Source: Candidatus Kuenenia stuttgartensis
Lineage (GTDB): Bacteria > Planctomycetota > Planctomycetia > Gemmatales > Gemmataceae
Length of the DNA stretch: 64,000 nt
Direction: 5' to 3'
Assembly (NCBI GenBank): GCA_945875585.1
Contig: CAMCLK010000020.1
Span: 1 to 64,000 of the forward strand
The notes beneath the pieces are model-generated. The model was not told the DNA's origin, ran no database searches, and worked only from the letters and a program-made list of their open reading frames with translations. The position numbers were made by a program, and so were the translations under genes. Positions 1 to 64,000 of this stretch are shown piece after piece; positions within the stretch are counted from its first letter, which is position 1; every line of letters starts with the position of its first letter.

Positions 1-1260
1 ATAAGACTCCGGAATGCTCAAACTTGAAAACGCTTTCTTGTATGAAAACTCCATATCAACAGGATCCAGTACCATTTTTTCCTGATCTGGCACTTTGGTT
101 TGAAAATTAAGGTGAATTCCCTCTTGCGGTTGGATGCAAATGGCCAATCGGTTGCACTGAAGGGAAGCACCTGGAGGAAGCGGAAACATCAGGTGAGGTG
201 GGCAACGGAATTGAATGAGGATTTCGCTCGCGCGGGACTTCAACCCCTTGCCTGAGCGCAGATAAAAAGGAACACCTCGCCAACGCCAGTTGTCAATTTG
301 CAGTTTCAGGGCTGCATAAGTGGGAGTGCGGCTACCCGGAGCGACACCCTTTTCTGCGGAGTAGCCTTTGTATTGGCCGGTTGCTAGCAAATTCCGCGCA
401 TCTGCATCGTCAAAAACTGTGACAGCATCCAGTGCTTTGACTTTCTCATTTCGCAACAAGTCCGCTGTGTAACGAGAAGGGGCTTCCATGGCCGTGACAG
501 CCAACACTTGCAACAAATGATTCTGAAACATGTCTCTCAGAACGCCGGCCCTGTCGTAATAATCACCCCGATTGCCAACGGTCACAGATTCAGCGACAGT
601 GATTTGCACATTATCGATATAATTGTGATTCCACAGGGGCTCGAACAATGTGTTGGCAAAACGGAAGACCATTACATTTTGAACTGTTTCTTTTGCGAGA
701 TAATGGTCAATACGGTAAATCTGATCTTCCCGAAGATAGTCTCTGATAGCTTTATTCAGTTTCCGGGCCGAATCCAGATCCTTGCCGAACGGTTTTTCAA
801 TCACAATGCGCCGCCAAGGGCTTTCACCGCCAGCAGGAGCCCCCGTAGTTAGACCAGCAGCATCCAGACGCGCCAAAATCGGGGCATACAATTCAGGCAT
901 AACCGAAAAATAAAACAGCCTGTCTCCACTACCGTTCGGCCCTTCGCTTTCCGCTAGGAATGCCTTCAAATTGACTAGGCCAGCATCTGCTGCAGCATCC
1001 CCCTGTGCGTAGAACAGGCGAACAGCAAATTCATTCCAAGCAGATTCAGACCATTCCCGTGCGGCAAATTGCTTCACGGCTTCCGCCATGCGGTCACGAA
1101 AACCGTCGACCCCAAGTGGAGTGCGCGATACGCCAACAACCTTCAAATGTTCAGGCAAACGCTTTTTAATCCAAAGGCGATAAAGCGACGGAATCAGCTT
1201 GCGTGCCGTCAAGTCGCCCGAGGCGCCAAGAATCACTAAATGCAAAGGGGTCTGGTTCAT
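1..1260 (-). CDS. zwf: Glucose-6-phosphate 1-dehydrogenase, C-terminus cut by window edge
   Basis: Cytosolic enzyme that oxidises glucose-6-phosphate to 6-phosphogluconolactone and makes NADPH, the entry to the oxidative pentose phosphate pathway. About 420 codons are visible of a family length near 490-510; the 3' end lies before base 1. The N-terminal NAD(P)-binding motif GASGDLTARKLIPSL is at residues 12-26. The substrate-binding signature reads RIDHYLAKE at 183-191, where most family members have DHYLGKE, followed by FANTLFEPLW at 201-210. The start is the ATG at 1260. It is divergent from the gene at 1372, so 1261-1371 must hold promoters for both. I am very sure of the family. Confidence 0.96.
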   Translation of the reverse strand, partial: MNQTPLHLVILGASGDLTARKLIPSLYRLWIKKRLPEHLKVVGVSRTPLGVDGFRDRMAEAVKQFAAREWSESAWNEFAVRLFYAQGDAAADAGLVNLKAFLAESEGPNGSGDRLFYFSVMPELYAPILARLDAAGLTTGAPAGGESPWRRIVIEKPFGKDLDSARKLNKAIRDYLREDQIYRIDHYLAKETVQNVMVFRFANTLFEPLWNHNYIDNVQITVAESVTVGNRGDYYDRAGVLRDMFQNHLLQVLAVTAMEAPSRYTADLLRNEKVKALDAVTVFDDADARNLLATGQYKGYSAEKGVAPGSRTPTYAALKLQIDNWRWRGVPFYLRSGKGLKSRASEILIQFRCPPHLMFPLPPGASLQCNRLAICIQPQEGIHLNFQTKVPDQEKMVLDPVDMEFSYKKAFSSLSIPESY

Positions 1261-1371
1261 GAAACATGTACGTCCAACATGGTGAAGCACCCCTCTGACA
1301 CGAGGGCGATTAGACTCCTGAAGAGTATAGTACCAACATGCGATCATGATCGACAGGTGGGGAGAATCTCA

Positions 1372-2904
1372 TTGAACGTCGCCACCAAGCGCATCCTCTT
1401 AACTATATTGGGTTTAGGCTCAGTAATGGCAGTTGCCTCCTACATGGTCTGGCATTATGCACTTCTTTCGGGTGAACGCAGTGGCGATAGACCTTTGCCA
1501 GTACCATCTGGAGCGAAGGAAATAGCATGGTTGGCGCCGGCAACGTCATCGTTGGATTGGCAACGGATGGTCAGCGCCATGGAACTTGCCATGGGTACAC
1601 CTGCTTGCGCCGGATGCACGCTTGATACTTCCAGAGCATTTCCAAGCCGTTCCAGCGAGATACCAGAATGCCGGGTTGTACTGCGCGGCCGCTCGCTTAT
1701 CTGGCGCTGGTACCGCCTCGATGAATCACTACACGTAGCTGATCTGCTTTTACAACGAAAACCGCCACCATTGGCATTGGTTGGAGGCAACACTTCAGAT
1801 GCTGCTCAGGCATTGGCTGACCGCATGTCCCATCAGCGAGAAGCAGGAAGTGGACCGTTGCCCATTCTGATGCTGACAACAGCAACAGCCAATCGCTTGG
1901 CAAAATCAGACGCAAAACCTGGCACCACTCGAAACCTGATGGAAATCCACCCGGGTTTGACATTCCGCATGGGATTTTCCAACAGAAGAATGGCAAGTGT
2001 TATTCTTGGTTTTCTCAAGGCCCAAAGCACTTGGGGAGGGCCATTACCAGCTCCATGGCTTATGCAATGGACAGATGACCCCTACGCGATTGATTTGCTT
2101 CAAGCCTTTCAAGGAGCTTGGCACAATCTACCTTCTGAAGAACGCGCGCCAGCAGGCCCGCCATTACCCATAACTATTGCAAGTAGTGTGGGTGGAATGA
2201 CTCGGCCTAATGCTGACGAAGAATTGGCCGCCTCGCTGTTTGTTGACCGTGCGTCACGGTTTAACAACCTTGAAAGCAATTGGATGGTTCTATGCGGGCA
2301 AATTCTTCCCACAAGAAGGTTGTTACGGCTGATGTCTGGGCAAAGCGATTCCAGACTCCGCGGTATGACCGTTGCCGCAGGTGACACATTAGGATTCAAC
2401 ACCGTATACAGGGACTGGCAAGAGCTATGGCCAGCAGCAGACCTCCCATTTCGTGTGGTCTTTTTTTGTCATGAAAACCCAGTGGATGAATCTGCTGGAT
2501 TTGTCAGAGATCCAGCTGCGGCCGAACGGCACAAGGCAACCGGTACCGAAGACCTACTCCTCAACCGTGACTTGGCTATGGCGCTAATTGCGGCATGGGG
2601 GGAAATGACCGAAACCGATGGCCCCGTGGAAATGGCGAAATTTTTGCATGAACTCCGATTTCAATCAATTGGACCAGTGATGCCTCGAGATACGCAATTG
2701 ATGTCTGCGCATTTGTACTTCGATATCGATGGCGAGCGTACCCCTGAAACGGGCGAGCATGTGGTCACGTTGCACCCGGGGTCTTCCAAAGTTCCAGGGG
2801 GGCCAGGACAAGTCGAGGTATGGTCGATCCAAAAGGAACAATCAGGCCCTAGGTACATCCGTTTGCGCCAGATGTCCCAACCGGTGTACCGCTCCAATGA
2901 GTGA
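1372..2904 (+). CDS. Membrane-anchored periplasmic-binding-fold-like protein, probable sensor partner
   Basis: Protein of 510 residues with one N-terminal hydrophobic segment (about residues 7-25) and a large domain that should lie outside the membrane. The stretch around PPLALVGGNTSDAAQALADR, with alternating hydrophobic strands and helices, resembles a type I periplasmic binding protein; this is a fold-level guess without a signature motif. The start chosen is TTG at 1372, preceded by GGGGAGA at a good distance. An in-frame upstream GTG/ATG would run into zwf and is unlikely. The stop overlaps the start of the histidine kinase by 8 bases, so the two are translationally coupled and probably form a ligand-binding protein and kinase pair. 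Function unknown. Confidence 0.75.
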   Translation: MNVATKRILLTILGLGSVMAVASYMVWHYALLSGERSGDRPLPVPSGAKEIAWLAPATSSLDWQRMVSAMELAMGTPACAGCTLDTSRAFPSRSSEIPECRVVLRGRSLIWRWYRLDESLHVADLLLQRKPPPLALVGGNTSDAAQALADRMSHQREAGSGPLPILMLTTATANRLAKSDAKPGTTRNLMEIHPGLTFRMGFSNRRMASVILGFLKAQSTWGGPLPAPWLMQWTDDPYAIDLLQAFQGAWHNLPSEERAPAGPPLPITIASSVGGMTRPNADEELAASLFVDRASRFNNLESNWMVLCGQILPTRRLLRLMSGQSDSRLRGMTVAAGDTLGFNTVYRDWQELWPAADLPFRVVFFCHENPVDESAGFVRDPAAAERHKATGTEDLLLNRDLAMALIAAWGEMTETDGPVEMAKFLHELRFQSIGPVMPRDTQLMSAHLYFDIDGERTPETGEHVVTLHPGSSKVPGGPGQVEVWSIQKEQSGPRYIRLRQMSQPVYRSNE

Positions 2905-4426
2905 CATTCCACTTCCAGAAATACGCGGTGATGTTTCTCGACGGTTGATCAACAGCCTAGGCTTGGCACTCGTAGCAGTATTCATCATTGGTCTGGGGCT
3001 ACTGATCTGGGAACCAATGATCACGTGGACACAGGGAGAAGAAGCGCGCGATCAAGCGCTTATTGAGGAATGGATCGGTCAGGCACGGATCGGTCAATAT
3101 ACCTTGAGAAGCCTCGTCAACAATTACATGAAAGCCACGGTTGGAGACAACCAAAACCAAAGAATTCGCAGGCGCGAAATTCAGGACTTTCTGAAAGAAC
3201 TTGGAACACCTGTCAGCCTAACGGAATCAACTTACCTGCCGCTGCTACCCGTTGTTTATCGAATCGAACTGAAATTCAAGCAAGAAAAAACACCACCAAT
3301 CATCTGGGATTCTGGATTGCCGCGTGCCGAAGGAGTAGCAACATCACGGACTGTCATACTGACAGAAGAATGCATTGTGATTGTGCATGCCCAACTGCGC
3401 GCCTATCAAGACCGTTTGCGACTTGAGGAAGAGCAAATTAGGAGAAAAACCATCCTTGGTTCAGCACTCATGGGTATGACTGCCATAGGGTTGGCGTGGG
3501 TTTTATTAACCGGTTGGCGGATTGATCTGGAACGCCGTGCGCGCCGTCGTTCCAGAGAATCAGCACTTCTGGCCAGATCCGAAGAACTCAAACGGGAATT
3601 GGATCGACAAGCAGAATTTCTTGCCAGCTTGAATGTGGTTGCAGGGTCATATGCCCACAATCTGCAAAATCTCCTTCTGCCTCCAGTGGGACTCATCGAT
3701 GAATGTCTCGGCCAAATTGAGCCCCCTCATCCTGCACGTCAGCGCCTTGTTGAAATTCGCCGTTTGTTGGGACAGGTAAGCGATCGCGTCAAGCAAACAT
3801 TAAAAGCCCTGAGGCGAGATCCCGGACCCGGCAAAATGGGAAGGGTTGATATGCAAGCGCTGGTGTTCCGCGTGGCCAATACCTGGAAAGACTTGGCTCG
3901 CGACAAATGGCAGGTCAGCATCAGGTGCGACTTTGTTGCAGAAGCCACACTTCAAGGTGATGAATCGCACCTTGAACAAGCACTTGAAAATCTGATTATC
4001 AACGCCCGCGATGCCATTTTTGAAAAACGCCGGGTCATGGTTGCCGATGCGAATTCATTGCCTGCGGAAATTCCCATAGAGGATCAGCGCACGCGCCTTA
4101 TGGCATCCATGCGCTGGATCGGCCAGATTGATATCCAACTTGTTTCCCTAGAAAGTAACAAGGGATTCACACTGATTGTCTCGGATGATGGTATCGGGAT
4201 GTCAGAAGAAGCCAGACGCCGGTGCCTGGAAACAGGGTTCAGCACCAAGAAAGATCAGGCAATTTATCAGGGAACCAATTCCGGGATGGGGCTTGGCCTA
4301 ACATTTGTAGCAGGTGTGGCTAGGCATCATGGTGCACAATTGGATATCGAGTCGAACATGGCTCAGGGAACGACATTAAGGATTGTATTCGCAATGCCTC
4401 ACGAACTTTCAGGAACATCTTCATGA
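2897..4426 (+). CDS. Membrane sensor histidine kinase
   Basis: Predicted two-pass inner-membrane kinase of 509 residues. Transmembrane segments lie near residues 18-38 and 184-206, enclosing a periplasmic domain of about 145 residues. A linker and coiled coil (207-243) lead to an NtrB-type dimerisation region with the likely phospho-acceptor His254 in AGSYAHNLQNLLLP. The HATPase_c domain shows the N box LENLIINARDAI, the G1 box VSDDGIGM and the G2 box GMGLGLTFVAGV. The start is the ATG at 2897 inside the stop of the previous gene. No response regulator is encoded next to it, so its partner must be elsewhere. It shares a 4-base overlap with the LOG gene downstream. Confidence 0.88.
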   Translation: MSDIPLPEIRGDVSRRLINSLGLALVAVFIIGLGLLIWEPMITWTQGEEARDQALIEEWIGQARIGQYTLRSLVNNYMKATVGDNQNQRIRRREIQDFLKELGTPVSLTESTYLPLLPVVYRIELKFKQEKTPPIIWDSGLPRAEGVATSRTVILTEECIVIVHAQLRAYQDRLRLEEEQIRRKTILGSALMGMTAIGLAWVLLTGWRIDLERRARRRSRESALLARSEELKRELDRQAEFLASLNVVAGSYAHNLQNLLLPPVGLIDECLGQIEPPHPARQRLVEIRRLLGQVSDRVKQTLKALRRDPGPGKMGRVDMQALVFRVANTWKDLARDKWQVSIRCDFVAEATLQGDESHLEQALENLIINARDAIFEKRRVMVADANSLPAEIPIEDQRTRLMASMRWIGQIDIQLVSLESNKGFTLIVSDDGIGMSEEARRRCLETGFSTKKDQAIYQGTNSGMGLGLTFVAGVARHHGAQLDIESNMAQGTTLRIVFAMPHELSGTSS

Positions 4427-5010
4427 AAAGCCTCGCGGTTTTCTGTGGCTCATCAAATGGCCATGCCCCACTCTACGTACGTCACGCCCGTGAACTCGGT
4501 CGTGCTTTGGCACTTCGGGACATTACCTTGGTTTATGGAGGTGGCTGTATTGGTCTGATGGGACAATTGGCAGATGCCGCGCTGTTGGCTGGAGGAAAAG
4601 TTGTTGGCGTCATTCCGAAATCATTGCTGGAACGGGAGGTAGCACACTTATCACTTACAGAGTTGATCGTTACCGAAACCATGCATGAACGAAAGTCAAT
4701 CATGGCAGACCGTGCCCAAGGATTTATTGCTTTGCCCGGAGGATTTGGAACGCTTGACGAACTGTTTGAAATTCTCACCTGGGCACAGTTGGGGATTCAC
4801 ACGCGACCAATAGCGTTACTGAATTCCGGCGGTTTTTTCGATCAACTACTTGGCTGGATAAACCACGTTGCCAATAGTGGTTTCATTCGTCAACACGACA
4901 CTGACAGGCTCTTGGTTGGAACTGAACCGGAACAACTTCTTGAACTATTGCTGGCTTCACATGCGGTTGACGCACCGCCATCGCCCCCCAAATGGGCGGA
5001 CACGCGCTAG
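4423..5010 (+). CDS. LOG-family cytokinin riboside 5'-monophosphate phosphoribohydrolase-like protein
   Basis: Member of the TIGR00730/LOG family (195 residues, normal length). These enzymes hydrolyse the N-glycosidic bond of nucleoside monophosphates. The Rossmann-like domain carries the signature PGGFGTLDE at 105-113, with MHERKSIMADR just before it supplying the conserved Arg and Lys. The ATG overlaps the histidine kinase stop by four bases (ATGA), so it ends a three-gene unit. The Pro-rich tail after residue 180 is not part of the domain. The family is clear; the substrate in bacteria is not known with certainty. Confidence 0.9.
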   Translation: MKSLAVFCGSSNGHAPLYVRHARELGRALALRDITLVYGGGCIGLMGQLADAALLAGGKVVGVIPKSLLEREVAHLSLTELIVTETMHERKSIMADRAQGFIALPGGFGTLDELFEILTWAQLGIHTRPIALLNSGGFFDQLLGWINHVANSGFIRQHDTDRLLVGTEPEQLLELLLASHAVDAPPSPPKWADTR

Positions 5011-5083
5011 ATCCGGCGCTTGACCTTGCTCCGGTTTCCCCAGTGGCGCTACCTTTGCAAAGCGCAAGGGAGTGCACCGAACC

Positions 5084-5761
5084 ATGACACCAATCAGGGA
5101 AACGAGAGTCCGTGAAGGATTGTCCCGTGCGGCGCTCCATCCTGAGGGCTTTCCGACTCTGGCCACACGTACCACATCGGGCTTGTTTCCCGCCGGTAAG
5201 GAGGGAAGGGAAGCTGCAGAATTTTGTTCTTCCTCCGGATGGATTGACGTGGATCTGGCTTCTTCTACTGCTCGCTTGACTCCGTTGGGTTGGAACCGGT
5301 TGGTAACTGATCCACGGCTTGATCTCGTGATGAATGAATTGCTTAGGCAAATTGATTCTTGGCGCGATCAGGACAGAGTGCTTCTTCAACGTCTTCGCGA
5401 AAAAAGCTCTAGCGTGGATCATTTGCGTGAAGTGATTGGTCAATTGATTGGGCATGGAGATCATGCCACGGATTCCGTCGTTCTTGCGCACCTGAAACTC
5501 CTCACATCCGCGAAGGGCATGGACGTTCCTTTGGCAACTCTTTTCGAATCTGTTCGGGTTGAGCACTCTGGAACAAGTCTGGGTGCTTTTCACGACAGTT
5601 TGCGACGTTTGCGAACAATGGGACGACTCCACTTGCATGCCTGGACCGGCCCCCTGCACGATATGCCTCACCCAGAGGCCGCCTTGATGGCGGGACACGA
5701 TATCGCCTATTACGCGAGCTTGCCTGATTCAGCATTGGATGCCACGGAGGGACTGACATGA
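5084..5761 (+). CDS. Unrecognised protein coupled to a P-loop ATPase, possibly winged-helix
   Basis: Protein of 225 residues with no signal peptide or membrane segment. I do not recognise the family. Residues around 30-75 and 140-195 look like small helical domains with strand pairs, as in winged helix-turn-helix proteins, which suggests DNA binding or an adaptor role; this is inference. ATG 5084 is preferred over the in-frame GTG at 5072, because AAGGGAG sits 11 bases before the ATG and directly against the GTG. The stop overlaps the start of the ATPase gene (ATGA), so the two products are probably made together and may interact. Confidence 0.7.
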   Translation: MTPIRETRVREGLSRAALHPEGFPTLATRTTSGLFPAGKEGREAAEFCSSSGWIDVDLASSTARLTPLGWNRLVTDPRLDLVMNELLRQIDSWRDQDRVLLQRLREKSSSVDHLREVIGQLIGHGDHATDSVVLAHLKLLTSAKGMDVPLATLFESVRVEHSGTSLGAFHDSLRRLRTMGRLHLHAWTGPLHDMPHPEAALMAGHDIAYYASLPDSALDATEGLT

Positions 5762-7953
5762 GCATGGCAACGACTTTGAAAGATCTAGACCCGGTTTCCG
5801 TCCGATCCGCCATCGAATATTTGAAGCAAGCGGGCAACCCGTTTCGTAATCATTTCGCCCGAAATGCAGACGACGAAGCGTGTGGCCGATTCCATGTTCC
5901 CGAACTCTATGCCCGGGAGCGAACCATGCTCTTGGCACTCATTGAGCAGTTCCGTGAGAAACCCGGGGAAGATGCTGGCCTGTTGCCTGTTCTGGGAAAC
6001 AAAGGCTCTGGCAAGACCCACCTCTTGCACACGATTAAGCATGGCGCAGGCGGCAGGCAGATTATTGTCACGCCAGGCACATACCAACGTGATACCGACT
6101 TTCTAGAATATATGCTTTTTCAGGTCATCGACACACTGCTGGGGGGAGGACGACAAGGAAAAACCCGACCGTTGCATGTTGTTGGACTTGATGTAGCGTG
6201 CCGGTCCTTATCAGCCGCATTGGCAAGCCTGCCTTCATCTGAACGCATCCAGTTGTTTCCGCCGCCGTTTCTGGGTGGCCTACTCGGTAAACTCGGATTG
6301 GGACACGACCAGGCACGTGAGAAATGCTCGTGGCTCATATCGAAACTTGAAAACAGCCACGAGTTTGAATCAGCCAACGATCTTCTGGAATTATGCGACG
6401 AAGCAGGGTTGGACGCACAGCGCGCGTGCGATCTAGCATCGAGCCATGCTGCCAATTCGATGGGACGCGCGACTCAAGGCCTCATGATCGCCTCTGTCAT
6501 TAAGGGATTTTGCCACGCTATATTTTTAGGAGATGAATCAGAGCTCTCAAGCTTTCTGACATTCGGATTTGCTGAAATTGAATTCCATGTCCGGCCATCC
6601 CGCGCAGACTTAGTACTGTCGCTTTTCCGAGCTCTTATGGAAATTATGCGCAAGGCCCGTGTGCCTGTGGTAATTGCCTTTGATCAACTGGAAGACTTGC
6701 TGCTTGCTAGGCGCGGTGAAGATTCGTTCCGGATTGCCGAATCATTTTTTGCTGGCATTGTTCAGTCGTTACATCAAGTCCCGGGATTGGGATTCTTGCT
6801 ATTTGCCGAGCGAGGACTTTGGAACCGTTTCGTTCCGTCACTAGATGGTTACATGCGCGATCGTCTTACCAATCCCGTGCATTTACCGGGTCTTGGTACT
6901 GTTCAGGCAATCCGGCTTGACCCACCACAACCAATTCTCGTCCGACTGGTTGTCGAAGCACGCTTGCGCTCAACTCATGCAGCACATGCCTGCTTTACTG
7001 GCCTGCCAGCCTGCTTTCCACTCGATCCTGAACAAGTAGATCGCGTGGCACGCACGGAATCGACCCTCCGCGATATGCTCCAGCAGTTCCGGGCCATGTT
7101 TGATGCAGCGGTCTATGGAGAACAGGCAGCAGTGGCTGCACCTGAAGCACCAACAAGTGAAAATCCAACTCCGGTTGTCCTCAATCGTTTACTGCCACGG
7201 ACTTCTGTAAGAGAAACCGAACTTGCTCAGGCAATGCCTGACGTGGTTGTCAAATCTGTAGTGGAAGTAGCTGTCAATACCGCACCTACGGTGGCGGCAA
7301 GCTCTTCACAAGACAACCCTGATTTAACTTCGCGTCTTATCGAATTGTGGGATCTTGAATTGGCTTCAGCTCGAAGACAGCTTAGCCCCGATGGAGCACT
7401 ATGTGGTGCTACCCGTGAAATCCAATCGGGTCTTGGTTTTCTCTTGCGATTGATCAATGAGCGTGGAATTCGTGTCGGCCCATGGAGACTTCAACATGTG
7501 GTCGAATCATTCGACTATGGTGATCATCCCGTTTACGGCGTGGTCAGCTTGGGCCATTGGGCAAGCCTCACAGGATCGCCTTGGAAAGTCGGAGTTGGAC
7601 TTTTCTTGGGCAGGGGGCAAGGCAAATTGAAAGATTTGTCGGTAAAACTGGCAAGTCTTGATTTCGATCCTGCTTTGGTTGACCACTTGATATTGTTGCG
7701 GCCAGATGACGATTTGATTTTAACTGGCAAGAGCAGACAGTTATGGCAAGATGCAGAAAGACGTGGCAAGCACGCCCGTATCGAATCGATCGATCTGGAT
7801 GGGTTTGCCTCACTTTACGCACTTCCTCGTGTGCATGCCACTGCTATCGAAACCAGTGATCCTGAACAGGTTCGGCATCATCTGGCTTCGTTGCTTCATG
7901 ACAAGGCGGACAGGCTTTTGCGACAAGTGTGCATGCCCGTACAGGATATCTGA
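5758..7953 (+). CDS. Large P-loop ATPase with unrecognised C-terminal domain
   Basis: Cytosolic protein of 731 residues. An AAA/STAND-like ATPase core occupies roughly residues 50-450. Walker A is GNKGSGKTHLL at 80-90, Walker B is VPVVIAFDQLEDLL at 302-315, and a possible sensor/arginine region is RDRLTNPVHLPGL. An Ala/Pro/Val-rich linker (about 455-520) leads to a C-terminal domain of about 210 residues containing HWASLTGSPWKVGVGLFLGR and VDHLILLRPDDDL, an alpha/beta pattern I cannot place. ATG 5758 follows GGAGG by seven bases and overlaps the upstream gene. The ATPase assignment is firm; the process it drives is unknown. DNA metabolism or a defence-type NTPase are possibilities. Confidence 0.82.
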   Translation: MSMATTLKDLDPVSVRSAIEYLKQAGNPFRNHFARNADDEACGRFHVPELYARERTMLLALIEQFREKPGEDAGLLPVLGNKGSGKTHLLHTIKHGAGGRQIIVTPGTYQRDTDFLEYMLFQVIDTLLGGGRQGKTRPLHVVGLDVACRSLSAALASLPSSERIQLFPPPFLGGLLGKLGLGHDQAREKCSWLISKLENSHEFESANDLLELCDEAGLDAQRACDLASSHAANSMGRATQGLMIASVIKGFCHAIFLGDESELSSFLTFGFAEIEFHVRPSRADLVLSLFRALMEIMRKARVPVVIAFDQLEDLLLARRGEDSFRIAESFFAGIVQSLHQVPGLGFLLFAERGLWNRFVPSLDGYMRDRLTNPVHLPGLGTVQAIRLDPPQPILVRLVVEARLRSTHAAHACFTGLPACFPLDPEQVDRVARTESTLRDMLQQFRAMFDAAVYGEQAAVAAPEAPTSENPTPVVLNRLLPRTSVRETELAQAMPDVVVKSVVEVAVNTAPTVAASSSQDNPDLTSRLIELWDLELASARRQLSPDGALCGATREIQSGLGFLLRLINERGIRVGPWRLQHVVESFDYGDHPVYGVVSLGHWASLTGSPWKVGVGLFLGRGQGKLKDLSVKLASLDFDPALVDHLILLRPDDDLILTGKSRQLWQDAERRGKHARIESIDLDGFASLYALPRVHATAIETSDPEQVRHHLASLLHDKADRLLRQVCMPVQDI

Positions 7954-7979
7954 TTTGTATTTATTTACGGATAGTTATC

Positions 7980-9344
7980 ATGACATTGCCTCATCCACGC
8001 GATTGCGACCGTTGGGCCACTGCGTGGGATTGGTGGCAGGAACTCGTGAACTTTGAGCGACGTTCTGCGCAATGTGAAGATTTAAAGCTTCAGCGCATGA
8101 AAGAAATTCTTGAAGCGCTGGGAAACCCGCAGACTGGCATCAAGTGCCTTCATGTCGCTGGGACAAAAGGTAAAGGCTCAGCCTGCGCATTTCTTGATTC
8201 GATTCTCCGTGCGACGAATCAAACGGTTGGACTTTTTACATCTCCACACCTCGAATCCATTACTGAAAGATTCGTGGTCAACGGTAGCCCCATCAGCACA
8301 GAAATCCTTGCTGACTGCATCATGGCCGTTCGTGATGCCACCAACAGATCCCCAGGTGAACCTCCAACATTTTTCGAAGTGGCAACAGCAGCGGGTTTCC
8401 TGCACTTCCATCACTCCAATGTTGATTGGATAGTTTTGGAAACAGGCCTTGGTGGCAGACTCGATTCCACCAACATTTGCGCTCCGACAGTATGCGCGAT
8501 CACCAGCATTAGTCTCGATCATATCAAGCAACTAGGCGACACCGTGGAACAGATTGCCTTTGAAAAGGCAGGCATCATCAAGCCTAGGGTTCCCGTTGTT
8601 TCTGGAGTCCGGGAGGCTGGACCAGCGAACGTCATCAAAATGCAGGCAGAAAAAACAGGGGCACCCCTTTGGGAAATCGACAGAGACATTGTCATCAGTA
8701 ATGTGGCACCGGCCTCAGAAGGCTACAAGCGGGGGCTATGGAGCTTCGACTTGAAAACACCCATAGCAACGCGGCATCACCTCGTTGCTGGACTTCCAGG
8801 TCGACACCAAGTGGATAATGCCGCCTTGGCTGTTGCCATGCTTGACAGTACCGACCAACCACCTGATACCCAAAGCATCCAGCAAGGATTACTCAACGTT
8901 GTCTGGCCCGGCCGAATCGAAACAATTTCTCACACGCCATGGGTGATTCTTGACACAGCCCACAATGTGGCATCCGTCCATGCACTGATTGAAACCATAT
9001 CCCAACAGCCCTTAACCGGCAGGCGCCATCTCATATTCGCAGCCAGTCAGGACAAGGACATCAGTGGAATGCTGGCCCTCCTTGCCGGAAAGTTCGACAC
9101 AATCCATTTGACCCGATATTCCGGAGGTACGCGTTCATCGACAATTGATGCCTTGGTGTCGGCCCTCCCAACACCATGCCCGGCAACAATAATTCTTGAA
9201 GAAAACCCGATTCGATGTCTGGAAAAGCTCACCTCAAACGCATCACCAACTGACCTGATTTGCATAACCGGATCGGTTTTTTTGGCCGGCGACCTACGTC
9301 CATGGCTTCTTGGACATCAAGATGCAGGGCAATTTTTAAGCTGA
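7980..9344 (+). CDS. folC: Folylpolyglutamate synthase / dihydrofolate synthase
   Basis: Mur-ligase-family enzyme (454 residues) that adds glutamate to dihydropteroate or folate in the cytosol. The ATP-binding motif HVAGTKGKGSACAFLDSIL is followed by TSPHLESITERFVVNG, the folate-binding loop. Further landmarks are GLGGRLDSTN, ITSISLDHIKQLGDT and the C-terminal-domain motif ILDTAHN. ATG 7980 is chosen because homology begins shortly after it; upstream in-frame codons overlap the ATPase gene. It lies 26 bases after the ATPase stop and may be co-transcribed. Confident in the family; whether both activities are present cannot be told. Confidence 0.94.
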   Translation: MTLPHPRDCDRWATAWDWWQELVNFERRSAQCEDLKLQRMKEILEALGNPQTGIKCLHVAGTKGKGSACAFLDSILRATNQTVGLFTSPHLESITERFVVNGSPISTEILADCIMAVRDATNRSPGEPPTFFEVATAAGFLHFHHSNVDWIVLETGLGGRLDSTNICAPTVCAITSISLDHIKQLGDTVEQIAFEKAGIIKPRVPVVSGVREAGPANVIKMQAEKTGAPLWEIDRDIVISNVAPASEGYKRGLWSFDLKTPIATRHHLVAGLPGRHQVDNAALAVAMLDSTDQPPDTQSIQQGLLNVVWPGRIETISHTPWVILDTAHNVASVHALIETISQQPLTGRRHLIFAASQDKDISGMLALLAGKFDTIHLTRYSGGTRSSTIDALVSALPTPCPATIILEENPIRCLEKLTSNASPTDLICITGSVFLAGDLRPWLLGHQDAGQFLS

Positions 9345-9454
9345 ATACTAAGTTTTGCCAGATCGTGACAAATCAAGGTTCTTTTTCAAAAATCCACCTC
9401 CCGCTGGAGCATGGGGTAGAATTAAGTCGTAAATTGCCCAGTGGAGGAATGGCC

Positions 9455-10702
9455 ATGGTTACCAGGACGGTAGGCTTGCTTTTCTGGATCTGTCTCGTCA
9501 ACGGTGCCTTTGGTGTTGATGATGATCCGTTAAAAGAAGCAAAAGCACGAATGGCCATCGAATTGGCTCGTGTGGAATCAGATATCCGTCAGGGGCTATC
9601 TGAAGCAGATCGTCAAGCCTCCCGAGACCCGATCAAAGCACGCGAATCATATGACCGCGTACGCGCCATGATTGAACGTGATGGTAGCCTTTCCGAAAAG
9701 CGCAAGGCATACCTGACAGATATTTGCCGTAAAAAATCAGATGCGCTGGACAACGCACGTGCAGCGGATGCTCGCGCGGCAACAGATCTAGCACAACAAC
9801 AAGCGCAAAAGAAAAAGAATCCAGCCGCCACCCAAGGTGATCAGGATGACCAGATTTCAAGACGCCTCAAAGAAATACGAGACTTACAGCAGGGCGGTCA
9901 ATCAGCCGAGGCCGCGAAACGCGCTGAAGAATTAGCCAGCAAGAATCCTGATAATGTTGCAGCACTTGCTGCGGCACGCATGCAGCAAGTGCGCGGGCAG
10001 ATCAATTTGAATGCCGATTTACGCAGCCGTATGGAAGCCAACACTATGATTGCAATGCGCCAGATAGAGGAGGCAGGCATTCCAATCACCGGTGATTTAG
10101 TATTTCCACCCGATTGGGCAGAAAAATCAAAGCGGCGTTCTCCCGGAGCTAAGTTAACCGAACGTGAACGTTCTGTATTGAAATCGCTATCCACACCCAT
10201 GAACTTGACAATTGAGGGTGAGAATTTCGAATACTTCCTCACTGCGATGGAAAAGCAATTAGGAGTCAGCCTTTTGGTTGATCGACCAGCCCTTGAGGCC
10301 GCAGGAGTTCGGGTTGATAGCCCTGTTACGGTTCGCGCCCGGAATTGGACCGGCCGAAGTGTGCTCAAAAAGGTTTTGTCGGATTTAGGCCTTTCGTACA
10401 TCATTCGCAGTGAAGAAATCCAGATTACGACAGCGGAACGTACAAGGGAAACCTTGGTGACTCGTTCCTACTATATAGGCGACTTGTTAGGAATCAGCGA
10501 TACACGGTTCCCGCCATGGTACAACCAACAACAGTTCGCTCAGACACTTGCAAGCATTATTGATTCGATCAAATCTCAGGTTGATCCGCGGTCGTGGCAG
10601 CCTGAAGGATCCGGCTCGATCGTTTTCGAGCCACTTTCAATGTCGTTGATTATCAGGCAGACAGCAGAAGTTCATTTCCTTCTCGGCGGATCATTGCGAT
10701 AA
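9455..10702 (+). CDS. Secreted protein with coiled coil and secretin/STN-like domain
   Basis: Exported protein of 415 residues with a cleavable signal peptide (about residues 1-20, TVGLLFWICLVNGAFG). A charged, probably coiled-coil region (25-190) is rich in Lys, Glu, Ala and Gln. The C-terminal half resembles the short secretin/TonB N-terminal (STN) fold: MNLTIEGENFEYFLTAMEKQ, then a Val-rich strand and VLKKVLSDLGLSYIIRSEEI. Such pairs occur in planctomycete envelope proteins of unknown function. Start ATG 9455 is seven bases after GGAGG; the ATG at 9449 is too close to that site. The cupin gene starts four bases after the stop. Confidence 0.8.
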   Translation: MVTRTVGLLFWICLVNGAFGVDDDPLKEAKARMAIELARVESDIRQGLSEADRQASRDPIKARESYDRVRAMIERDGSLSEKRKAYLTDICRKKSDALDNARAADARAATDLAQQQAQKKKNPAATQGDQDDQISRRLKEIRDLQQGGQSAEAAKRAEELASKNPDNVAALAAARMQQVRGQINLNADLRSRMEANTMIAMRQIEEAGIPITGDLVFPPDWAEKSKRRSPGAKLTERERSVLKSLSTPMNLTIEGENFEYFLTAMEKQLGVSLLVDRPALEAAGVRVDSPVTVRARNWTGRSVLKKVLSDLGLSYIIRSEEIQITTAERTRETLVTRSYYIGDLLGISDTRFPPWYNQQQFAQTLASIIDSIKSQVDPRSWQPEGSGSIVFEPLSMSLIIRQTAEVHFLLGGSLR

Positions 10703-10705
10703 ACC

Positions 10706-11047
10706 ATGCCAAGCGCCTTTCCTGAAAATGCTGACCTGATTACCCGGGACTTGTTCCCGGGTGTCATTGCGAATGTATGTGCCGGGGAACACCTGACCCT
10801 ATCACGCGTGCATTTTGAACCACACGGAGTGGTTGAGTGGCACTCGCACCCTCATGAGCAGGTCGGAGTAATGGTTTCAGGAAAAGCGCGCTTTGAAATT
10901 GGAGACGAAGTTAGGATTCTTTCAAGCGGAGATATTTACCGCATTCCAGGCGGTATTCTGCACAAAGTATCCGCCATCGACGGGCCGGCAATCGCCTTCG
11001 ATGTGTTTTTCCCAGCAAGACCAGAGTATTTGGTTCCCCAGACCTAG
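10706..11047 (+). CDS. Small cupin-domain protein
   Basis: Single-domain cupin of 113 residues. The first cupin motif is EWHSHPHEQVGVMVSG with metal-ligand candidates His46, His48 (or His50) and Glu51 or Gln52. The second motif is PGGILHKV with His86. Proteins of this class bind a metal and act as small enzymes or ligand sensors; no substrate can be inferred. It follows the secreted protein with three bases between. Its TAG stop shares the palindrome CTAG with the stop of the convergent smc gene. Confidence 0.86.
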   Translation: MPSAFPENADLITRDLFPGVIANVCAGEHLTLSRVHFEPHGVVEWHSHPHEQVGVMVSGKARFEIGDEVRILSSGDIYRIPGGILHKVSAIDGPAIAFDVFFPARPEYLVPQT

Positions 11048-14000
11048 GCCGCGACCTTGGCACCACCATTGCCAAGCCAGTCATCCAATTTCACAGCCAT
11101 GCGCGTTGAAACACCAGGTTCAGACATAGTGATGCCAAGAAGAACGTCCGCGCAAGCCATGGTACGTTTGTGGTGTGTGATCAAGATAAATTGAGTGCGC
11201 TCTGAAAATTCTTTCAACAGATCGGTAAATCGCCCGACATTGGCCTCATCCAATGCCGCATCGACTTCATCAAGAACACAAAATGGGGATGGGCATGAAC
11301 GGAACACTGCCAATAAAAGAGCCACGGCTGTCATGGTGCGCTCACCGCCTGACATAAGTGAAAGGCTGGCTGCATCTTTGCCTGGGGGTTTTGCAATCAC
11401 TTCAATGCCACAGTCGAGTGGATTGGCAGGATCAACAAGGCTTAATTCGGCTTGACCGCCTCCAAAGAGTTTGCGGAATAAATCCCGAAAATGACCTGCG
11501 ACTGCATGGAACACTGTTAAAAATCGAGTGCTACCCTCGGCATTGGCCGCGTCTATCAGGTCAAGCAATCCTTTGCGGGCAGCTTGAAGGTCTTGCATTT
11601 GATCGTGGAAAGCACGCTGACGCTCCGTTAGCTCCTGCAACTCATGAACTGCTTCTTCATTAACCGTACCTAAGCGTTGCGCCTGTCGGCGCAGGTCCTC
11701 GATCTTGGCTCCATCAGTATCCAAATGGGAGGGAACTGCCCGATTGCTAATATCGGCTTCCAAGTCAAACTGATAATCATCAAATGCACGACGTTTTAAT
11801 TCATCTAGCTGCATCAATATTCGAGCAGATTCAAGTTCCAGAGCCTGACGTTGCTGAGACTTCTGGTCCCTACTTTCAGCCTGATCCGACTGAGCATGCA
11901 CAGCTTCAACCAAAATCCTGCGGGATTCGTCGTGCTTTATTTTGGCTTCACTCAGAAGTTCCTGTGCGTAAAGCAGGTTGTTGTAATAATCGGGCAGTGA
12001 TGCCAACTGTTCAAGCAAAGTGCGATGATGCTTCTCGGACCGTATCGCTTCTACCCGTGCATCGGTTTCTTCTCGATCAACTTCGGCAACCAAGGCACGG
12101 ACTTCATCGATTCGTGTTCGGCGGCGCATCTGGACCTGCGATAAAACAACCTGTTTTTCAGCCAGTTGCGTCTGTGTTTCAAACAACAATCTGTCTGCCT
12201 GACGCACATCTTCCAATGCCTGATCTAGCTGAATGGCTTGCAACGATGCCTGATCCGCGGATTCTGAAACCCTGATGGCCATTTTTTTCTTTTCAGATTC
12301 CAACACCACCGATTCTGTTACCAAATGAGCAAGCCGCGCCAACGCTTCCTGTTCCTCTCGCGCCCCCGTTTCAGCTTCTGTTTCTAATCCTTTGAGACGT
12401 GATAGATGATCGTCAACCTGCCGTGACAGCGCTTGCTCCTTCTCCGCAAGCTGATCTATTCGTTGCTGAAGTGTACCAACACGTTCTTGGGCAGCGCGCA
12501 GCATGGCCGCCTGAGTTGCACTTTCACGCTCCATTTCCCGCCAAGCACCTTCAATCTGCGCAAGACGTTCCCTTACTTCACGCAGCTCCGCTTTCCTAGA
12601 CAACACCCCAGCTTCGACAATAAGCGGACCACACGACAACCCTCCATCCGCATCCAACCATTCTCCTTTAAGGGTGACCAGACTGTAACCGCAGGAGACA
12701 GGCAAAAGCTCAAATGCCGCCTCCAAATCACGGACAATCAGAACACGTCCTAGCAAACGCTCTGGCAAATCTGTAAATCTGGGATGGTCACAACGGGCAA
12801 GATTGGCCGCCCTGGCGATAATTCCGGTATGAACGGGTGGCGGAATGAATGCGTCGTCATCTTCGTCGTCTTCATCCGCTGGAAACAAAAATCCTGCGCG
12901 GCCATCAAGGGGTTTTGAAATTGAACCTAAGGCCGCACGAACATGGGATCGATCGAGTGCCAGAATACGCTGGGATCGTTCCCCAAGGGCCAACTCCAAA
13001 AGTGGCGCGTATTCGCGTCGGACTTTCAAGTGATCTGCCAATAGACCTTGCACGCAACGCCACGGTCCGGCGGGATCCGCCTGCCACAGCGCCAGAACAT
13101 CACGAACCCCAGCTCCAAAACCTTCATGCGATCGTTCAAGGCCTTCGAGGACTTCCCGCCGACCACCTAAGCCTTTCTTCTCAAGCAGGAGGGTCTGTGC
13201 CTGCTTGGCCAAATGATCAACTGCTGCCTGAAAACCATCGCGCGCTTCCACTTCTGCCCGCCAACCGGCGCGTGCCCCTTCCAAGCGGTTTCTAGCACCC
13301 TCGAGGTTGACATTCAGATCTGCCAGCACAAGATTGACTTCGTTCAAACCTTCAGAAGCACGATGAGCCACCAACCGTGCTTGCCTGACTATCGTCCGGT
13401 TTCGCTCAGTTTCAATTTGCGCGGCAGACCACTGTTTTTCCAGAAGGGCAAGCTCTCTAACACAATTTGTATTTTCATGTTGGGCCGCTTCCTGAAGTGA
13501 CCGGAATTGGTTGAGAGCCTGCTTACATCGTTGCCCTTCGATTTCCTGAGCTGCGGAACGCAAAGTGAGACGATTTATTTCAATGCCGATTTCATTAAGT
13601 AATTGATCCTCGTTCCCCAGCGCCAATCGGCCTGCTGCCAGCCGATTATGGGCGCGCAGAACACGATCAAGTGTTCGGGCACGTTCGCGGGCTGATGCAT
13701 CCATTACCTGGAATTCACGTTCTATCTGCGATCTGGCTGCAGCTAATCCTTGAACAAGCACAGCCTCCGCCCGTTCCGATTCGCGTAATACAGATTCATC
13801 CTTAACAACCCGATCTTGAAGTGTTCCGAGAGCTTCCGAAATGTGGCTTGGGGCATCTGATACGGTTTCAGAATCGATGGCCGCCAAGCGTGCTTTCAAT
13901 CCAACGTGGGCAATTTGACCTTCACGCCAATGATGAGCCATGAGGTCGATTCGGGCTTCCTTGATTTGGTTCTGGACTTCGCGCCATTTTTCAGCCTTGG

Positions 14001-14625
14001 CAGCTTGCAAGCGAGCAGACTGAACACGCCTGTCCAGTTCCTCCTTCAAATCAGCAAGCCTGCCCAAATGCGAATCGACCCGATCAAGCTTCCGACGGCT
14101 CTCTTCGCGGCTGGATTTGTAGCGACTGACCCCAGCAGCTTCCTCAAACAGCGCGCGCCGCTCCACCGGAGATGCCTGCAGTAGGGCATGCACCTGCCCC
14201 TGCTGAATGACGCAGAAAGAATCAGAACCCGCTCCGCTTCCCAAAAATAAATCTTTGATATCCTTCAGGCGGCAGGTTGAACCATTGACCAAATATTCAG
14301 ACTGCCCCTGCCGACTCAATCGGCGGGTTACCCTAATCTCGGATAGTTCTGCTGCCAAATGACCGGCTTGATTGTCTAAAACCAATGTTACTTCTGCCAC
14401 CTGAACAGAACGGCGGCTAGCAGAGCCCTTGAACAAAACATCGGACATGCCATCACCACGAAGGCTTTTGGCACTTTGCTCACCCAGCACCCAACGAATA
14501 GCATCGACAATATTGCTTTTGCCTGAACCATTAGGCCCGACAATTCCGGTAATGCCCGGAGCAAACTCCAGACGGGTTCTGTCGGGGAATGACTTGAACC
14601 CGGATATTTCAAGATGGGTCAGCAT
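11044..14625 (-). CDS. smc: Chromosome segregation ATPase SMC
   Basis: Condensin ATPase of 1193 residues (normal length) that compacts and segregates the chromosome together with ScpA and ScpB. The N-terminal head has GPNGSGKSNIVDAIRWVLGE and the following SAKSLRG segment. Two long coiled coils flank a hinge at about residues 505-680. The C-terminal head has the signature LSLMSGGERTMTA and Walker B FCVLDEVDAALDEANV. Just inside the hinge is a strongly acidic run, DEDDEDDDAF, encoded near 12842-12871. An scpA gene lies at 34884 rather than beside it, and no scpB is visible. It is 62 bases downstream of the FlgI-like gene and probably in the same transcript. Confidence 0.97.
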   Translation of the reverse strand: MLTHLEISGFKSFPDRTRLEFAPGITGIVGPNGSGKSNIVDAIRWVLGEQSAKSLRGDGMSDVLFKGSASRRSVQVAEVTLVLDNQAGHLAAELSEIRVTRRLSRQGQSEYLVNGSTCRLKDIKDLFLGSGAGSDSFCVIQQGQVHALLQASPVERRALFEEAAGVSRYKSSREESRRKLDRVDSHLGRLADLKEELDRRVQSARLQAAKAEKWREVQNQIKEARIDLMAHHWREGQIAHVGLKARLAAIDSETVSDAPSHISEALGTLQDRVVKDESVLRESERAEAVLVQGLAAARSQIEREFQVMDASARERARTLDRVLRAHNRLAAGRLALGNEDQLLNEIGIEINRLTLRSAAQEIEGQRCKQALNQFRSLQEAAQHENTNCVRELALLEKQWSAAQIETERNRTIVRQARLVAHRASEGLNEVNLVLADLNVNLEGARNRLEGARAGWRAEVEARDGFQAAVDHLAKQAQTLLLEKKGLGGRREVLEGLERSHEGFGAGVRDVLALWQADPAGPWRCVQGLLADHLKVRREYAPLLELALGERSQRILALDRSHVRAALGSISKPLDGRAGFLFPADEDDEDDDAFIPPPVHTGIIARAANLARCDHPRFTDLPERLLGRVLIVRDLEAAFELLPVSCGYSLVTLKGEWLDADGGLSCGPLIVEAGVLSRKAELREVRERLAQIEGAWREMERESATQAAMLRAAQERVGTLQQRIDQLAEKEQALSRQVDDHLSRLKGLETEAETGAREEQEALARLAHLVTESVVLESEKKKMAIRVSESADQASLQAIQLDQALEDVRQADRLLFETQTQLAEKQVVLSQVQMRRRTRIDEVRALVAEVDREETDARVEAIRSEKHHRTLLEQLASLPDYYNNLLYAQELLSEAKIKHDESRRILVEAVHAQSDQAESRDQKSQQRQALELESARILMQLDELKRRAFDDYQFDLEADISNRAVPSHLDTDGAKIEDLRRQAQRLGTVNEEAVHELQELTERQRAFHDQMQDLQAARKGLLDLIDAANAEGSTRFLTVFHAVAGHFRDLFRKLFGGGQAELSLVDPANPLDCGIEVIAKPPGKDAASLSLMSGGERTMTAVALLLAVFRSCPSPFCVLDEVDAALDEANVGRFTDLLKEFSERTQFILITHHKRTMACADVLLGITMSEPGVSTRMAVKLDDWLGNGGAKVAA

Positions 14626-14687
14626 GGATCAGCGGCCCGGGTTGCCCCGAACCGCCAGATATCCTCCCCAGATGGTTCCAGAAGGAC

Positions 14688-16535
14688 TCAATCCGTTCCG
14701 GCAACAGGCTGAATGGGACCAGTACCACTTTTCTTGCGTATCGACGGTCCTGCAAACAGGTCGGGAAGGGCACCTGGTTCGGAACCTGTGCGTCGCAAAT
14801 CAGCCTCCGACAAATCAATACCGTGACCGCTGCGCGCAATTTTGGCAAGTTCCTGAACGGTTACCGTTTGTGGTAGCGCATCCCGACGCACGCGGCACGT
14901 AACCGACTTGCAATTATCAGCCTGCTGAATCAACTCAAGGGCCTCTGGATATCCAGCACCCAGAGTTGCCATGGTGCGCAGAATATCAGCTAAAGCCAGA
15001 GAGCAGGACCGACGCTGCGGCTCGCCACCCGCAGACGATATGCGGCTAACCATGCAGCGATCCTCGCCCTCACCACCTGTTACTGTGAATTCTCCAGCCA
15101 GCAATGAGAACGGAACATTAAGGGATGGCGTTTTACCAAAAAGCACAATTTCAGCGCGGCGACTGGTTGCCACGTGAACCAAAGGAGTGGTATCTGGAGC
15201 AACAACATGAAGCCAAAAGGCTTCTCCCAAATGTTCGCCAGAGACGGAATCACTTTTCTCATCCAAAGCACGTAGCGACCTGAAGGCACCATAACGCCCT
15301 TCATCGTCCAAATCACCAGCCAGCAATTCCTTTAACTTGATCTGACAAATCGCCTCATCCAAAGATGCCAAGGCTGTGAAAGCATAGGCCCTCAGCATGG
15401 GCATTTCGCGGACCACCCTCGCCAACTCTTCGGCACTGCTAGGACTGCCCAGATAAGCCAACGATTCAGCAGAGGCAAACCGGACCAGATCATTGGAGGA
15501 CTGCAATCCCTTCTTCAGAGCGGGAATAGATTCCTTCCCCAAAGCTTCGAGACGAAGCGCGGCAATAATAGAGTAATGCGGATCAAGAAGATCTGAATTC
15601 AACTTCTGTTGATAGTCCGAAAGAGTCGAGCCAGGGAGGCTCATAGGAATTAGACGCGAGACACGCAAATACCTTGGAAGATTCAACTTGTACTGAGCTG
15701 GAACCTTCAGAACAACGGCCTGATTATTCTTGGCTATCGCTGGGCTGTTTCCAGGATTTCCAGGCGCCGTACCGGGGAACGCCTCGTTGATGCGATCAGC
15801 AACCTGACTTCCCACACGGGCAAACTGCTGATCCGGATTCAGTAGAAGCGTCAAAGGCAGGTCAATCTGCACCCTACCACCACCCCATAGGCTACCCTGC
15901 CTGAAGCTCACATCACCTGTGCGCTGATCCCCAAACCCCACCAGAAGCGCTCCACTAGCCTTGGCAATGGGGTGACCGCGCAATGCTCCTCGATTCCCTT
16001 GATAATCAGGAAGCAAATTCTGGGCAAAGTCATAGTTATAAAGTACGCAATTCTGGAGGACGCCGCCCTTAAGGCTGGTAGCTTTACTGCGGGGCGGCAG
16101 CGAAACTTCCACATCGATCGTGTCATTCCGTCTGGAGCCTGGGGGAACCTTTGCACTCACCATCACCAATGCATTGTTGGAAGACGAGAGCAACTCCTTG
16201 ATGTTCTTCACTCCAAGCTTCTTCAGATCATCTTCCAAAACAGCTCGGTTACCATCACTGGGGGATTCCCCACCCGTGCCATCAAGGTCGGTAACCAGCC
16301 CAACGCCCCCCAAAGGCACGGGATCTGCATTACCCACACTGGTGACCTCACCAACAGTGCGCACCCCGTACCTGTCTTTCTCTTCGCCATCTTCATTCTT
16401 CTTGAGAGTGTCGAATGATTTGATGCAACCTGCCATCAAGGGTAATGCCCCAAGGGCACCCAGAAGGAAACCGCGGCGATTCCACGCCATTAATGAAGAA
16501 GTATGGGCCTGAAACAGATCAAATCGGGGCGGCAT
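14688..16535 (-). CDS. FlgI-like domain Tat lipoprotein with HEAT-like repeats
   Basis: Predicted exported lipoprotein of 615 residues. The N-terminus has a twin-arginine motif NRRGFLLG followed by a lipobox-like LPLMAGC, so Cys36 may be lipidated. Residues about 55-290 resemble the flagellar P-ring protein FlgI: GGVGLVTDLDGTGGESPSDG, NNALVMVSAKVPPGSRRNDTI and SKATSLKGGVL. A HEAT-like helical segment follows at 320-410 (ALKKGLQSSNDLVRFASAES), then a region of unknown fold. FlgI itself is about 365 residues, so this is a fusion. ATG 16535 is preceded by GAGGTG; an internal ATG at 16490 lacks a ribosome site. No flagellar genes are nearby, so a true P-ring role is doubtful. Confidence 0.8.
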   Translation of the reverse strand: MPPRFDLFQAHTSSLMAWNRRGFLLGALGALPLMAGCIKSFDTLKKNEDGEEKDRYGVRTVGEVTSVGNADPVPLGGVGLVTDLDGTGGESPSDGNRAVLEDDLKKLGVKNIKELLSSSNNALVMVSAKVPPGSRRNDTIDVEVSLPPRSKATSLKGGVLQNCVLYNYDFAQNLLPDYQGNRGALRGHPIAKASGALLVGFGDQRTGDVSFRQGSLWGGGRVQIDLPLTLLLNPDQQFARVGSQVADRINEAFPGTAPGNPGNSPAIAKNNQAVVLKVPAQYKLNLPRYLRVSRLIPMSLPGSTLSDYQQKLNSDLLDPHYSIIAALRLEALGKESIPALKKGLQSSNDLVRFASAESLAYLGSPSSAEELARVVREMPMLRAYAFTALASLDEAICQIKLKELLAGDLDDEGRYGAFRSLRALDEKSDSVSGEHLGEAFWLHVVAPDTTPLVHVATSRRAEIVLFGKTPSLNVPFSLLAGEFTVTGGEGEDRCMVSRISSAGGEPQRRSCSLALADILRTMATLGAGYPEALELIQQADNCKSVTCRVRRDALPQTVTVQELAKIARSGHGIDLSEADLRRTGSEPGALPDLFAGPSIRKKSGTGPIQPVAGTD

Positions 16536-16622
16536 ATGGCACCTCGCCTAAAAGTCATTGGCTCGCATTGGCCATATGGCCATGCCGTGATTGATGTCAA
16601 GCCAACCCAACGCTAAGGCAGC

Positions 16623-17324
16623 TCAATGCGCTCTTTCGGGGGTGTTCCGCACAGGGAAACTCAGCTGCTGAATCCTGATCCCTTTCAAGGCTACAACTCC
16701 TTTGTGCGCCTTGAGTACCAACGGGCCCACAAGCGGGTTGGGCACGTTATTCTTCCAAAATTGTTCCAGTGGGACCGAGTCCACTACTGCCAAACCGTTC
16801 AAATGCACCGTCACACGGTCACCAAGATGTACCACCTGCAAACAATTCCATGCGCCAACTTTGGCGTCTGAAAAGATCAGAGGAGCGGAACGGAACTCAC
16901 GGTTAAAATACAATCCGGCAGAACCAAGCCCCCGGTCCAGATCGTATCGGGAACGCGGATCCCACAGCTTGATACCGGGTGTGCCTCTGAGAAACAGAGC
17001 AATCTCAGAGTTGGACTCAACACGCCAATCTAATTCCAGGCGGTAATCCCCATAGGACTCATTCGTCTCGATATCGCATCCATCGCCTGAGTGTTCAAGT
17101 ATTCCGTTTTTGAGACGCCAGCCATCACGCATTGCCTGCACCAAAGCGCGGCGCTCAGCAAGACACTGCGACTGAGTGAGTCGCGACTGCCTCGGAGCCT
17201 CAATCGAAGGGCGCCAATGCAAAAGGTCACCTGATGGGTTGTGTGCCATCAGGTCGATCCACTGGTTCACGGCAGTAGGCGGTTGGGCCAATACCAGACA
17301 CGATAGAAGTATCAGCCCATCCAT
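16623..17324 (-). CDS. DUF1080 (3-keto-disaccharide hydrolase-like) secreted protein
   Basis: Secreted protein of 233 residues with a short signal peptide (MDGLILLSCLVLA) and a concanavalin-like DUF1080 domain. Family hallmarks are GWRLKNGILEHSGDGCDI, YGDYRLELDWRVESNSEIAL, GLYFNREF, WNCLQVVHLGDRVTVHLNG and the final GIRIQQL strand. Some family members cleave 3-keto-glycosides, and planctomycetes carry many copies. ATG 17324 is seven bases after GGAGG; the TTG at 17330 touches that site. It lies 31 bases downstream of a sugar phosphate isomerase gene on the same strand, which supports a joint role in sugar breakdown. Confidence 0.88.
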   Translation of the reverse strand: MDGLILLSCLVLAQPPTAVNQWIDLMAHNPSGDLLHWRPSIEAPRQSRLTQSQCLAERRALVQAMRDGWRLKNGILEHSGDGCDIETNESYGDYRLELDWRVESNSEIALFLRGTPGIKLWDPRSRYDLDRGLGSAGLYFNREFRSAPLIFSDAKVGAWNCLQVVHLGDRVTVHLNGLAVVDSVPLEQFWKNNVPNPLVGPLVLKAHKGVVALKGIRIQQLSFPVRNTPERAH

Positions 17325-17355
17325 GGGCAACTCCCTCCAATTAAATCTATTGTGT

Positions 17356-18297
17356 TCAGGAGCCAGTTTTCATGGCGCGAGCAACAACGGATTTCAACTT
17401 TTCCAACCCGGTACGAGCTACTTCATTGGCATCACGCTTCCAGTAATCGCGATTGAACAGTTCCAGTGACAACACGCATCCGGGAGCATTTTTTGCCAAT
17501 ACTGGGAGGATTTTTTCCAGCGGCGCAACGCCATCTCCGGGATAAACACGATGTGCATCCGTAATATCAGCAGGCGGTGGAGCTGACGGATAATCATTGA
17601 TGTGGAAAACTTGGAATCCCGTTGGTGAGAGCTGGCCAAGCCCGTCAAACCCACTGCCGCCCTTGTACAAATGGTAGATATCAGCCAACACAGCACTATT
17701 CGTGCTCCCGCATTCGGTGGCAATATAAGCGGCATCTCCCAGACGATTGAGAAATGTAGAAAATCCCCAAACTTCCACCATCGCCACCATTCCGAATTCC
17801 CGAGTCAAACGTGCTAAGACTCCAAATCGCTCTGCTGCGGCAGCGAGAGGGATATCAGTGGCCTTGGTGGCACCCGCAGGTGGTGCAGCAAGTCGACGGC
17901 AGCCCAGACTCTTCAATCCTTCCAGATCTTTTTTGAGGTTCTCAAGTGATTGCTGTCGGCGCGAGGCCTCAGGAACAACCCATTCCGGAAAACCGATCGC
18001 ACTTTCCACTGCCAATCCTAAATCCAAACACTTTTTTCCCAAATCACTCAGGCTTCCACCTGACTGGCGGAATTTCTCCACATCTCGAACCCATGGTTCA
18101 ATTCCCTGATAACCAGCTTTGGCTGCAACGGCCACTTGCTGGTCCAGCGTCAAGTTTTGACCTTGAATGGTGGCGGTATTGAGGGAGTACCGGAACGAGG
18201 TTGCGGGAACAGCGGAACTTGCCGACATTCCTGCTAGTGGTAATGCTGCAAAACCAGCAGTGGCCAATACCTGGCGGCGATCAAAACCAATGCTCAT
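17356..18297 (-). CDS. Exported sugar phosphate isomerase/epimerase-type TIM barrel
   Basis: Protein of 313 residues of the AP endonuclease 2-like TIM-barrel family. It begins with a twin-arginine signal (MSIGFDRRQVLATAGFAALP), implying export of the folded protein. Barrel features include KAGYQGIEPWVRDVEKFRQS, MVAMVEVWGFSTF, LADIYHLYKGGSG, FHINDYPS and HRVYPGDGVAPLEKILPVL. Residues Glu, Asp, His and the final LSLELFNRDYW are in the usual metal-binding order. ATG 18297 follows GGGAG and starts the signal peptide; longer in-frame starts run into the divergent promoter region. The substrate is not known. Confidence 0.88.
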   Translation of the reverse strand: MSIGFDRRQVLATAGFAALPLAGMSASSAVPATSFRYSLNTATIQGQNLTLDQQVAVAAKAGYQGIEPWVRDVEKFRQSGGSLSDLGKKCLDLGLAVESAIGFPEWVVPEASRRQQSLENLKKDLEGLKSLGCRRLAAPPAGATKATDIPLAAAAERFGVLARLTREFGMVAMVEVWGFSTFLNRLGDAAYIATECGSTNSAVLADIYHLYKGGSGFDGLGQLSPTGFQVFHINDYPSAPPPADITDAHRVYPGDGVAPLEKILPVLAKNAPGCVLSLELFNRDYWKRDANEVARTGLEKLKSVVARAMKTGS

Positions 18298-18451
18298 AAT
18301 CTGCTCACTCCCTGTTAGGTATGCCGACAGATTGGCGTCTTTGGCTTCAAGGCGCAAGCCCTTCAGGCCTCCCAGTGGAATTGGTGACTTATAGGTGGTA
18401 TGATATCTGTCCCGCCACAAAGGCATTCCTCCCACGGCACAGGTGGTTCGC

Positions 18452-19765
18452 ATGGATTTCCCATTAACCGGCTGCCACGGTTTTCAGGCTTCTAGGCGCC
18501 AATGGCTCGCTGCGAACGGTGCCGCAGGTATGAGCGCACTTTTAGGCAAAGAGGTATTGGCCTCGGCCCGCCCTGAAGCCACGCGTTCCCTGATTGTTGT
18601 TTATTTGACTGGCGGCTTGGCCCATCAAGATAGCTTTGACCCCAAACCCAAGGCGCCGCTGGAAATTCGCGGTGAATTTTCAAGCATCCAGACCAAGCTA
18701 CCTGGAATACGATTCAGCGAGCATTTGCCTATGCTGGCAGCACGCGCAGATCAATTCTCCTTGGTGCGATCTCTCGTTGGATTTGTAGACGAACATAGCA
18801 GCTATCAAAACCTAACAGGCTTCCCCATGGGAATTGCCCAGCGGGAAGGGAAGCCGCATCTAGGTTCAATGGTTGCTCGCGCCCTAGGGCCGGCACAACC
18901 TACCACTCCACCATTTGTTGACCTTTTTCCAGTCATGCAGCACCGCCCTTACAACAGCCCCGGCCCCGGGCAATTGGGCCAAGCTGCCATGGGTGCAAAA
19001 CTCGATACGCGTGACCTTGGTTCCATGAAGGTTTTGCCAGACTCCATGGAAGCCTTGAAGGTCAGGAAAGCCCTAATTCAGAATGTAAACGCGCAGTCAT
19101 CGGGTTTCGGTAATGATTTCGATGGTCCCTATTCTCGGGCATTCGATTTACTTGTGAGCCAATCCCTTAGCCGCACGCTCAATATCGAAGCCGAGTCAGA
19201 ACGGACCCGGGACCGATATGGCCGAGGAGACTCCAAACACCAAGGAGATGGCGCCCCCCTCTGGAACGACCAATTGCTGCTTGCCCGAAGGTTGGTGGAA
19301 TCAGGGGCACGAGTTGTCACTGTCGCTTATGGGTTTTGGGATACTCATGGCAACAACTTCAAACACCTGCGTGGGAATCTTCCCATGCTAGATCGTGGTA
19401 TTTCCGCATTGCTTGATGATTTGAAAGAACGCGGCCTATTGGACACCACCACAGTGATGGTGTGTGGAGAGTTTGGGCGCACACCAAAAATCAATAAAGA
19501 TGCTGGCCGTGATCACTGGTCGAGAGTGAATGGTTGCCTGCTTGCGGGTGGTAGAATTAAACCCGGACAAGTCCTTGGAGCAACGGATAGCGCAGCCGCT
19601 GAAGTTCACGACAACCCGATTCATCACAGGGATATTCTGGCCACCGTCCTCACAAGTTTGGGGCTGGATTTGCATGCCATGATTCAAGATGTATCCGGAC
19701 GCCCTATGACGCTTCTTCCGGGAACTGCACAACCCGTGGAAAAGCTACTGGCTGCCGCGCGCTGA
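18452..19765 (+). CDS. DUF1501 Tat-exported protein
   Basis: Protein of 437 residues of the DUF1501 family, which has an alkaline-phosphatase/sulfatase-like fold and is greatly expanded in planctomycetes. The N-terminus has a Tat-type signal (ASRRQWLAANGAAGMSALLG). Family hallmarks are IVVYLTGGLAHQDSFDPKP, IRGEFSSIQTKLPGIRFSEH, VTVAYGFWDTHGNNFKHLR, VMVCGEFGRTPKINKDAGRD and HHRDILATVLTSLGLD. ATG 18452 is five bases after AGGTGG, better than GTG 18443. It is divergent from the isomerase at 18297 and ends before a strong terminator. Its biochemical function is unknown. Confidence 0.92.
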   Translation: MDFPLTGCHGFQASRRQWLAANGAAGMSALLGKEVLASARPEATRSLIVVYLTGGLAHQDSFDPKPKAPLEIRGEFSSIQTKLPGIRFSEHLPMLAARADQFSLVRSLVGFVDEHSSYQNLTGFPMGIAQREGKPHLGSMVARALGPAQPTTPPFVDLFPVMQHRPYNSPGPGQLGQAAMGAKLDTRDLGSMKVLPDSMEALKVRKALIQNVNAQSSGFGNDFDGPYSRAFDLLVSQSLSRTLNIEAESERTRDRYGRGDSKHQGDGAPLWNDQLLLARRLVESGARVVTVAYGFWDTHGNNFKHLRGNLPMLDRGISALLDDLKERGLLDTTTVMVCGEFGRTPKINKDAGRDHWSRVNGCLLAGGRIKPGQVLGATDSAAAEVHDNPIHHRDILATVLTSLGLDLHAMIQDVSGRPMTLLPGTAQPVEKLLAAAR

Positions 19766-19780
19766 AAAGCAGTCTTTTTC

Positions 19781-19846
19781 AAAAAAGAAGAGCCGGGTGA
19801 AAGCAAGGCGTTAACCACCTCATCTTCACCCGGCTCATTTATATTT
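19781..19846. terminator. Bidirectional intrinsic terminator
   Basis: A 12-base perfect inverted repeat, GAGCCGGGTGAA at 19790-19801 and TTCACCCGGCTC at 19825-19836. An A-rich stretch precedes it (19781-19788) and a T-rich stretch follows it. It sits between the convergent DUF1501 and Gfo/Idh/MocA genes and can stop transcription from both sides. Confidence 0.85.
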
Positions 19847-19854
19847 AATTAAAG

Positions 19855-20994
19855 TCAGTCCTTTTTCACATCATGCCAGCGACGATCCTTGCCAGAATCG
19901 AGAATTGCATCGCAAACTCGCTGGGTCTTGAGGGCGTCGCGGAACGTGGGAGCAGCGGGCTTGCCAGACTCAACGCCCAAGATGAAATCAGCAACTTGAT
20001 GCACAAAGCTGTGCTCATAGCCAATAGCCAAACCAGGAACCCACCAACGGTTCATGTAAGGATGATCACCATCGGTAACATGGATCGAACGCCAGCCACG
20101 CAGCGACCCTTGGTCCTTATAGTCAAACCACTGCAAACGGTGCAGGTCGTGCAAATCCCATGCGATGCTGCCGTTTTCGCCATTAATTTCAAAAGTATAG
20201 AGGGCCTTGTGGCCACGAGCGTAACGGGTTGACTCAAAGTTGCCCAATGAGCCGTTGTCAAACGTGTTGATGAACGAGCAAGCGTCGTCAATTCCCACCT
20301 TTTCGACCTTGCCCGTTAAATTGTGTTTGCGCTCTTTCACAAATGTTTCTGTGAGCGCTGTCAATGAACTGAATTCACCATTCAGCCAGATAGCGGTGTC
20401 AATACAGTGGGCCAACAGGTCACCAGTCACTCCGGAACCAGCAGCGCCAACGTCGAGCCTCCAAAGGCCCGCACCACCTTGAGGAAGTTCGGGGTTGATG
20501 GTCCAATCCTGAAGAAACTTGGCGCGGTAGTGGAATACCCTGCCAAGACGGCCCTCGTCGATGAGTTGTTTGGCAAAAGTAACCGCCGGGATTCGGCGGT
20601 AATTGTACCAAACCATGTTGTGAACATTGGCCTTTTCGATGGCGTCAACCATCTGCAACCCTTGCTCGCCGTTGAGAGACAACGGTTTTTCGCACATGAT
20701 CATCTTGCCAGCCTGAGCAGCGGCGATAGCGATTTCAGCGTGGCTGTCATTGGGGGTACAGATATCAATAATGTCGATATCCTTGCGGTCAATCAACTTC
20801 CGCCAATCGGTCTCGATGTCGTCGTAACCCCATGATTTTGCAAAAGCCTCGGCTTTATCCCGAGTACGCCCGCATATAGATTTCAACTTGAGCTGGTGCT
20901 TCAGGTCAAAAAACTGATTGACCCTGGCAAAACCATTGCTGTGGGCTTTGCCCATGAATCCGTAACCAATCATGCCCACATTAAGTGTCTTCAC
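19855..20994 (-). CDS. Gfo/Idh/MocA-family oxidoreductase
   Basis: NAD(P)-dependent sugar or inositol dehydrogenase-type protein of 379 residues, cytosolic. The dinucleotide fold starts at [16 protein letters not shown] and the family motif [15 protein letters not shown] carries the catalytic Lys. The C-terminal domain includes [19 protein letters not shown], with the usual Asp and His. It starts at GTG 20994, seven bases after GGAG. It lies downstream of, but separated by a terminator from, the isomerase and cupin genes, so the block may jointly handle keto-sugar intermediates. Exact substrate unknown. Confidence 0.93.
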
Positions 20995-21042
20995 GGCAGC
21001 GCTCCGATTCAGATAAACGAAATCAAAAAGAATATAAAAAAA

Positions 21043-21071
21043 TTGGGTCGGGCAAACATTGCCCGACCCAT
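21043..21071 (-). terminator. Intrinsic terminator of the minus-strand isomerase gene
   Basis: Perfect 11-base inverted repeat GGGTCGGGCAA (21045-21055) and TTGCCCGACCC (21059-21069) with a three-base loop. On the minus strand it is followed by a run of seven T. It lies ten bases after the stop of the gene at 21079-21999 and separates that unit from the Gfo/Idh/MocA gene. Confidence 0.88.
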
Positions 21072-21078
21072 ATTCAAC

Positions 21079-21999
21079 TCACGCGCCCTGAGCAGCGTAC
21101 TTTTTCTTGATGTTCCCAAGATACTTCATGGAGTCTGCTGTCACATCCCATGCATCTGGCCAGAAGCAAAGATCGATGCACCACCAATCCGAAGGGATTC
21201 CAGCAGCCAGAAGTGCCGGAATGTATTCGTCGAAATTCAAATGGCCCGTGCCAAATGGATTGTGGGTACTGGTGGCATGCTCATTAAGGGAACCATCGGA
21301 GTCGATGAGGTGAACATGGTTCACGCGCCCCTTGAGATTGTGTAAAAGTTCCACACCACCACCGGGTAGAATTTCCTTGGTTCCTGGCTGAAGCGCGCCA
21401 ATGGCTGCGCACATGTGGGCATGGCAGGTGTCGTACATGGCACCAAAGTTGTTGTTACCCAGAGCCCGCACAGCATCAATCATTGCAACAATTTCAGAGG
21501 GCTTGTTGAACGCAAAACCAGGCTCGAATTCCCACGAAACCTGAAGCCCGTGATCTGCTGCCATCTTGCAGGCAATATTCCATGCCTTGACAGCACGATC
21601 AAACCCAAGCTTCGGATCGATATTGTTTTTCTCGAACACGCTGGGAACTTCAACGGCATCGACCCGGATCAACTTGATGCCAAGGTCCTGCGCGAACACG
21701 CAATACCCAAGGAAAGCCGCGAGATAGGGAGCTGGATCTTCCACGGAAACAAGCTTGAACGACCAAAGGTCGGGTGCGATTCCAGAAAAACCGAGTCCGT
21801 GATCTTCCACTTCTTTCTTGAGGCGCAACCTGTCCGCCTTGGTGGGGTGCGACTTGGGGGTCGGATGCTTGCCAAAGCTGCCAAGCTCCACGCCATCAAG
21901 CTTCAGGTCCTGCAAACCGTGAAGGATCTTATGGAAACTGACTTCTTCCTTCTGATTGAACACATACGCCCAGCTACCGATCGAAATCTTCTTGCCCAT
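21079..21999 (-). CDS. Sugar phosphate isomerase/epimerase (cytosolic TIM barrel)
   Basis: Protein of 306 residues of the xylose-isomerase-like TIM-barrel family. Seen motifs are LKLDGVELGSFGKHP, VSWEFEPGF, FGAMYDTCHAHM, VNHVHLIDSDGSLNEH, GTGHLNFDEYIPAL and WWCIDLCFWPDAW. These supply the Glu/Asp/His metal ligands normally found in the family. No signal peptide. ATG 21999 is about nine bases after GGGAG; a longer in-frame start would overlap the upstream gene. The cupin gene ends 49 bases upstream on the same strand, so the two are probably one operon. Substrate unknown, likely a sugar or inositol derivative. Confidence 0.9.
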   Translation of the reverse strand: MGKKISIGSWAYVFNQKEEVSFHKILHGLQDLKLDGVELGSFGKHPTPKSHPTKADRLRLKKEVEDHGLGFSGIAPDLWSFKLVSVEDPAPYLAAFLGYCVFAQDLGIKLIRVDAVEVPSVFEKNNIDPKLGFDRAVKAWNIACKMAADHGLQVSWEFEPGFAFNKPSEIVAMIDAVRALGNNNFGAMYDTCHAHMCAAIGALQPGTKEILPGGGVELLHNLKGRVNHVHLIDSDGSLNEHATSTHNPFGTGHLNFDEYIPALLAAGIPSDWWCIDLCFWPDAWDVTADSMKYLGNIKKKYAAQGA

Positions 22000-22048
22000 G
22001 ATGCTGACTCCCAAAAAGGGGGGGTAAATAAGGGATATCGACAATAAA

Positions 22049-23302
22049 TCAGGAACGACGGGCCGCACCAACAATTGGTGCGGATGGATTGGTATCCGGC
22101 CCAAAATAACGCAAGGTCACGAGTGGCTCTTCGCCCAGATTCTCGAATACCACGCCAGCCTTGGCGGCATCGCTGGTAACAAAATATTCGTCCTCAGTCA
22201 GCTCGCCAAAGCGAATCATGGCGGGGGTACGGAGAGGATGCTTGCCGATGGAGCCAAAACCTTGGACTGCCACAATACCGTAGGCACCGTTGTCCTTGAT
22301 GGTTACTTTGGCACCCGGATTGATGGTCAGTTCCTTGGCAGAGAACAATTCCTTGCCATGGACCTTGCCGTAAACGATCCATTTGTCTTCGTACCCTGAG
22401 GAACGGGTATCAGCGACAGGAATAGGCTCAAGGAAATGCGCGTCCTTGAACCGGGGGTTGACGTTTCCTTCCCAGTCGAGCTGATTAATAATGAAGTCGA
22501 GGTCGTGGTGTTTATCAACAGGCATGTCCTTCACAAGAAGCGCCCATGGCACAACCCTGCCTTCAACCAATGACTGGTACATACCAAATACATCGGAACC
22601 CCACTGTGGTTCGTAGGTCACCAGAGAACCGGGCGCATGCAGCACACATGGTGGTACCAACCAACCCGTACCCGGCTGCAGCCTATACGCCTTGCTGAGG
22701 TCCAGAATTCCGTTGTCACCTTTATTCCAGTTTTCAAGGCAACGGCGCAGATCTTCCTTAGTGGTTCCTGGTTCAAGACCAAAGAACGTGTAAGGGAAAT
22801 TATTGCCAATGCTGTTGAGTTGGGGCGGGAAGTAGTAAGACTCGGGTTTGCCCTGCTGGCCAACGAGCGCGGCCTGCTCGTCTGATTGATGCATGTGATG
22901 GGGAATTGGCCCCATGTTGTCGAAAAACTTGCTGTAGACAGGCCAGCGCTTGTACTTATCCCAAAGTGGCTTACCAATCAGGCTTTCGCCCAAGTGGCCT
23001 ACCGCTTCCAGAAGGGTAAACGACTTCTTGCCATTCACCACCACATAACTGAGGCCTTCGTCGATGACGCGGTTGTCATTAGCGGCGGGTGTGGTCGAAG
23101 CAAACCAGCGTTCATCAATACCACCACGGTGAGCACCGTAGGCATAGATATCTTGGGGTGCCAGCTTGATTCGGCGCCCCGGCATCAAGAAAGAACGGGG
23201 CACCCATGTGGGGGCCAGACGCAGCAAGCCTTCCCCTTGCTCAAGGGCATGCCTGACGGCATTGGGATTACTTGTGTAATTCGGAAGCTCAATCGTGCTC
23301 AT
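22049..23302 (-). CDS. Cupin protein related to class I phosphomannose isomerase
   Basis: Protein of 417 residues with a cupin arrangement like mannose-6-phosphate isomerase type I. The metal site is suggested by MGPIPHHMHQSDEQAALVG (two or three His plus Glu), and a second-barrel segment includes GTGWLVPPCVLHAPGSLVTY. The C-terminal cupin (NPGAKVTIKDNGAYGIVAVQ) lacks obvious ligands. ATG 23302 has only a weak ribosome site. It precedes a sugar phosphate isomerase on the same strand, which fits a shared sugar interconversion pathway. It could act on another sugar than mannose-6-phosphate. Confidence 0.8.
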   Translation of the reverse strand: MSTIELPNYTSNPNAVRHALEQGEGLLRLAPTWVPRSFLMPGRRIKLAPQDIYAYGAHRGGIDERWFASTTPAANDNRVIDEGLSYVVVNGKKSFTLLEAVGHLGESLIGKPLWDKYKRWPVYSKFFDNMGPIPHHMHQSDEQAALVGQQGKPESYYFPPQLNSIGNNFPYTFFGLEPGTTKEDLRRCLENWNKGDNGILDLSKAYRLQPGTGWLVPPCVLHAPGSLVTYEPQWGSDVFGMYQSLVEGRVVPWALLVKDMPVDKHHDLDFIINQLDWEGNVNPRFKDAHFLEPIPVADTRSSGYEDKWIVYGKVHGKELFSAKELTINPGAKVTIKDNGAYGIVAVQGFGSIGKHPLRTPAMIRFGELTEDEYFVTSDAAKAGVVFENLGEEPLVTLRYFGPDTNPSAPIVGAARRS

Positions 23303-23392
23303 GGAGAGGGTTCCAGTCCTTCAGGTACAAGATCTTGTTTTAGAAGCTCAATCGACCAGATGCCAATGAAAACCGGCAAGCTGCAATAACTG

Positions 23393-23860
23393 TTAATCAA
23401 CCAGCTCGAAAATGCACTCGATTTCAACAGGAATGTTTCCAGGAAGTGCATTAGTGCCAACCGCACTTCGCGCGCCAACACCAGCATCCTCACCAAAAAT
23501 ATCAGCAAACAGTTCCGAAAAACCGTTGATAACCTTGGGTTGATCCTTGAAATCGTGCGCGCAGTTGACAAGGCCCAAAGTCTTCACAAGGCGTTTCACC
23601 TTGTCGAGCGACCCAAGATGATTCTTCAGGGTGGCCAGCATGTTCAATCCAACAGCTCGCGCCGCTTCTTTGCCTTGTTCGAAGGTCAGATCCAGACCAA
23701 CTTTGCCACAGGTTGGAGTTGTGGGCGTCACCTTGGCTGGACCATGCCCCGAAACATAAAGCACATTGCCGACTTGCACACACATCTTGTATTTGGCTAC
23801 GGGAGTTGCCGGCGTGGGCAGGGTGATGTGAAGTTCTTGCAGGCGACGTTCGGCGCTCAT
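23393..23860 (-). CDS. RidA/YjgF-family protein
   Basis: Protein of 155 residues of the Rid superfamily. These trimeric proteins hydrolyse reactive enamine/imine intermediates or have related roles. Visible features are VGNVLYVSGHGP, a central helix with QGKEAARAVGLNMLATLKNH, and GARSAVGTNALPGNIPVEIE, where the conserved Arg usually binds the carboxylate substrate. The length and the early GxVL strand fit the YjgF-like 'endoribonuclease L-PSP' subgroup of about 150 residues. Start ATG 23860 follows GAGGATCGCC. It lies 90 bases upstream of the cupin gene on the same strand. Confidence 0.92.
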   Translation of the reverse strand: MSAERRLQELHITLPTPATPVAKYKMCVQVGNVLYVSGHGPAKVTPTTPTCGKVGLDLTFEQGKEAARAVGLNMLATLKNHLGSLDKVKRLVKTLGLVNCAHDFKDQPKVINGFSELFADIFGEDAGVGARSAVGTNALPGNIPVEIECIFELVD

Positions 23861-23915
23861 GGCGATCCTCGAAAAAGTATTGCAATGGAGCAGGATATCC
23901 CGCTTTGAGTTCTAA

Positions 23916-25898
23916 TCAAGTGGTATCCGATTGTCGGAATTCGGCCAGTCCTGAATAGCGGTCCCCAAAAAGCCTGACAAGGCGAACACCCAGTACTGAA
24001 ACAGTTTCGCCTGAATCTGCTAGCGCAACCAGCGGTGGACCACGAAACACCGGCCACCCCACAGCAGCCTCAAGAACCGATAGGTATTCCGCAGATTCTT
24101 TTGATTGTTCCTGAACGAAAAGGCCTTCTGAAATAACAGTGGCAATCCAACGCGAGCGGAGGCCTGCCACTCGGGCTGAAACTGGCAAAGAGCGCACAAG
24201 GGGCGACATCTGCAATTTGCTTTGATTTCGCCAGCGACGGGTCAGAAGCCAACCAATAGATAATTGACCGACTTCTTTGGGTTTTCGGATGAATCGGGCC
24301 GCTATTTCCATCCAACGCTTCAAAACAATTCTGTCCGTCTCCGAAGCAATTTCGGTTACCCATTCGAGGTTGGCCATGTTGTCACACAAATCCGACAAGG
24401 GGCCTTTCAAAAAACCGAACAGGCGTGCCTCGTTCTCAATCATGTACGGGCTCACACCCTCCGCCAACGCGCGCAAGCTTTCTGCCCACCACGCCGCAGT
24501 CACCTTCCAAAACGAACTTGACCCGGATTTCACCGTCGCGACACGGAATCCCAGTGAATTCAACCAACAATGGACACCGCCAGACTCAATCGGCAGTTCA
24601 AGCCAACCATGGCGATGCGCCCCCAGCAAGCTTCGACAGGTGACAGAGCCGATACTACGACTTGAAGCGTCGGCCACTTGCAATAATGATTTTCTTGCCC
24701 ATGCTACACCAAGCAGATTCGTGTCCCCGACAACAGCATCATCTACAAGTGCCTCATTTCTGGCCAAATCCGCGATCAATCTTCCCTGAACCAACTTCAG
24801 AATTGTTGCCGCGGGAACCTGATTACCGGATCCCAAGCGCATCACTCGGCGGCCTAACTCCTCTTCGTTGCCAGCAGCGACTACAACGGATACCTTATTC
24901 GCCAAAGCCCGTCGAGCAGCTTCAACCTCCCAAGGCGCGTTCCCCAAAAGCACAATCCGCCTGACATTCGGAACATGTCCAGAAGCTGTTGAAATCCTTG
25001 CCATAACACGGATTTGCCTGATCCACCCGGATCCTGGATCTAAAGCCAGTTGCCTCATCGAGCCCATTACTTCGCCATCTGTCCAGTCAGATTCCAACCT
25101 CGCTCGTTCCAGATTTCTCCACTGGTAGGCTCCAATGGGCATCTCCGGACAAACCAATCGATCGAGAACGCGTTTCATTCCGCGGAGCATCCAGCCACGC
25201 CAAAATGGAGACCGATTCATGATCCTGGGAATAAAGCGTGATGGTTCTCTGCGGGCAGGTTTGCCTTCCAAAAACGCTTTCTTTCGAAGCATCTCTACCG
25301 CTTGGCGCAATCCCGCCTCCCCCGTCGCGGTAGCAGAAACAAGATCCCAACGATGCGCCATGGTTGCATTCAGCTGCTCTTCAAGAATAAGTAGCCTGCA
25401 ACAAAACTCGATTCCAACCTGCGATACAAGGCGCTTCAGTGTTGTAGGAGGAGGGCACCAGCCCCGGGTCTGGGAACTCCATCCAAGCCCCGAACCTGAA
25501 TCCCGATAAGCCAGTCGGTAATCGCACGCCAAGGCAAGGTCGAGCGCTTCGTCCTGGCATTGGCCGGCAATTGCCACCAAGGTAGGGCAGGGTAGGTTTT
25601 CCAAACGCCTGAGGATGGAGTCCCACATTTCGGTGACTGCAGAAAGCTGCTGTGTTGCAGCCAGCCGTTGCAGTGCCTCTGAAGACCACCCTCTTCCGAA
25701 CGTCCCCTTTTTCCCGCTTCCAAGCATTACCAGAGTCAATCGTGGCAGTTCAGCCAATCGATCCAAAACGATCGACCACTCTGCCAACATATCTTCATGC
25801 GGCTGATTGATAGCCGATCCGGGTGTATCCCATCGGATCACAATGGCACCATCGCCGTCACGTTGCACCGACAAATGCTGCCCTGCGAATATCCTCAC
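23916..25898 (-). CDS. Degenerate FadB/FadJ-like protein (enoyl-CoA hydratase plus hydroxyacyl-CoA dehydrogenase relic)
   Basis: Protein of 660 residues with the layout of a fatty-acid oxidation alpha subunit. Residues about 10-190 resemble enoyl-CoA hydratase (PCPTLVAIAGQCQDEALDLA, then LACDYRLAYRDSGSGLGW). The usual GGGxE oxyanion/catalytic segment is replaced by DEALD (115-119), and the second catalytic Glu region (usually PEV) reads SSQ. Residues about 310-560 look like a dehydrogenase domain whose GxGxxG nucleotide motif is missing (VRRIVLLGNAPWEVEA). It may therefore be a non-catalytic or repurposed protein. GTG 25898 is six bases after GGAGG. It is divergent from purC. Confidence 0.72.
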   Translation of the reverse strand: MRIFAGQHLSVQRDGDGAIVIRWDTPGSAINQPHEDMLAEWSIVLDRLAELPRLTLVMLGSGKKGTFGRGWSSEALQRLAATQQLSAVTEMWDSILRRLENLPCPTLVAIAGQCQDEALDLALACDYRLAYRDSGSGLGWSSQTRGWCPPPTTLKRLVSQVGIEFCCRLLILEEQLNATMAHRWDLVSATATGEAGLRQAVEMLRKKAFLEGKPARREPSRFIPRIMNRSPFWRGWMLRGMKRVLDRLVCPEMPIGAYQWRNLERARLESDWTDGEVMGSMRQLALDPGSGWIRQIRVMARISTASGHVPNVRRIVLLGNAPWEVEAARRALANKVSVVVAAGNEEELGRRVMRLGSGNQVPAATILKLVQGRLIADLARNEALVDDAVVGDTNLLGVAWARKSLLQVADASSRSIGSVTCRSLLGAHRHGWLELPIESGGVHCWLNSLGFRVATVKSGSSSFWKVTAAWWAESLRALAEGVSPYMIENEARLFGFLKGPLSDLCDNMANLEWVTEIASETDRIVLKRWMEIAARFIRKPKEVGQLSIGWLLTRRWRNQSKLQMSPLVRSLPVSARVAGLRSRWIATVISEGLFVQEQSKESAEYLSVLEAAVGWPVFRGPPLVALADSGETVSVLGVRLVRLFGDRYSGLAEFRQSDTT

Positions 25899-25986
25899 AC
25901 TCTGCCTCCAGCATCAACCTGTGTACATTCAACTGGGGAACCACGATCCATCGCGGGCATCTGGACATTTAAGGACCGACCCTGAC

Positions 25987-26853
25987 ATGACAACCCTGAA
26001 ATCCACCAACTACAAGGGACTATTACGCCGCCAAGGCAAGGTGAGGGATGTTTACGACCTTGGCGACCGATTGGTTCTGATCGCTTCCGACCGCATCAGT
26101 GCCTTTGACTGGGTCATTCCCACCCCCATTCCCGGCAAAGGTGAGCTACTCACACAGCTATCACTCTTTTGGTTCCACCATTTGGGTCAGGAAGATCAGA
26201 TCCTTGAAACCGATCCTGTACGAATGGGAACCCCTTTTGCCGAAGATCCAGAATCCTTGAGGGGCCGCACGATGATGGTGCGGAAAACCAATGTGATTCC
26301 CTTTGAATGTGTCGTCCGTGGTTACCTTGCTGGAAGCGGGTGGCAAGAATATCAAGAACAAGGAACTGTCGGATTTATTACTGTTCCAACTTCACTCAAA
26401 CAGGCATCTGAACTCCCAAAAACCTTATTCACGCCGGCCACTAAGGCTGAATCGGGACACGATGAAAACATTCCCTTTGAACGAATGGTCGATGCCATTG
26501 GATCACCGCTGGCTGAAACATTGCGATGCCGATCGATCGACCTGTACCAGCGGGCCAGAGACCACGCCCGCTCCCGAGGTTTGATCCTTGCGGATACCAA
26601 ATTTGAATTTGGCAAGATTGGTGACGAAATCCTTCTGATCGATGAGGCACTGACACCCGACAGTTCTCGTTATTGGGATGCCGATACTTGGAAACCCGGA
26701 ACAAACCCGCCATCGTTCGACAAGCAACCAGTTCGTGATTGGTTGGCGGGGAGCGGATGGGACCGTTCGAGCCCACCGCCGGAATTACCACCTGAAATTG
26801 TCGCGCAAACAGTCGCGCGCTATCAGGAAGCCTATGACAGACTTACCCGCTAG
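25987..26853 (+). CDS. purC: Phosphoribosylaminoimidazole-succinocarboxamide synthase
   Basis: De novo purine synthesis enzyme (SAICAR synthase), ATP-dependent, 288 residues, cytosolic. Motifs include GKVRDVYDLGDRLVLIASDR, ISAFDWVIPTPIPGKG, VVRGYLAGSGWQEYQEQG and LILADTKFEFG followed by LIDEALTPDSSRYW. ATG 25987 is used because family homology begins there; the longer frame upstream covers the divergent promoter region. It converges with the Hsp70 gene, and the two stops overlap in a single CTAG. No other pur gene is adjacent. Confidence 0.97.
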   Translation: MTTLKSTNYKGLLRRQGKVRDVYDLGDRLVLIASDRISAFDWVIPTPIPGKGELLTQLSLFWFHHLGQEDQILETDPVRMGTPFAEDPESLRGRTMMVRKTNVIPFECVVRGYLAGSGWQEYQEQGTVGFITVPTSLKQASELPKTLFTPATKAESGHDENIPFERMVDAIGSPLAETLRCRSIDLYQRARDHARSRGLILADTKFEFGKIGDEILLIDEALTPDSSRYWDADTWKPGTNPPSFDKQPVRDWLAGSGWDRSSPPPELPPEIVAQTVARYQEAYDRLTR

Positions 26854-29645
26854 GTACTTGCTGGAGAAACCAACTTCAGTCCGAGTGGCAGTGCGTCTCC
26901 CATCACTTGCCCAGCCTGATCACTACCAATGTCACGGACTTCACTGACAAGCGCCAGAAGTTCCGGATTGGCTCCGGCAGTTTTAAGTCCTGTCAAAACA
27001 GACTGCCGATGCCCTTGGGAAACGTCGATGCCACGCTGATCTGTCCGTCGTGCCAACTGTGCCAGCGCAAGGGTCCACGATTGCAAATCCACTGGTTGAA
27101 CAGGCATGTGCGGCAAAATCAGATCAATCCACGCTTCAGCCAAAACCACTGGGACAACCGTGTTCCATGGGCCATACGTAGGCCATCGTCCACCAATACG
27201 GCCCAAGCACCAATAAACATGACCCGCAGCCACACCACGCGCCAACGGTTTGGCCAATACCTCACCCATGGATGCGCGCGTTGTGGAGTCGAGGCGTTCA
27301 AGGGAGGAAGAACACCGCCACATTTCGTTGAGTTCATGTGCAGGAGGTTTAACAATGCTGCGTCCCTTGGACGGCATCAAAAACACTTTAAGTCGATCCC
27401 ATAAAGCGTTTTGAAGGTTTGCATTCAGGCCTCCCGCCACACGCCTCATCAATATCCAAGCGTCAATTCCAGATTCGCCTCCTCGCATCACTCCACCGGG
27501 GCCAGGTGCATGCAAGGCTTTCCAAAACTGATCCATGCGCAAACTATCACGCGTATCACCATAACCGGGCCTCAAGCACCACCCTGTCAGGTTGAGCCAA
27601 CGCGCCAGATGCGCCGGGGACTTTCGTCGATGCTCTGCAAGTGCGAGCAGTTTGTCACCCATGGAACGGCACAAGGGTAGGGGCCAATCGCCACGTGAAG
27701 CACCCAAAGCCGCTTCCATCGATTTAATCAATTCACCCGGCAATAAAACACCTTCTGGCGTGAAGACAGACTCAACCGCGGCAACCGCCTGTTGAACCTG
27801 CTCGTCGGGCCAACCGGAAGCACCACCCGCTCCTTGCGCGGCTTCAGCTTCTGCCTCAGCCAAAGTAGCACTGGCAAGCGGTCGCACATTGAATTCCAAG
27901 ATCCATCGATTTGTTCCACCGTTTTCAACACAGGCAAGTTCCATTGTCCCCAGTTCTGTAACCCTCGACGACAGGGTAACTTCAACATCGCGGGCCCCCA
28001 TCCGCTTCCCCCCCCGAAGTATGGTCTGAATGGAGGGAAGGGGAAGCAGGTTGGCCAAGGGAATGCGGCAGACTACACCGGGTTTATCCGAGGGCCTTGC
28101 GGTGGATGAAAACAGTTGAAAGCGAACAGGAACCCCGATCGCAAGACTGAGAACAGGGCTGGAGAGTTTCACCTCCAACCCTTCCTCGGCCTGTTGTGGC
28201 AACACACACAAAAAATCAACTTCCGCTTGAAGACCGGATTCTTGCAGAGCCACGTAATAACTGCGGGCAATCCCGCCACCTATTCGTCTGCCGCCCGAAT
28301 GTTTGATCCATGCGTAGTGCGCTGCTCCGCGTGCCACTGCCAGATCGAGTGACGACGTGGCTAATACCCTGAGAGGACGACCAACAGACCATTGCTGGAT
28401 CTGCTCCACGACCCTGTCACGCAACAAAGGTGACTGAAAAACTCCACCATTGAACAGAACGGCATCCAATCCACGCTCATCCACTCCATGGCGCTGAAGG
28501 AATGCAGCGAGATGACGGGTGACGGCTGGATCAGCCACATAGGGCAAGCCAAATTCTTGTAATCCAACGCGTGACGCCGATTCAGGCCTAGCATTGGTTG
28601 GCACTAGAGGAAAGAAACCTTCGCGGATGGCTGATACGACACGATCCCTGGTAAGTACCGCCTTGAGCGCCCCCGCCACAATCGATCTGCCACGCCCTTG
28701 TATTGTTACAGAAACTGAATCTGAGCCATCAATCCCCAGCAATTGTTCCTTTGCCTGTCGGCACTGCTGAATCAATTGCTGAAACTGCATAGAATCCAAT
28801 CTGGCTCCGGATCCACACCATTCGGCTTCAACACTCTTGGCAAGTGCCATATCCATGTTATCACCACCCAATAGGAGGTGATCGCCTACGGCCCGCCTTA
28901 CCAGCCCGATTTCACCTCGGTCCTCAATCGCTTCAATGAGGGTGAAGTCTGTGGTTCCGCCACCCACATCCACCACAACCACTCGCTGGCCGGGAGCAAG
29001 CCCCAGATTTGGCCCAGCTTCCATCATCCAGCAGTAAAACGCGGCTTGAGGCTCTTCAATCAAGGTAACATGCCTGAATCCAGCTGACTTGGCAGCCTTC
29101 ATGGTCAGGCTGCGTGCCATGTCGTCGAATGAAGCTGGAATGGTGAGGACAACAGCCTGATCTTCTAAACGAGGCCCGCTAACTTTACTGCGCATGGAGT
29201 AATTCCAAGCTGCCGCCATGTGCGCCAGATAGCATCGGCTGGCATCAACTGGGCTTATATGCGGAACTTCAGGTGGCGCGCCCCAAGGCAATATGGCTGC
29301 CTCACGGTCAACTCCATCATGTACCAACCACGACTTTGCCGAGCTGACCAATCGACCAGGCACCCGAGCCCCTTGCTCGCGGGCAAAGGCCCCTACAAGC
29401 GGCGGTGTCGACGAATCCCATGGCAATGCCGCTGCGTCTGCGGGAAGTTCATGCCCGCCGGGTTGATAAAGGAATGATGGGAGCAATGCCAGTTCACGAT
29501 TCTGACCCGGCGCGGTGACCTGAATAACTCCGGCATTTTCAACAACAAGTCCAGACCGGGCGGCACGCGCCAAGGGCACGGTTGCCATGGCGCAATTGGT
29601 GGTTCCCAAGTCTATCCCCACCAGATAATCATGACCCGAAGCCAT
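26850..29645 (-). CDS. Hsp70-family protein with long non-canonical C-terminus
   Basis: Protein of 931 residues, longer than DnaK (about 640). The ATPase domain has VGIDLGTTNCAMATVPLARA, VLTIPASFDD, LIEEPQAAFYCWM and the phosphate-2 motif VVVDVGGGTTDFTLIEA. A further actin-fold motif is DAVLFNGGVFQSPLLRDRV. The C-terminal 400 residues are not a DnaK substrate-binding domain but fit the Hsp70 proteins with a DUF3731-type tail seen in planctomycetes and proteobacteria. There is no dnaJ or grpE nearby. ATG 29645 follows GGGGA. Probably a specialised chaperone; client unknown. Confidence 0.9.
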   Translation of the reverse strand: MASGHDYLVGIDLGTTNCAMATVPLARAARSGLVVENAGVIQVTAPGQNRELALLPSFLYQPGGHELPADAAALPWDSSTPPLVGAFAREQGARVPGRLVSSAKSWLVHDGVDREAAILPWGAPPEVPHISPVDASRCYLAHMAAAWNYSMRSKVSGPRLEDQAVVLTIPASFDDMARSLTMKAAKSAGFRHVTLIEEPQAAFYCWMMEAGPNLGLAPGQRVVVVDVGGGTTDFTLIEAIEDRGEIGLVRRAVGDHLLLGGDNMDMALAKSVEAEWCGSGARLDSMQFQQLIQQCRQAKEQLLGIDGSDSVSVTIQGRGRSIVAGALKAVLTRDRVVSAIREGFFPLVPTNARPESASRVGLQEFGLPYVADPAVTRHLAAFLQRHGVDERGLDAVLFNGGVFQSPLLRDRVVEQIQQWSVGRPLRVLATSSLDLAVARGAAHYAWIKHSGGRRIGGGIARSYYVALQESGLQAEVDFLCVLPQQAEEGLEVKLSSPVLSLAIGVPVRFQLFSSTARPSDKPGVVCRIPLANLLPLPSIQTILRGGKRMGARDVEVTLSSRVTELGTMELACVENGGTNRWILEFNVRPLASATLAEAEAEAAQGAGGASGWPDEQVQQAVAAVESVFTPEGVLLPGELIKSMEAALGASRGDWPLPLCRSMGDKLLALAEHRRKSPAHLARWLNLTGWCLRPGYGDTRDSLRMDQFWKALHAPGPGGVMRGGESGIDAWILMRRVAGGLNANLQNALWDRLKVFLMPSKGRSIVKPPAHELNEMWRCSSSLERLDSTTRASMGEVLAKPLARGVAAGHVYWCLGRIGGRWPTYGPWNTVVPVVLAEAWIDLILPHMPVQPVDLQSWTLALAQLARRTDQRGIDVSQGHRQSVLTGLKTAGANPELLALVSEVRDIGSDQAGQVMGDALPLGLKLVSPAST

Positions 29646-29763
29646 CAGAATTCCCCATCCAAACTGTTCAGGGCGTCAACGCAACCAAACCAGTCAGTCT
29701 TGCTTCGTGAAAACGCCCATGTTCATGCTGTTGTACCGAAGATTGAGACTCTGGGAGCAGACC

Positions 29764-30372
29764 ATGAACGCAATTCAACCCAGTCGAGTTATTTTTGCGT
29801 TGCTTGCCATCATTTTACCGTTGGCTGGAACTGGCTGTATTGCCGCAGCCGTGGCGGGTACTGCTGCTGCGGGTGGCATTGGGTATGCCTACTACAAGGG
29901 ATTGCTTGAGCGGCACTATGTCGGCCCAGTCGAGCCTGTATATCGCGCCACAAAAACCGCACTGGAATCGTTAAAACTACCTATTTCCCATGAACACATG
30001 GAAGGCAGCAAAGCTCACCTTGAATCGCGCACTAGCGATGGCGGCCGCATTCGCTTGTGGCTCGATCCAGTCGCTGGCCGGATTCCTACGGAACCCGTTC
30101 TGACACGCGTCAGCATTCGCATCGACACGTTTGGCGACCGCGAAACCAGTCGCTTGATCTTTGACGCCATCGATAAGCAAGTTGGCCCATCCGGCGTGCC
30201 TCCTCAGGAGCGGATCGTGCCAGCTACTCCTGCCATTGTTGTGCCCGCCTCACCTGTTTCCGGAGCCACTGGCACACAGCCGCAACCTCCAGTGACTGGA
30301 CAACCGGGCAAACTGGTTCCCGTGCCAGCTAGCGAGCCGGGCAGACTCGTGCCCGTTCCTATGGGATCCTGA
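29764..30372 (+). CDS. DUF3568-type lipoprotein
   Basis: Predicted lipoprotein of 202 residues. The signal peptide ends in a lipobox-like LAGTGC at about residues 19-24, followed by an Ala/Gly-rich segment (AAAVAGTAAAGGIGYAYYKG) typical of DUF3568 proteins. A compact domain (45-140) with LERHYVGPVEPVYRATKTAL and RIRLWLDPVAGRIPTEPVLT comes next, and then a Pro/Val/Gln-rich tail with a repeated GKLVPVPAS/GRLVPVPMG end. ATG 29764 is six bases after GGGAG. Its stop is almost at the ribosome site of the next gene, so it heads the plus-strand C1 unit. Confidence 0.82.
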   Translation: MNAIQPSRVIFALLAIILPLAGTGCIAAAVAGTAAAGGIGYAYYKGLLERHYVGPVEPVYRATKTALESLKLPISHEHMEGSKAHLESRTSDGGRIRLWLDPVAGRIPTEPVLTRVSIRIDTFGDRETSRLIFDAIDKQVGPSGVPPQERIVPATPAIVVPASPVSGATGTQPQPPVTGQPGKLVPVPASEPGRLVPVPMGS

Positions 30373-30388
30373 AGGAGCATTGCGCGCC

Positions 30389-31381
30389 ATGGCTTGGATC
30401 GGGCTAGACATTGGTGGTGCCAACCTGAAGCTGGCGACATCTGATGGAATAAATTCACGACACTTACCATTCCCATTATGGCAAGACCAGCATGGCCTTG
30501 CTGAGCGTCTTGTCACATTGATCGGCTCACTTCCGGCAAAAAATCTGGCAGTTACCATGACAGGTGAACTCTGTGATTGCTTTGAAAGCAAAGCGCAGGG
30601 GGTACGCCACATCGTTTCCTCTGTCAGGCAGGCATTTCCTGAAGCCAATCTCCAGTTCTGGACAATCAATCAAAACTGGATGAATGAAACTGAAGCTCTG
30701 GCAAACCCCATCCCACTTGCCGCTGCTAACTGGATTGCCATTGGCTCGATCGCTGCCCAGCAATCCAGCGGAGCATCTGGGGCACTCATCGACATGGGCA
30801 GCACCACCACCGATATTGTGCCTTTCAACCACGGTAAAGTTACAGCCCAAGGCCGCGACGACTCATCACGTTTGGCATTGGGCGAGCTTGTCTACACAGG
30901 TGTCAGGCGCACCCCGCTCATGGCACTTTTAGGCTCAGCGGTTTGCGCCGAATATTTTGCCACCATTCAAGACGCATATATCTGGCTTGGCCTTGCACCT
31001 GAGGAACCTCATAACAAAACAGGGGCCGACGGACGGGAATTGACACGCTTGCGAAGCAGAACACGGCTGGCGCGAATGATGGGAGGCGATGACTCAAGTT
31101 TGCCCGATGCGGCCATTCATCGGCTGGCAACAGATGCACTCGCTATGCAAGGCATGTGGATCAGCAAGGCTATCGGGCGAATGTTTACTTCCGGACATTA
31201 TGCTTGGCCAGAAAACTGGATCGTTTCCGGAGAAGGGGAACCCCAGCTATCTAAATGGCTCCGCCTGTGGCATCCCACAATCGAAGTGATCCCATTCAGC
31301 AACCTGATTGGTACGGACAATTCTCAGAATGCCGGCGCATTTGCGGTCGCGCGATTGGCTGCCAATACTTTTGAGCCATGA
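30389..31381 (+). CDS. H4MPT-linked C1 transfer pathway protein (hydantoinase/oxoprolinase-like)
   Basis: Protein of 330 residues of the actin/hydantoinase-like fold family TIGR03123, which tracks with tetrahydromethanopterin-linked C1 metabolism in archaea, methylotrophic proteobacteria and planctomycetes. Motifs are WIGLDIGGANLKLA at the start, VTMTGELCDCF, LIDMGSTTTDIVPF and LGELVYTGVRRTPL. The family is ATP-dependent by fold; the reaction is not settled. ATG 30389 is preferred over TTG 30380, since GGAG is 11 bases before the ATG but only two before the TTG. It overlaps the kinase gene by four bases. Confidence 0.88.
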   Translation: MAWIGLDIGGANLKLATSDGINSRHLPFPLWQDQHGLAERLVTLIGSLPAKNLAVTMTGELCDCFESKAQGVRHIVSSVRQAFPEANLQFWTINQNWMNETEALANPIPLAAANWIAIGSIAAQQSSGASGALIDMGSTTTDIVPFNHGKVTAQGRDDSSRLALGELVYTGVRRTPLMALLGSAVCAEYFATIQDAYIWLGLAPEEPHNKTGADGRELTRLRSRTRLARMMGGDDSSLPDAAIHRLATDALAMQGMWISKAIGRMFTSGHYAWPENWIVSGEGEPQLSKWLRLWHPTIEVIPFSNLIGTDNSQNAGAFAVARLAANTFEP

Positions 31382-31992
31382 TCCCATCGAACATTGTCAA
31401 ATGTGGCGGCAGCCTTCTGGATTGGCCAGAACTGCCTACAGCTTTGGCTGCCTGGCTCGACACAATTTCTGGGCCTGTCGCCATTATTGTGGGAGGGGGA
31501 AAGGTAGTCGATGCACTCAGGGCATTGCACGAAATCCACCAAACAGGCGAGGAATCAAGCCATTGGCGTGCTCTACGGGCCATGGATATCACTGCGACCG
31601 TCCTGTGCGAAAAAATGCCCCACACACGCCCCTGGAAGGGTGTGATGCCGCCGTGGCTGAGCGGCACCCATTCAACCGCCTGCCAGCGATGGGTTGTTCA
31701 ACCCAGCAACTGGGCTGAAGGGCTTGCTCTTTCAGGGATGGATACGCACCTGCCTCGTTCTTGGGCCACATCCAGCGATTCTCTAGCCCTCCAAATGGCA
31801 AATTCTTGGAAATGCACCCGGCTGTTTTTGCTTAAATCGGCAACGCCAACCAGCGCATCGGATTGGGGAGCCAATGCCAAGGCGCATTATGTAGATTCTG
31901 TTTTCCCAAACTTAGTGCGGTCGATCGAAACGCCACCCGAAATCATTTGCATCAACCTGCGGAACTGTCCAGTTGATGCAACCACGATTTGA
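31378..31992 (+). CDS. Amino acid kinase-superfamily protein, MfnE-like candidate
   Basis: Protein of 204 residues with the aspartate/glutamate/uridylate kinase fold: VKCGGSLLDWPEL at the start and IIVGGGKVVDALRALHEIH, the phosphate-binding glycine loop. In methanogens a related small kinase (MfnE) phosphorylates the aminomethylfuran phosphate intermediate in methanofuran synthesis. The neighbours here make that role likely, but it is inference. It starts within the stop of the previous gene (ATGA). Its last 41 bases overlap the convergent mfnB gene. Confidence 0.8.
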   Translation: MIPSNIVKCGGSLLDWPELPTALAAWLDTISGPVAIIVGGGKVVDALRALHEIHQTGEESSHWRALRAMDITATVLCEKMPHTRPWKGVMPPWLSGTHSTACQRWVVQPSNWAEGLALSGMDTHLPRSWATSSDSLALQMANSWKCTRLFLLKSATPTSASDWGANAKAHYVDSVFPNLVRSIETPPEIICINLRNCPVDATTI

Positions 31993-32650
31993 TCCGGTCA
32001 GGATCAATACCATCGGTTCTTAAGCCATCCTTACAAACACTGCCGCGGACGGCTAGCCATGCAGGGTGCAATGGCAAGAGTCGCTGGGCGGATTCCATAT
32101 CGAGAGACCCGGCCAAGGCTAATGCGATTCCTGCATTTTGGGCGCAACGCAGTAGTTCTGATATCCGACTGGAATCTAGCCAATCGAGCAATCGCGTACC
32201 ATCCTTACACCACGTGTCAATTAATAATGCTGGCATACCTGCCTGAATGGCAAATGCTAAAACATCTTCAGGAAGAGGCGCAAGGGCACGCTCATGGTCG
32301 GCATATGCCCCAAGAACCAATGTTGTTCCTAATTCAGTAATCTTAGGATTTAATGTCTGAATCATTGCCTGCCATGGCGCTTTGACCAAGCCTGCCAGCC
32401 CCACTTTGACAAGATTCAAGCGCGACCAAGGCCAGCCCACTGGAAGCGATGCCAGATCCGCCAGTTCACCCAAAGCAGCGCTGAGGAGTATGCCTTGATC
32501 AAGTCCTTGGGCAATTGCTTGCAATTCGCCAGTACTAGCTTGGCCTAGAGAACCTGCAGCAGGATTCTTGACATCCAGCCAAACAACCCCTGCTGTGCGC
32601 GCGGTTTCGGCCTCATTGCGATCTTTCACACTGACGAGCAATCGTGTCAT
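31952..32650 (-). CDS. mfnB: (5-formylfuran-3-yl)methyl phosphate synthase
   Basis: TIM-barrel enzyme (232 residues) that condenses two glyceraldehyde-3-phosphate molecules to the furan precursor of methanofuran. It belongs to PF04476 (formerly DUF556). Landmarks are VSVKDRNEAETARTAG, DVKNPAAGSLG with the Schiff-base candidate Lys28, VKVGL with Lys82 and LLIDTWCKDGTRLLDWLD with Lys149, matching the three conserved lysines of the archaeal enzyme. ATG 32650 gives homology from residue 4; longer in-frame starts add unrelated residues. The gene is convergent with, and overlaps, the kinase gene. It supports methanofuran-type C1 carrier synthesis in this organism. Confidence 0.92.
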   Translation of the reverse strand: MTRLLVSVKDRNEAETARTAGVVWLDVKNPAAGSLGQASTGELQAIAQGLDQGILLSAALGELADLASLPVGWPWSRLNLVKVGLAGLVKAPWQAMIQTLNPKITELGTTLVLGAYADHERALAPLPEDVLAFAIQAGMPALLIDTWCKDGTRLLDWLDSSRISELLRCAQNAGIALALAGSLDMESAQRLLPLHPAWLAVRGSVCKDGLRTDGIDPDRIKSWLHQLDSSAG

Positions 32651-32889
32651 CCGGTCTGCCTGCACCTGCCAATAAATCATTCTCCGATTGTAGCATGGGT
32701 AATAAAGTTTCGATGCCAAGGCAGTTGATTGGTATTCGATGCTTGAATGAAGTACTTGCTGAAGTAGGAGCGGATCTTTTTGGAAGTGGTGGAAACGATT
32801 AAGCACTTTACCCTTGCGCCTTGCAGAGACACCCGCCCCTATTCATGTTTTGCGGCATTTAATTCGGATATGAATGGCTGGTAATCATT

Positions 32890-33468
32890 ATGGAAACCAT
32901 CAACCTGACAGATGGCGGCGTGCTTCTAATCGATCCATGCTTCCTAACGCCTGAACTGGCAGACCAATCTTTTGTGGAATTGCGGGATCACTGCGCCTGG
33001 GAGCAGAAACCTGCCTTGTTCGGCTACATGCAACCCCGCTTGACGGCGTCTTACGGAGATAAGGGCCTGACCTACAAATATTCCGGAACCGTGAATGTGG
33101 CACATCCATGGACACCGCTCCTGATTGAGATCAAGGATAAGATTGAATCTGTCACAGGAAGGTACAACTATTGCCTTCTGAATCGCTACCGATCGGGGCA
33201 GGACAGCATGGGATTGCACGCTGATGACGAACCCGAAATGGGAAACGTGATCGGATCGCTATCTTTGGGAGCAACCAGAACATTCCGCATCCGGCACAAT
33301 ACAACCAAAGAGACTATGAGCTTTCAAGTTGGTCATGGCACACTCATCATCATGGCTGGAACGATGCAACAATTCTGGAAGCACGAAGTTCCAAAAACCA
33401 AAAAAACCGTGGGAGAACGGATTAACTTAACCTACCGACTGGTTATCGAGCCTGCATCAATCGAGTGA
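32890..33468 (+). CDS. AlkB-like Fe(II)/2-oxoglutarate dioxygenase
   Basis: DNA-repair type oxygenase of 192 residues, resembling the ALKBH2/3 branch that removes N1-methyladenine and N3-methylcytosine. The core is NRYRSGQDSMGLHADDEPEM with His110 and Asp112, the strand SLSLGATRTFRIRHN, and the distal His165 in FWKHEVPK. The 2-oxoglutarate-binding Arg177 and Arg183 lie in RINLTYR. It starts at ATG 32890 after about 240 non-coding bases shared with the divergent mfnB promoter. It is not next to other adaptive-response genes. Confidence 0.93.
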   Translation: METINLTDGGVLLIDPCFLTPELADQSFVELRDHCAWEQKPALFGYMQPRLTASYGDKGLTYKYSGTVNVAHPWTPLLIEIKDKIESVTGRYNYCLLNRYRSGQDSMGLHADDEPEMGNVIGSLSLGATRTFRIRHNTTKETMSFQVGHGTLIIMAGTMQQFWKHEVPKTKKTVGERINLTYRLVIEPASIE

Positions 33469-33691
33469 TTCAACCTATTTCCACGCCCTCAATTTATGGT
33501 TATTGCATTTGAAACTAATTGGGATGCCTAGCCTACAGAAGGGGAGCGAATTGGCCATCGGCATAACAAAAGTAATCAAAAAAATGAATCCCGAACGGGG
33601 CCAAGGCAAGCTAACGCTTTTCTGTTGCCATCTTAGCATGTTGATAATACAATGTCAATAATGCCAGCATCAATATCCAGCAGGATCGCAA

Positions 33692-34291
33692 ATGCTTTTT
33701 TTTCGCCACAACAAAGATGTTGTCATTAACATCAATACACAAACAATTGCGAGAACCTCTTATATAGTGGTTGCAATCGGCTTTACCTTGGCCGCATTTT
33801 TAAGGGGGGACCACCTGCTAGGAATCGGATGCGGAGTCATGTATGCAACTGTAACCATTGCATTGTTTTGGCTCCTCGCTCTATCCCGATCGTCCGTTGG
33901 CAGCATGTCTATCACGAGGGTGGTGTTCTTGGTGCTTTTTGCCTTGCCGGTAGGGTATGCGATGGCTTTCCCGGCAGCCATCAATCCTGACGTGCAGATT
34001 TTCATCGACAAGCAATCAATTGACAGGCGGGTGAGGGCCGAGTTGGCTAAAGTATTCGCATCTGACTTGGCGTACCGCACCCTAACAGTTACCTCGTTTC
34101 ACGGTAAGGACGTAACAATCACGGTCCAAGGTTCGGTAAGCACGCGCGCCACCCTAAATCGACTACGATGCCAGATCGCGATGGAATGCCCGGCACGAAG
34201 CGAATGCGCCCTGTACTGGAATGTTAGCATCCAGAATACCGGTCAGCAGATAGACGGTAGCGACCGAAAATTGTTCCAATACGCGGAATGA
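33692..34291 (+). CDS. Orphan membrane protein with soluble C-terminal domain
   Basis: Protein of 199 residues. Three hydrophobic segments are visible, near 21-41, 43-65 and 73-95. The remaining 100 residues are soluble and contain a BON-like alternation (AYRTLTVTSFHGKDVTITVQ, then GSVSTRATLNRLR). I do not recognise a named family. ATG 33692 is six bases after AGGA. The 223 bases before it and the 99 after it show no gene. The surrounding 33.5-34.9 kb has lower gene density than the rest of the window. Confidence 0.6.
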   Translation: MLFFRHNKDVVININTQTIARTSYIVVAIGFTLAAFLRGDHLLGIGCGVMYATVTIALFWLLALSRSSVGSMSITRVVFLVLFALPVGYAMAFPAAINPDVQIFIDKQSIDRRVRAELAKVFASDLAYRTLTVTSFHGKDVTITVQGSVSTRATLNRLRCQIAMECPARSECALYWNVSIQNTGQQIDGSDRKLFQYAE

Positions 34292-34390
34292 TCCAATTCA
34301 ACACACGAGACTATTAGCTATTGCTAGAGCAATAACAGCTGTTAGGCTTGGTACTACAATAGCGATGAATTTATCCCACGGAAATCTCCC

Positions 34391-34721
34391 ATGCGCGTTA
34401 AATTGTTCTGGAAGAATGACCGGGGAGCTCTCAATGAACTGTACAAGGACGGCACGTTCAGAAACTGGAAAGATTGTTGGAAAGACTGGTGGTCTGGAAA
34501 GATCCAACTGGTTCCCCCTGTAGGTTGGCAGGAGGAGTTGTCGTTTAAAAAAATCACAAGAACTGGAGGCCGAGATCAACACTTGGTTATCGCAAAACCC
34601 AAAGATCAAAGTTGTTGACATCAAACAATCCGCGAGCGGTGGCAGCTACAATCCAAGCCTTTGGCTAATTTCAGTCTGGTACGAAGACGACGTCCAACAG
34701 CAATTTCAACCGGAAAGCTGA
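34391..34721 (+). pseudogene. Frameshifted small gene (conserved C-terminal motif)
   Basis: Two reading frames together look like one protein of about 109 residues. Frame one starts at ATG 34391 and encodes MRVKLFWKNDRGALNELY, then continues to GWQEELSFKK. After the run of seven A at 34547-34553 the sense continues in another frame: SQELEAEINTWLSQNPKI, then KVVDIKQSASGGSYNPSLW and ISVWYED, ending at TGA 34719-34721. The total length is 331 bases, one too many, so a single A deletion restores the frame. This may be a real mutation or an assembly error in the homopolymer. The family has no known function to me. Confidence 0.55.
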
Positions 34722-34883
34722 TGATCTGAATTTGATATAACACTCGGATTGATGACTAAATCCTGTGTCGTGAATTGACTGGCCGATTTGCGAGCTAGCT
34801 CGGCAGATTCTCAGACTCAGTACTCACCATCATCCCATTTCCACGCTGATTTTTCCGCTGCATGCGGGTAATGTCGTTTCATC

Positions 34884-35642
34884 ATGGCATGGCCCCGATT
34901 AGAACAACCCGCTTACTGTGGTCCTTTGGACCTACTTCTCTATTTGGTGGAGCAGGAGGAGGTCGATCCTACCGAAATCAGTCTGGCACGGGTCATTGAG
35001 CCTTACCTGCTAATTGTGCGAGCCTTGCAATCGATCGATCTTGAAGAAACCGGTGGTTTTCTGGTGATTGCCGCCAGTCTACTGGAACTGAAAAGCGCAC
35101 GATTGCTTCCCCAACGAACCGCGGACATTGCACCGACAGCGCATGAATCAGTCGTGGAGGACTCCCGCGAGGAACTGATCAGGCAAATTGCTGAATACCG
35201 CCGCTACAGGAACGCTGCCCTAGCCTTGAACGGTATGGCCACGGAACAATCTAGGCGGTTAGGCCGGCGGGTGGCAGGGAAGGGAACATTACCTGCCCAC
35301 CTGCAACCAGTCGAGTTATGGGATTTGGTCAGCGCCTACGCCCGACTCGTTCGGGAAACACGGCCAGCAGCAATTGAGCGCCTGGTGGTTGATTTTGTGC
35401 CATTACCGGTGCTAATCAGCGAGGTTTTGGAAACATTGACACGCATGCGGCAACTGACACTCCGCGACCTTGTGGGCACCAATCCAGCAAAGGCCCGCCT
35501 CATTGGTATATTTCTGGCCATCCTTGAACTGCTTAAATCGGGAGAAATCCTTGCCGGGCAAGAAACACTCTATGGCGATATCTGGCTATTGCCGAGCATA
35601 ACCGAGCAGCCACCTGCTAGCGACGGCGACGAGGCTTCTTAA
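34884..35642 (+). CDS. scpA: Segregation and condensation protein A
   Basis: Kleisin partner of SMC (252 residues, normal length) that closes the condensin ring. The N-terminal domain shows [20 protein letters not shown], then [11 protein letters not shown] and [21 protein letters not shown] linker leads to the C-terminal winged helix with [35 protein letters not shown] and the end of the WHD. ATG 34884 is the first start after a 162-base gap. No scpB follows; its 3' end overlaps the convergent uvrB by 26 bases. It works with the smc gene at 11044-14625. Confidence 0.93.
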
Positions 35643-37629
35643 CCTGTGGCTTCGCCACAGATTCCCCCTTCAAACGCGCAATTTCATCGCGAAGCCGCCC
35701 CGCTTTTTCAAACTCAAGATTTTCGGCAGCTTCCAGCATTTCGCGGTGCAGGTCTTCGAGCACATCCTGAGTGGCTGCCTTGTCTTTGCCTTGGCCAGCC
35801 AATTCCGTGGTCATCTCACGGGCTGCGATTTCACCTTCAATACCCGCTGAAATAGCCGTCTGCACGGTGGTAGGCGTGATGCCATGTTCCAAATTGTAAG
35901 CCAACTGAATTTCACGGCGGCGACGTGTTTCATCGATCGCAAATGTCATAGAATCTGTTGTGCGGTCGGCATACAGAATAACTTCTGCACGCGCATTGCG
36001 TGCCGCGCGCCCAATCGTCTGGATCAACGATGTTCCACTACGCAAAAAACCTTCCTTGTCGGCATCAAGAATGGCTACCAATGAAACCTCAGGCAGGTCC
36101 AGTCCTTCACGCAGTAAATTGACGCCCACCAAAACGTCAAACGCCCCTTGCCGCAACTCCTTCAGAATCTCAACACGCTCAATCGCATCCAATTCAGAGT
36201 GCAACCACTTGCAGCGTATACCGGCATCTTTGAAATAGTTGGTCAGGTCTTCAGACATGCGTTTGGTCAATGCAGTGCAGAGGATTCGTTCCTTGCGTTC
36301 CACTCGAATTTTGATTTCCCCCAATAGATCGGCAACCTGACCAATGGCTGGCCTGACATGAAGGATTGGATCCACAAGCCCGGTGGGGCGAATCACCTGT
36401 TCCACAACCTCGCCACCGCACCGGTTGAGCTCGTATTCCGCTGGAGTTGCTGACATGAACAAGACACGGCTGCAACGTTTCTCCCACTCATCGAACCGGA
36501 ACGGTCGGTTGTCCAAGGCGCTGGGCAAGCGAAAGCCGTGCTCGACAAGAGTGGTCTTGCGACTATGGTCCCCGGCAAACATTCCCCGAACTTGAGGCAA
36601 CGTAACGTGGGATTCATCCACAATAGTTAAAAAATCTTCCGGGAAGAAATCAATGAGGGTGTAGGGCGGCTCGCCCGTGGCTCGACCGCTGAACCATCTG
36701 GCGTAGTTCTCAATACCCTGGCAGTGACCAGTTTCAAGCAACATCTCAATATCGAAGCGTGTTCGGGCAGACAGCCTTTGAGCTTCGAGCAGTTTCCCCT
36801 GCGATTTGAATACTTCCAGTCGGGCTTCCAACTCATTGCTGATGCCGGCAACTGCCTCCTTAATACGTTCTTCCGGAGTCACAAAGTGCTTGGCAGGATA
36901 AATAAATAGTTCTTCAGAAACTTGCAAAACGACACCCGTTAGCGGATTGATCACGCTAAGACGGTCAATTTCGTCGCCAAAAAGTTCCACCCTAAAAGCT
37001 ATTTCCTCGTGGGCCGGCCATATTTCCACGACATCGCCACGAGCCCTGAATGTCCCGCGCTTGAATGCAACATCGTTACGTTCGTATTGAATGTCGACTA
37101 ATTTTAACAATAAATCATTGCGGGGAATCGATTCCCCACGCGCAAGCCTGACCATCATGCGCTTGTAATCGCTGGGTGATCCCAACCCATAAATACAGGA
37201 AACACTGGCGACAATTATCACGTCTTCACGGCTGACCAGTGCGCTTGTTGCAGCCAACCGCAACCTATCGATATTTTCATTAATAACAGCATCTTTTTCA
37301 ATATAGATATCGCGCTGAGGAATATACGCTTCCGGCTGATAATAGTCGTAATAACTGATAAAGAAATTAACGGCATTGTTTGGAAAAAACGCCTTGAATT
37401 CACTGTAAAGTTGCGCCGCGAGGGTCTTGTTGTGGGCTAATACCAGCGTGGGCTTTTGAAGCCGAGCAACAACATGGCTTGCGGTAAACGTCTTGCCTGT
37501 ACCAGTAGCGCCCAGCAAAACCTGTCTGGTACTTCCAGCCTCGAAATTTCTGCACAACTCTTCGATGGCCTTGGGTTGGTCACCTGCAGGTTGAAACGGG
37601 CTGACCAATTCGAAACGGCGCTTTGCCAT
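35617..37629 (-). CDS. uvrB: UvrABC excinuclease subunit B
   Basis: Nucleotide excision repair helicase-like protein of 670 residues. Walker A is [14 protein letters not shown]. The beta-hairpin region has [20 protein letters not shown], the DEAD-like segment is [10 protein letters not shown], and helicase motif VI is [10 protein letters not shown]. The UvrC-interacting UVR domain is at the C-terminus ([20 protein letters not shown]) and a basic KKPRRRR tail ends it. It belongs at the end of the minus-strand run from rpmF. No LexA-type box is seen just upstream. Confidence 0.98.
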
Positions 37630-37646
37630 TGCTTACCACGCCCCTT

Positions 37647-38330
37647 TCAGGACTCCAAACTGCCAACCCTAACCATGTTGCGAATTTTTTCGAGTGTTTT
37701 AACACCAATTCCTGGCACACGCCTCAATTCATTCACGGTCTGAAACGGTTTCTGGTTTCTGGCTTCGATTATCCTGCGCGCCATGGCCTGACCGATGCCT
37801 GGCAATCGAAGAAAATCGTCAACCTGCCCTCGATTAATATCAATTTGCGCATCTCCTGCTTGCCATTTGACAAGCCGGGCAGGGGGGGCGGTCGTCCCTT
37901 CCGTTGCCAATGCCTTCACTTCCATCTGGGGAGGGAGTTCAACTTTGTCTGGTTCACCTTCCCAAACAAACCAATCCTTCACCTTGGCCAACGTTGCTGG
38001 CCCAAGACCAGATATTTCCAACAAATCATTAGGCGACTTCAGAGGCTTATCGCGTCGAAATTCCACAAAACGTAAGGCCAGTGCAGGCCCCATGCCAGGA
38101 ATCTGACCAATGTCCCTAAGATCTGCCGTGTTCGGATCGAGTCGATGCTTCAAAACCGTGGCAGCCACATGGGGAACGGTGGGGTCCCAGCGATATTTAC
38201 GCCAGCCATGTCCTGCCAACAATATCCCAATCATTCCCAAAATGACCAGCGGCGCAATCAATCCATGACTTTTGGCGCCGCTTTCTAGCGGCGCTGGTGA
38301 TGGCTGACTCTTAGGGGAAGGCTGATCCAT
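37647..38330 (-). CDS. ComEA-like membrane-anchored helix-hairpin-helix protein
   Basis: Protein of 227 residues with one transmembrane segment near residues 23-41 (IAPLVILGMIGILLAGHGW). Two helix-hairpin-helix pairs follow: IGQIPGMGPALALRFVEFR with ISGLGPATLAKVKDW, and LPGIGQAMARRIIEARNQ with VPGIGVKTLEKIRNM. Such domains bind DNA without sequence specificity, as in ComEA for DNA uptake. ATG 38330 is used; longer starts would overlap the methyltransferase gene. Uptake or envelope DNA binding is possible; no other competence genes are seen. Confidence 0.87.
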   Translation of the reverse strand: MDQPSPKSQPSPAPLESGAKSHGLIAPLVILGMIGILLAGHGWRKYRWDPTVPHVAATVLKHRLDPNTADLRDIGQIPGMGPALALRFVEFRRDKPLKSPNDLLEISGLGPATLAKVKDWFVWEGEPDKVELPPQMEVKALATEGTTAPPARLVKWQAGDAQIDINRGQVDDFLRLPGIGQAMARRIIEARNQKPFQTVNELRRVPGIGVKTLEKIRNMVRVGSLES

Positions 38331-38356
38331 AATGCCATTCTTCACTACCGAAAGCT

Positions 38357-39091
38357 TCAGACAAGTGCATGATTGGAAATCACCACATATCGGGCCAAAG
38401 AATGGTTCCAACGCATATTATCTGGCCAACATCCAGACAGTTGACCGGAGTATACGCCCGGAATATCCCAGAACGTTGCCATGACCTCTGGGAAATACTC
38501 CTTGATGGCATTGAGAACATGCCAGGTTATGGGCTGTTCGTCGGTGGTTTGATGTCCATTCCACCAACCGCTGGCCATTCTTGCCCAGCGCACAGCAAAT
38601 CCCCCTTCAAACGGGTCGCTCAAAACCAAGCGCCCATGGGGTTTCAGTACACGGCGCAACTCTCGCATAGCTGTATCGAATGGCAAGTGATGCAGAATGG
38701 CATGGCCCCAAATAGCGTCTATGGAGGCATCAGGAAGCGGAAGGCGCACGGCATCAGCCTGTACCGTGCGAATGGCCACCTGGTGAATCCCTGCACGAAG
38801 CCGTACTTCCCGGCAATATCCAGCCGAAACATCAGTAGCCAAAACCTTTGCGCCACGAGCAGCCAAAAGGCATGCAGCCATTCCGTGGCCACATCCCCAA
38901 TCAAGAACGGTTTTGCTTTCAACATTACCCAGCGATTGGACGGCAAAACGAATCCAAGATGCGTGGTCGAGATACCAAGAATCAGGTCGGGCTAGTTCTT
39001 CGGAGAAACGAGGACAAGATTGACGGTCCGCCGCCTGACGATCGTGAAACAGTCGCTCACGATCCAAGCGGTTCGAAACGTTATCAGGCAC
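38357..39091 (-). CDS. SAM-dependent methyltransferase
   Basis: Class I methyltransferase of 244 residues. Motif I is VLDWGCGHGMAACLLAARG, motif II includes VQADAVRLPLPDASIDAIWG, and the later HAILHHLPFDTAMRELRRVL is typical of the Methyltransf_11 family. GTG 39091 overlaps the stop of the selenoprotein gene by eight bases, so they are translationally coupled. Substrate unknown; the C-terminal part with a Trp-rich segment is not conserved with any family I can name. Confidence 0.87.
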   Translation of the reverse strand: MPDNVSNRLDRERLFHDRQAADRQSCPRFSEELARPDSWYLDHASWIRFAVQSLGNVESKTVLDWGCGHGMAACLLAARGAKVLATDVSAGYCREVRLRAGIHQVAIRTVQADAVRLPLPDASIDAIWGHAILHHLPFDTAMRELRRVLKPHGRLVLSDPFEGGFAVRWARMASGWWNGHQTTDEQPITWHVLNAIKEYFPEVMATFWDIPGVYSGQLSGCWPDNMRWNHSLARYVVISNHALV

Positions 39092-39440
39092 CTAAAACTT
39101 CCTTGTAAGCATCTTCGCTAAAACCAACAACGAGGGTTGATCCTTGCCTGAGCGTGGGAGCCCGCAAATTTCCTGTTGGACCCATTAACAAGGCAGCCAG
39201 CTCGCCGTCAGGTACTTTTTTAGATGCTAGATCCAGAACAGTAACTGACTTGCCTTTAGCAATGATCAACTTACTATTTTCGCGGGCAAGTTTGACCGCT
39301 TCTGTCTCACCCATACGGATTTTGGATGCATCCACAACGAAATCGCCCAGTTCCCAGCCAAGACCGGCTAGAAATGCCTGAGCTTTTTTGCAGGTCATTC
39401 AACCTTTGCGAAAATAGATCCAGTCAAGCTTACTGGCCAT
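39084..39440 (-). CDS. ArsC-family selenoprotein with in-frame UGA (selenocysteine)
   Basis: Thioredoxin-fold ArsC/Spx-like protein of 118 residues if UGA is read through. ATG 39440 follows AGGAG at nine bases. The frame reads MASKLDWIYFRKG, then UGA at 39401-39399, then MTCKKAQAFLAGLG. In relatives the position after RKG is Cys, giving a CxxC redox motif, so here it is UxxC (U14, C17). Without read-through, translation would start at a second ATG directly after the UGA and lose the first strand and the redox residue. A SECIS-like hairpin lies 33 nt downstream. It is encoded after fabF and overlaps the methyltransferase gene. The redox substrate is unknown. Confidence 0.85.
39354..39371 (-). 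promoter_or_regulatory. Bacterial SECIS element candidate
   Basis: On the coding strand the sequence is CUAGCC, apical loop GGUCUU, GGCUGG: a six-base-pair stem with one G-U pair. It begins 27 nt and its loop begins 33 nt after the in-frame UGA. Known bacterial SECIS hairpins have the loop about 16-37 nt from the UGA and an exposed G-U; the E. coli fdhF loop carries GGUC. It would bind SelB and recruit selenocysteyl-tRNA. Confidence 0.78.
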
Positions 39441-39518
39441 GATCAATGACTCCTGAAAGGGGAACCCTGAATACGAAAGACTTCAAAGTCACACAATCAA
39501 TAGGAATCAACACAGCGA

Positions 39519-40751
39519 TTAGTCAACAGCAGCGAAAACAATACAGGCATTATGCCCACCAAATCCGAAGCTGTTTGAAATCACTCTTTTCAAACGGGTA
39601 TCACGCGCATGAAGCGGAACGTAATCCAGATCGCATGCGGGATCAGGAGTCGTCAGATTGATAGTTGGGTGCAATTTTCGATTATGAAGACTCAAGGCGC
39701 AGACAATGGCCTCAATACCACCGCTGGCCCCTAGTGTATGGCCAATGAGGCTTTTAGTACTGCTCACTGGAACTTTGTAAGCATGAGTCCCAAAAACACG
39801 CTTGATAGCAACGGTTTCAGCCTCATCGCCAATAAGTGTACTTGTCCCATGCGCGTTGATATAATCCACGTCCGTGGGGGATATACCTGCGTCAGCCAAA
39901 GCCAACTGCATAGCCATGGCAGCGCCTTCACCATCGCCGCAAGGCGATGTGATGTGATAGGCATCTGCTGTGCAACCAGCTCCAACAATTTCGGCATATA
40001 TTTTAGCGCCACGTTTCTTGGCTCGTTCCCACTCTTCTAAAACAAGAAGCCCGGAGCCTTCCGAAAGAACAAAGCCATCGCGGTTATTATCGAATGGTCT
40101 GCTTGCCAACTGTGGGGCGTCATTTCTTGTAGAAAGAGCCTTAGCGGCAATGAAACCTCCCAACCCCATGGGAGTGATGGTCGATTCGGCACCACCTGCC
40201 AGCATCACATCAGCGTAGCCGTAGCGAATGGCACGCATGGCGTCTGTGAGAGCATGAGCGGCACTCGCACAGGCTGTCGAAACAGCAGTGTTGGGGCCTT
40301 TCATTCCAAACTGAATGGAAACGTTTCCGCTGGCCGCGTTAGGGATCATCTTTGGGATCACAAAAGGGCTGATCCGATCCGGGCCTTTTTCGCGGTATTT
40401 GGAGTGTTGCTCTTCAAATTCACGAAGTCCACCAATTCCGCTGCCGACAATAACGCCGCAGCGGAACGGGTTTTCCTGAGTCATATCTATACCGCTGTCG
40501 TCCATCGCCTCTTTGCCAGCACAAAGTGCCAACAAAACGAAACGATCAACCCGGCGTGCGGTTTTGGGATCCAACCATTCTGGGGCAAGGTCACGAACCT
40601 CGCCACCAAAATGGACCTTAAAAGCCGTGGTGTCGAACTGAGTGAACTGTGCAATACCACTCAATCCGGCCAGGGCTTTTTCCCAGAAGACCGACACTTG
40701 GTTGGCCAGGGGATTGACCGTCCCCAGTCCGGTGATCGCCACACGACGCAT
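39519..40751 (-). CDS. fabF: Beta-ketoacyl-ACP synthase II
   Basis: Chain-elongating condensing enzyme of fatty acid synthesis (410 residues). The catalytic Cys161 is in AVSTACASAAHALTDAM, with His301 in NAHGTSTLIGD and His338 in KSLIGHTLGASGG. The N-terminus VAITGLGTVNPLAN is typical. ATG 40751 is five bases after AAGGA, better than longer in-frame ATGs that overlap acpP. It follows acpP by 16 bases in the rpmF-plsX-fabD-acpP-fabF series. Confidence 0.97.
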   Translation of the reverse strand: MRRVAITGLGTVNPLANQVSVFWEKALAGLSGIAQFTQFDTTAFKVHFGGEVRDLAPEWLDPKTARRVDRFVLLALCAGKEAMDDSGIDMTQENPFRCGVIVGSGIGGLREFEEQHSKYREKGPDRISPFVIPKMIPNAASGNVSIQFGMKGPNTAVSTACASAAHALTDAMRAIRYGYADVMLAGGAESTITPMGLGGFIAAKALSTRNDAPQLASRPFDNNRDGFVLSEGSGLLVLEEWERAKKRGAKIYAEIVGAGCTADAYHITSPCGDGEGAAMAMQLALADAGISPTDVDYINAHGTSTLIGDEAETVAIKRVFGTHAYKVPVSSTKSLIGHTLGASGGIEAIVCALSLHNRKLHPTINLTTPDPACDLDYVPLHARDTRLKRVISNSFGFGGHNACIVFAAVD

Positions 40752-40767
40752 GGACATCCTTCCCGGA

Positions 40768-41013
40768 TCAGGCGTTCTTCGCCTTCTTGATAAATTCGGT
40801 CGCTTCGCCAACAGTTTTAATCTTCTCCGCTTCTTCCTGCGGAATCTGAATATCGAACTCCTCTTCGAGCTCCATAATCAGTTCGACGAGGTCGAGAGAG
40901 TCAGCCCCCAATTCTTCCTGAAATTTCGTGGCGGGCTTGAGTTCAGCCTTATCAACGCCAAGGCTTGAACTTACAACGTCGATCACCTTCCGTGCGATTT
41001 CTTCAGCGTCCAC
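40768..41013 (-). CDS. acpP: Acyl carrier protein
   Basis: Carrier of fatty acyl chains in the cytosol, 81 residues and strongly acidic. The phosphopantetheine attachment Ser39 is in [20 protein letters not shown], the classic DSL signature. It starts at GTG 41013, five bases after GGAGG. It precedes fabF on the same strand. The 201 bases upstream contain no gene, where fabG often lies in other bacteria. Confidence 0.98.
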
Positions 41014-41214
41014 ATTCGCCTCCTGTGCACAGGCACCACGAGATCAAAACCGCAAATCGGTAGTCTCGTGAGCCCGAATCAAACCATCGAAGTCCAAATA
41101 CACCCTGGGAGATGCGTTGTGCCAGATGTCTCACCGTCACACGCACCGACTCATCCATTTGACTTATGAACTTGCCCAAGGAAAGAAACCCCGACATCGA
41201 GTTAGGACAGGCAT

Positions 41215-42129
41215 TTATGCCGGTACGGACAAACATTCGGCCTTGCGCTGAATGCGCTTGAGCAATCCCGACAAAACTTTGCCCGGTCCAACCTCGTAAA
41301 ATCGGTTGTCTCCCCCCGCAAGAATTCCTTGCATCAAATCTTCCCAAAGTACGGGCTCTACCACCTGTCGAGCCAACAAATCGGGAATATTGTCTGGGTC
41401 TGCGTCGTGCGGTTTACCCGTCACATTCGACCAAACAGGAATGCGGGCGGGATGAAATTTCATTCCCGCCATATGTAACTTCAACCGGTCAACAGCAGAA
41501 GCCATGGCACCTGTGTGAAATGCACCAGCAACTGCCAAACGAATGGTTTTTGCACCCGCCGCCTGTGCAGCAACTTCAACAGCGGCAACGGCAGGAATGA
41601 GTCCAGAAACCACTAAGTTGCCAGGACAAAGAAAATTGGCAATGGAAACTGGGCCATGCAAGGAAGAGACTTCTTGGCAAATAGCCTGCAGCTTTTCCCG
41701 GTCGAGCAGAAGGATGCTGGACATTGTCGAAGGAGTGGCCACAGCAGCTTGATGCATAGCCTCACCCCGGATTTTTACCAAACCAAGGCCATCTTCAAAT
41801 CCAAAGACGCCAGCAAACGCAAGTGCCGTATATTCTCCAAGGCTCAAGCCTGCTGCTGAGTGCGCCCCCGAAACTGCTTCTGGCTGGGTAGACTTCAGAT
41901 CTTCAAGGGCTGCCAAACTTGCAACAAAAATAGCCGGTTGGCTAATGTCTGTCGAATTGAGCCGCTCGATAGGGCCGTTTGCGCACAACTCTAGAAGATC
42001 AAACCCTAAAACTTCACGAGCCCTGTCAAAAAGGGATCTAGCCGCAGGCAAGCGGTCTGATAAGGATTTGCCCATCCCTAGATACTGGGCACCCTGACCC
42101 GGAAACAGAAACACATTGCCTGGGCTCAA
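41215..42129 (-). CDS. fabD: Malonyl-CoA:ACP transacylase
   Basis: Loads malonyl groups on ACP; 304 residues from the chosen start. VFLFPGQGAQYLGMG lies at the N-terminus, the nucleophile Ser97 in GLSLGEYTALAFAG, and the catalytic His in VAGAFHTGAMASAV. No ATG fits. TTG 42129 is nine bases after GGAG, while the TTG at 42144 is part of that site, so the protein most likely begins at residue six of the longer frame. It sits 27 bases after plsX. Confidence 0.95.
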   Translation of the reverse strand: MSPGNVFLFPGQGAQYLGMGKSLSDRLPAARSLFDRAREVLGFDLLELCANGPIERLNSTDISQPAIFVASLAALEDLKSTQPEAVSGAHSAAGLSLGEYTALAFAGVFGFEDGLGLVKIRGEAMHQAAVATPSTMSSILLLDREKLQAICQEVSSLHGPVSIANFLCPGNLVVSGLIPAVAAVEVAAQAAGAKTIRLAVAGAFHTGAMASAVDRLKLHMAGMKFHPARIPVWSNVTGKPHDADPDNIPDLLARQVVEPVLWEDLMQGILAGGDNRFYEVGPGKVLSGLLKRIQRKAECLSVPA

Positions 42130-42156
42130 GTAACATATCTCCAAAATAATTCAGAA

Positions 42157-43176
42157 TCAGTTGGCAGACTGGTTTGCTGACAAAAGCGCAGGCAACTGAT
42201 CCAATTCCTGAACGATTTGATTATTGATTCCGGCACGAGCAAGCTGGGCCGCCAGAGCCAAAGCATTGGCAATGGCGCGTTCACCACTACTGCCATGGGA
42301 AATAATACAAATGCCGTCAATACCCAGTAATGGAGCGCCTCCAAAGGCACTGTAATCATATCGGGAAATGAGGGTCTGGAGGGCTTTCTTGGCCAAATCC
42401 TTCTCATTAACCAAGGTCTGGGAGAGTTCGTTCCCAACCATCTTGATCATGAAATCAAAAAGACCTTCACAAACCTTCAGGACCACATTTCCGACAAATC
42501 CATCCGTGACAATCACATCGGCTACGCCTTGATGAATGTCACGTCCTTCAATATTTCCGATGTAATTCCCGCGCAGCGGACTGTTGTTGAAAAGATTTTG
42601 AGTCGCCTTGATCAGTTCGTTTCCCTTACCCTCTTCCGACCCAACGTTCATAAGTCCGATGGTTGGCTTGGCCTTGTTCAGCATGAGCCGAGCGTAAATT
42701 TCGCCCATAACTCCATAATGAAACAACTGTTCTGCCTTAGGGTTAACGTTGGCACCCACATCGAGCATAATGGAAGGACCGCGCAGCGTCGGCATAACGG
42801 TTGCAATTCCAGGTCGATCGATATGTCGAAGGAACCTGCGTGAGAACAGTCCGCCAGCAACCATTGCTCCAGTATTACCAGCACTGACAATGCCGCCCAC
42901 CTTGCTTTGGGCCAAAAGCTGCCAACAGCGAGCAATAGAATTATCTGGCTTGCGGCGGAAGCCAGCGGCAGGGCTTTCATCCATCCCAATGACTTGAGTG
43001 CAATGAAAAATTGTCACACGTGCGGGAACAGTTTCACCCAGAAAAGGCATGATCGCAGCTTGATCACCAACAAGGGTGACTCTCAACTCGGGATCAAGCT
43101 CCAGTGCCTTGAGAGCTCCCGCAACAATAGGACCAGGGGCGTGATCGCCACCCATGGCATCGAGGGCTATTTCCAT
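42157..43176 (-). CDS. plsX: Phosphate acyltransferase PlsX
   Basis: Makes acyl-phosphate from acyl-ACP for membrane phospholipid synthesis, 339 residues. Signature segments are EIALDAMGGDHAPGPIVAGA, MGGDHAP at residues 8-14, GGIVSAGNTGAMVAGGLF, LDVGANVNPKAEQLFHYGVM and NVGSEEGKGNEL. ATG 43176 is six bases after the rpmF stop. The rpmF-plsX-fabD-acpP-fabF order is the usual bacterial lipid cluster. Confidence 0.97.
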   Translation of the reverse strand: MEIALDAMGGDHAPGPIVAGALKALELDPELRVTLVGDQAAIMPFLGETVPARVTIFHCTQVIGMDESPAAGFRRKPDNSIARCWQLLAQSKVGGIVSAGNTGAMVAGGLFSRRFLRHIDRPGIATVMPTLRGPSIMLDVGANVNPKAEQLFHYGVMGEIYARLMLNKAKPTIGLMNVGSEEGKGNELIKATQNLFNNSPLRGNYIGNIEGRDIHQGVADVIVTDGFVGNVVLKVCEGLFDFMIKMVGNELSQTLVNEKDLAKKALQTLISRYDYSAFGGAPLLGIDGICIISHGSSGERAIANALALAAQLARAGINNQIVQELDQLPALLSANQSAN

Positions 43177-43182
43177 AGCGAC

Positions 43183-43371
43183 TCACTCTTCCTTCTGATC
43201 GAGTGGCATGATTTCACGGCCCTTATAGTGACCACAGGCCGCACACATGCGGTGCCCAATGACTGGCTGATCGCAATTTTTGCAGTACTGAATTTGCTTT
43301 GGCTTGATGGCATGATGACTACGTCGCATACCTTGGCGGGAACTTGAAATCCGCCTTTTTGGCACGGCCAT
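43183..43371 (-). CDS. rpmF: 50S ribosomal protein L32
   Basis: Small basic ribosomal protein (62 residues) with the start MAVPKRRISSSRQG and a zinc ribbon: CKNC at about 30-33 and CAAC at about 43-46. The C-terminal GREIMP segment is usual. ATG 43371 follows AAGGG. First gene of the lipid cluster; its promoter must lie in the 122 bases shared with the divergent dgt-like gene. Confidence 0.97.
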   Translation of the reverse strand: MAVPKRRISSSRQGMRRSHHAIKPKQIQYCKNCDQPVIGHRMCAACGHYKGREIMPLDQKEE

Positions 43372-43493
43372 GACTTTATACCCTTCACATCAAACTGTAA
43401 AACATGAAAAGTAAGGCTGCGGGGCATCAATGTCAAGGCAGCGCCATCCACCTGACCCTTTGCTGATCGATCGGCGGAATATCTGGACACTCT

Positions 43494-44630
43494 ATGCCAA
43501 CCTTGAGCCCGATGTCGGGAAAACATGCTGCCTATGCCCTAACGGCAAATCAATCCAAAGGCCGCCACCACCCGGAACCTGCTCATGCTTTCAGGGGATT
43601 GTTTGAGCGTGATCGTGACAGAGTTGTTCACAGCACCGCATTTAGGAGGCTAGTCAACAAGACGCAGGTATTTCCTTCACCAACCAATGATCACCACCGA
43701 ACCAGACTCACCCACACGCTGGAAGTTGCACAAATCAGCAGGGTTGTAGCCCGCCAAATTGGACTGGAAGAAGACCTCACCGAAGCCATTGCCTTGGCTC
43801 ACGATTTGGGCCACCCTCCCTTTGGGCACGCTGGTGAAGATGAACTACGCCAATTCATGAAAGAACACGGCGGATTTGAACACAACTCTCACGCGTTGCG
43901 CATTGTGACCATGCTTGAATACAGGTATCCGGGCTTTTCCGGACTCAACCTTTCGTGGGAGGTTCGTGAAGCATTTGCTCATCACAGCAAAAGCAACGAT
44001 CCCTCCCTCGATGAATATAAAGCCGCTGGTAGCCCTTTTCTGGAGGCTCAGGTTGCCGACGAAGTGGATAGCTTGGCTTATAATGCGCACGATGTTGAAG
44101 ATGCGCTGACAGCGGGACTCGTTCGTGAAACGGAACTCGATGATGTTCCACTTTGGTGCAGAGCCCACAGAGAAGTTCTCAACGACTATCCAGGCCTTCC
44201 CGCTGGTACACTTATTCCAACGATTGTTCGCAAACTTATCAGCTGGCAAGTAGAAGACTTGATCCAGCAATCATTGCTTAATCTTGCCGCGGAAGGCATA
44301 GATTCGGTTGCTTCGGTACGGGCCTGTCCTCGACCACTCATCAGCATGTCGGAACCAATGAAATCGCTCCGAAAAGATTTGGAACGATTCCTCCATCGCC
44401 ACGTCTATCGTCATACACGCGTACAACGGATGGCATTTAAAGGACGCCGTACCATCAGACGGCTTTTTGAGGAATTTCTGGGTAATCCGGTCCTTTTACC
44501 CATACGATACCGGAATCGGTTGAGCCACGAATCAGCACACCGGGTGATTTGCGATTACATTGCAGGAATGACAGATAGATACGCCCGCGCCGAGTTCCGT
44601 AATCTGTTCTCTGCTGAAGACGACACTTAG
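43494..44630 (+). CDS. dgt: dGTP triphosphohydrolase-like protein
   Basis: HD-domain nucleotide hydrolase of 378 residues, related to deoxyguanosinetriphosphate triphosphohydrolases of the dNTPase type. The N-terminal motif GLFERDRDRVVHSTAFRRL is followed by KTQVFPSPTNDHHRTRLTHT, and the metal-binding HD is in AIALAHDLGHPPFGHAGED (His103, Asp104). A later conserved Asp is in AYNAHDVEDAL. It belongs to the shorter, DNA-independent subgroup by length. It starts at ATG 43494 and is divergent from rpmF. Confidence 0.92.
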   Translation: MPTLSPMSGKHAAYALTANQSKGRHHPEPAHAFRGLFERDRDRVVHSTAFRRLVNKTQVFPSPTNDHHRTRLTHTLEVAQISRVVARQIGLEEDLTEAIALAHDLGHPPFGHAGEDELRQFMKEHGGFEHNSHALRIVTMLEYRYPGFSGLNLSWEVREAFAHHSKSNDPSLDEYKAAGSPFLEAQVADEVDSLAYNAHDVEDALTAGLVRETELDDVPLWCRAHREVLNDYPGLPAGTLIPTIVRKLISWQVEDLIQQSLLNLAAEGIDSVASVRACPRPLISMSEPMKSLRKDLERFLHRHVYRHTRVQRMAFKGRRTIRRLFEEFLGNPVLLPIRYRNRLSHESAHRVICDYIAGMTDRYARAEFRNLFSAEDDT

Positions 44631-44723
44631 TCCTGCGTTGTCAGAATGCCTAGCCCCCAAGATTGTTCCACTTGAACGAACTGGAACACTTCCGCGCAAA
44701 TTGTCCTTTCGGAGAAGACGTCC

Positions 44724-45884
44724 ATGTCCTCAAACACAAAGCCTTTGGATAATACCCCCGACGATTCCCCAATCACCGGCAAATTTGCCACCAAAAGCAA
44801 TGTCTTGGTCTGGGTGCTTCGGTCAATATTTACAGCAATCATGCTTGGTTTGGCCGTGGTGGCATTCCAATACTTTTCTGAAGTCAGCGAACGACTAGAG
44901 AAGCCAGGCCTCGGCCCCTTAGCTGGATTATGCGTGATCGTGCTTGGAGTTTTAGTAATAGGAACAGATCTACTTGTACGGCACAAAGAAATCACGACAA
45001 TATCAGCAGTCTATTTCGGACTTCTTCTGGGCCTGCTTCTTGGAAATCTGCTTGCAGTTGGACTAAACCCCATCTTTTTTGATTTCCCCATGGGTATCGA
45101 TAAAGAACTTCCTCAGGAAACGTTTGTCAGAAGATGCACACAAGTGATGCTTTCAGTAATATGCTGCTACATATGCATTAGCACGCTGCTTCAAACTAAA
45201 GACAATTTCAGGTTCATTATTCCATTTATTGAGTTCTCGAAACAAACCAAGGGTAACAAGGCTTGGGTTCTTGATACCTCCGTAATTATTGATGGTCGTA
45301 TTGCGGACGTGTGCGAGTCAAAGTTCATCGTTATGAAGGTAGTGGTCCCACGTTTTGTTCTACTTGAACTTCAAGCCGTCGCGGACAGCAATGATCGTCT
45401 CAAACGGAACCGCGGTAGGCGTGGTTTGGATATTCTGAAAAGAATTCAGAACAATAAGGACATTGATTTCCAGCTGCATGATGGCATTATTCCCGGTGTT
45501 GCGGATTCAGGGAAAGTTGATGAACGCTTGGTGCAATTCGCAAAGGCAATGGGAGCCAAGGTTGTTACCAATGACTTCAACCTCAACAAGATGGCCCAAT
45601 TGGAAGGCGTTGAAGTTGTCAACTTGAACGAACTGGCGAACGCTCTGAAATCGGTCGCTTTGCCCGGTGAAATCCTCATGGTTCGTCTTGTAAAGCCGGG
45701 AGATCAACCCGGCCAAGGAATTGGTTACCTTGAAGACGGCACCATGGTTGTAGTTGAACAGGGCAGGTCAGCCATTGGGATGGAAAGCCCTGTTGTTGTA
45801 ACCAGTGCCTTGCAAACTCCAGCTGGACGCATGGTATTTGGCAAACTCGAAGCGCGGCCAACGGGGAGCGAAGTCCGCCAATAA
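44724..45884 (+). CDS. PIN/TRAM-domain membrane protein (YacL-like)
   Basis: Protein of 386 residues with four likely N-terminal transmembrane helices (about 27-50, 66-82, 94-115, 138-156). A PIN nuclease domain follows at about 180-300, with AWVLDTSVIIDGRIADVCES carrying the first acidic residues, VPRFVLLELQAVAD, RGRRGLDILKRI and VVTNDFNLNKMAQLEGV. A TRAM RNA-binding domain is at 310-375 (GEILMVRLVKPGDQPGQGIG). This order matches YacL-type proteins of unknown role. ATG 44724 is nine bases after GGAG. Confidence 0.93.
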   Translation: MSSNTKPLDNTPDDSPITGKFATKSNVLVWVLRSIFTAIMLGLAVVAFQYFSEVSERLEKPGLGPLAGLCVIVLGVLVIGTDLLVRHKEITTISAVYFGLLLGLLLGNLLAVGLNPIFFDFPMGIDKELPQETFVRRCTQVMLSVICCYICISTLLQTKDNFRFIIPFIEFSKQTKGNKAWVLDTSVIIDGRIADVCESKFIVMKVVVPRFVLLELQAVADSNDRLKRNRGRRGLDILKRIQNNKDIDFQLHDGIIPGVADSGKVDERLVQFAKAMGAKVVTNDFNLNKMAQLEGVEVVNLNELANALKSVALPGEILMVRLVKPGDQPGQGIGYLEDGTMVVVEQGRSAIGMESPVVVTSALQTPAGRMVFGKLEARPTGSEVRQ

Positions 45885-45939
45885 CCACCCCGATTGATTG
45901 CTCTTTATTTGTGATAACGGCATTGGTTACCACAAGAGC

Positions 45940-46719
45940 ATGAACGCATCATTTAGATTGATGGCACAAACTGCTGGTACTCTGGCACTCTTGTACTTTG
46001 CATTTGTGACCACACTTGCCATGGCGCAAACGCCACCTGCCCAACCCAAACCCAAGCGTCCCGTTTCTGGAGCTGGTGTTCCAGGTGCACCGGGCGCTTC
46101 GCGCGATGCTGATATGGTGGAACGTCTCCTTGCCTCACGCAAGGAATACCAGATAGCATTAGAAAGCTTGCGTACGCACTACGTAAACCTTGGTGATCTT
46201 GAAAGAGCTCGATTTGCAGAAGAAGAGCTCATTCAGTACCACCGCATCGTGAAAAACCCTTTCCTGCTTGAGTTGGACGTACCTCCCCCCAATCTTCAGG
46301 GGACAACGAACATTCCTGAAGCCAACGAGCTTTACAGGCGGGCCATGACATTCAAAGACAAAGGGTGGGGAAACGATTACACAGACAATCAGCGCCGTTC
46401 TGAAATATTGCTCCAGCAACTACTTAGCAATCACTCAACCAGCAACAAAATCAGCGACACCGCATATCAATTAGGCGATTTATACGAAGGCAAAGCATAC
46501 AAGCAGTATCAACGCGCTGCCCTTTATTACGAACGCGCCCACCAATGGAATCCTTTAACAAGTACGGATGCACGTCTTCGTGCTGCTCGCATTTACGATC
46601 GGCTTGGAATTGATAGGAACAGAGCCATCGAACTCTATAAAGAAATAGTGCAGCAGGAAACAGACACTCAGCGCATTCAAGAGGCTCAGCGGCGCCTTGC
46701 TGATCTGGGAGGCCGATAA
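45940..46719 (+). CDS. Secreted TPR-like protein
   Basis: Protein of 259 residues with a signal peptide (about 1-30, ending AMAQ) and a Pro/Lys-rich linker. Three or more TPR-like helical pairs follow: YQIALESLRTHYVNLGDLER, EANELYRRAMTFKDKGW, AYKQYQRAALYYERAHQWN, and RNRAIELYKEIVQQETDTQR. No specific family is recognised; such proteins commonly act as scaffolds in the periplasm. ATG 45940 is chosen as it starts the signal sequence. The spacing (55 bases after the PIN gene, 32 before the CDF gene) suggests co-transcription. Confidence 0.8.
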   Translation: MNASFRLMAQTAGTLALLYFAFVTTLAMAQTPPAQPKPKRPVSGAGVPGAPGASRDADMVERLLASRKEYQIALESLRTHYVNLGDLERARFAEEELIQYHRIVKNPFLLELDVPPPNLQGTTNIPEANELYRRAMTFKDKGWGNDYTDNQRRSEILLQQLLSNHSTSNKISDTAYQLGDLYEGKAYKQYQRAALYYERAHQWNPLTSTDARLRAARIYDRLGIDRNRAIELYKEIVQQETDTQRIQEAQRRLADLGGR

Positions 46720-46751
46720 CCTCTTCCTGATGCCTTTGGATACACCTCCCG

Positions 46752-47645
46752 ATGGTTCATAAATCTGCCCAATTAGCATTGTTGTTTTCAGTTCTCGTTG
46801 CAGTCCTCACAGCAAACCTCAAATTCACGGCTTATTGGTTGACTGATTCTGTAGGCATGCTTTCAGATGCGGCAGAATCTATTGTGAACCTTCTCGCCGC
46901 ATCAGTTGCTCTGTGGTCGCTAAGGCTTGCCGCAGTTCCTCGCGACGCCAACCACTCATACGGTCATGATAAAATCGCATATTTTTCTAGTGGTTTTGAG
47001 GGCGCCCTTGTCCTCGTGGCCGGCGTTGGCATCATCTGGATGGCCATCGATCGCTTGATAAACCCGCGTGAGCTTGCCCGATTGGATTTGGGCCTTGTTT
47101 TCTGCCTCGGTGCAGCTGCGATTAATGGCGGTATGGGGTGGTGGTTGGTCCGGCTTGGGAAATCAAGCAATTTAATTATTCTTGAAGCCGATGGACAGCA
47201 CTTGTTGACAGATTTCTGGACTTCCGTCGCGCTTGTCAGCGGAATCGGCATGGTCATGCTGACAGGTTTGACATGGTTTGATCCTGTTATGGCTATCATT
47301 ATGGCCATATTTATTATCTGGACAGCAGTAGATCTGTTGCTGAGATCATTTGATGGTCTCATGGACCGGTCATTGACAGAAAACGATCTGGACAAAGTAA
47401 AGACAGTCATTGCAACCCATGTCGTCAAGGGAATGACCTATCATGCTCTACGGAGCAGGCATGCAGGCAGCCGAATCTTTATCGACTTTCACCTTCTGGT
47501 TCCAGGCAGCATGTCAGTCAAGGCTGCGCACGATTTGATGGAACGTCTTGAAAATGAACTTCGTGTGGTACTCCCCGGCACTGAGGCCACAATTCACCTA
47601 GAGCCGATCGAAGATTCTTCATCGTGGGATGATTTAGCCCGGTGA
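46752..47645 (+). CDS. Cation diffusion facilitator family transporter
   Basis: Inner-membrane metal/proton antiporter of 297 residues with six predicted transmembrane helices. The second helix carries GMLSDAAESIVNLLAASVAL and the fifth GQHLLTDFWTSVALVSGIG with an HxxxD metal site. The cytosolic C-terminal domain (about 205-290) has the usual small alpha-beta fold, HALRSRHAGSRIFIDFHLLV. The DxxES variant in helix two belongs to the zinc/iron type. The substrate metal cannot be fixed. Confidence 0.93.
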   Translation: MVHKSAQLALLFSVLVAVLTANLKFTAYWLTDSVGMLSDAAESIVNLLAASVALWSLRLAAVPRDANHSYGHDKIAYFSSGFEGALVLVAGVGIIWMAIDRLINPRELARLDLGLVFCLGAAAINGGMGWWLVRLGKSSNLIILEADGQHLLTDFWTSVALVSGIGMVMLTGLTWFDPVMAIIMAIFIIWTAVDLLLRSFDGLMDRSLTENDLDKVKTVIATHVVKGMTYHALRSRHAGSRIFIDFHLLVPGSMSVKAAHDLMERLENELRVVLPGTEATIHLEPIEDSSSWDDLAR

Positions 47646-47832
47646 CAGGAAATTGCCAAAACAGGCGGATCCAAAATATTTCACCAGTCGTGAAATCCAA
47701 TCAAAGTTTCACAATGCAATCCCTGATGAGATGTAGGTTTGCATAATTTGGGTTTATTTTTCCGGTCACATGGACTGGCCAAGCGATGCGTCAACCGTAA
47801 ACATCCTTTCTCTCAGCGCTCCAGGATGGAAC

Positions 47833-47847
47833 ATGGCAACTTGCCAT
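47833..47847. repeat. Perfect inverted repeat next to ribosome-binding site
   Basis: ATGGCAA, C, TTGCCAT: seven-base arms with a one-base centre. It ends one base before the GAGGAG ribosome site of the small secreted protein gene. It could be an operator or an RNA element that masks the ribosome site. It may also arise by chance. Confidence 0.5.
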
Positions 47848-47859
47848 GAGGAGAACAGG

Positions 47860-48129
47860 ATGCGAATCGTTGCGATTTTAGCTTTGCTTGCTGGCTCTAC
47901 ACTTGCAAACGCTGCAGGACTTTCGGCCCAGGATTCGGCTGATATTCAAGCTAGACGTGGCCGCGTTGGTCACATGGGTGGATCCTACAGCTACGAAGGC
48001 GTTGGTTTTTCAACCGTAAGCGCCCAAGCCGCAATTAGAAATTGCTGCTACTACGGAAAGCGGACTCCTATCGAGATAGCCGTCTCGCGTGGTTCAAACG
48101 GCTGGTATGCTTGCGTTCGATATCGTTGA
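47860..48129 (+). CDS. Small secreted Cys/Gly/Tyr-containing protein
   Basis: Protein of 89 residues with a clear signal peptide (MRIVAILALLAGSTLANA). The mature part has RGRVGHMGGSYSYEGVGFS and AIRNCCYYGKRTPIE, then a Trp/Tyr/Cys end (GWYACVRY), consistent with a small disulfide-stabilised or exposed surface protein. ATG 47860 lies six bases after GAGGAG. Short proteins of this look recur in planctomycete genomes, but I know no function. It is followed by a strong terminator, so it is probably a single-gene unit. Confidence 0.78.
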   Translation: MRIVAILALLAGSTLANAAGLSAQDSADIQARRGRVGHMGGSYSYEGVGFSTVSAQAAIRNCCYYGKRTPIEIAVSRGSNGWYACVRYR

Positions 48130-48140
48130 TCTTCTGATTA

Positions 48141-48179
48141 CCCGTTCCCGCCAATTGTTTCCGGCATGGCGGGAACGGG
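48141..48179. terminator. Bidirectional intrinsic terminator
   Basis: Perfect 13-base inverted repeat CCCGTTCCCGCCA (48141-48153) and TGGCGGGAACGGG (48167-48179) with a 13-base loop. It lies between the convergent small secreted protein and ispD. A weak T tract follows on the plus strand. Confidence 0.85.
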
Positions 48180-48184
48180 ATGTT

Positions 48185-48928
48185 TCACCACTGGTCTTCA
48201 TCTGCAAATGGATGCCAATTTCGGGGCGTGTTATCGACTTTTGACTTGAGAATGAGCTCCGCCATTGCCAAATCCTCGCGGTTTGTGATCTTGATATTGG
48301 TGTAAGGGCAGGGGACCACTGTCACAGAATAGCCGCTGGCCTCAACAACTTCCGCATCATCTGTAGGGCGAATGCCTAAATTTGTCACGTATTCGTAAGC
48401 TTTCAAAATGATATCCCTGCGAAAAACCTGTGGGGTTTGCGCCAACCAAAGGTTTTTTCGGGGAACGGTCTCTTCAATCACGGAATTGCCCGAGACTCGC
48501 TTCACGGTTTGAACAACTTCAGTCGCCAGAATTGCCGCTCCAGTTTGCGCTGCCATGGAAATGACCTCACTGATTTTTTCCGCGGAAACGCACGGACGAA
48601 CCGCGTCATGAATCAGCACCAAATCTGCTGAAGCATCCACTTGGCCAAGCGCAGACCTGACAGAATCCACACGCTCGGCTCCTCCGATAACCAGTTTGAC
48701 ATTCATAAACGCCAAGTTGGCATGAAACTTGAAACGGACCAATTCCTCATCTTCTGCCGAAATCACAAGAATTAGCTCCAACAGATCCGGCCTGCTGGCA
48801 AATAGATCTGCCGTCCGAAGCCATACAGCACGGCCATCCAAGGGAATGAACGTTTTTTTTTCTCCGGCACCAAATCGTGTCGAATTCCCGGCAGCGGGAA
48901 GGATAACCGAGAGTTTCTGGTGAGCCAT
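48185..48928 (-). CDS. ispD: 2-C-methyl-D-erythritol 4-phosphate cytidylyltransferase
   Basis: Non-mevalonate isoprenoid synthesis enzyme (247 residues) that makes CDP-methylerythritol. The nucleotide-binding start is SVILPAAGNSTRFGAGEKKT. Further motifs are LVLIHDAVRPCVSAEKI, NLWLAQTPQVFRRDIILKAY, TDDAEVVEASGYSVTVVPCP and NIKITNREDLAMAE. ATG 48928 begins just before the family homology; longer starts are in the divergent leader. It stands alone between a terminator and the divergent isomerase gene. Confidence 0.96.
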   Translation of the reverse strand: MAHQKLSVILPAAGNSTRFGAGEKKTFIPLDGRAVWLRTADLFASRPDLLELILVISAEDEELVRFKFHANLAFMNVKLVIGGAERVDSVRSALGQVDASADLVLIHDAVRPCVSAEKISEVISMAAQTGAAILATEVVQTVKRVSGNSVIEETVPRKNLWLAQTPQVFRRDIILKAYEYVTNLGIRPTDDAEVVEASGYSVTVVPCPYTNIKITNREDLAMAELILKSKVDNTPRNWHPFADEDQW

Positions 48929-49028
48929 GACCAATTCCCCAAAAGTACCATTGCGCTGGAATGCATCTAAGCAGTAAAGGCGCCTCAGGAAGTCAATGTT
49001 TACATTGCCAACATACAAGGGACCAATC

Positions 49029-49793
49029 ATGATCGTAGCGTGCTCAACCCTCTGTTTCGCCAGACATCCTCTTGAAAAGGTCTTTGAATTCCTTACCGAA
49101 CTTGATTTCACACGGTTCGAAGTCGTGGTTCACGATCACAGCCTTCACTTGCAGCCAGACTTTGCTATCGACGATCCACACAGGACCTCTGGCTACTTGA
49201 AACAGCGGCCTGGTATTCTTCCGTCAGGCTTTTATTATCGAGAAGCACGTCGCGACCTTGCTCGCGAAATTTCTGAAGTGCGCAATCTGGCAACATTGGC
49301 AAGACATTGCCAAGTCCCGCTCATTACGGTCATGCCCAGTTCTACAATAGACTTTAATATTAGAGAGAACGAGCGTTTCGAAGCACTTCTGGCAACTACT
49401 GCACGCGAGGGAGTTGAGCTTGCTGTGGCAACTCATGGGGGCACTTGGGCCGCTGTGCCAGAAACATTGGCATCGGCTTGCAGACACCACAAATCACTGT
49501 CGGTAACGCTCGATCCTACACACCTGCCCATCCTCGACCTGTCTGCGGATCTTCAGAACCTGATATTTGAACGGGTGGCTCATGTTCACCTGCGCGATTC
49601 AGGCAAGGGACCGTCGCAATTCCAAACGCGCGTTGGCAAAGGTCAGGTGGAACATGGCCGCATCCTGAATTTGCTTGAACGCAATGGTTATCAACGATTG
49701 CTGTCTATCGACATTCATGACATCGCTGATTCGCCGTTCCCCGTTTTCCCTGAAGTGCGCAAAATGAAGTTTCTTTTGGAAAGCCTTCTATAA
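49029..49793 (+). CDS. Sugar phosphate isomerase/epimerase-type TIM barrel
   Basis: Protein of 254 residues of the AP-endonuclease-2-like TIM-barrel family. The barrel strands IVACSTLCFARHPLEKVFEF, DFTRFEVVVHDHSL, VELAVATHGGTWAAVPE, LSVTLDPTHLPIL, VAHVHLRDSG and LLSIDIHDIADSPFPV give likely metal ligands. It is shorter than typical and has no signal peptide. ATG 49029 is seven bases after AGGG. It is divergent from ispD; substrate unknown. Confidence 0.85.
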   Translation: MIVACSTLCFARHPLEKVFEFLTELDFTRFEVVVHDHSLHLQPDFAIDDPHRTSGYLKQRPGILPSGFYYREARRDLAREISEVRNLATLARHCQVPLITVMPSSTIDFNIRENERFEALLATTAREGVELAVATHGGTWAAVPETLASACRHHKSLSVTLDPTHLPILDLSADLQNLIFERVAHVHLRDSGKGPSQFQTRVGKGQVEHGRILNLLERNGYQRLLSIDIHDIADSPFPVFPEVRKMKFLLESLL

Positions 49794-49856
49794 ATCATGT
49801 AGCAAGAACTGCGTTGAACACTGGTTCCATCGTCCTACACTGAAAACAGGTAGCTC

Positions 49857-49878
49857 ACTGCAATCTCCGGTTTGCAGT
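49857..49878. repeat. Inverted repeat upstream of superoxide dismutase
   Basis: ACTGCAA (49857-49863) and TTGCAGT (49872-49878) with an eight-base centre, ending 45 bases before the dismutase start codon. It may be an operator or an RNA hairpin in the leader. No known Fur or PerR consensus is matched. Confidence 0.4.
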
Positions 49879-49923
49879 GGTTTGCTTGTTTGAGGTGTCA
49901 GACCGGAATGGAGCTTTTAACCG

Positions 49924-50535
49924 ATGACTTTCACGCTTCCCACTCTCCCATACGCGCACGACGCTCTTGAAAAAGCTATCGACAAAACCACGATGGAGAT
50001 CCATCATGGTCGGCATCATAAAGCCTACGTTGACAATCTGAACGCTGCAATCCAAGGACGCTCCGAATTCGATGGACAATCCATCGAAGCTATCCTCGCA
50101 AAGGCAGCAACCTTGCCGGATGACATCCGTCAAAAAGTCATCAACAATGGTGGCGGCCACGCCAATCACACTCTTTTCTGGGAAACCATGAGCCCTAATG
50201 GTGGCGGCGATCCCAGTGGGGTTTTGGCAGATGCCATCACCTCAACGTTTGGAGATTTGGCGACACTCAAGCAAAAAGTCAAGGAAGCAGCTCTTGCACG
50301 CTTCGGCAGTGGTTGGTCGTGGGTTGTTGTCAGCGGTGGCAAACTTGAAATCCTGAGCACTGCCAATCAGGACTCGCCACTCATGCACGGCAAGACCCCC
50401 ATTTTGGGTGTTGATGTATGGGAGCACGCCTACTATCTGCGCTACCAGAATAAGCGCGCCGATTATGTCGATGCATTCTGGCATGTCATCAACTGGTCAG
50501 ACGTAGCCGCACGATTCCAAAAAGCTGGCCACTAA
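49924..50535 (+). CDS. Superoxide dismutase (Mn/Fe family)
   Basis: Converts superoxide to hydrogen peroxide and oxygen. 203 residues, normal length. Metal ligands are His27 (MEIHHGRHHKAY), His82 (GGGHANHTLFWE), Asp164 and His168 (DVWEHAYYLRYQNKRADY). The GGGHANH and DVWEHAYY segments, with a Gly before the second His region, favour manganese but do not prove it. No signal peptide, so it is cytosolic. ATG 49924 is about ten bases after GGAG. Confidence 0.97.
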   Translation: MTFTLPTLPYAHDALEKAIDKTTMEIHHGRHHKAYVDNLNAAIQGRSEFDGQSIEAILAKAATLPDDIRQKVINNGGGHANHTLFWETMSPNGGGDPSGVLADAITSTFGDLATLKQKVKEAALARFGSGWSWVVVSGGKLEILSTANQDSPLMHGKTPILGVDVWEHAYYLRYQNKRADYVDAFWHVINWSDVAARFQKAGH

Positions 50536-50637
50536 TACCGCCCTCTTTGTTATAGGTTCCATGCTTATTTACCGCTTGACCCAACCGCGGCAACAACCTA
50601 TGTGATGCTGCCAACGCTGGTTGAGAGGTTCATAAGC

Positions 50638-50916
50638 ATGGTTCCCCGTATTTTATTGCTTGCAACCATTTCCATGTTTACTTCCGGTTGCATGACTCCA
50701 CCACACGATCCTAACCGGCCTCCTAAGCGGCCAGAAGAGTTTCGTGTACCACCCGATCAAGATGCCCGTTTTGCCAAGCCCGTGGAATACCCCAAGGGCC
50801 TCCTAAACATGGATATTCTTCAAACCCGAATGGCTAAAAACGCCCAAGGCGGGAATAAAGGCCCTGCTCCTGGTGGTCGACCGGGAACCGTATCAAGTCC
50901 TGGTAATACCCAATAG
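50638..50916 (+). CDS. Small lipoprotein
   Basis: Predicted lipoprotein of 92 residues. The signal peptide ends in SMFTSGC, giving Cys18 as the lipid site. The rest is Pro-, Arg- and Gly-rich and disordered-looking (PPHDPNRPPKRPEEFRVPPD). ATG 50638 is nine bases after GAGAGG and begins the signal peptide. I do not know a function. Confidence 0.72.
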   Translation: MVPRILLLATISMFTSGCMTPPHDPNRPPKRPEEFRVPPDQDARFAKPVEYPKGLLNMDILQTRMAKNAQGGNKGPAPGGRPGTVSSPGNTQ

Positions 50917-50994
50917 TTGTTTGGTTCCCCTTGCGTGTGATTTAGCGTAAACTAATGTCCTGAGTCACCCGCAGGCCCACTGATTCCATCTACC

Positions 50995-53706
50995 ATGCTC
51001 GACTTGTTTGAACCTTTTCTTGTTACCAGTTTCCCTGTTCCTTCAAGTGGTGACCTCCACTTCGATGAAGAAGAAGCGGCAGACGCACTGAACGGTTACT
51101 TGGCACTATGGCACCCGGTTGTTTTGCGATCTTGCCATTCCCTGCCACGGTGGATTCGGCCTGATGAAGCTCCTACTCACGGGAACGGCACATCACCAGC
51201 CCTCATGGTGGCATGCGGTCAAGTCAGTATGTCGTCATTGCTGCCTGATCATTCTTGCCTGATCAATGCTTCCCCATCAGAAACCATTCGAAAGCGTATT
51301 CTCGAAGTTCAAGGATTGCAAAACGCCGAAATTGCACGAGAAAACGATGGAAAATACCCCGCCATTGGGCTTGGTGTATTGCTGATTGACGCGCTTTTTG
51401 AAGCCCAGAATCACTCCAATCTCCTCCAACGAGATCAGGTCCTGGCAAGCCTGAAATCTGCATTGGCTGCACGCGAAGAGAAAAACCATGCTGCCGAACT
51501 CGAATCACTCAAGGAAGCTGCAAATTATTTAGTTGTTGCAAGAGAATCACTGAGCTCAAGTAACGGCCATGTGCTGGATCTAACTCTCGTTCCAGAAAAC
51601 GCATCTGCGGTTCCAGAGTCACCTGCATTCAATTCAGGTCTCACATGCAGCATGGCTGTCAGCGGATCGTTTCTGGAAAGACTGGAATCCACAAACCCCA
51701 CAGCATTGCAATCACTCCGAGACGATGTCACAGCCGGACGACGTGAATGCATTGGTGGTTGTTATATCGATAGGCCTGAATGGGGCCTATCCATGGCTTC
51801 CATTGCGTGGAATCTGGAAAAAGGCCAAGAAATAGCCCAGCGGACCTTGGGAAATATATTAAAAATTCATTTCCGTTCTCACTCTCTTCCCGTACCTTCG
51901 CTGCCGGGACTCCTGCGTCATTTTGGGTTGGCTTATCAGGTTTTGCCCGCCAATCGTCATCCCGATGAATATCCGCCCTCACGCGCATCTCTGGTTTCGT
52001 GGTCGTGGGGCGATGCCATGGGATTGGAGTCATATGCGGGCAAACCTCTCAATCCTGCTTTGAATCAAGATATCCTTCATATCGCCCGGCGTTTTTCTGA
52101 AAGCATTAGCACAGATTACACCCCAGTGCTTGTATTTCAGCATGATGGCACCAGCAAAAGTTGCGATGCGTACACCGATTGGTGCACGCTGGGCTCACTG
52201 GCACCTGTAATGGGTAGCTGGACGGACTTTTCCGCAATGTTCCGTGGTGTCTCGCCCGGAGACTATTGGAATGAGTCCAGCGGGTCTGAATTTGGCCGTG
52301 TCGAATGCCCTCCACAATCACCATCGCGGCTGGAACCGCGACGATGGCTTGATGCTGCGATGGCACACGACGCTCTTCTGGGCGTTCTTGGAGCTGACAA
52401 TTCGAACCAACCTACAGGCCCTCAGTCTGAATCTGATTTTGAGACAGGAAACAACGCGTCCACTTCGTGCCAGATACTTGCCGAAAGCTCCGGGAAACGA
52501 CTCGCGGAAAGGCTTCTGCGCACGGGAGAAACCGGCCGCATGGGCTGGCTGATCCTTAATCCGTGCGCCTTTAATCGACGTGTTATTGTCGATATCGAAG
52601 GGCAAAATCCGCTGCCAATTGAGGGCCCTGTACTTGCCAGTCAAGCAGGTGAAAATGGACCAGCCAAGGCTATTGTGGAAGTGCCTGGTCTGGGTTTCGC
52701 TTGGATTCCCCGACACGGAAGTCCGGGCACGGTCCCGGCCAGGCAGCGCTTACAGCTAGCAGACGAGCGTGGTACCCGCAATGAATTTCTCGAGGCAGAA
52801 TTCGATCCAGCCACAGGCGGTCTGCGTGGTCTAAAAGATTTAAGACACCGGGTAGCCCGGCTTCAGCAGACAATACACGTAGCCAAAGGCGGCGCCATGC
52901 TTGCCAAAAGCATTCGGGTTGTTTGCCGCGGGCCCGCACGGGGAGAACTTGAAGTTGTCGGCAATTTTGTCGATTTTCAAGGGGCCCAAATAGGAACGTT
53001 TACCCAACGGATTCGCACTTGGATTGGCCGACCAGTTCTTGAGTTGGACGTTGACGTACACATTGATGCCAGTGTCGCGGATTCATTCCCAAACATGCGA
53101 TTATCGTGGCGTGACCCTGCCACTGAACTTCGAATTGGATGTCTGGGGCAATCGATGCGCCTGCAAGGCGAAACTCCGGTGGAAACAGAGTACCTCCATC
53201 TGGTTAATGGTGCGCATGCCACCACAGTGATAAGTCCTGGGAATTTGCGGCTTCGTCGCAGGGGGCCAAGGAGTGTTGAACTGGAAATGCTCGCCGCTGT
53301 GGGAACGGGACATTTCCAGGCGCGACTTGGTTTGGCTGTCGATCGTGACTACCCGCACTTAATGGCACGCGGTTGGAATTCTCCTGTCACCGTTATTGCT
53401 GTAGACCGTGGACCGCCATCCATTGGCGCCAGTGGATGGCTTGTCCATCAGGATGCACCGGCCATCCAATTGGAACGATTGCGCTGCTCAGCTAGAGGCC
53501 AATCAAGCCAAATTAGCGCCATGGCAGTTGAATGCCTCGACGAAGGAACGAGTGCCAGTCTTCAATTGGCTCGACCCGCGAAAACAGTTATTCAAATCGA
53601 TGCACTAGACGAAACCCCTCGTGAATTAGCGGAAGCAGACGGGGCAGTGCCTTTTGATGTGCGACGACGCGGCATCACCTCTTTGGTCATTGAATCCGGA
53701 TCCTGA
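50995..53706 (+). CDS. Glycoside hydrolase family 38-like protein, catalytic site degenerate
   Basis: Protein of 903 residues with an alpha-mannosidase-like plan. The segment GRRECIGGCYIDRPEWGLSM (248-267) fits the GH38 strand that precedes the active site. The next region, IHFRSHSLPVPSLPGLLRHF (291-310), aligns by shape with the usual PDxFG motif but lacks the Asp nucleophile. A C-terminal beta domain (about 590-860) has NEFLEAEFDPATGGLRGLKD, as in GH38 C-terminal domains. It has no signal peptide. It may therefore bind glycans without cleaving them. ATG 50995 has no clear ribosome site, so the start is uncertain. Confidence 0.65.
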   Translation: MLDLFEPFLVTSFPVPSSGDLHFDEEEAADALNGYLALWHPVVLRSCHSLPRWIRPDEAPTHGNGTSPALMVACGQVSMSSLLPDHSCLINASPSETIRKRILEVQGLQNAEIARENDGKYPAIGLGVLLIDALFEAQNHSNLLQRDQVLASLKSALAAREEKNHAAELESLKEAANYLVVARESLSSSNGHVLDLTLVPENASAVPESPAFNSGLTCSMAVSGSFLERLESTNPTALQSLRDDVTAGRRECIGGCYIDRPEWGLSMASIAWNLEKGQEIAQRTLGNILKIHFRSHSLPVPSLPGLLRHFGLAYQVLPANRHPDEYPPSRASLVSWSWGDAMGLESYAGKPLNPALNQDILHIARRFSESISTDYTPVLVFQHDGTSKSCDAYTDWCTLGSLAPVMGSWTDFSAMFRGVSPGDYWNESSGSEFGRVECPPQSPSRLEPRRWLDAAMAHDALLGVLGADNSNQPTGPQSESDFETGNNASTSCQILAESSGKRLAERLLRTGETGRMGWLILNPCAFNRRVIVDIEGQNPLPIEGPVLASQAGENGPAKAIVEVPGLGFAWIPRHGSPGTVPARQRLQLADERGTRNEFLEAEFDPATGGLRGLKDLRHRVARLQQTIHVAKGGAMLAKSIRVVCRGPARGELEVVGNFVDFQGAQIGTFTQRIRTWIGRPVLELDVDVHIDASVADSFPNMRLSWRDPATELRIGCLGQSMRLQGETPVETEYLHLVNGAHATTVISPGNLRLRRRGPRSVELEMLAAVGTGHFQARLGLAVDRDYPHLMARGWNSPVTVIAVDRGPPSIGASGWLVHQDAPAIQLERLRCSARGQSSQISAMAVECLDEGTSASLQLARPAKTVIQIDALDETPRELAEADGAVPFDVRRRGITSLVIESGS

Positions 53707-53866
53707 GGAATACTCCGGGTATTCCACAAGCACGCATTAACCCATTAAAAAAAACGAGGAATTTCGCAAATGTTCCTCAAGCTGCTTGCCCAAACCACCC
53801 CCATCTGGAACCTTTGCTCGGCGGGTCGAATCGTCCCGCGACCACACACCATCAGGTTGGACATCC

Positions 53867-54259
53867 ATGAAGCTTTTACATCAGGCAGCTCTCGGGCTGG
53901 CCCTACTTTGCCTTTCGGCAGTGACGGCACGCGCCGGTGGTAGCGGGTACATTCCTGGGACAATGGGAAATTGCGCACCACGCTGGGGACTTCTAGGCGG
54001 AGCAGGGCAACCCAATGGGGGGCAGATGGGATTTGGCCCTTATCGTCCGTTTGGGTGCGGAGCAGGAATTTACTCAGCACCTTGGTATCTTTTTTATCCA
54101 TACAATGGATATTTCCAAAATCCTGCCCCGCCCGCATATCCTTACTGGCCTTCAAATTCGCCTGCAATGGGTGGATATCCCATGTCTCAGGGAATGAATG
54201 GACCTGGCACTTTCGTACCAGGTCAAGGCTCCGCACCTTTTTATTGGTCCAACCGCTGA
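53867..54259 (+). CDS. Secreted Gly/Pro/Tyr-rich protein
   Basis: Exported protein of 130 residues with signal peptide MKLLHQAALGLALLCLSAVT and cleavage after ARA. The mature part is rich in Gly, Pro, Tyr, Asn and aromatic residues (QMGFGPYRPFGCGAGIYSAP), suggesting a low-complexity surface or structural protein. Start ATG 53867 follows AGGTTGG. It is convergent with the purine nucleoside phosphorylase gene 33 bases on. Function unknown. Confidence 0.72.
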   Translation: MKLLHQAALGLALLCLSAVTARAGGSGYIPGTMGNCAPRWGLLGGAGQPNGGQMGFGPYRPFGCGAGIYSAPWYLFYPYNGYFQNPAPPAYPYWPSNSPAMGGYPMSQGMNGPGTFVPGQGSAPFYWSNR

Positions 54260-54292
54260 TGCAATATTTCTGATTTTGCCCCGACGGGTTGT

Positions 54293-55132
54293 TCAGGAAT
54301 TAGTTCTGGATGCCCGCCGGGCCAAGATCCGACGCACCAACTGCGTAAGTTTTCCTTCTGCCTCATTGGCCACCTTAATAATTTCGGCGACATTAGCAGG
54401 CTCGAGCGCATCTGGTAGGCACATATCGGTAATGATGGAAAAGCCCATAGCCTTCAGGCCTGCATGCACTGCAACAATAACTTCAGGAACCGTTGACATA
54501 CCTACAACGTCCGCGCCAATGGTTCGCAGAAACCTATATTCGGCGCGCGTTTCAAGGCATGGCCCCGGAACAGCAACATAGACCCCTTTGTGAACCTGAA
54601 TTCCTGTTTCCAGCGCGGCTGCCATGGCTTCGGAAATCAAGGTTCGATCATAAGGCTCGCTCATATCGGGAAATCGATCACCCAAGCGTTCATCGTTGGG
54701 CCCGATCAGCGGGTTGTCACCCATGAGATTGATGTGATCTTCAATCACCATCAAATCTCCCTTGGCCCATTGGTGGTTCAAGCCGCCGCACGCATTGCTC
54801 AGAATGACGAACTCGCAGCCGAGCTTCTTGAACACACGAATAGGCAGGGTGATCTGTGCGAGCGAATATCCTTCGTAGCGGTGGAACCGCCCGTCCATGG
54901 CAGCCACATTCAGACCTTCGAGACGGCCTCCAATAAATCTTCCATGATGGCCAGGTGCTGTTGAAACTGGGAAGTGAGGAATGTCGCCGTAGGCAATTTC
55001 CACCTCGGTTTCTATGGCGGATGCAAGATTACCTAGCCCTGTTCCCAGAACGATCCCTACTTGGGGACGCTCCTTCCATCGACTGGCAATGGCGGTTGCG
55101 GCTTCTTCTATTTGATCGTGAAGCGAGGGCAT
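54293..55132 (-). CDS. punA: Purine nucleoside phosphorylase (trimeric PNP type)
   Basis: Phosphorolysis of purine nucleosides to base and ribose-1-phosphate (279 residues). Motifs are VGIVLGTGLGNLASAI, STAPGHHGRFIGGRLEG, MDGRFHRYEGYSLAQIT, ILSNACGGLNHQW, AVPGPCLETRAEYRFLRT and GADVVGMSTVPEVIVA. It belongs to the guanosine/inosine-preferring PNP-II type. It stands alone, convergent with the small secreted protein gene. Confidence 0.96.
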   Translation of the reverse strand: MPSLHDQIEEAATAIASRWKERPQVGIVLGTGLGNLASAIETEVEIAYGDIPHFPVSTAPGHHGRFIGGRLEGLNVAAMDGRFHRYEGYSLAQITLPIRVFKKLGCEFVILSNACGGLNHQWAKGDLMVIEDHINLMGDNPLIGPNDERLGDRFPDMSEPYDRTLISEAMAAALETGIQVHKGVYVAVPGPCLETRAEYRFLRTIGADVVGMSTVPEVIVAVHAGLKAMGFSIITDMCLPDALEPANVAEIIKVANEAEGKLTQLVRRILARRASRTNS

Positions 55133-55237
55133 GTGGATAATCCTTGACTGGCCCTGCGACCAGCAAGGCTCTTGAACTATATGCTAGTACCAGATGGGCC
55201 GAACGTTCAGGATTGGTTGACGACTGGGAAGGCGAAC

Positions 55238-56230
55238 ATGGCAGTAAATCTCACGCCCCAATACCACGAAGCTGAGGAACAGTACAAGAAAGCCATCGGA
55301 GCAGCAGATAAACTGGAATGGCTCCAGAAAATGTGGGTGCTGCTACCTAAACACAAGGCCAGCGAAAAACTGCAAGCAGATCTGAAGACACGCTTGAGCG
55401 ACCTTCGGGAAGAGGCCGAACGGCCTAAAGGTGGGGCAAAAAAAACGTCCCCCGGAAAAATTCCAAGGCAAGGCGCGGGCCAAATTGTTTTGGTTGGGGC
55501 ACCTAATGGTGGTAAAAGCCAACTACTGGCTGCTCTCACTTCTGCCAAGCCAGATATCGCCCCTTATCCATTCACCACACGAATGCCGCAAGCTGGAATG
55601 ATGACTTTCGAAAACATACGCTTGCAACTGATTGACACCCCTCCGATTACTGCGGATCAACTTGACCCGCCCACCCTGTCGCTTATTCGTCAGGCAGATG
55701 GATGCGCCCTGATCATCGACCTCTCCGATGATGATGGCTACTTTGCCGCCCAAGCTGCCATAGAGCGCCTTGAACAAGCCAAAACCTACCTTTCCCATGA
55801 TATTCCCGAAGGAATTGAAGACTGGTCAATCCAACATGTTAGAACTCTTATTGTTGCCACCAGACTTAGTGATCCTGCTGCACAGGAAAGGCTGGAAATC
55901 ATGCGCGAGCTGGCTGGAACAGCACTGCCCATTTTCGCTATTGACTCGGTTTCTGGTGAGAATCTCGAAGTGATACGCCGCGAATTGTTCAATCTGATTG
56001 ATATCATCAGAATCTATCCCAAAAAGCCGGGCAAACCAGCAGACCGCGACCAACCAATCACAATCAATCGAGGTGGCAATGTGCTCGATTTCGCGGCAGC
56101 AATCCACGGCGATCTGCCGGACCAGTTAAAATCTGCGCGTGTTTGGGGCCCTTCAGCACCACACGACGGTCAAACTGTGCCCAAGGATCACGTTATTCAG
56201 GACGGCGATACTGTAGAATTGCAAGTTTGA
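55238..56230 (+). CDS. OBG/DRG-like GTPase with TGS domain
   Basis: GTPase of 330 residues with an N-terminal helical region rich in Lys and Glu, the G1 motif VLVGAPNGGKSQLLAAL, the switch I segment PYPFTTRMPQAGM, and the G3-like LIDTPPI. The usual G4 NKxD is not clear (VATRLSDP at that place), so nucleotide specificity may be relaxed. A TGS domain ends the protein (ITINRGGNVLDFAAAIHGDL to DGDTVELQV). ATG 55238 follows AAGG and starts the family homology. The role may be ribosome-linked, as for OBG/DRG proteins. Confidence 0.87.
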   Translation: MAVNLTPQYHEAEEQYKKAIGAADKLEWLQKMWVLLPKHKASEKLQADLKTRLSDLREEAERPKGGAKKTSPGKIPRQGAGQIVLVGAPNGGKSQLLAALTSAKPDIAPYPFTTRMPQAGMMTFENIRLQLIDTPPITADQLDPPTLSLIRQADGCALIIDLSDDDGYFAAQAAIERLEQAKTYLSHDIPEGIEDWSIQHVRTLIVATRLSDPAAQERLEIMRELAGTALPIFAIDSVSGENLEVIRRELFNLIDIIRIYPKKPGKPADRDQPITINRGGNVLDFAAAIHGDLPDQLKSARVWGPSAPHDGQTVPKDHVIQDGDTVELQV

Positions 56231-56264
56231 GCGACGAGAATTTTTGTCTGGAAGGATGCACAAC

Positions 56265-57557
56265 ATGAGGTCGGTTTTCTTCGACTTCCACCTGCCTAAT
56301 GCCACGACATGGTTCTATGTCTCGGCAATTGTGACTGTTTCGCTATTCTTCCGTTTCAATCGCCCATTCAGCTTGCGCAATTTGGATTTATTCCTGCTAT
56401 TCATGCCTATGCCTGGATTCCTTTTGCTGCTTGAAGGCGGCACGATTCTTCAACCATATGGATGGCTTGTTTTTTCATCCACAATGATTGTCATCCGCTG
56501 CCTGGTCGATGGCGGGCTAGTTAAACGTGCTTTTCAGCCCACCAACATCAATGTGCCTGGATTGGTATGGATCTCTTGCGCGCTGTTCGTAGGGCTGATT
56601 GCTGTCACACTGGATACTGCCAATCAGCGCCAACCCGGGCCGGGTGGAAGCACTTTTCCCGTCGAAGCAGTTCGAGCCCAAGGAGAGGAAGTCCTGCAAT
56701 CTCAGGCACGCGAAACACTTTCCATGATGCGTTTCTGGACGGAAAGATTTCTGACACTGGCATGCCATGCCGGAATCATTACAGGACTGGTCCTTTTTTC
56801 ATGGCGTCACTTTGGCAGTTCACTCGCGGGCTTGGCTGTCGCGGCCACACATCTACTCCTTCCTTACTGTTATCTTCTGATTCCGTACAACCCGCTAGGA
56901 ATCGGCCGATGGGAAGACACTTGGCCCATGGCGCTTCTTATTTGGGCCTTGTTCTGGGTTCGAAGGCCTTTGCTGGCTGGTAGCCTTGTCGGACTTTCGA
57001 TTGGAACGGTCATTTTCCCACTGTTTGTTGTTCCCGCATGGATCGGGTACTACGGTTGGCGTTCTTCTCTCAAATTCTGCCTGACAGCCCTGTTTACCTG
57101 CCTCTGCTGCTTTTTTGCCGCCTATTTTTCCGGATTATATCCTTCGCTCTTGCCTTCACCGAACTGGATTCCTTGGCAAGCCCCCTCACCTGGAAGCGAA
57201 AGCCTTTGGAGGGCCATTCCATGGGCCTACCGCATTCCTTTGTTCGTTTTGCATATTCTGCTCGCTCTTTTTTGCGCTTTCCGGCCCATCAAAAACGATA
57301 TTGGCCAATTGCTTGCCCAGAACACCCTGATGCTTGCTGCCATTCAATGGTGGTTGGCTGATCGGGGCGGTATTCACGTTCTATGGTATTTGCCACTTCT
57401 GCTTCTCGTAGTTTTTAGGCCGGGTACCGTTTCTGTCTTGCCCCCTTCCCATGATTTGCCTCCAAGCACCGAACAAGCAGGATCGAATCCACCAACCAAT
57501 CGCCCCTCACGCCGAGGACCTTTGGGGATATTCACCAGAAGGCGCGCCTCAACCTGA
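56265..57557 (+). CDS. Polytopic membrane protein
   Basis: Protein of 430 residues with about nine or ten hydrophobic helices and no known catalytic motif. Landmarks are FYVSAIVTVSLFFRFNRPFS, LDLFLLFMPMPGFLLLLEGG, VPAWIGYYGWRSSLKFCL and VLWYLPLLLLVVF, followed by a soluble Pro/Arg-rich tail. I do not recognise the family; glycosyltransferase-like or transporter folds are possible. ATG 56265 is nine bases after GGAAGG, unlike the earlier TTG/ATG codons in frame. It sits 34 bases after the GTPase gene. Confidence 0.75.
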   Translation: MRSVFFDFHLPNATTWFYVSAIVTVSLFFRFNRPFSLRNLDLFLLFMPMPGFLLLLEGGTILQPYGWLVFSSTMIVIRCLVDGGLVKRAFQPTNINVPGLVWISCALFVGLIAVTLDTANQRQPGPGGSTFPVEAVRAQGEEVLQSQARETLSMMRFWTERFLTLACHAGIITGLVLFSWRHFGSSLAGLAVAATHLLLPYCYLLIPYNPLGIGRWEDTWPMALLIWALFWVRRPLLAGSLVGLSIGTVIFPLFVVPAWIGYYGWRSSLKFCLTALFTCLCCFFAAYFSGLYPSLLPSPNWIPWQAPSPGSESLWRAIPWAYRIPLFVLHILLALFCAFRPIKNDIGQLLAQNTLMLAAIQWWLADRGGIHVLWYLPLLLLVVFRPGTVSVLPPSHDLPPSTEQAGSNPPTNRPSRRGPLGIFTRRRAST

Positions 57558-57614
57558 TCTGGCGTTGAAGGCGCTACAAACCCTAAATTGCTGACTATCT
57601 ATGAGGGCAGGTTC

Positions 57615-58277
57615 ATGGCATGGTTTCGCAAGAACAGCTTAACAACTGGCCTTGTAATAATTGCGCTATGTTTGATTGCTATTCCAATCATTTTGGCTAC
57701 AGAAATACAGCATCAGAAGCGCCACTTCCGCACCGTCCGCGAGAACCTTTTTTACCGCAGTGGACAAATGACTCTGGAAGGGTTGGGGCGAACATCCCAT
57801 GACCTCCAGATCCGCACGGTAGTTTCATTGAGGGATGGCTCCAATCCAGGCGATCCACCGCCAGACCTCGACGAGGAAAACTGGTGCCACGAAAACGGAC
57901 TCAATTACCTCAGACTTCGGCCAATGGCTTGGGAAGGTACGGAAAATAAACCGGCCCCCGTTGAACCCAATGTCAAAAAATACCTCGAACTTTTGCGTGA
58001 TGAGCGAAATTACCCCATCCTTCTTCATTGCTTTGCCGGTATCCATCGAACTGGAACATACACCGCCATCTATCGCATGGAAGTGGAAGGCTGGCCATTG
58101 GACCGCGCCATGAACGAAATGCGTGCCTGCGGCTATACACATATCGAGGGAGACAAGGATCTGCTCGGATTCCTCCTGCAATACAAGCCCGGCAACAGGG
58201 TTGACGGACTTCCCAAAACTTTGCGCCGCGAGTCACTTTTGCTTCCAGTCTCAGGATTGGTTCATGGCATCCGATAG
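57615..58277 (+). CDS. Membrane-anchored protein tyrosine/dual-specificity phosphatase-like protein
   Basis: Protein of 220 residues with one N-terminal transmembrane segment (about 12-28) and a phosphatase domain. The active-site loop is HCFAGIHRTGTYTA with Cys139 and Arg145 in the Cx5R pattern, and the general acid may be Asp77 or Asp81 in SLRDGSNPGDPPP. The early YRSGQMTLEGL segment is typical of the group. The catalytic domain likely faces the periplasm if the anchor is a signal anchor. ATG 57615 follows GCAGG. The MFS gene starts 14 bases before its stop. Confidence 0.88.
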   Translation: MAWFRKNSLTTGLVIIALCLIAIPIILATEIQHQKRHFRTVRENLFYRSGQMTLEGLGRTSHDLQIRTVVSLRDGSNPGDPPPDLDEENWCHENGLNYLRLRPMAWEGTENKPAPVEPNVKKYLELLRDERNYPILLHCFAGIHRTGTYTAIYRMEVEGWPLDRAMNEMRACGYTHIEGDKDLLGFLLQYKPGNRVDGLPKTLRRESLLLPVSGLVHGIR

Positions 58278-59421
58278 CGTGTCACGCATTCCCCTCATCG
58301 TTGCTGGTTGTGTTTGGGCTATTGTGCAAGGAGCTACTGCGCCAATCCTTGGATTGGGATTAGCTCAGACAACGCAAGCCGCAACCATTTCTGGATGGCT
58401 AACAGCCGGTTACTTCCTATCAGCCATTCTGTTCTTTTTCCCTTTGCCTTGGTTGCTTGAAAAGTACGGTGCAAGAAAGCTGATTCGAATATCGCTGGGC
58501 ATCAGTAGTTTGGCACTAATCTGGATTGTGTTACAGGCCGATTATGTCTCATGGGCCATTGCACGATCTGTGCAAGGCGCGTGCTCCAGCATTTTGCTGG
58601 GAACCGTTGAAACAGAGTTGATGCGCAGCGCAAGCCCTAGCAAGCGGGCAACAGTTCTAGGCCGCCTAGAGCTATTCCTTGTAGTGGGAGCAGGATTTGG
58701 AGCAGGAATGGCTCCCGTACTCTGGAATAGCATCAACGGCATTATTGCGGGGTCCATTCTCGCGGGACCTGCCTTACTGGCAACCTACTTTCTGGTAATC
58801 CCCGAATCATCAAATTCCGATTCCCCAGATGCAATAATCACGGCTCGTATAAAACGAGGGCCTGCCAGCGCAGTTCTCTTGGCAACCGCCTTCATTCAGG
58901 GACTGGCTGAGGGGGAATTGATGGCGTATCTGACTCCGGCGATATTGAGTGAAGGCCACAGTTCCAACACTGTTGCACTTGGGTTTACAGCTCTTTTTTC
59001 AGGTATCGTGATCAGCCAGATTAGCTTGGCCAGTAAAGCCGAAATTTGGGGGCATGGCACTGTGCTTTGGATCAGCCAAACCGCTGTTGCAGCGGGCTTT
59101 GGCACGTTGGCATTCTCGCATCTTGCATGGTCGATTGTTGGAGCACTTGGTCTGGTAGGATTGGGCTTAGGTTGCCAGTATCCGGTAGCTCAAGCCGCCT
59201 TAGGAAACAAGGTACAGGCAAGCAGCCTGAGTCAGACTGCTTCATTATTTTTAGGAATCAACTGTTTGGGCTGCCTGCTGGCTGCACCCATTGGTGGTTT
59301 TGCCTACCATTTTCATAACTGGATAGGACTGTTCGGTACCATCGGAATAATATGCCTGCTGTTGGCTTTGATCACTGCAACCGATTGTATTCTCTCTGCT
59401 TGGTTAGCCGCTTCAGAATAG
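58264..59421 (+). CDS. Major facilitator superfamily transporter
   Basis: Inner-membrane transporter of 385 residues with about 12 hydrophobic helices. The MFS loop 2-3 signature is weak, at WLLEKYGARKLIRISLGISS, and RSVQGACSSILLG is the helix 4 motif. Substrate unknown. ATG 58264 is seven bases after AGGA and overlaps the phosphatase gene by 14 bases, so the two are translationally coupled. Confidence 0.87.
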   Translation: MASDSVSRIPLIVAGCVWAIVQGATAPILGLGLAQTTQAATISGWLTAGYFLSAILFFFPLPWLLEKYGARKLIRISLGISSLALIWIVLQADYVSWAIARSVQGACSSILLGTVETELMRSASPSKRATVLGRLELFLVVGAGFGAGMAPVLWNSINGIIAGSILAGPALLATYFLVIPESSNSDSPDAIITARIKRGPASAVLLATAFIQGLAEGELMAYLTPAILSEGHSSNTVALGFTALFSGIVISQISLASKAEIWGHGTVLWISQTAVAAGFGTLAFSHLAWSIVGALGLVGLGLGCQYPVAQAALGNKVQASSLSQTASLFLGINCLGCLLAAPIGGFAYHFHNWIGLFGTIGIICLLLALITATDCILSAWLAASE

Positions 59422-59463
59422 CCGCGGGCGCAATTATCATCTTTTTCGCAACGGAACCATGCC

Positions 59464-60744
59464 ATGGGACAAGGCCTACGACCACTCCCCGTCCTTCAAA
59501 ATTGGGATTGCCACGCCTGCGGAACGTGTTGCAAGGAATATCTGGTGACATTAAGTCCCAGCGAACGCAAAGTTATTGAAGACCAGAAATGGGACGACGT
59601 AAATGAACTGGGCGGATATTCCCCATTCAGGTTCAGTGGATGGCCGTGGGCTCGACGCGCGCACCTCAACCACAGGCCAGATGGATCGTGTGTTTTTCTA
59701 GACCCCAAAGGACTATGCCTGATCCACAAAAAGCATGGGTACGATACCAAACCACTTCCTTGCCGTCTGTTTCCATGGGTCCTGATCCCCTCGGGCAACC
59801 GATGGCAGGTAGGTATGCGGTACGCATGCCCATCTGCATCAGAAAATCGGGGGCGTCCCATGGCCATGCATACCCCTCATCTCGAAGCATTTGCTTTGGA
59901 ACTAGAGGGCAGGGAAGGCCTTCAAATCGAAGACGGAGCCGAACTGACCGAAGCGCCCTCTATACAAGGAGAAGGCAGACCGAGTTGGCTAAGGTTCCGA
60001 TCTTCGGTTGACCAGCTCGCAGGATTCCTCAAGGCATTTCCCAACGATATTGGCGCAGCGATGCGCGCTGGTCTCCATTGGACATCTCATTTAAGAGAAA
60101 CGAATCTAGCGCCACTCGATGATTCAAGTTTTCAGGAATTGACAAATCTGTTTGCCGATCTGGCTCGAGGGGAAATCACAACTGCAAACCCTGCTCCCAA
60201 AACACCAAGCTGGATCGCCAGACTGCTATTCCGCCAACTAGCAGCGCTCTACACCAGAAAGGATCATGGTCCAAAACGTGGGATAGCCCGTCAGGGACCA
60301 ATCACACGTCTCAATGCTATTATGCGTTTTTCATGGGGTACAGGGGATATCCCACGGCTACACTCGTGGATGCCTCACAACACTTTTGAACTGGGCGAGC
60401 TACCAGGTTCCCCGCTTTCAGAAACAGAACAACGCGATTTGCATCGGTACTACATGCTCAAGATCATTTCCGGGCAATTCTGCGGACGCGCTAACCATGG
60501 TCTTTCGCTTCTGGATGGATTTGAATCTCTTGCCATGACATTGCCAGTGCTTTTATGGATTAGGCGTCTGGCCCCTCCCAGCGAATCACACCAGACGTTG
60601 ATCAGGGCATTATCAATTGTTGATGATCACTTTGGTTACAACAAAATGCTTGGCACAGCGGTTTACCGCTTGATGCACCGCATCTTAGGAGGACGGGGCG
60701 AAATCGATCGGCTCATACGCTGGTATGGACGGACTAGCCAATAA
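59464..60744 (+). CDS. YkgJ-type Cys-cluster protein
   Basis: Protein of 426 residues. The N-terminal 110 residues match the YkgJ zinc/iron-chelating domain: CHACGTCC (about 17-24), then DGSCVFLDPKGLCLIHKKHG and PLPCRLFPW. The remaining 300 residues are helical and have no family I can name, so this is a long version of a usually short domain. ATG 59464 begins just before the cluster. Its TAA abuts the stop of the convergent lexA gene with no base between. Confidence 0.85.
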   Translation: MGQGLRPLPVLQNWDCHACGTCCKEYLVTLSPSERKVIEDQKWDDVNELGGYSPFRFSGWPWARRAHLNHRPDGSCVFLDPKGLCLIHKKHGYDTKPLPCRLFPWVLIPSGNRWQVGMRYACPSASENRGRPMAMHTPHLEAFALELEGREGLQIEDGAELTEAPSIQGEGRPSWLRFRSSVDQLAGFLKAFPNDIGAAMRAGLHWTSHLRETNLAPLDDSSFQELTNLFADLARGEITTANPAPKTPSWIARLLFRQLAALYTRKDHGPKRGIARQGPITRLNAIMRFSWGTGDIPRLHSWMPHNTFELGELPGSPLSETEQRDLHRYYMLKIISGQFCGRANHGLSLLDGFESLAMTLPVLLWIRRLAPPSESHQTLIRALSIVDDHFGYNKMLGTAVYRLMHRILGGRGEIDRLIRWYGRTSQ

Positions 60745-61347
60745 TCAGCATTTTCGCAGCACACCCACCAAAACGCCCAAAATATGAGCATCAGACTCAG
60801 GCTTGATCTCAATGGGCTGCATAGCGCCATTGCATGGCTGCAACCAAATGCGACCGCGTTCGCGATGGTATTTTTTCAACGTGACTTCGTTGTCAATCAT
60901 GGCGACCACACGTTCATCCTGTCGGGCTGTTTCCTGCTTTTTTATCACCACGAAATCCCCATCATCGATGTGGTCTTCGATCATTGACTGGCCCCTGACT
61001 TTCAACGCGAAGTGATCAGGGCCACCAAACATGTCATTGAAATTGATGCGCTCATCCATGGCTGGAGCCTGAATGGGCGAGCCGGCAGCAACTGCACCTA
61101 GGAGGGGAAGTTCCGTACCCGGCCGATAATCCATCACCTGAATTGCTCGGGCCGAATAACCTTCACGCTGAATCAGTTTCTTTTTTTCGAGAGCTTTGAG
61201 ATGGCACATAACACCGTTAGGAGAGCGAATCTCAAATTGCAAACCGATTTCCCGCACAGTGGGACCGTACCCTCGCGATTCAATCCTATCCCGAATGAAA
61301 TCAAGAATGGCCCGTTGCCTCGGAGTCAATGCTTCCTGATCTTTCAT
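60745..61347 (-). CDS. lexA: SOS repressor LexA
   Basis: Transcriptional repressor of the SOS regulon, 200 residues. A winged helix-turn-helix (1-68) includes LTPRQRAILDFIRDRIESRG and PTVREIGLQFEIRSPNGVMC. The autocleavage site is VAAGSPIQ at Ala88-Gly89, with catalytic Ser121 in GQSMIEDHI and Lys158 in NEVTLKKY. ATG 61347 is six bases after GGAG; an in-frame ATG at 61353 touches that site. The promoter at 61393-61421 holds a likely LexA box, so it should repress itself. Confidence 0.97.
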   Translation of the reverse strand: MKDQEALTPRQRAILDFIRDRIESRGYGPTVREIGLQFEIRSPNGVMCHLKALEKKKLIQREGYSARAIQVMDYRPGTELPLLGAVAAGSPIQAPAMDERINFNDMFGGPDHFALKVRGQSMIEDHIDDGDFVVIKKQETARQDERVVAMIDNEVTLKKYHRERGRIWLQPCNGAMQPIEIKPESDAHILGVLVGVLRKC

Positions 61348-61392
61348 CGGCATCTCCTAGAAAACAGGCGGGTATTCACGCTCTCCTGAACA

Positions 61393-61421
61393 ATAGTATA
61401 TTGAACATGCGTTCAGATCAA
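61393..61421 (-). promoter_or_regulatory. lexA promoter with embedded LexA-box candidate
   Basis: On the minus strand the -35 box is TTGATC (61421-61416) and the -10 box is TACTAT (61398-61393), with exactly 17 bases between. The spacer contains GAACGCATGTTC (61414-61403), a GAAC-N4-GTTC palindrome like the Gram-positive SOS box. Bound LexA would block RNA polymerase. It lies 46 bases before the start codon. Confidence 0.8.
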
Positions 61422-61446
61422 GTCAAGTGCCGGGCACTCAAATCGC

Positions 61447-62856
61447 CTATTTTTTGGAACGAGGGGATACCTCACGCATTCTTTCCAAGAATCTCACCAT
61501 GGAACGGGTCAATTTATGCCAATCGCCCCGGTGTAAGCTTTCATTTGGCGCATGGGCATTGCTGGCAGGATCTTCGATTCCAAAGAGCAGGGCTGGGGCA
61601 CCGCCAAGCATCTCTTCCAACGGCTCAATAAATCCAATCGTGCCGCCACAACCAATAGGCACAGGACGCACCCCAAATCCTTCATGCAGGGATTCGACCG
61701 CTGCCTGAAACGCTGGACCGTCAGGATTGGTTTTCCACCATTTCACAGGTGCTCCCATTTCCGTAACCGATACCTGCACACCCCAAGGTAACGGTTGCCG
61801 CAAAAATTCACTGAGTGCCTGAGTCACACGTGCGGGATCCTGATCAGGAACAATTCGACAACTAATTATCGCCTCAGCTTTTGGCAAAACCTGATTGCTT
61901 GCTTGGCTAATAGAACTCGCTTCAAGTGCAATCAAGGTAACCGCTGGGCGGCGCCATGTTTGCTCATAAAAGTTTTTCCCAGTTTCAAAAGCCAGTGATA
62001 CGCCAGACAACACTTCAAGGTCTCGCCTCAAAGTAGATTCATCGCCGGGTAGCGCTCTGTAAATGGCACGCTCAGCCTCGGTAACTGGCTTCACACCTTC
62101 ATAGAGTCCGCCCACGGGGATTGGCCCTTTATTCCAACAGAGTTTGCCAAGTAGCCAACAAAGCGCCAACGCTGGGTCAGCAAGACCACCACCAGCCATT
62201 CCGCTATGTGCTGGAATTTCAGCAGATTGAACTGTCACCTTGAGTGTCACCACTCCGCGCAACGAACAGGTAATACATGGAAGACCAACCTCGAGATTTT
62301 CGGTATCGCAGACCATAAGCGCATCGGCATGAAGCTTGTGCTGATAGCGTTTCACCAATGGAATCAAATTCCGCGAACCAATTTCCTCTTCGCCTTCAAC
62401 AAGAATCCGAACATTAACAGGGGGGGCACCGCGAGTCGCCTTCCAAGCCTTTACTGCCGCCAACTGGGCAATAACACCGCCTTTATCATCGGCTGAGCCA
62501 CGGCCAAATAACCTTCCGTCGCGTTCAACAAGTTGCCAAGGTTCCGATCGCCATTTTTCAGCAAAATTAACCGGCTGAACATCGTGGTGAGATAAGAAAA
62601 GGATGGTGGATGCTGCAGGATCGACAACCCAAGAAGCAAGAACCGCCGGGTATCCATCTTCAGGTCGAATTATTTCAACCTCTGGAAAGCCGGCGGCTTC
62701 AGCAAGAGATGCGACCATACCGGCGCTGCGTTCGAGTTCCGTTCCATGCATTCCATCTGTGGAAATTCCAGGAATAGCAACGAGATCGGCTAGCTCTTGA
62801 ACAGTGGCATCGGAATGAAGATCCAACCATTCGCAGGCTTGAGAAGAGCGATTCAT
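61447..62856 (-). CDS. M20-family metallopeptidase (dipeptidase-like)
   Basis: Zinc peptidase of 469 residues, cytosolic. Metal and catalytic residues are seen in ILFLSHHDVQPVNFAEKWRS, LFGRGSADDKGGVIAQLAAV, ILVEGEEEIGSRNL and MVCDTENLEVG. The C-terminal lid and dimerisation domain follows (KAEAIISCRIVPDQDPARV) and the last metal ligand region is around PALLFGIEDPASNAHAPNES. Likely a dipeptidase or deacylase of the M20A/M20F type. ATG 62856 has a modest ribosome site. Confidence 0.92.
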   Translation of the reverse strand: MNRSSQACEWLDLHSDATVQELADLVAIPGISTDGMHGTELERSAGMVASLAEAAGFPEVEIIRPEDGYPAVLASWVVDPAASTILFLSHHDVQPVNFAEKWRSEPWQLVERDGRLFGRGSADDKGGVIAQLAAVKAWKATRGAPPVNVRILVEGEEEIGSRNLIPLVKRYQHKLHADALMVCDTENLEVGLPCITCSLRGVVTLKVTVQSAEIPAHSGMAGGGLADPALALCWLLGKLCWNKGPIPVGGLYEGVKPVTEAERAIYRALPGDESTLRRDLEVLSGVSLAFETGKNFYEQTWRRPAVTLIALEASSISQASNQVLPKAEAIISCRIVPDQDPARVTQALSEFLRQPLPWGVQVSVTEMGAPVKWWKTNPDGPAFQAAVESLHEGFGVRPVPIGCGGTIGFIEPLEEMLGGAPALLFGIEDPASNAHAPNESLHRGDWHKLTRSMVRFLERMREVSPRSKK

Positions 62857-62916
62857 GGCAACAAACTCCTAATACTGATGTCAGGCTACTGGGTCCATGA
62901 GGAGACGCAAGCGTGT

Positions 62917-63297
62917 TCAAGAAGGAAGGTCAAGGTTGAGAGCAAGGCCCAACAGTCGTCGGCCCAACAATATAAATCCAATGACAACTGCAAATCCGGA
63001 AGCTAGTAGGACTGCCCCAGCAGCAACATCAAGAGCCGGCCAGAAACGCTCCCGCTCGATTTCCGGAAATCCGCGTACAAATGTTTCGATTGCGCTGTTA
63101 ATCAATTCGGTCACCATGACGCCACCAATGCACAGAAGAAGAATGCACCATTCAAGATAGATGCACCGCAGAGCAACAGCCAATACAGCGACAACCGCTG
63201 CTGCCAGAAAGTGAAAAGTGAAACTGGAATGCCCGTGAATGCCATGGACAACACCAAAAATAGCGCATTTGAATTTATGATACCACGTCCTTCGCAT
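62917..63297 (-). CDS. dgkA: Diacylglycerol/undecaprenol kinase-like membrane protein
   Basis: Small membrane kinase of 126 residues with three transmembrane segments. The signature ELINSAIETFVRGFPEIERE followed by ALDVAAGAVLLASGF matches the prokaryotic DagK family. It phosphorylates diacylglycerol or undecaprenol in the inner membrane. ATG 63297 lies about nine bases after AGGA and is preferred to GTG 63318, which lacks a ribosome site. It lies between the beta-barrel gene and the peptidase gene on the same strand. Confidence 0.92.
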   Translation of the reverse strand: MRRTWYHKFKCAIFGVVHGIHGHSSFTFHFLAAAVVAVLAVALRCIYLEWCILLLCIGGVMVTELINSAIETFVRGFPEIERERFWPALDVAAGAVLLASGFAVVIGFILLGRRLLGLALNLDLPS

Positions 63298-63341
63298 CAA
63301 TAAAAATCCTGATTGCACTATTAGGAGCGCATCAAATCCAG

Positions 63342-64000
63342 TTATCTGGCACCCAACAGGGACGTCGAGGAAACAGCAGAAGTGCGCTTGAGCATACTCG
63401 CGACAACACGGGGTAACACTTCAAAAGTGAATCCGAAATTGTTCTGCATGGCGTTATAGGTGAATCCCAGATTGATTTGCGCATCCTTGCCAGTCCTGCT
63501 GAAAATCAGGGAGTTGGCCAATGCCATCTGTGTTCCCACATCATAGCTTGTAAACGCCGAAATAGCGTACTTGGGACTGAACGTGTACGTCACACCAGCA
63601 GTGATCGGTTTGCTGCCAACAGGCTCAATCTGCCTGTACCCCAAAAACAAGTTTGTGCGATCGGATCGATTAAAATAAGCACCAACCCCTACAACTTGGG
63701 CTCCATTGTCGATCGGATCAACCCAACCTGAGCTTACAAGTGACGTTCTGTCACCAATGTTCCAGAGGAAGTCGTACTGAAGAAAAGCCCAACTTGATCC
63801 GAAGTTTTGGCTTTGCTCTGGAAACGCTGAAGCTGAAAGATCCAGTACCATCCAGTCAACAACATGCTGACTACCAGGGAAGCCACGCTTTGTTTGGAGC
63901 CGCTGCATCAAATCCAATTGAAATACCTGAACCGCATCCAGAGTGTCATAGCGATTATCAAGTGTGCGCCGAATTGCATAAGTTGTTGGGTCGTAGAGCG
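63342..64000 (-). CDS. Probable outer-membrane beta-barrel protein, N-terminus cut by window edge
   Basis: The last 219 codons of a longer gene; the frame is open to base 64000. Alternating strands with aromatic girdles (VDPIDNGAQVVGVGAYFNRS, TNLFLGYRQIEPVGSKPITA, GVTYTFSPKYAISAFTSYD, INLGFTYNAMQNNFGFTF) indicate a beta-barrel. It resembles the C-terminal half of LptD-like or other large outer-membrane proteins, but no distinctive motif confirms that. The dgkA-like gene begins 44 bases after its stop. Confidence 0.7.
   Translation of the reverse strand, partial: LYDPTTYAIRRTLDNRYDTLDAVQVFQLDLMQRLQTKRGFPGSQHVVDWMVLDLSASAFPEQSQNFGSSWAFLQYDFLWNIGDRTSLVSSGWVDPIDNGAQVVGVGAYFNRSDRTNLFLGYRQIEPVGSKPITAGVTYTFSPKYAISAFTSYDVGTQMALANSLIFSRTGKDAQINLGFTYNAMQNNFGFTFEVLPRVVASMLKRTSAVSSTSLLGAR

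Follow-up and report, generated by a model that had tools for sequence, protein, structure and literature searches.

The curated family NF041106 (NCBIfam 'ArsC family (seleno)protein') appears in a 2026 review as the 'Arsenate reductase-like protein' with a UxxC motif (PMC13188914), and the review attributes it to the Global Ocean Sampling paper of 2008, where it is called 'Arsenate reductase 2', likewise with UxxC (PMC2398784). The review also gives limits for bacterial SECIS elements: a loop of 3–9 nt, a stem of 4–16 bp, a G in the first two loop positions, a distance of 16–37 nt between the UGA and the loop, and a minimum free energy (MFE) of ≤−7.5 kcal/mol (PMC13188914). Further away, Spx and the YffB/ArsC-related proteins (PDB 1z3e, 3l78, 1rw1, 2m46) belong to the same superfamily as the protein described here, as judged by profile comparison (E ∼1e-10 to 1e-8).

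The gene studied here lies in a stretch of 64,000 nt, which was analysed as a whole and is referred to as the window. It is a new member of the already curated and published selenoprotein family and shares with it the curated model, the motif and the Sec column; both Sec and Cys forms of the family exist. Only in its SECIS does it differ from these relatives: the hairpin that is usual in its order is gone, and the loop of another hairpin lies 11 nt further downstream. Weighing the comparisons below, we judge with a probability of roughly 0.88 that the window gene is a functional selenoprotein gene encoding a 118-residue oxidoreductase of the ArsC/Spx fold; most likely, though with less confidence, its SECIS has moved.

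The gene and its neighbors

The gene is encoded on the minus strand, together with the two genes flanking it:

39519..40811, minus strand: beta-ketoacyl-ACP synthase (FabF-like), the upstream gene (Pfam ketoacyl-synt, 199.8 bits)
39450..39454, minus strand: ribosome-binding site AGGAG, 9 nt before the ATG (from the sequence)
39084..39440, minus strand: ArsC-family (seleno)protein gene, 118 aa with predicted Sec14 (UMTC), stop UGA-UAA (NF041106 and Pfam ArsC matches; homologues at 32–53% identity)
39399..39401, minus strand: in-frame UGA, predicted Sec codon of residue 14 (TGA in this column in 134 of 169 homologues, TGC/TGT in 33)
38357..39091, minus strand: class I SAM-dependent methyltransferase, the downstream gene (Pfam Methyltransf_11, 77.9 bits)

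From the ATG at 39440–39438 the frame runs for 13 codons to the TGA at 39401–39399 and then stays open for another 104 codons until the stop TGA at 39086–39084, directly behind which a TAA follows. An earlier reading made from the sequence alone (the sequence-only reading) had reported this start, its AGGAG, the UGA and the length of the open stretch, all with correct coordinates. Taken alone, 104 open codons would arise by chance with p ∼0.01. A gene arising by chance is excluded because the product matches NF041106 and the TGA is found at the same site in most homologues. The same reading had warned that an ORF caller would cut the gene, and indeed the only product in the table-11 ORF list at this place is a 104-aa ORF starting at ATG 39398, which is devoid of the Sec position.

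The methyltransferase starts with a GTG inside the end of the seleno-gene, so that the two overlap by 8 nt. It formed no shared-neighbor cluster in the other genomes compared, and when it was used as query no close match was obtained in the sister-genus genomes G447 and G448. The FabF-like gene is located upstream in 8 of the compared genomes, including that of the window itself, and is the sole shared neighbor among the clusters listed. No conserved gene-neighborhood partner was found among the compared genomes. We also considered an arsenic operon and rejected it, as the upstream neighbor is a gene of fatty-acid synthesis and the methyltransferase does not come near the cut-offs for arsenite methyltransferases.

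Family and fold of the predicted protein

When the UGA is translated as Sec, the match of the protein to NF041106 reaches 117.6 bits, over a cut-off of 85. Pfam ArsC is matched at 28 bits (cut-off 24) with the UGA read as a residue; this match points to the fold family only and does not imply arsenate reduction. The motif U14-M-T-C17 corresponds to the N-terminal U/C-x-x-C of NF041106, and among 36 aligned members both C/U14 and C17 are invariant. Y9 and R11, which precede the UGA, are nearly invariant in the family, and all 20 of the 20 columns conserved in ≥85% of the family are kept in the window protein.

Assignment to the ArsC family, as in the sequence-only reading, is borne out by these scores. 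We rejected the Spx regulator as an identity for the protein, with 21.1 bits against a curated cut-off of 123; the Spx, YffB-type and glutaredoxin models all score far under their own cut-offs. A profile search of solved structures returned Spx, SACOL0876, YffB and ArsC-related proteins with E values from 7e-11 to 4e-6. An AlphaFold2 model (mean pLDDT 90) predicts a thioredoxin-like fold, in which residues 7–10 form the first strand and residue 14 is placed just ahead of helix 1 (15–26). The top Foldseek matches to this model were again YffB, Spx and ArsC-related proteins, with TM scores of only ∼0.5, and these fold matches are ∼15–24% identical to the window protein. The redox CxxC of Spx occupies the place of the UxxC in the window protein. 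Where Spx has LRRP, the window protein has NLRAP, and binding of RNA polymerase by the window protein is unsupported.

These features suggest how the protein may work. Decoding of UGA codon 14 as Sec by SelB and tRNA-Sec would create a U-x-x-C redox center where helix 1 of the thioredoxin-like fold begins. In catalysis, Sec14 would be the residue attacking the substrate, and Cys17 would resolve the resulting bond. Such decoding would need a SECIS hairpin just downstream of the UGA.

The alignment also bears on a scenario where the UGA simply ends a 13-residue leader and translation restarts at the adjacent ATG 39398, yielding the 104-aa protein devoid of Sec. The ATG does lie directly behind the TGA, and the 104-aa ORF is what a table-11 ORF caller reports. 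However, the relatives do not conserve this ATG as a start codon, as the residue after Sec varies among them (T, M, V, I, S, N, K and others). The restarted product would furthermore be deprived of its first strand and its attacking residue, though Y9 and R11 are nearly invariant. We therefore regard a restart as very unlikely.

Selenocysteine machinery and a second candidate selenoprotein

The sequence-only reading predicted that selA, selB, selC and selD would be present outside the window, and all four were found there in the genome. The tRNA-Sec gene (selC) is located at C37:474-567 and scores 68.6 bits, which is over the cut-off; ARAGORN assigns it the anticodon TCA. selB (380.2 bits) and selA (491.9 bits) are adjacent at C21:56586-59875, and selD is found at C63:866-1795 (291.5 bits). 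The selD product carries a fused pyridine nucleotide-disulphide oxidoreductase domain at its N-terminus (Pfam PF07992; locus L105:17-1906 on the same contig of the window's genome, G000:C63), in an ORF that reaches near the start of the contig.

A screen of the same genome that covered Redoxin-type proteins revealed one more in-frame TGA, in a TlpA-like/AhpC-TSA-like gene (L211, G000:C70:12761-13453, minus strand). Its product, which carries the motif WALWUPFC, is a probable second selenoprotein of the genome. Among its relatives, TGA is found at the Sec site in genome G461 and Cys in G460 and G459. No NCBIfam model scored above cut-off for the TlpA-like protein, and ordinary annotation may split the gene. 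Inspection by eye showed that a hairpin with a GGU loop can form 29 nt after the UGA, with the loop GGUU here and GGUC in the G461 relative; the minimum-energy fold of the 60-nt stretch in the window's genome differs from this hairpin.

Codon state and distribution of the homologues

Alignment of the homologues placed either UGA or Cys at exactly the column of codon 14. The sequence-only reading had expected relatives to carry the first Cys of a CxxC here. This holds for a minority (33/169), while most of them have UGA themselves (134/169). The 169 homologues are the 171 rows read minus two duplicate records, with L191, whose TGA had been missed by the pattern, counted as TGA. This L191 (genome G461) has the UGA but another residue in place of the resolving Cys (UTTV for UxxC), although it ranks with the closest relatives of the window gene.

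In a sample of 392 planctomycete genomes, 80 contained a match over the cut-off, and the members retrieved comprised 72 with TGA, 10 with Cys and one with Asp. The Asp form (L060, genome G045) shares its genome with a UGA copy, L074. In this sample selB was present in 70/72 genomes with the TGA form as compared to 2/10 with the Cys form (Fisher p 5e-8). In the order to which the window belongs, 89 of 102 genomes match the family. There the contrast is absent: selB is found in 55/63 genomes with the TGA form and 20/23 with the Cys form. Thus, most Cys-form genomes of the order keep selB, and at this level the codon state is not tied to selB.

A sequencing or assembly error could in principle have converted a TGC or TGT of an ordinary Cys form to TGA, and Cys forms do occur in 23 genomes of the same order. 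Such an error is highly improbable, given that most family members, among them the closest relatives of the window gene, carry TGA as well and that a whole Sec system is present in the genome.

The usual SECIS of the order

There are no insertions in the region, so the DNA following the Sec codon could be compared codon by codon, with the U numbered 0. In 63 of the 64 TGA rows of the order an NGUU loop is found at positions 25–28, flanked by a stem. After removal of duplicates and addition of L191, this NGUU hairpin is seen 22 nt after the UGA in all 62 other genomes of the order that have the UGA form. Standard pairs fill 90% of the pair cells in 55 distinct TGA sequences; the 23 Cys sequences reach 43%, and slid controls do not exceed 68%. 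Generic folding z-scores did not separate Sec and Cys forms (means −1.1 and −1.0); only the position-specific comparison does.

Pair 20–34 varies in the 55 distinct TGA sequences, being U-A in 29, C-G in 16 and G-C in 7. At the sequence level, this variation is compensatory change, which lends covariation support to the predicted NGUU SECIS. Of the two bases, position 20 ends an Ala codon, and position 34 is the middle base of a codon for Glu, Gly or Ala. The third base of the Ala codon (U, C or G) thereby covaries with the identity of the residue (Glu, Gly or Ala) five codons downstream, as seen in loci L106–L191. This Ala base tracks a downstream residue because both lie in the SECIS stem, where RNA structure and protein sequence are under mutual constraint.

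The Leu codon at positions 30–32 is CTT in 51/55 TGA forms, while CTT is not among the three commonest codons in the Cys forms. The NGUU element is mostly missing from Cys homologues. Outside the order the same element is found in 38 of 71 TGA forms and is absent from the other 33 (e.g. L050, L078 and L097), which presumably use other hairpins.

The hairpins of the window gene

The window gene is the sole Sec form of its order that is devoid of the NGUU element. Three hairpin features were defined downstream of its UGA:

39365..39383, minus strand: site of the usual SECIS of the order, degenerate, with loop CAUU and the outer three pairs broken (local fold)
39351..39374, minus strand: proposed relocated SECIS hairpin, UUUCUAGCC-GGUCUU-GGCUGGGAA, with its loop at 39365-39360 (within the bacterial SECIS limits of PMC13188914)
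39345..39383, minus strand: longer hairpin consisting of this core and an outer 6-bp stem, GCUCAG (39383-39378)/CUGGGC (39350-39345) (MFE)

At the usual site the window gene reads GCUCAGGCAUUUCUAGCCG, where 3/7 pairs are broken. The local MFE is −3.6 kcal/mol, as compared to ∼−10.6 kcal/mol in the relatives.

The second hairpin, with the loop GGUCUU and the stem CUAGCC/GGCUGG, had been pointed out by the sequence-only reading and is present as described, with its loop 33 nt after the UGA; the stem extends to 9–10 bp. The 24-nt core has an MFE of −11.5 kcal/mol. The 5′ arm of the outer stem, GCUCAG, is the 5′ arm of the old SECIS. For the 42 nt starting at 39383 the MFE is −21.1 kcal/mol, which is lower than in 99.2% of 3000 synonymous recodings. 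A hairpin as good by rule occurs at ∼1.1% of random window positions and in 6.7% of synonymous recodings, whereas one as stable is seen in 0.8% of recodings. The hairpin falls within every one of the published limits: a loop of 6 nt with G first, 9 bp, a distance of 33 nt, and −11.5 (core) or −21.1 (extended) kcal/mol (PMC13188914). Thus, the proposal that it serves as SECIS agrees with the rules, while the relatives in the order use the NGUU hairpin in its place. In favor of this hairpin, the TlpA-like gene of the same genome may form one with a similar GGU loop, as noted above. The new hairpin occurs in one genome only and has no covariation support. An Rfam scan of the window gave no match; as bacterial SECIS elements are short and variable, this carries no weight against a SECIS.

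The SECIS of E. coli fdhF has the apical loop GGUCU, which is positioned nearer to the UGA than 33 nt. The window hairpin has this GGUCU in common with fdhF, and its own distance of 33 nt is within the range of 16–37 nt given above.

We suggest that the ancestral NGUU hairpin (22 nt) decayed in this lineage and that the GGUCUU hairpin (33 nt) took over. This would amount to a natural SECIS replacement, where a stronger element 11 nt downstream substitutes for the old one and the Sec codon is kept. We consider such a takeover fairly probable, at a lower level of confidence than the assignment of the gene itself.

Selection on the reading frame

After the UGA, divergence at the three codon positions is 0.38/0.33/0.71 between the window gene and L168, and 0.39/0.33/0.67 between the relatives L168 and L190. 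As divergence by codon position is like that between relatives, the frame has evolved under purifying selection across the UGA along most of the branch. This branch is long, with 0.58 substitutions per site, and the gene was not found in two other genomes of the genus, both ∼81% complete and both with selB. The long branch and the absence from these two incomplete genomes make a recent loss of function possible but less likely.

In its full form, that explanation holds that the ancestral SECIS is broken, that the UGA now acts as a stop, that the gene is starting to decay and that the GGUCUU hairpin is fortuitous. It would account for the broken SECIS, which is unique among the Sec forms of the order, for the long branch, and for the two sister genomes that have kept selB but not the gene. 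However, these are just ∼81% complete. Moreover, the 104 codons after the UGA are intact, all family-conserved residues are kept and the codon-position constraint is as in the relatives, while the replacement hairpin conforms to all SECIS rules and surpasses nearly all synonymous recodings in stability. We thus consider incipient decay unlikely, albeit the least unlikely of the three alternatives discussed here, and retain the reading of a functional selenoprotein gene with a moved SECIS.

Implications

A selenoprotein of this family is to be expected in this genome, as the family is matched in 89/102 genomes of the order. The locus is a clear case of a gene being cut at its redox center by a plain ORF caller. 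The comparison across the order gives an unusually clean view of how a bacterial SECIS is embedded in coding sequence, and the single exception within the order makes the window gene a natural test of SECIS turnover. If the replacement is true, it illustrates how such an element can relocate within a coding region, and it would provide a matched gene pair for the tolerance of SelB to spacing and loop.
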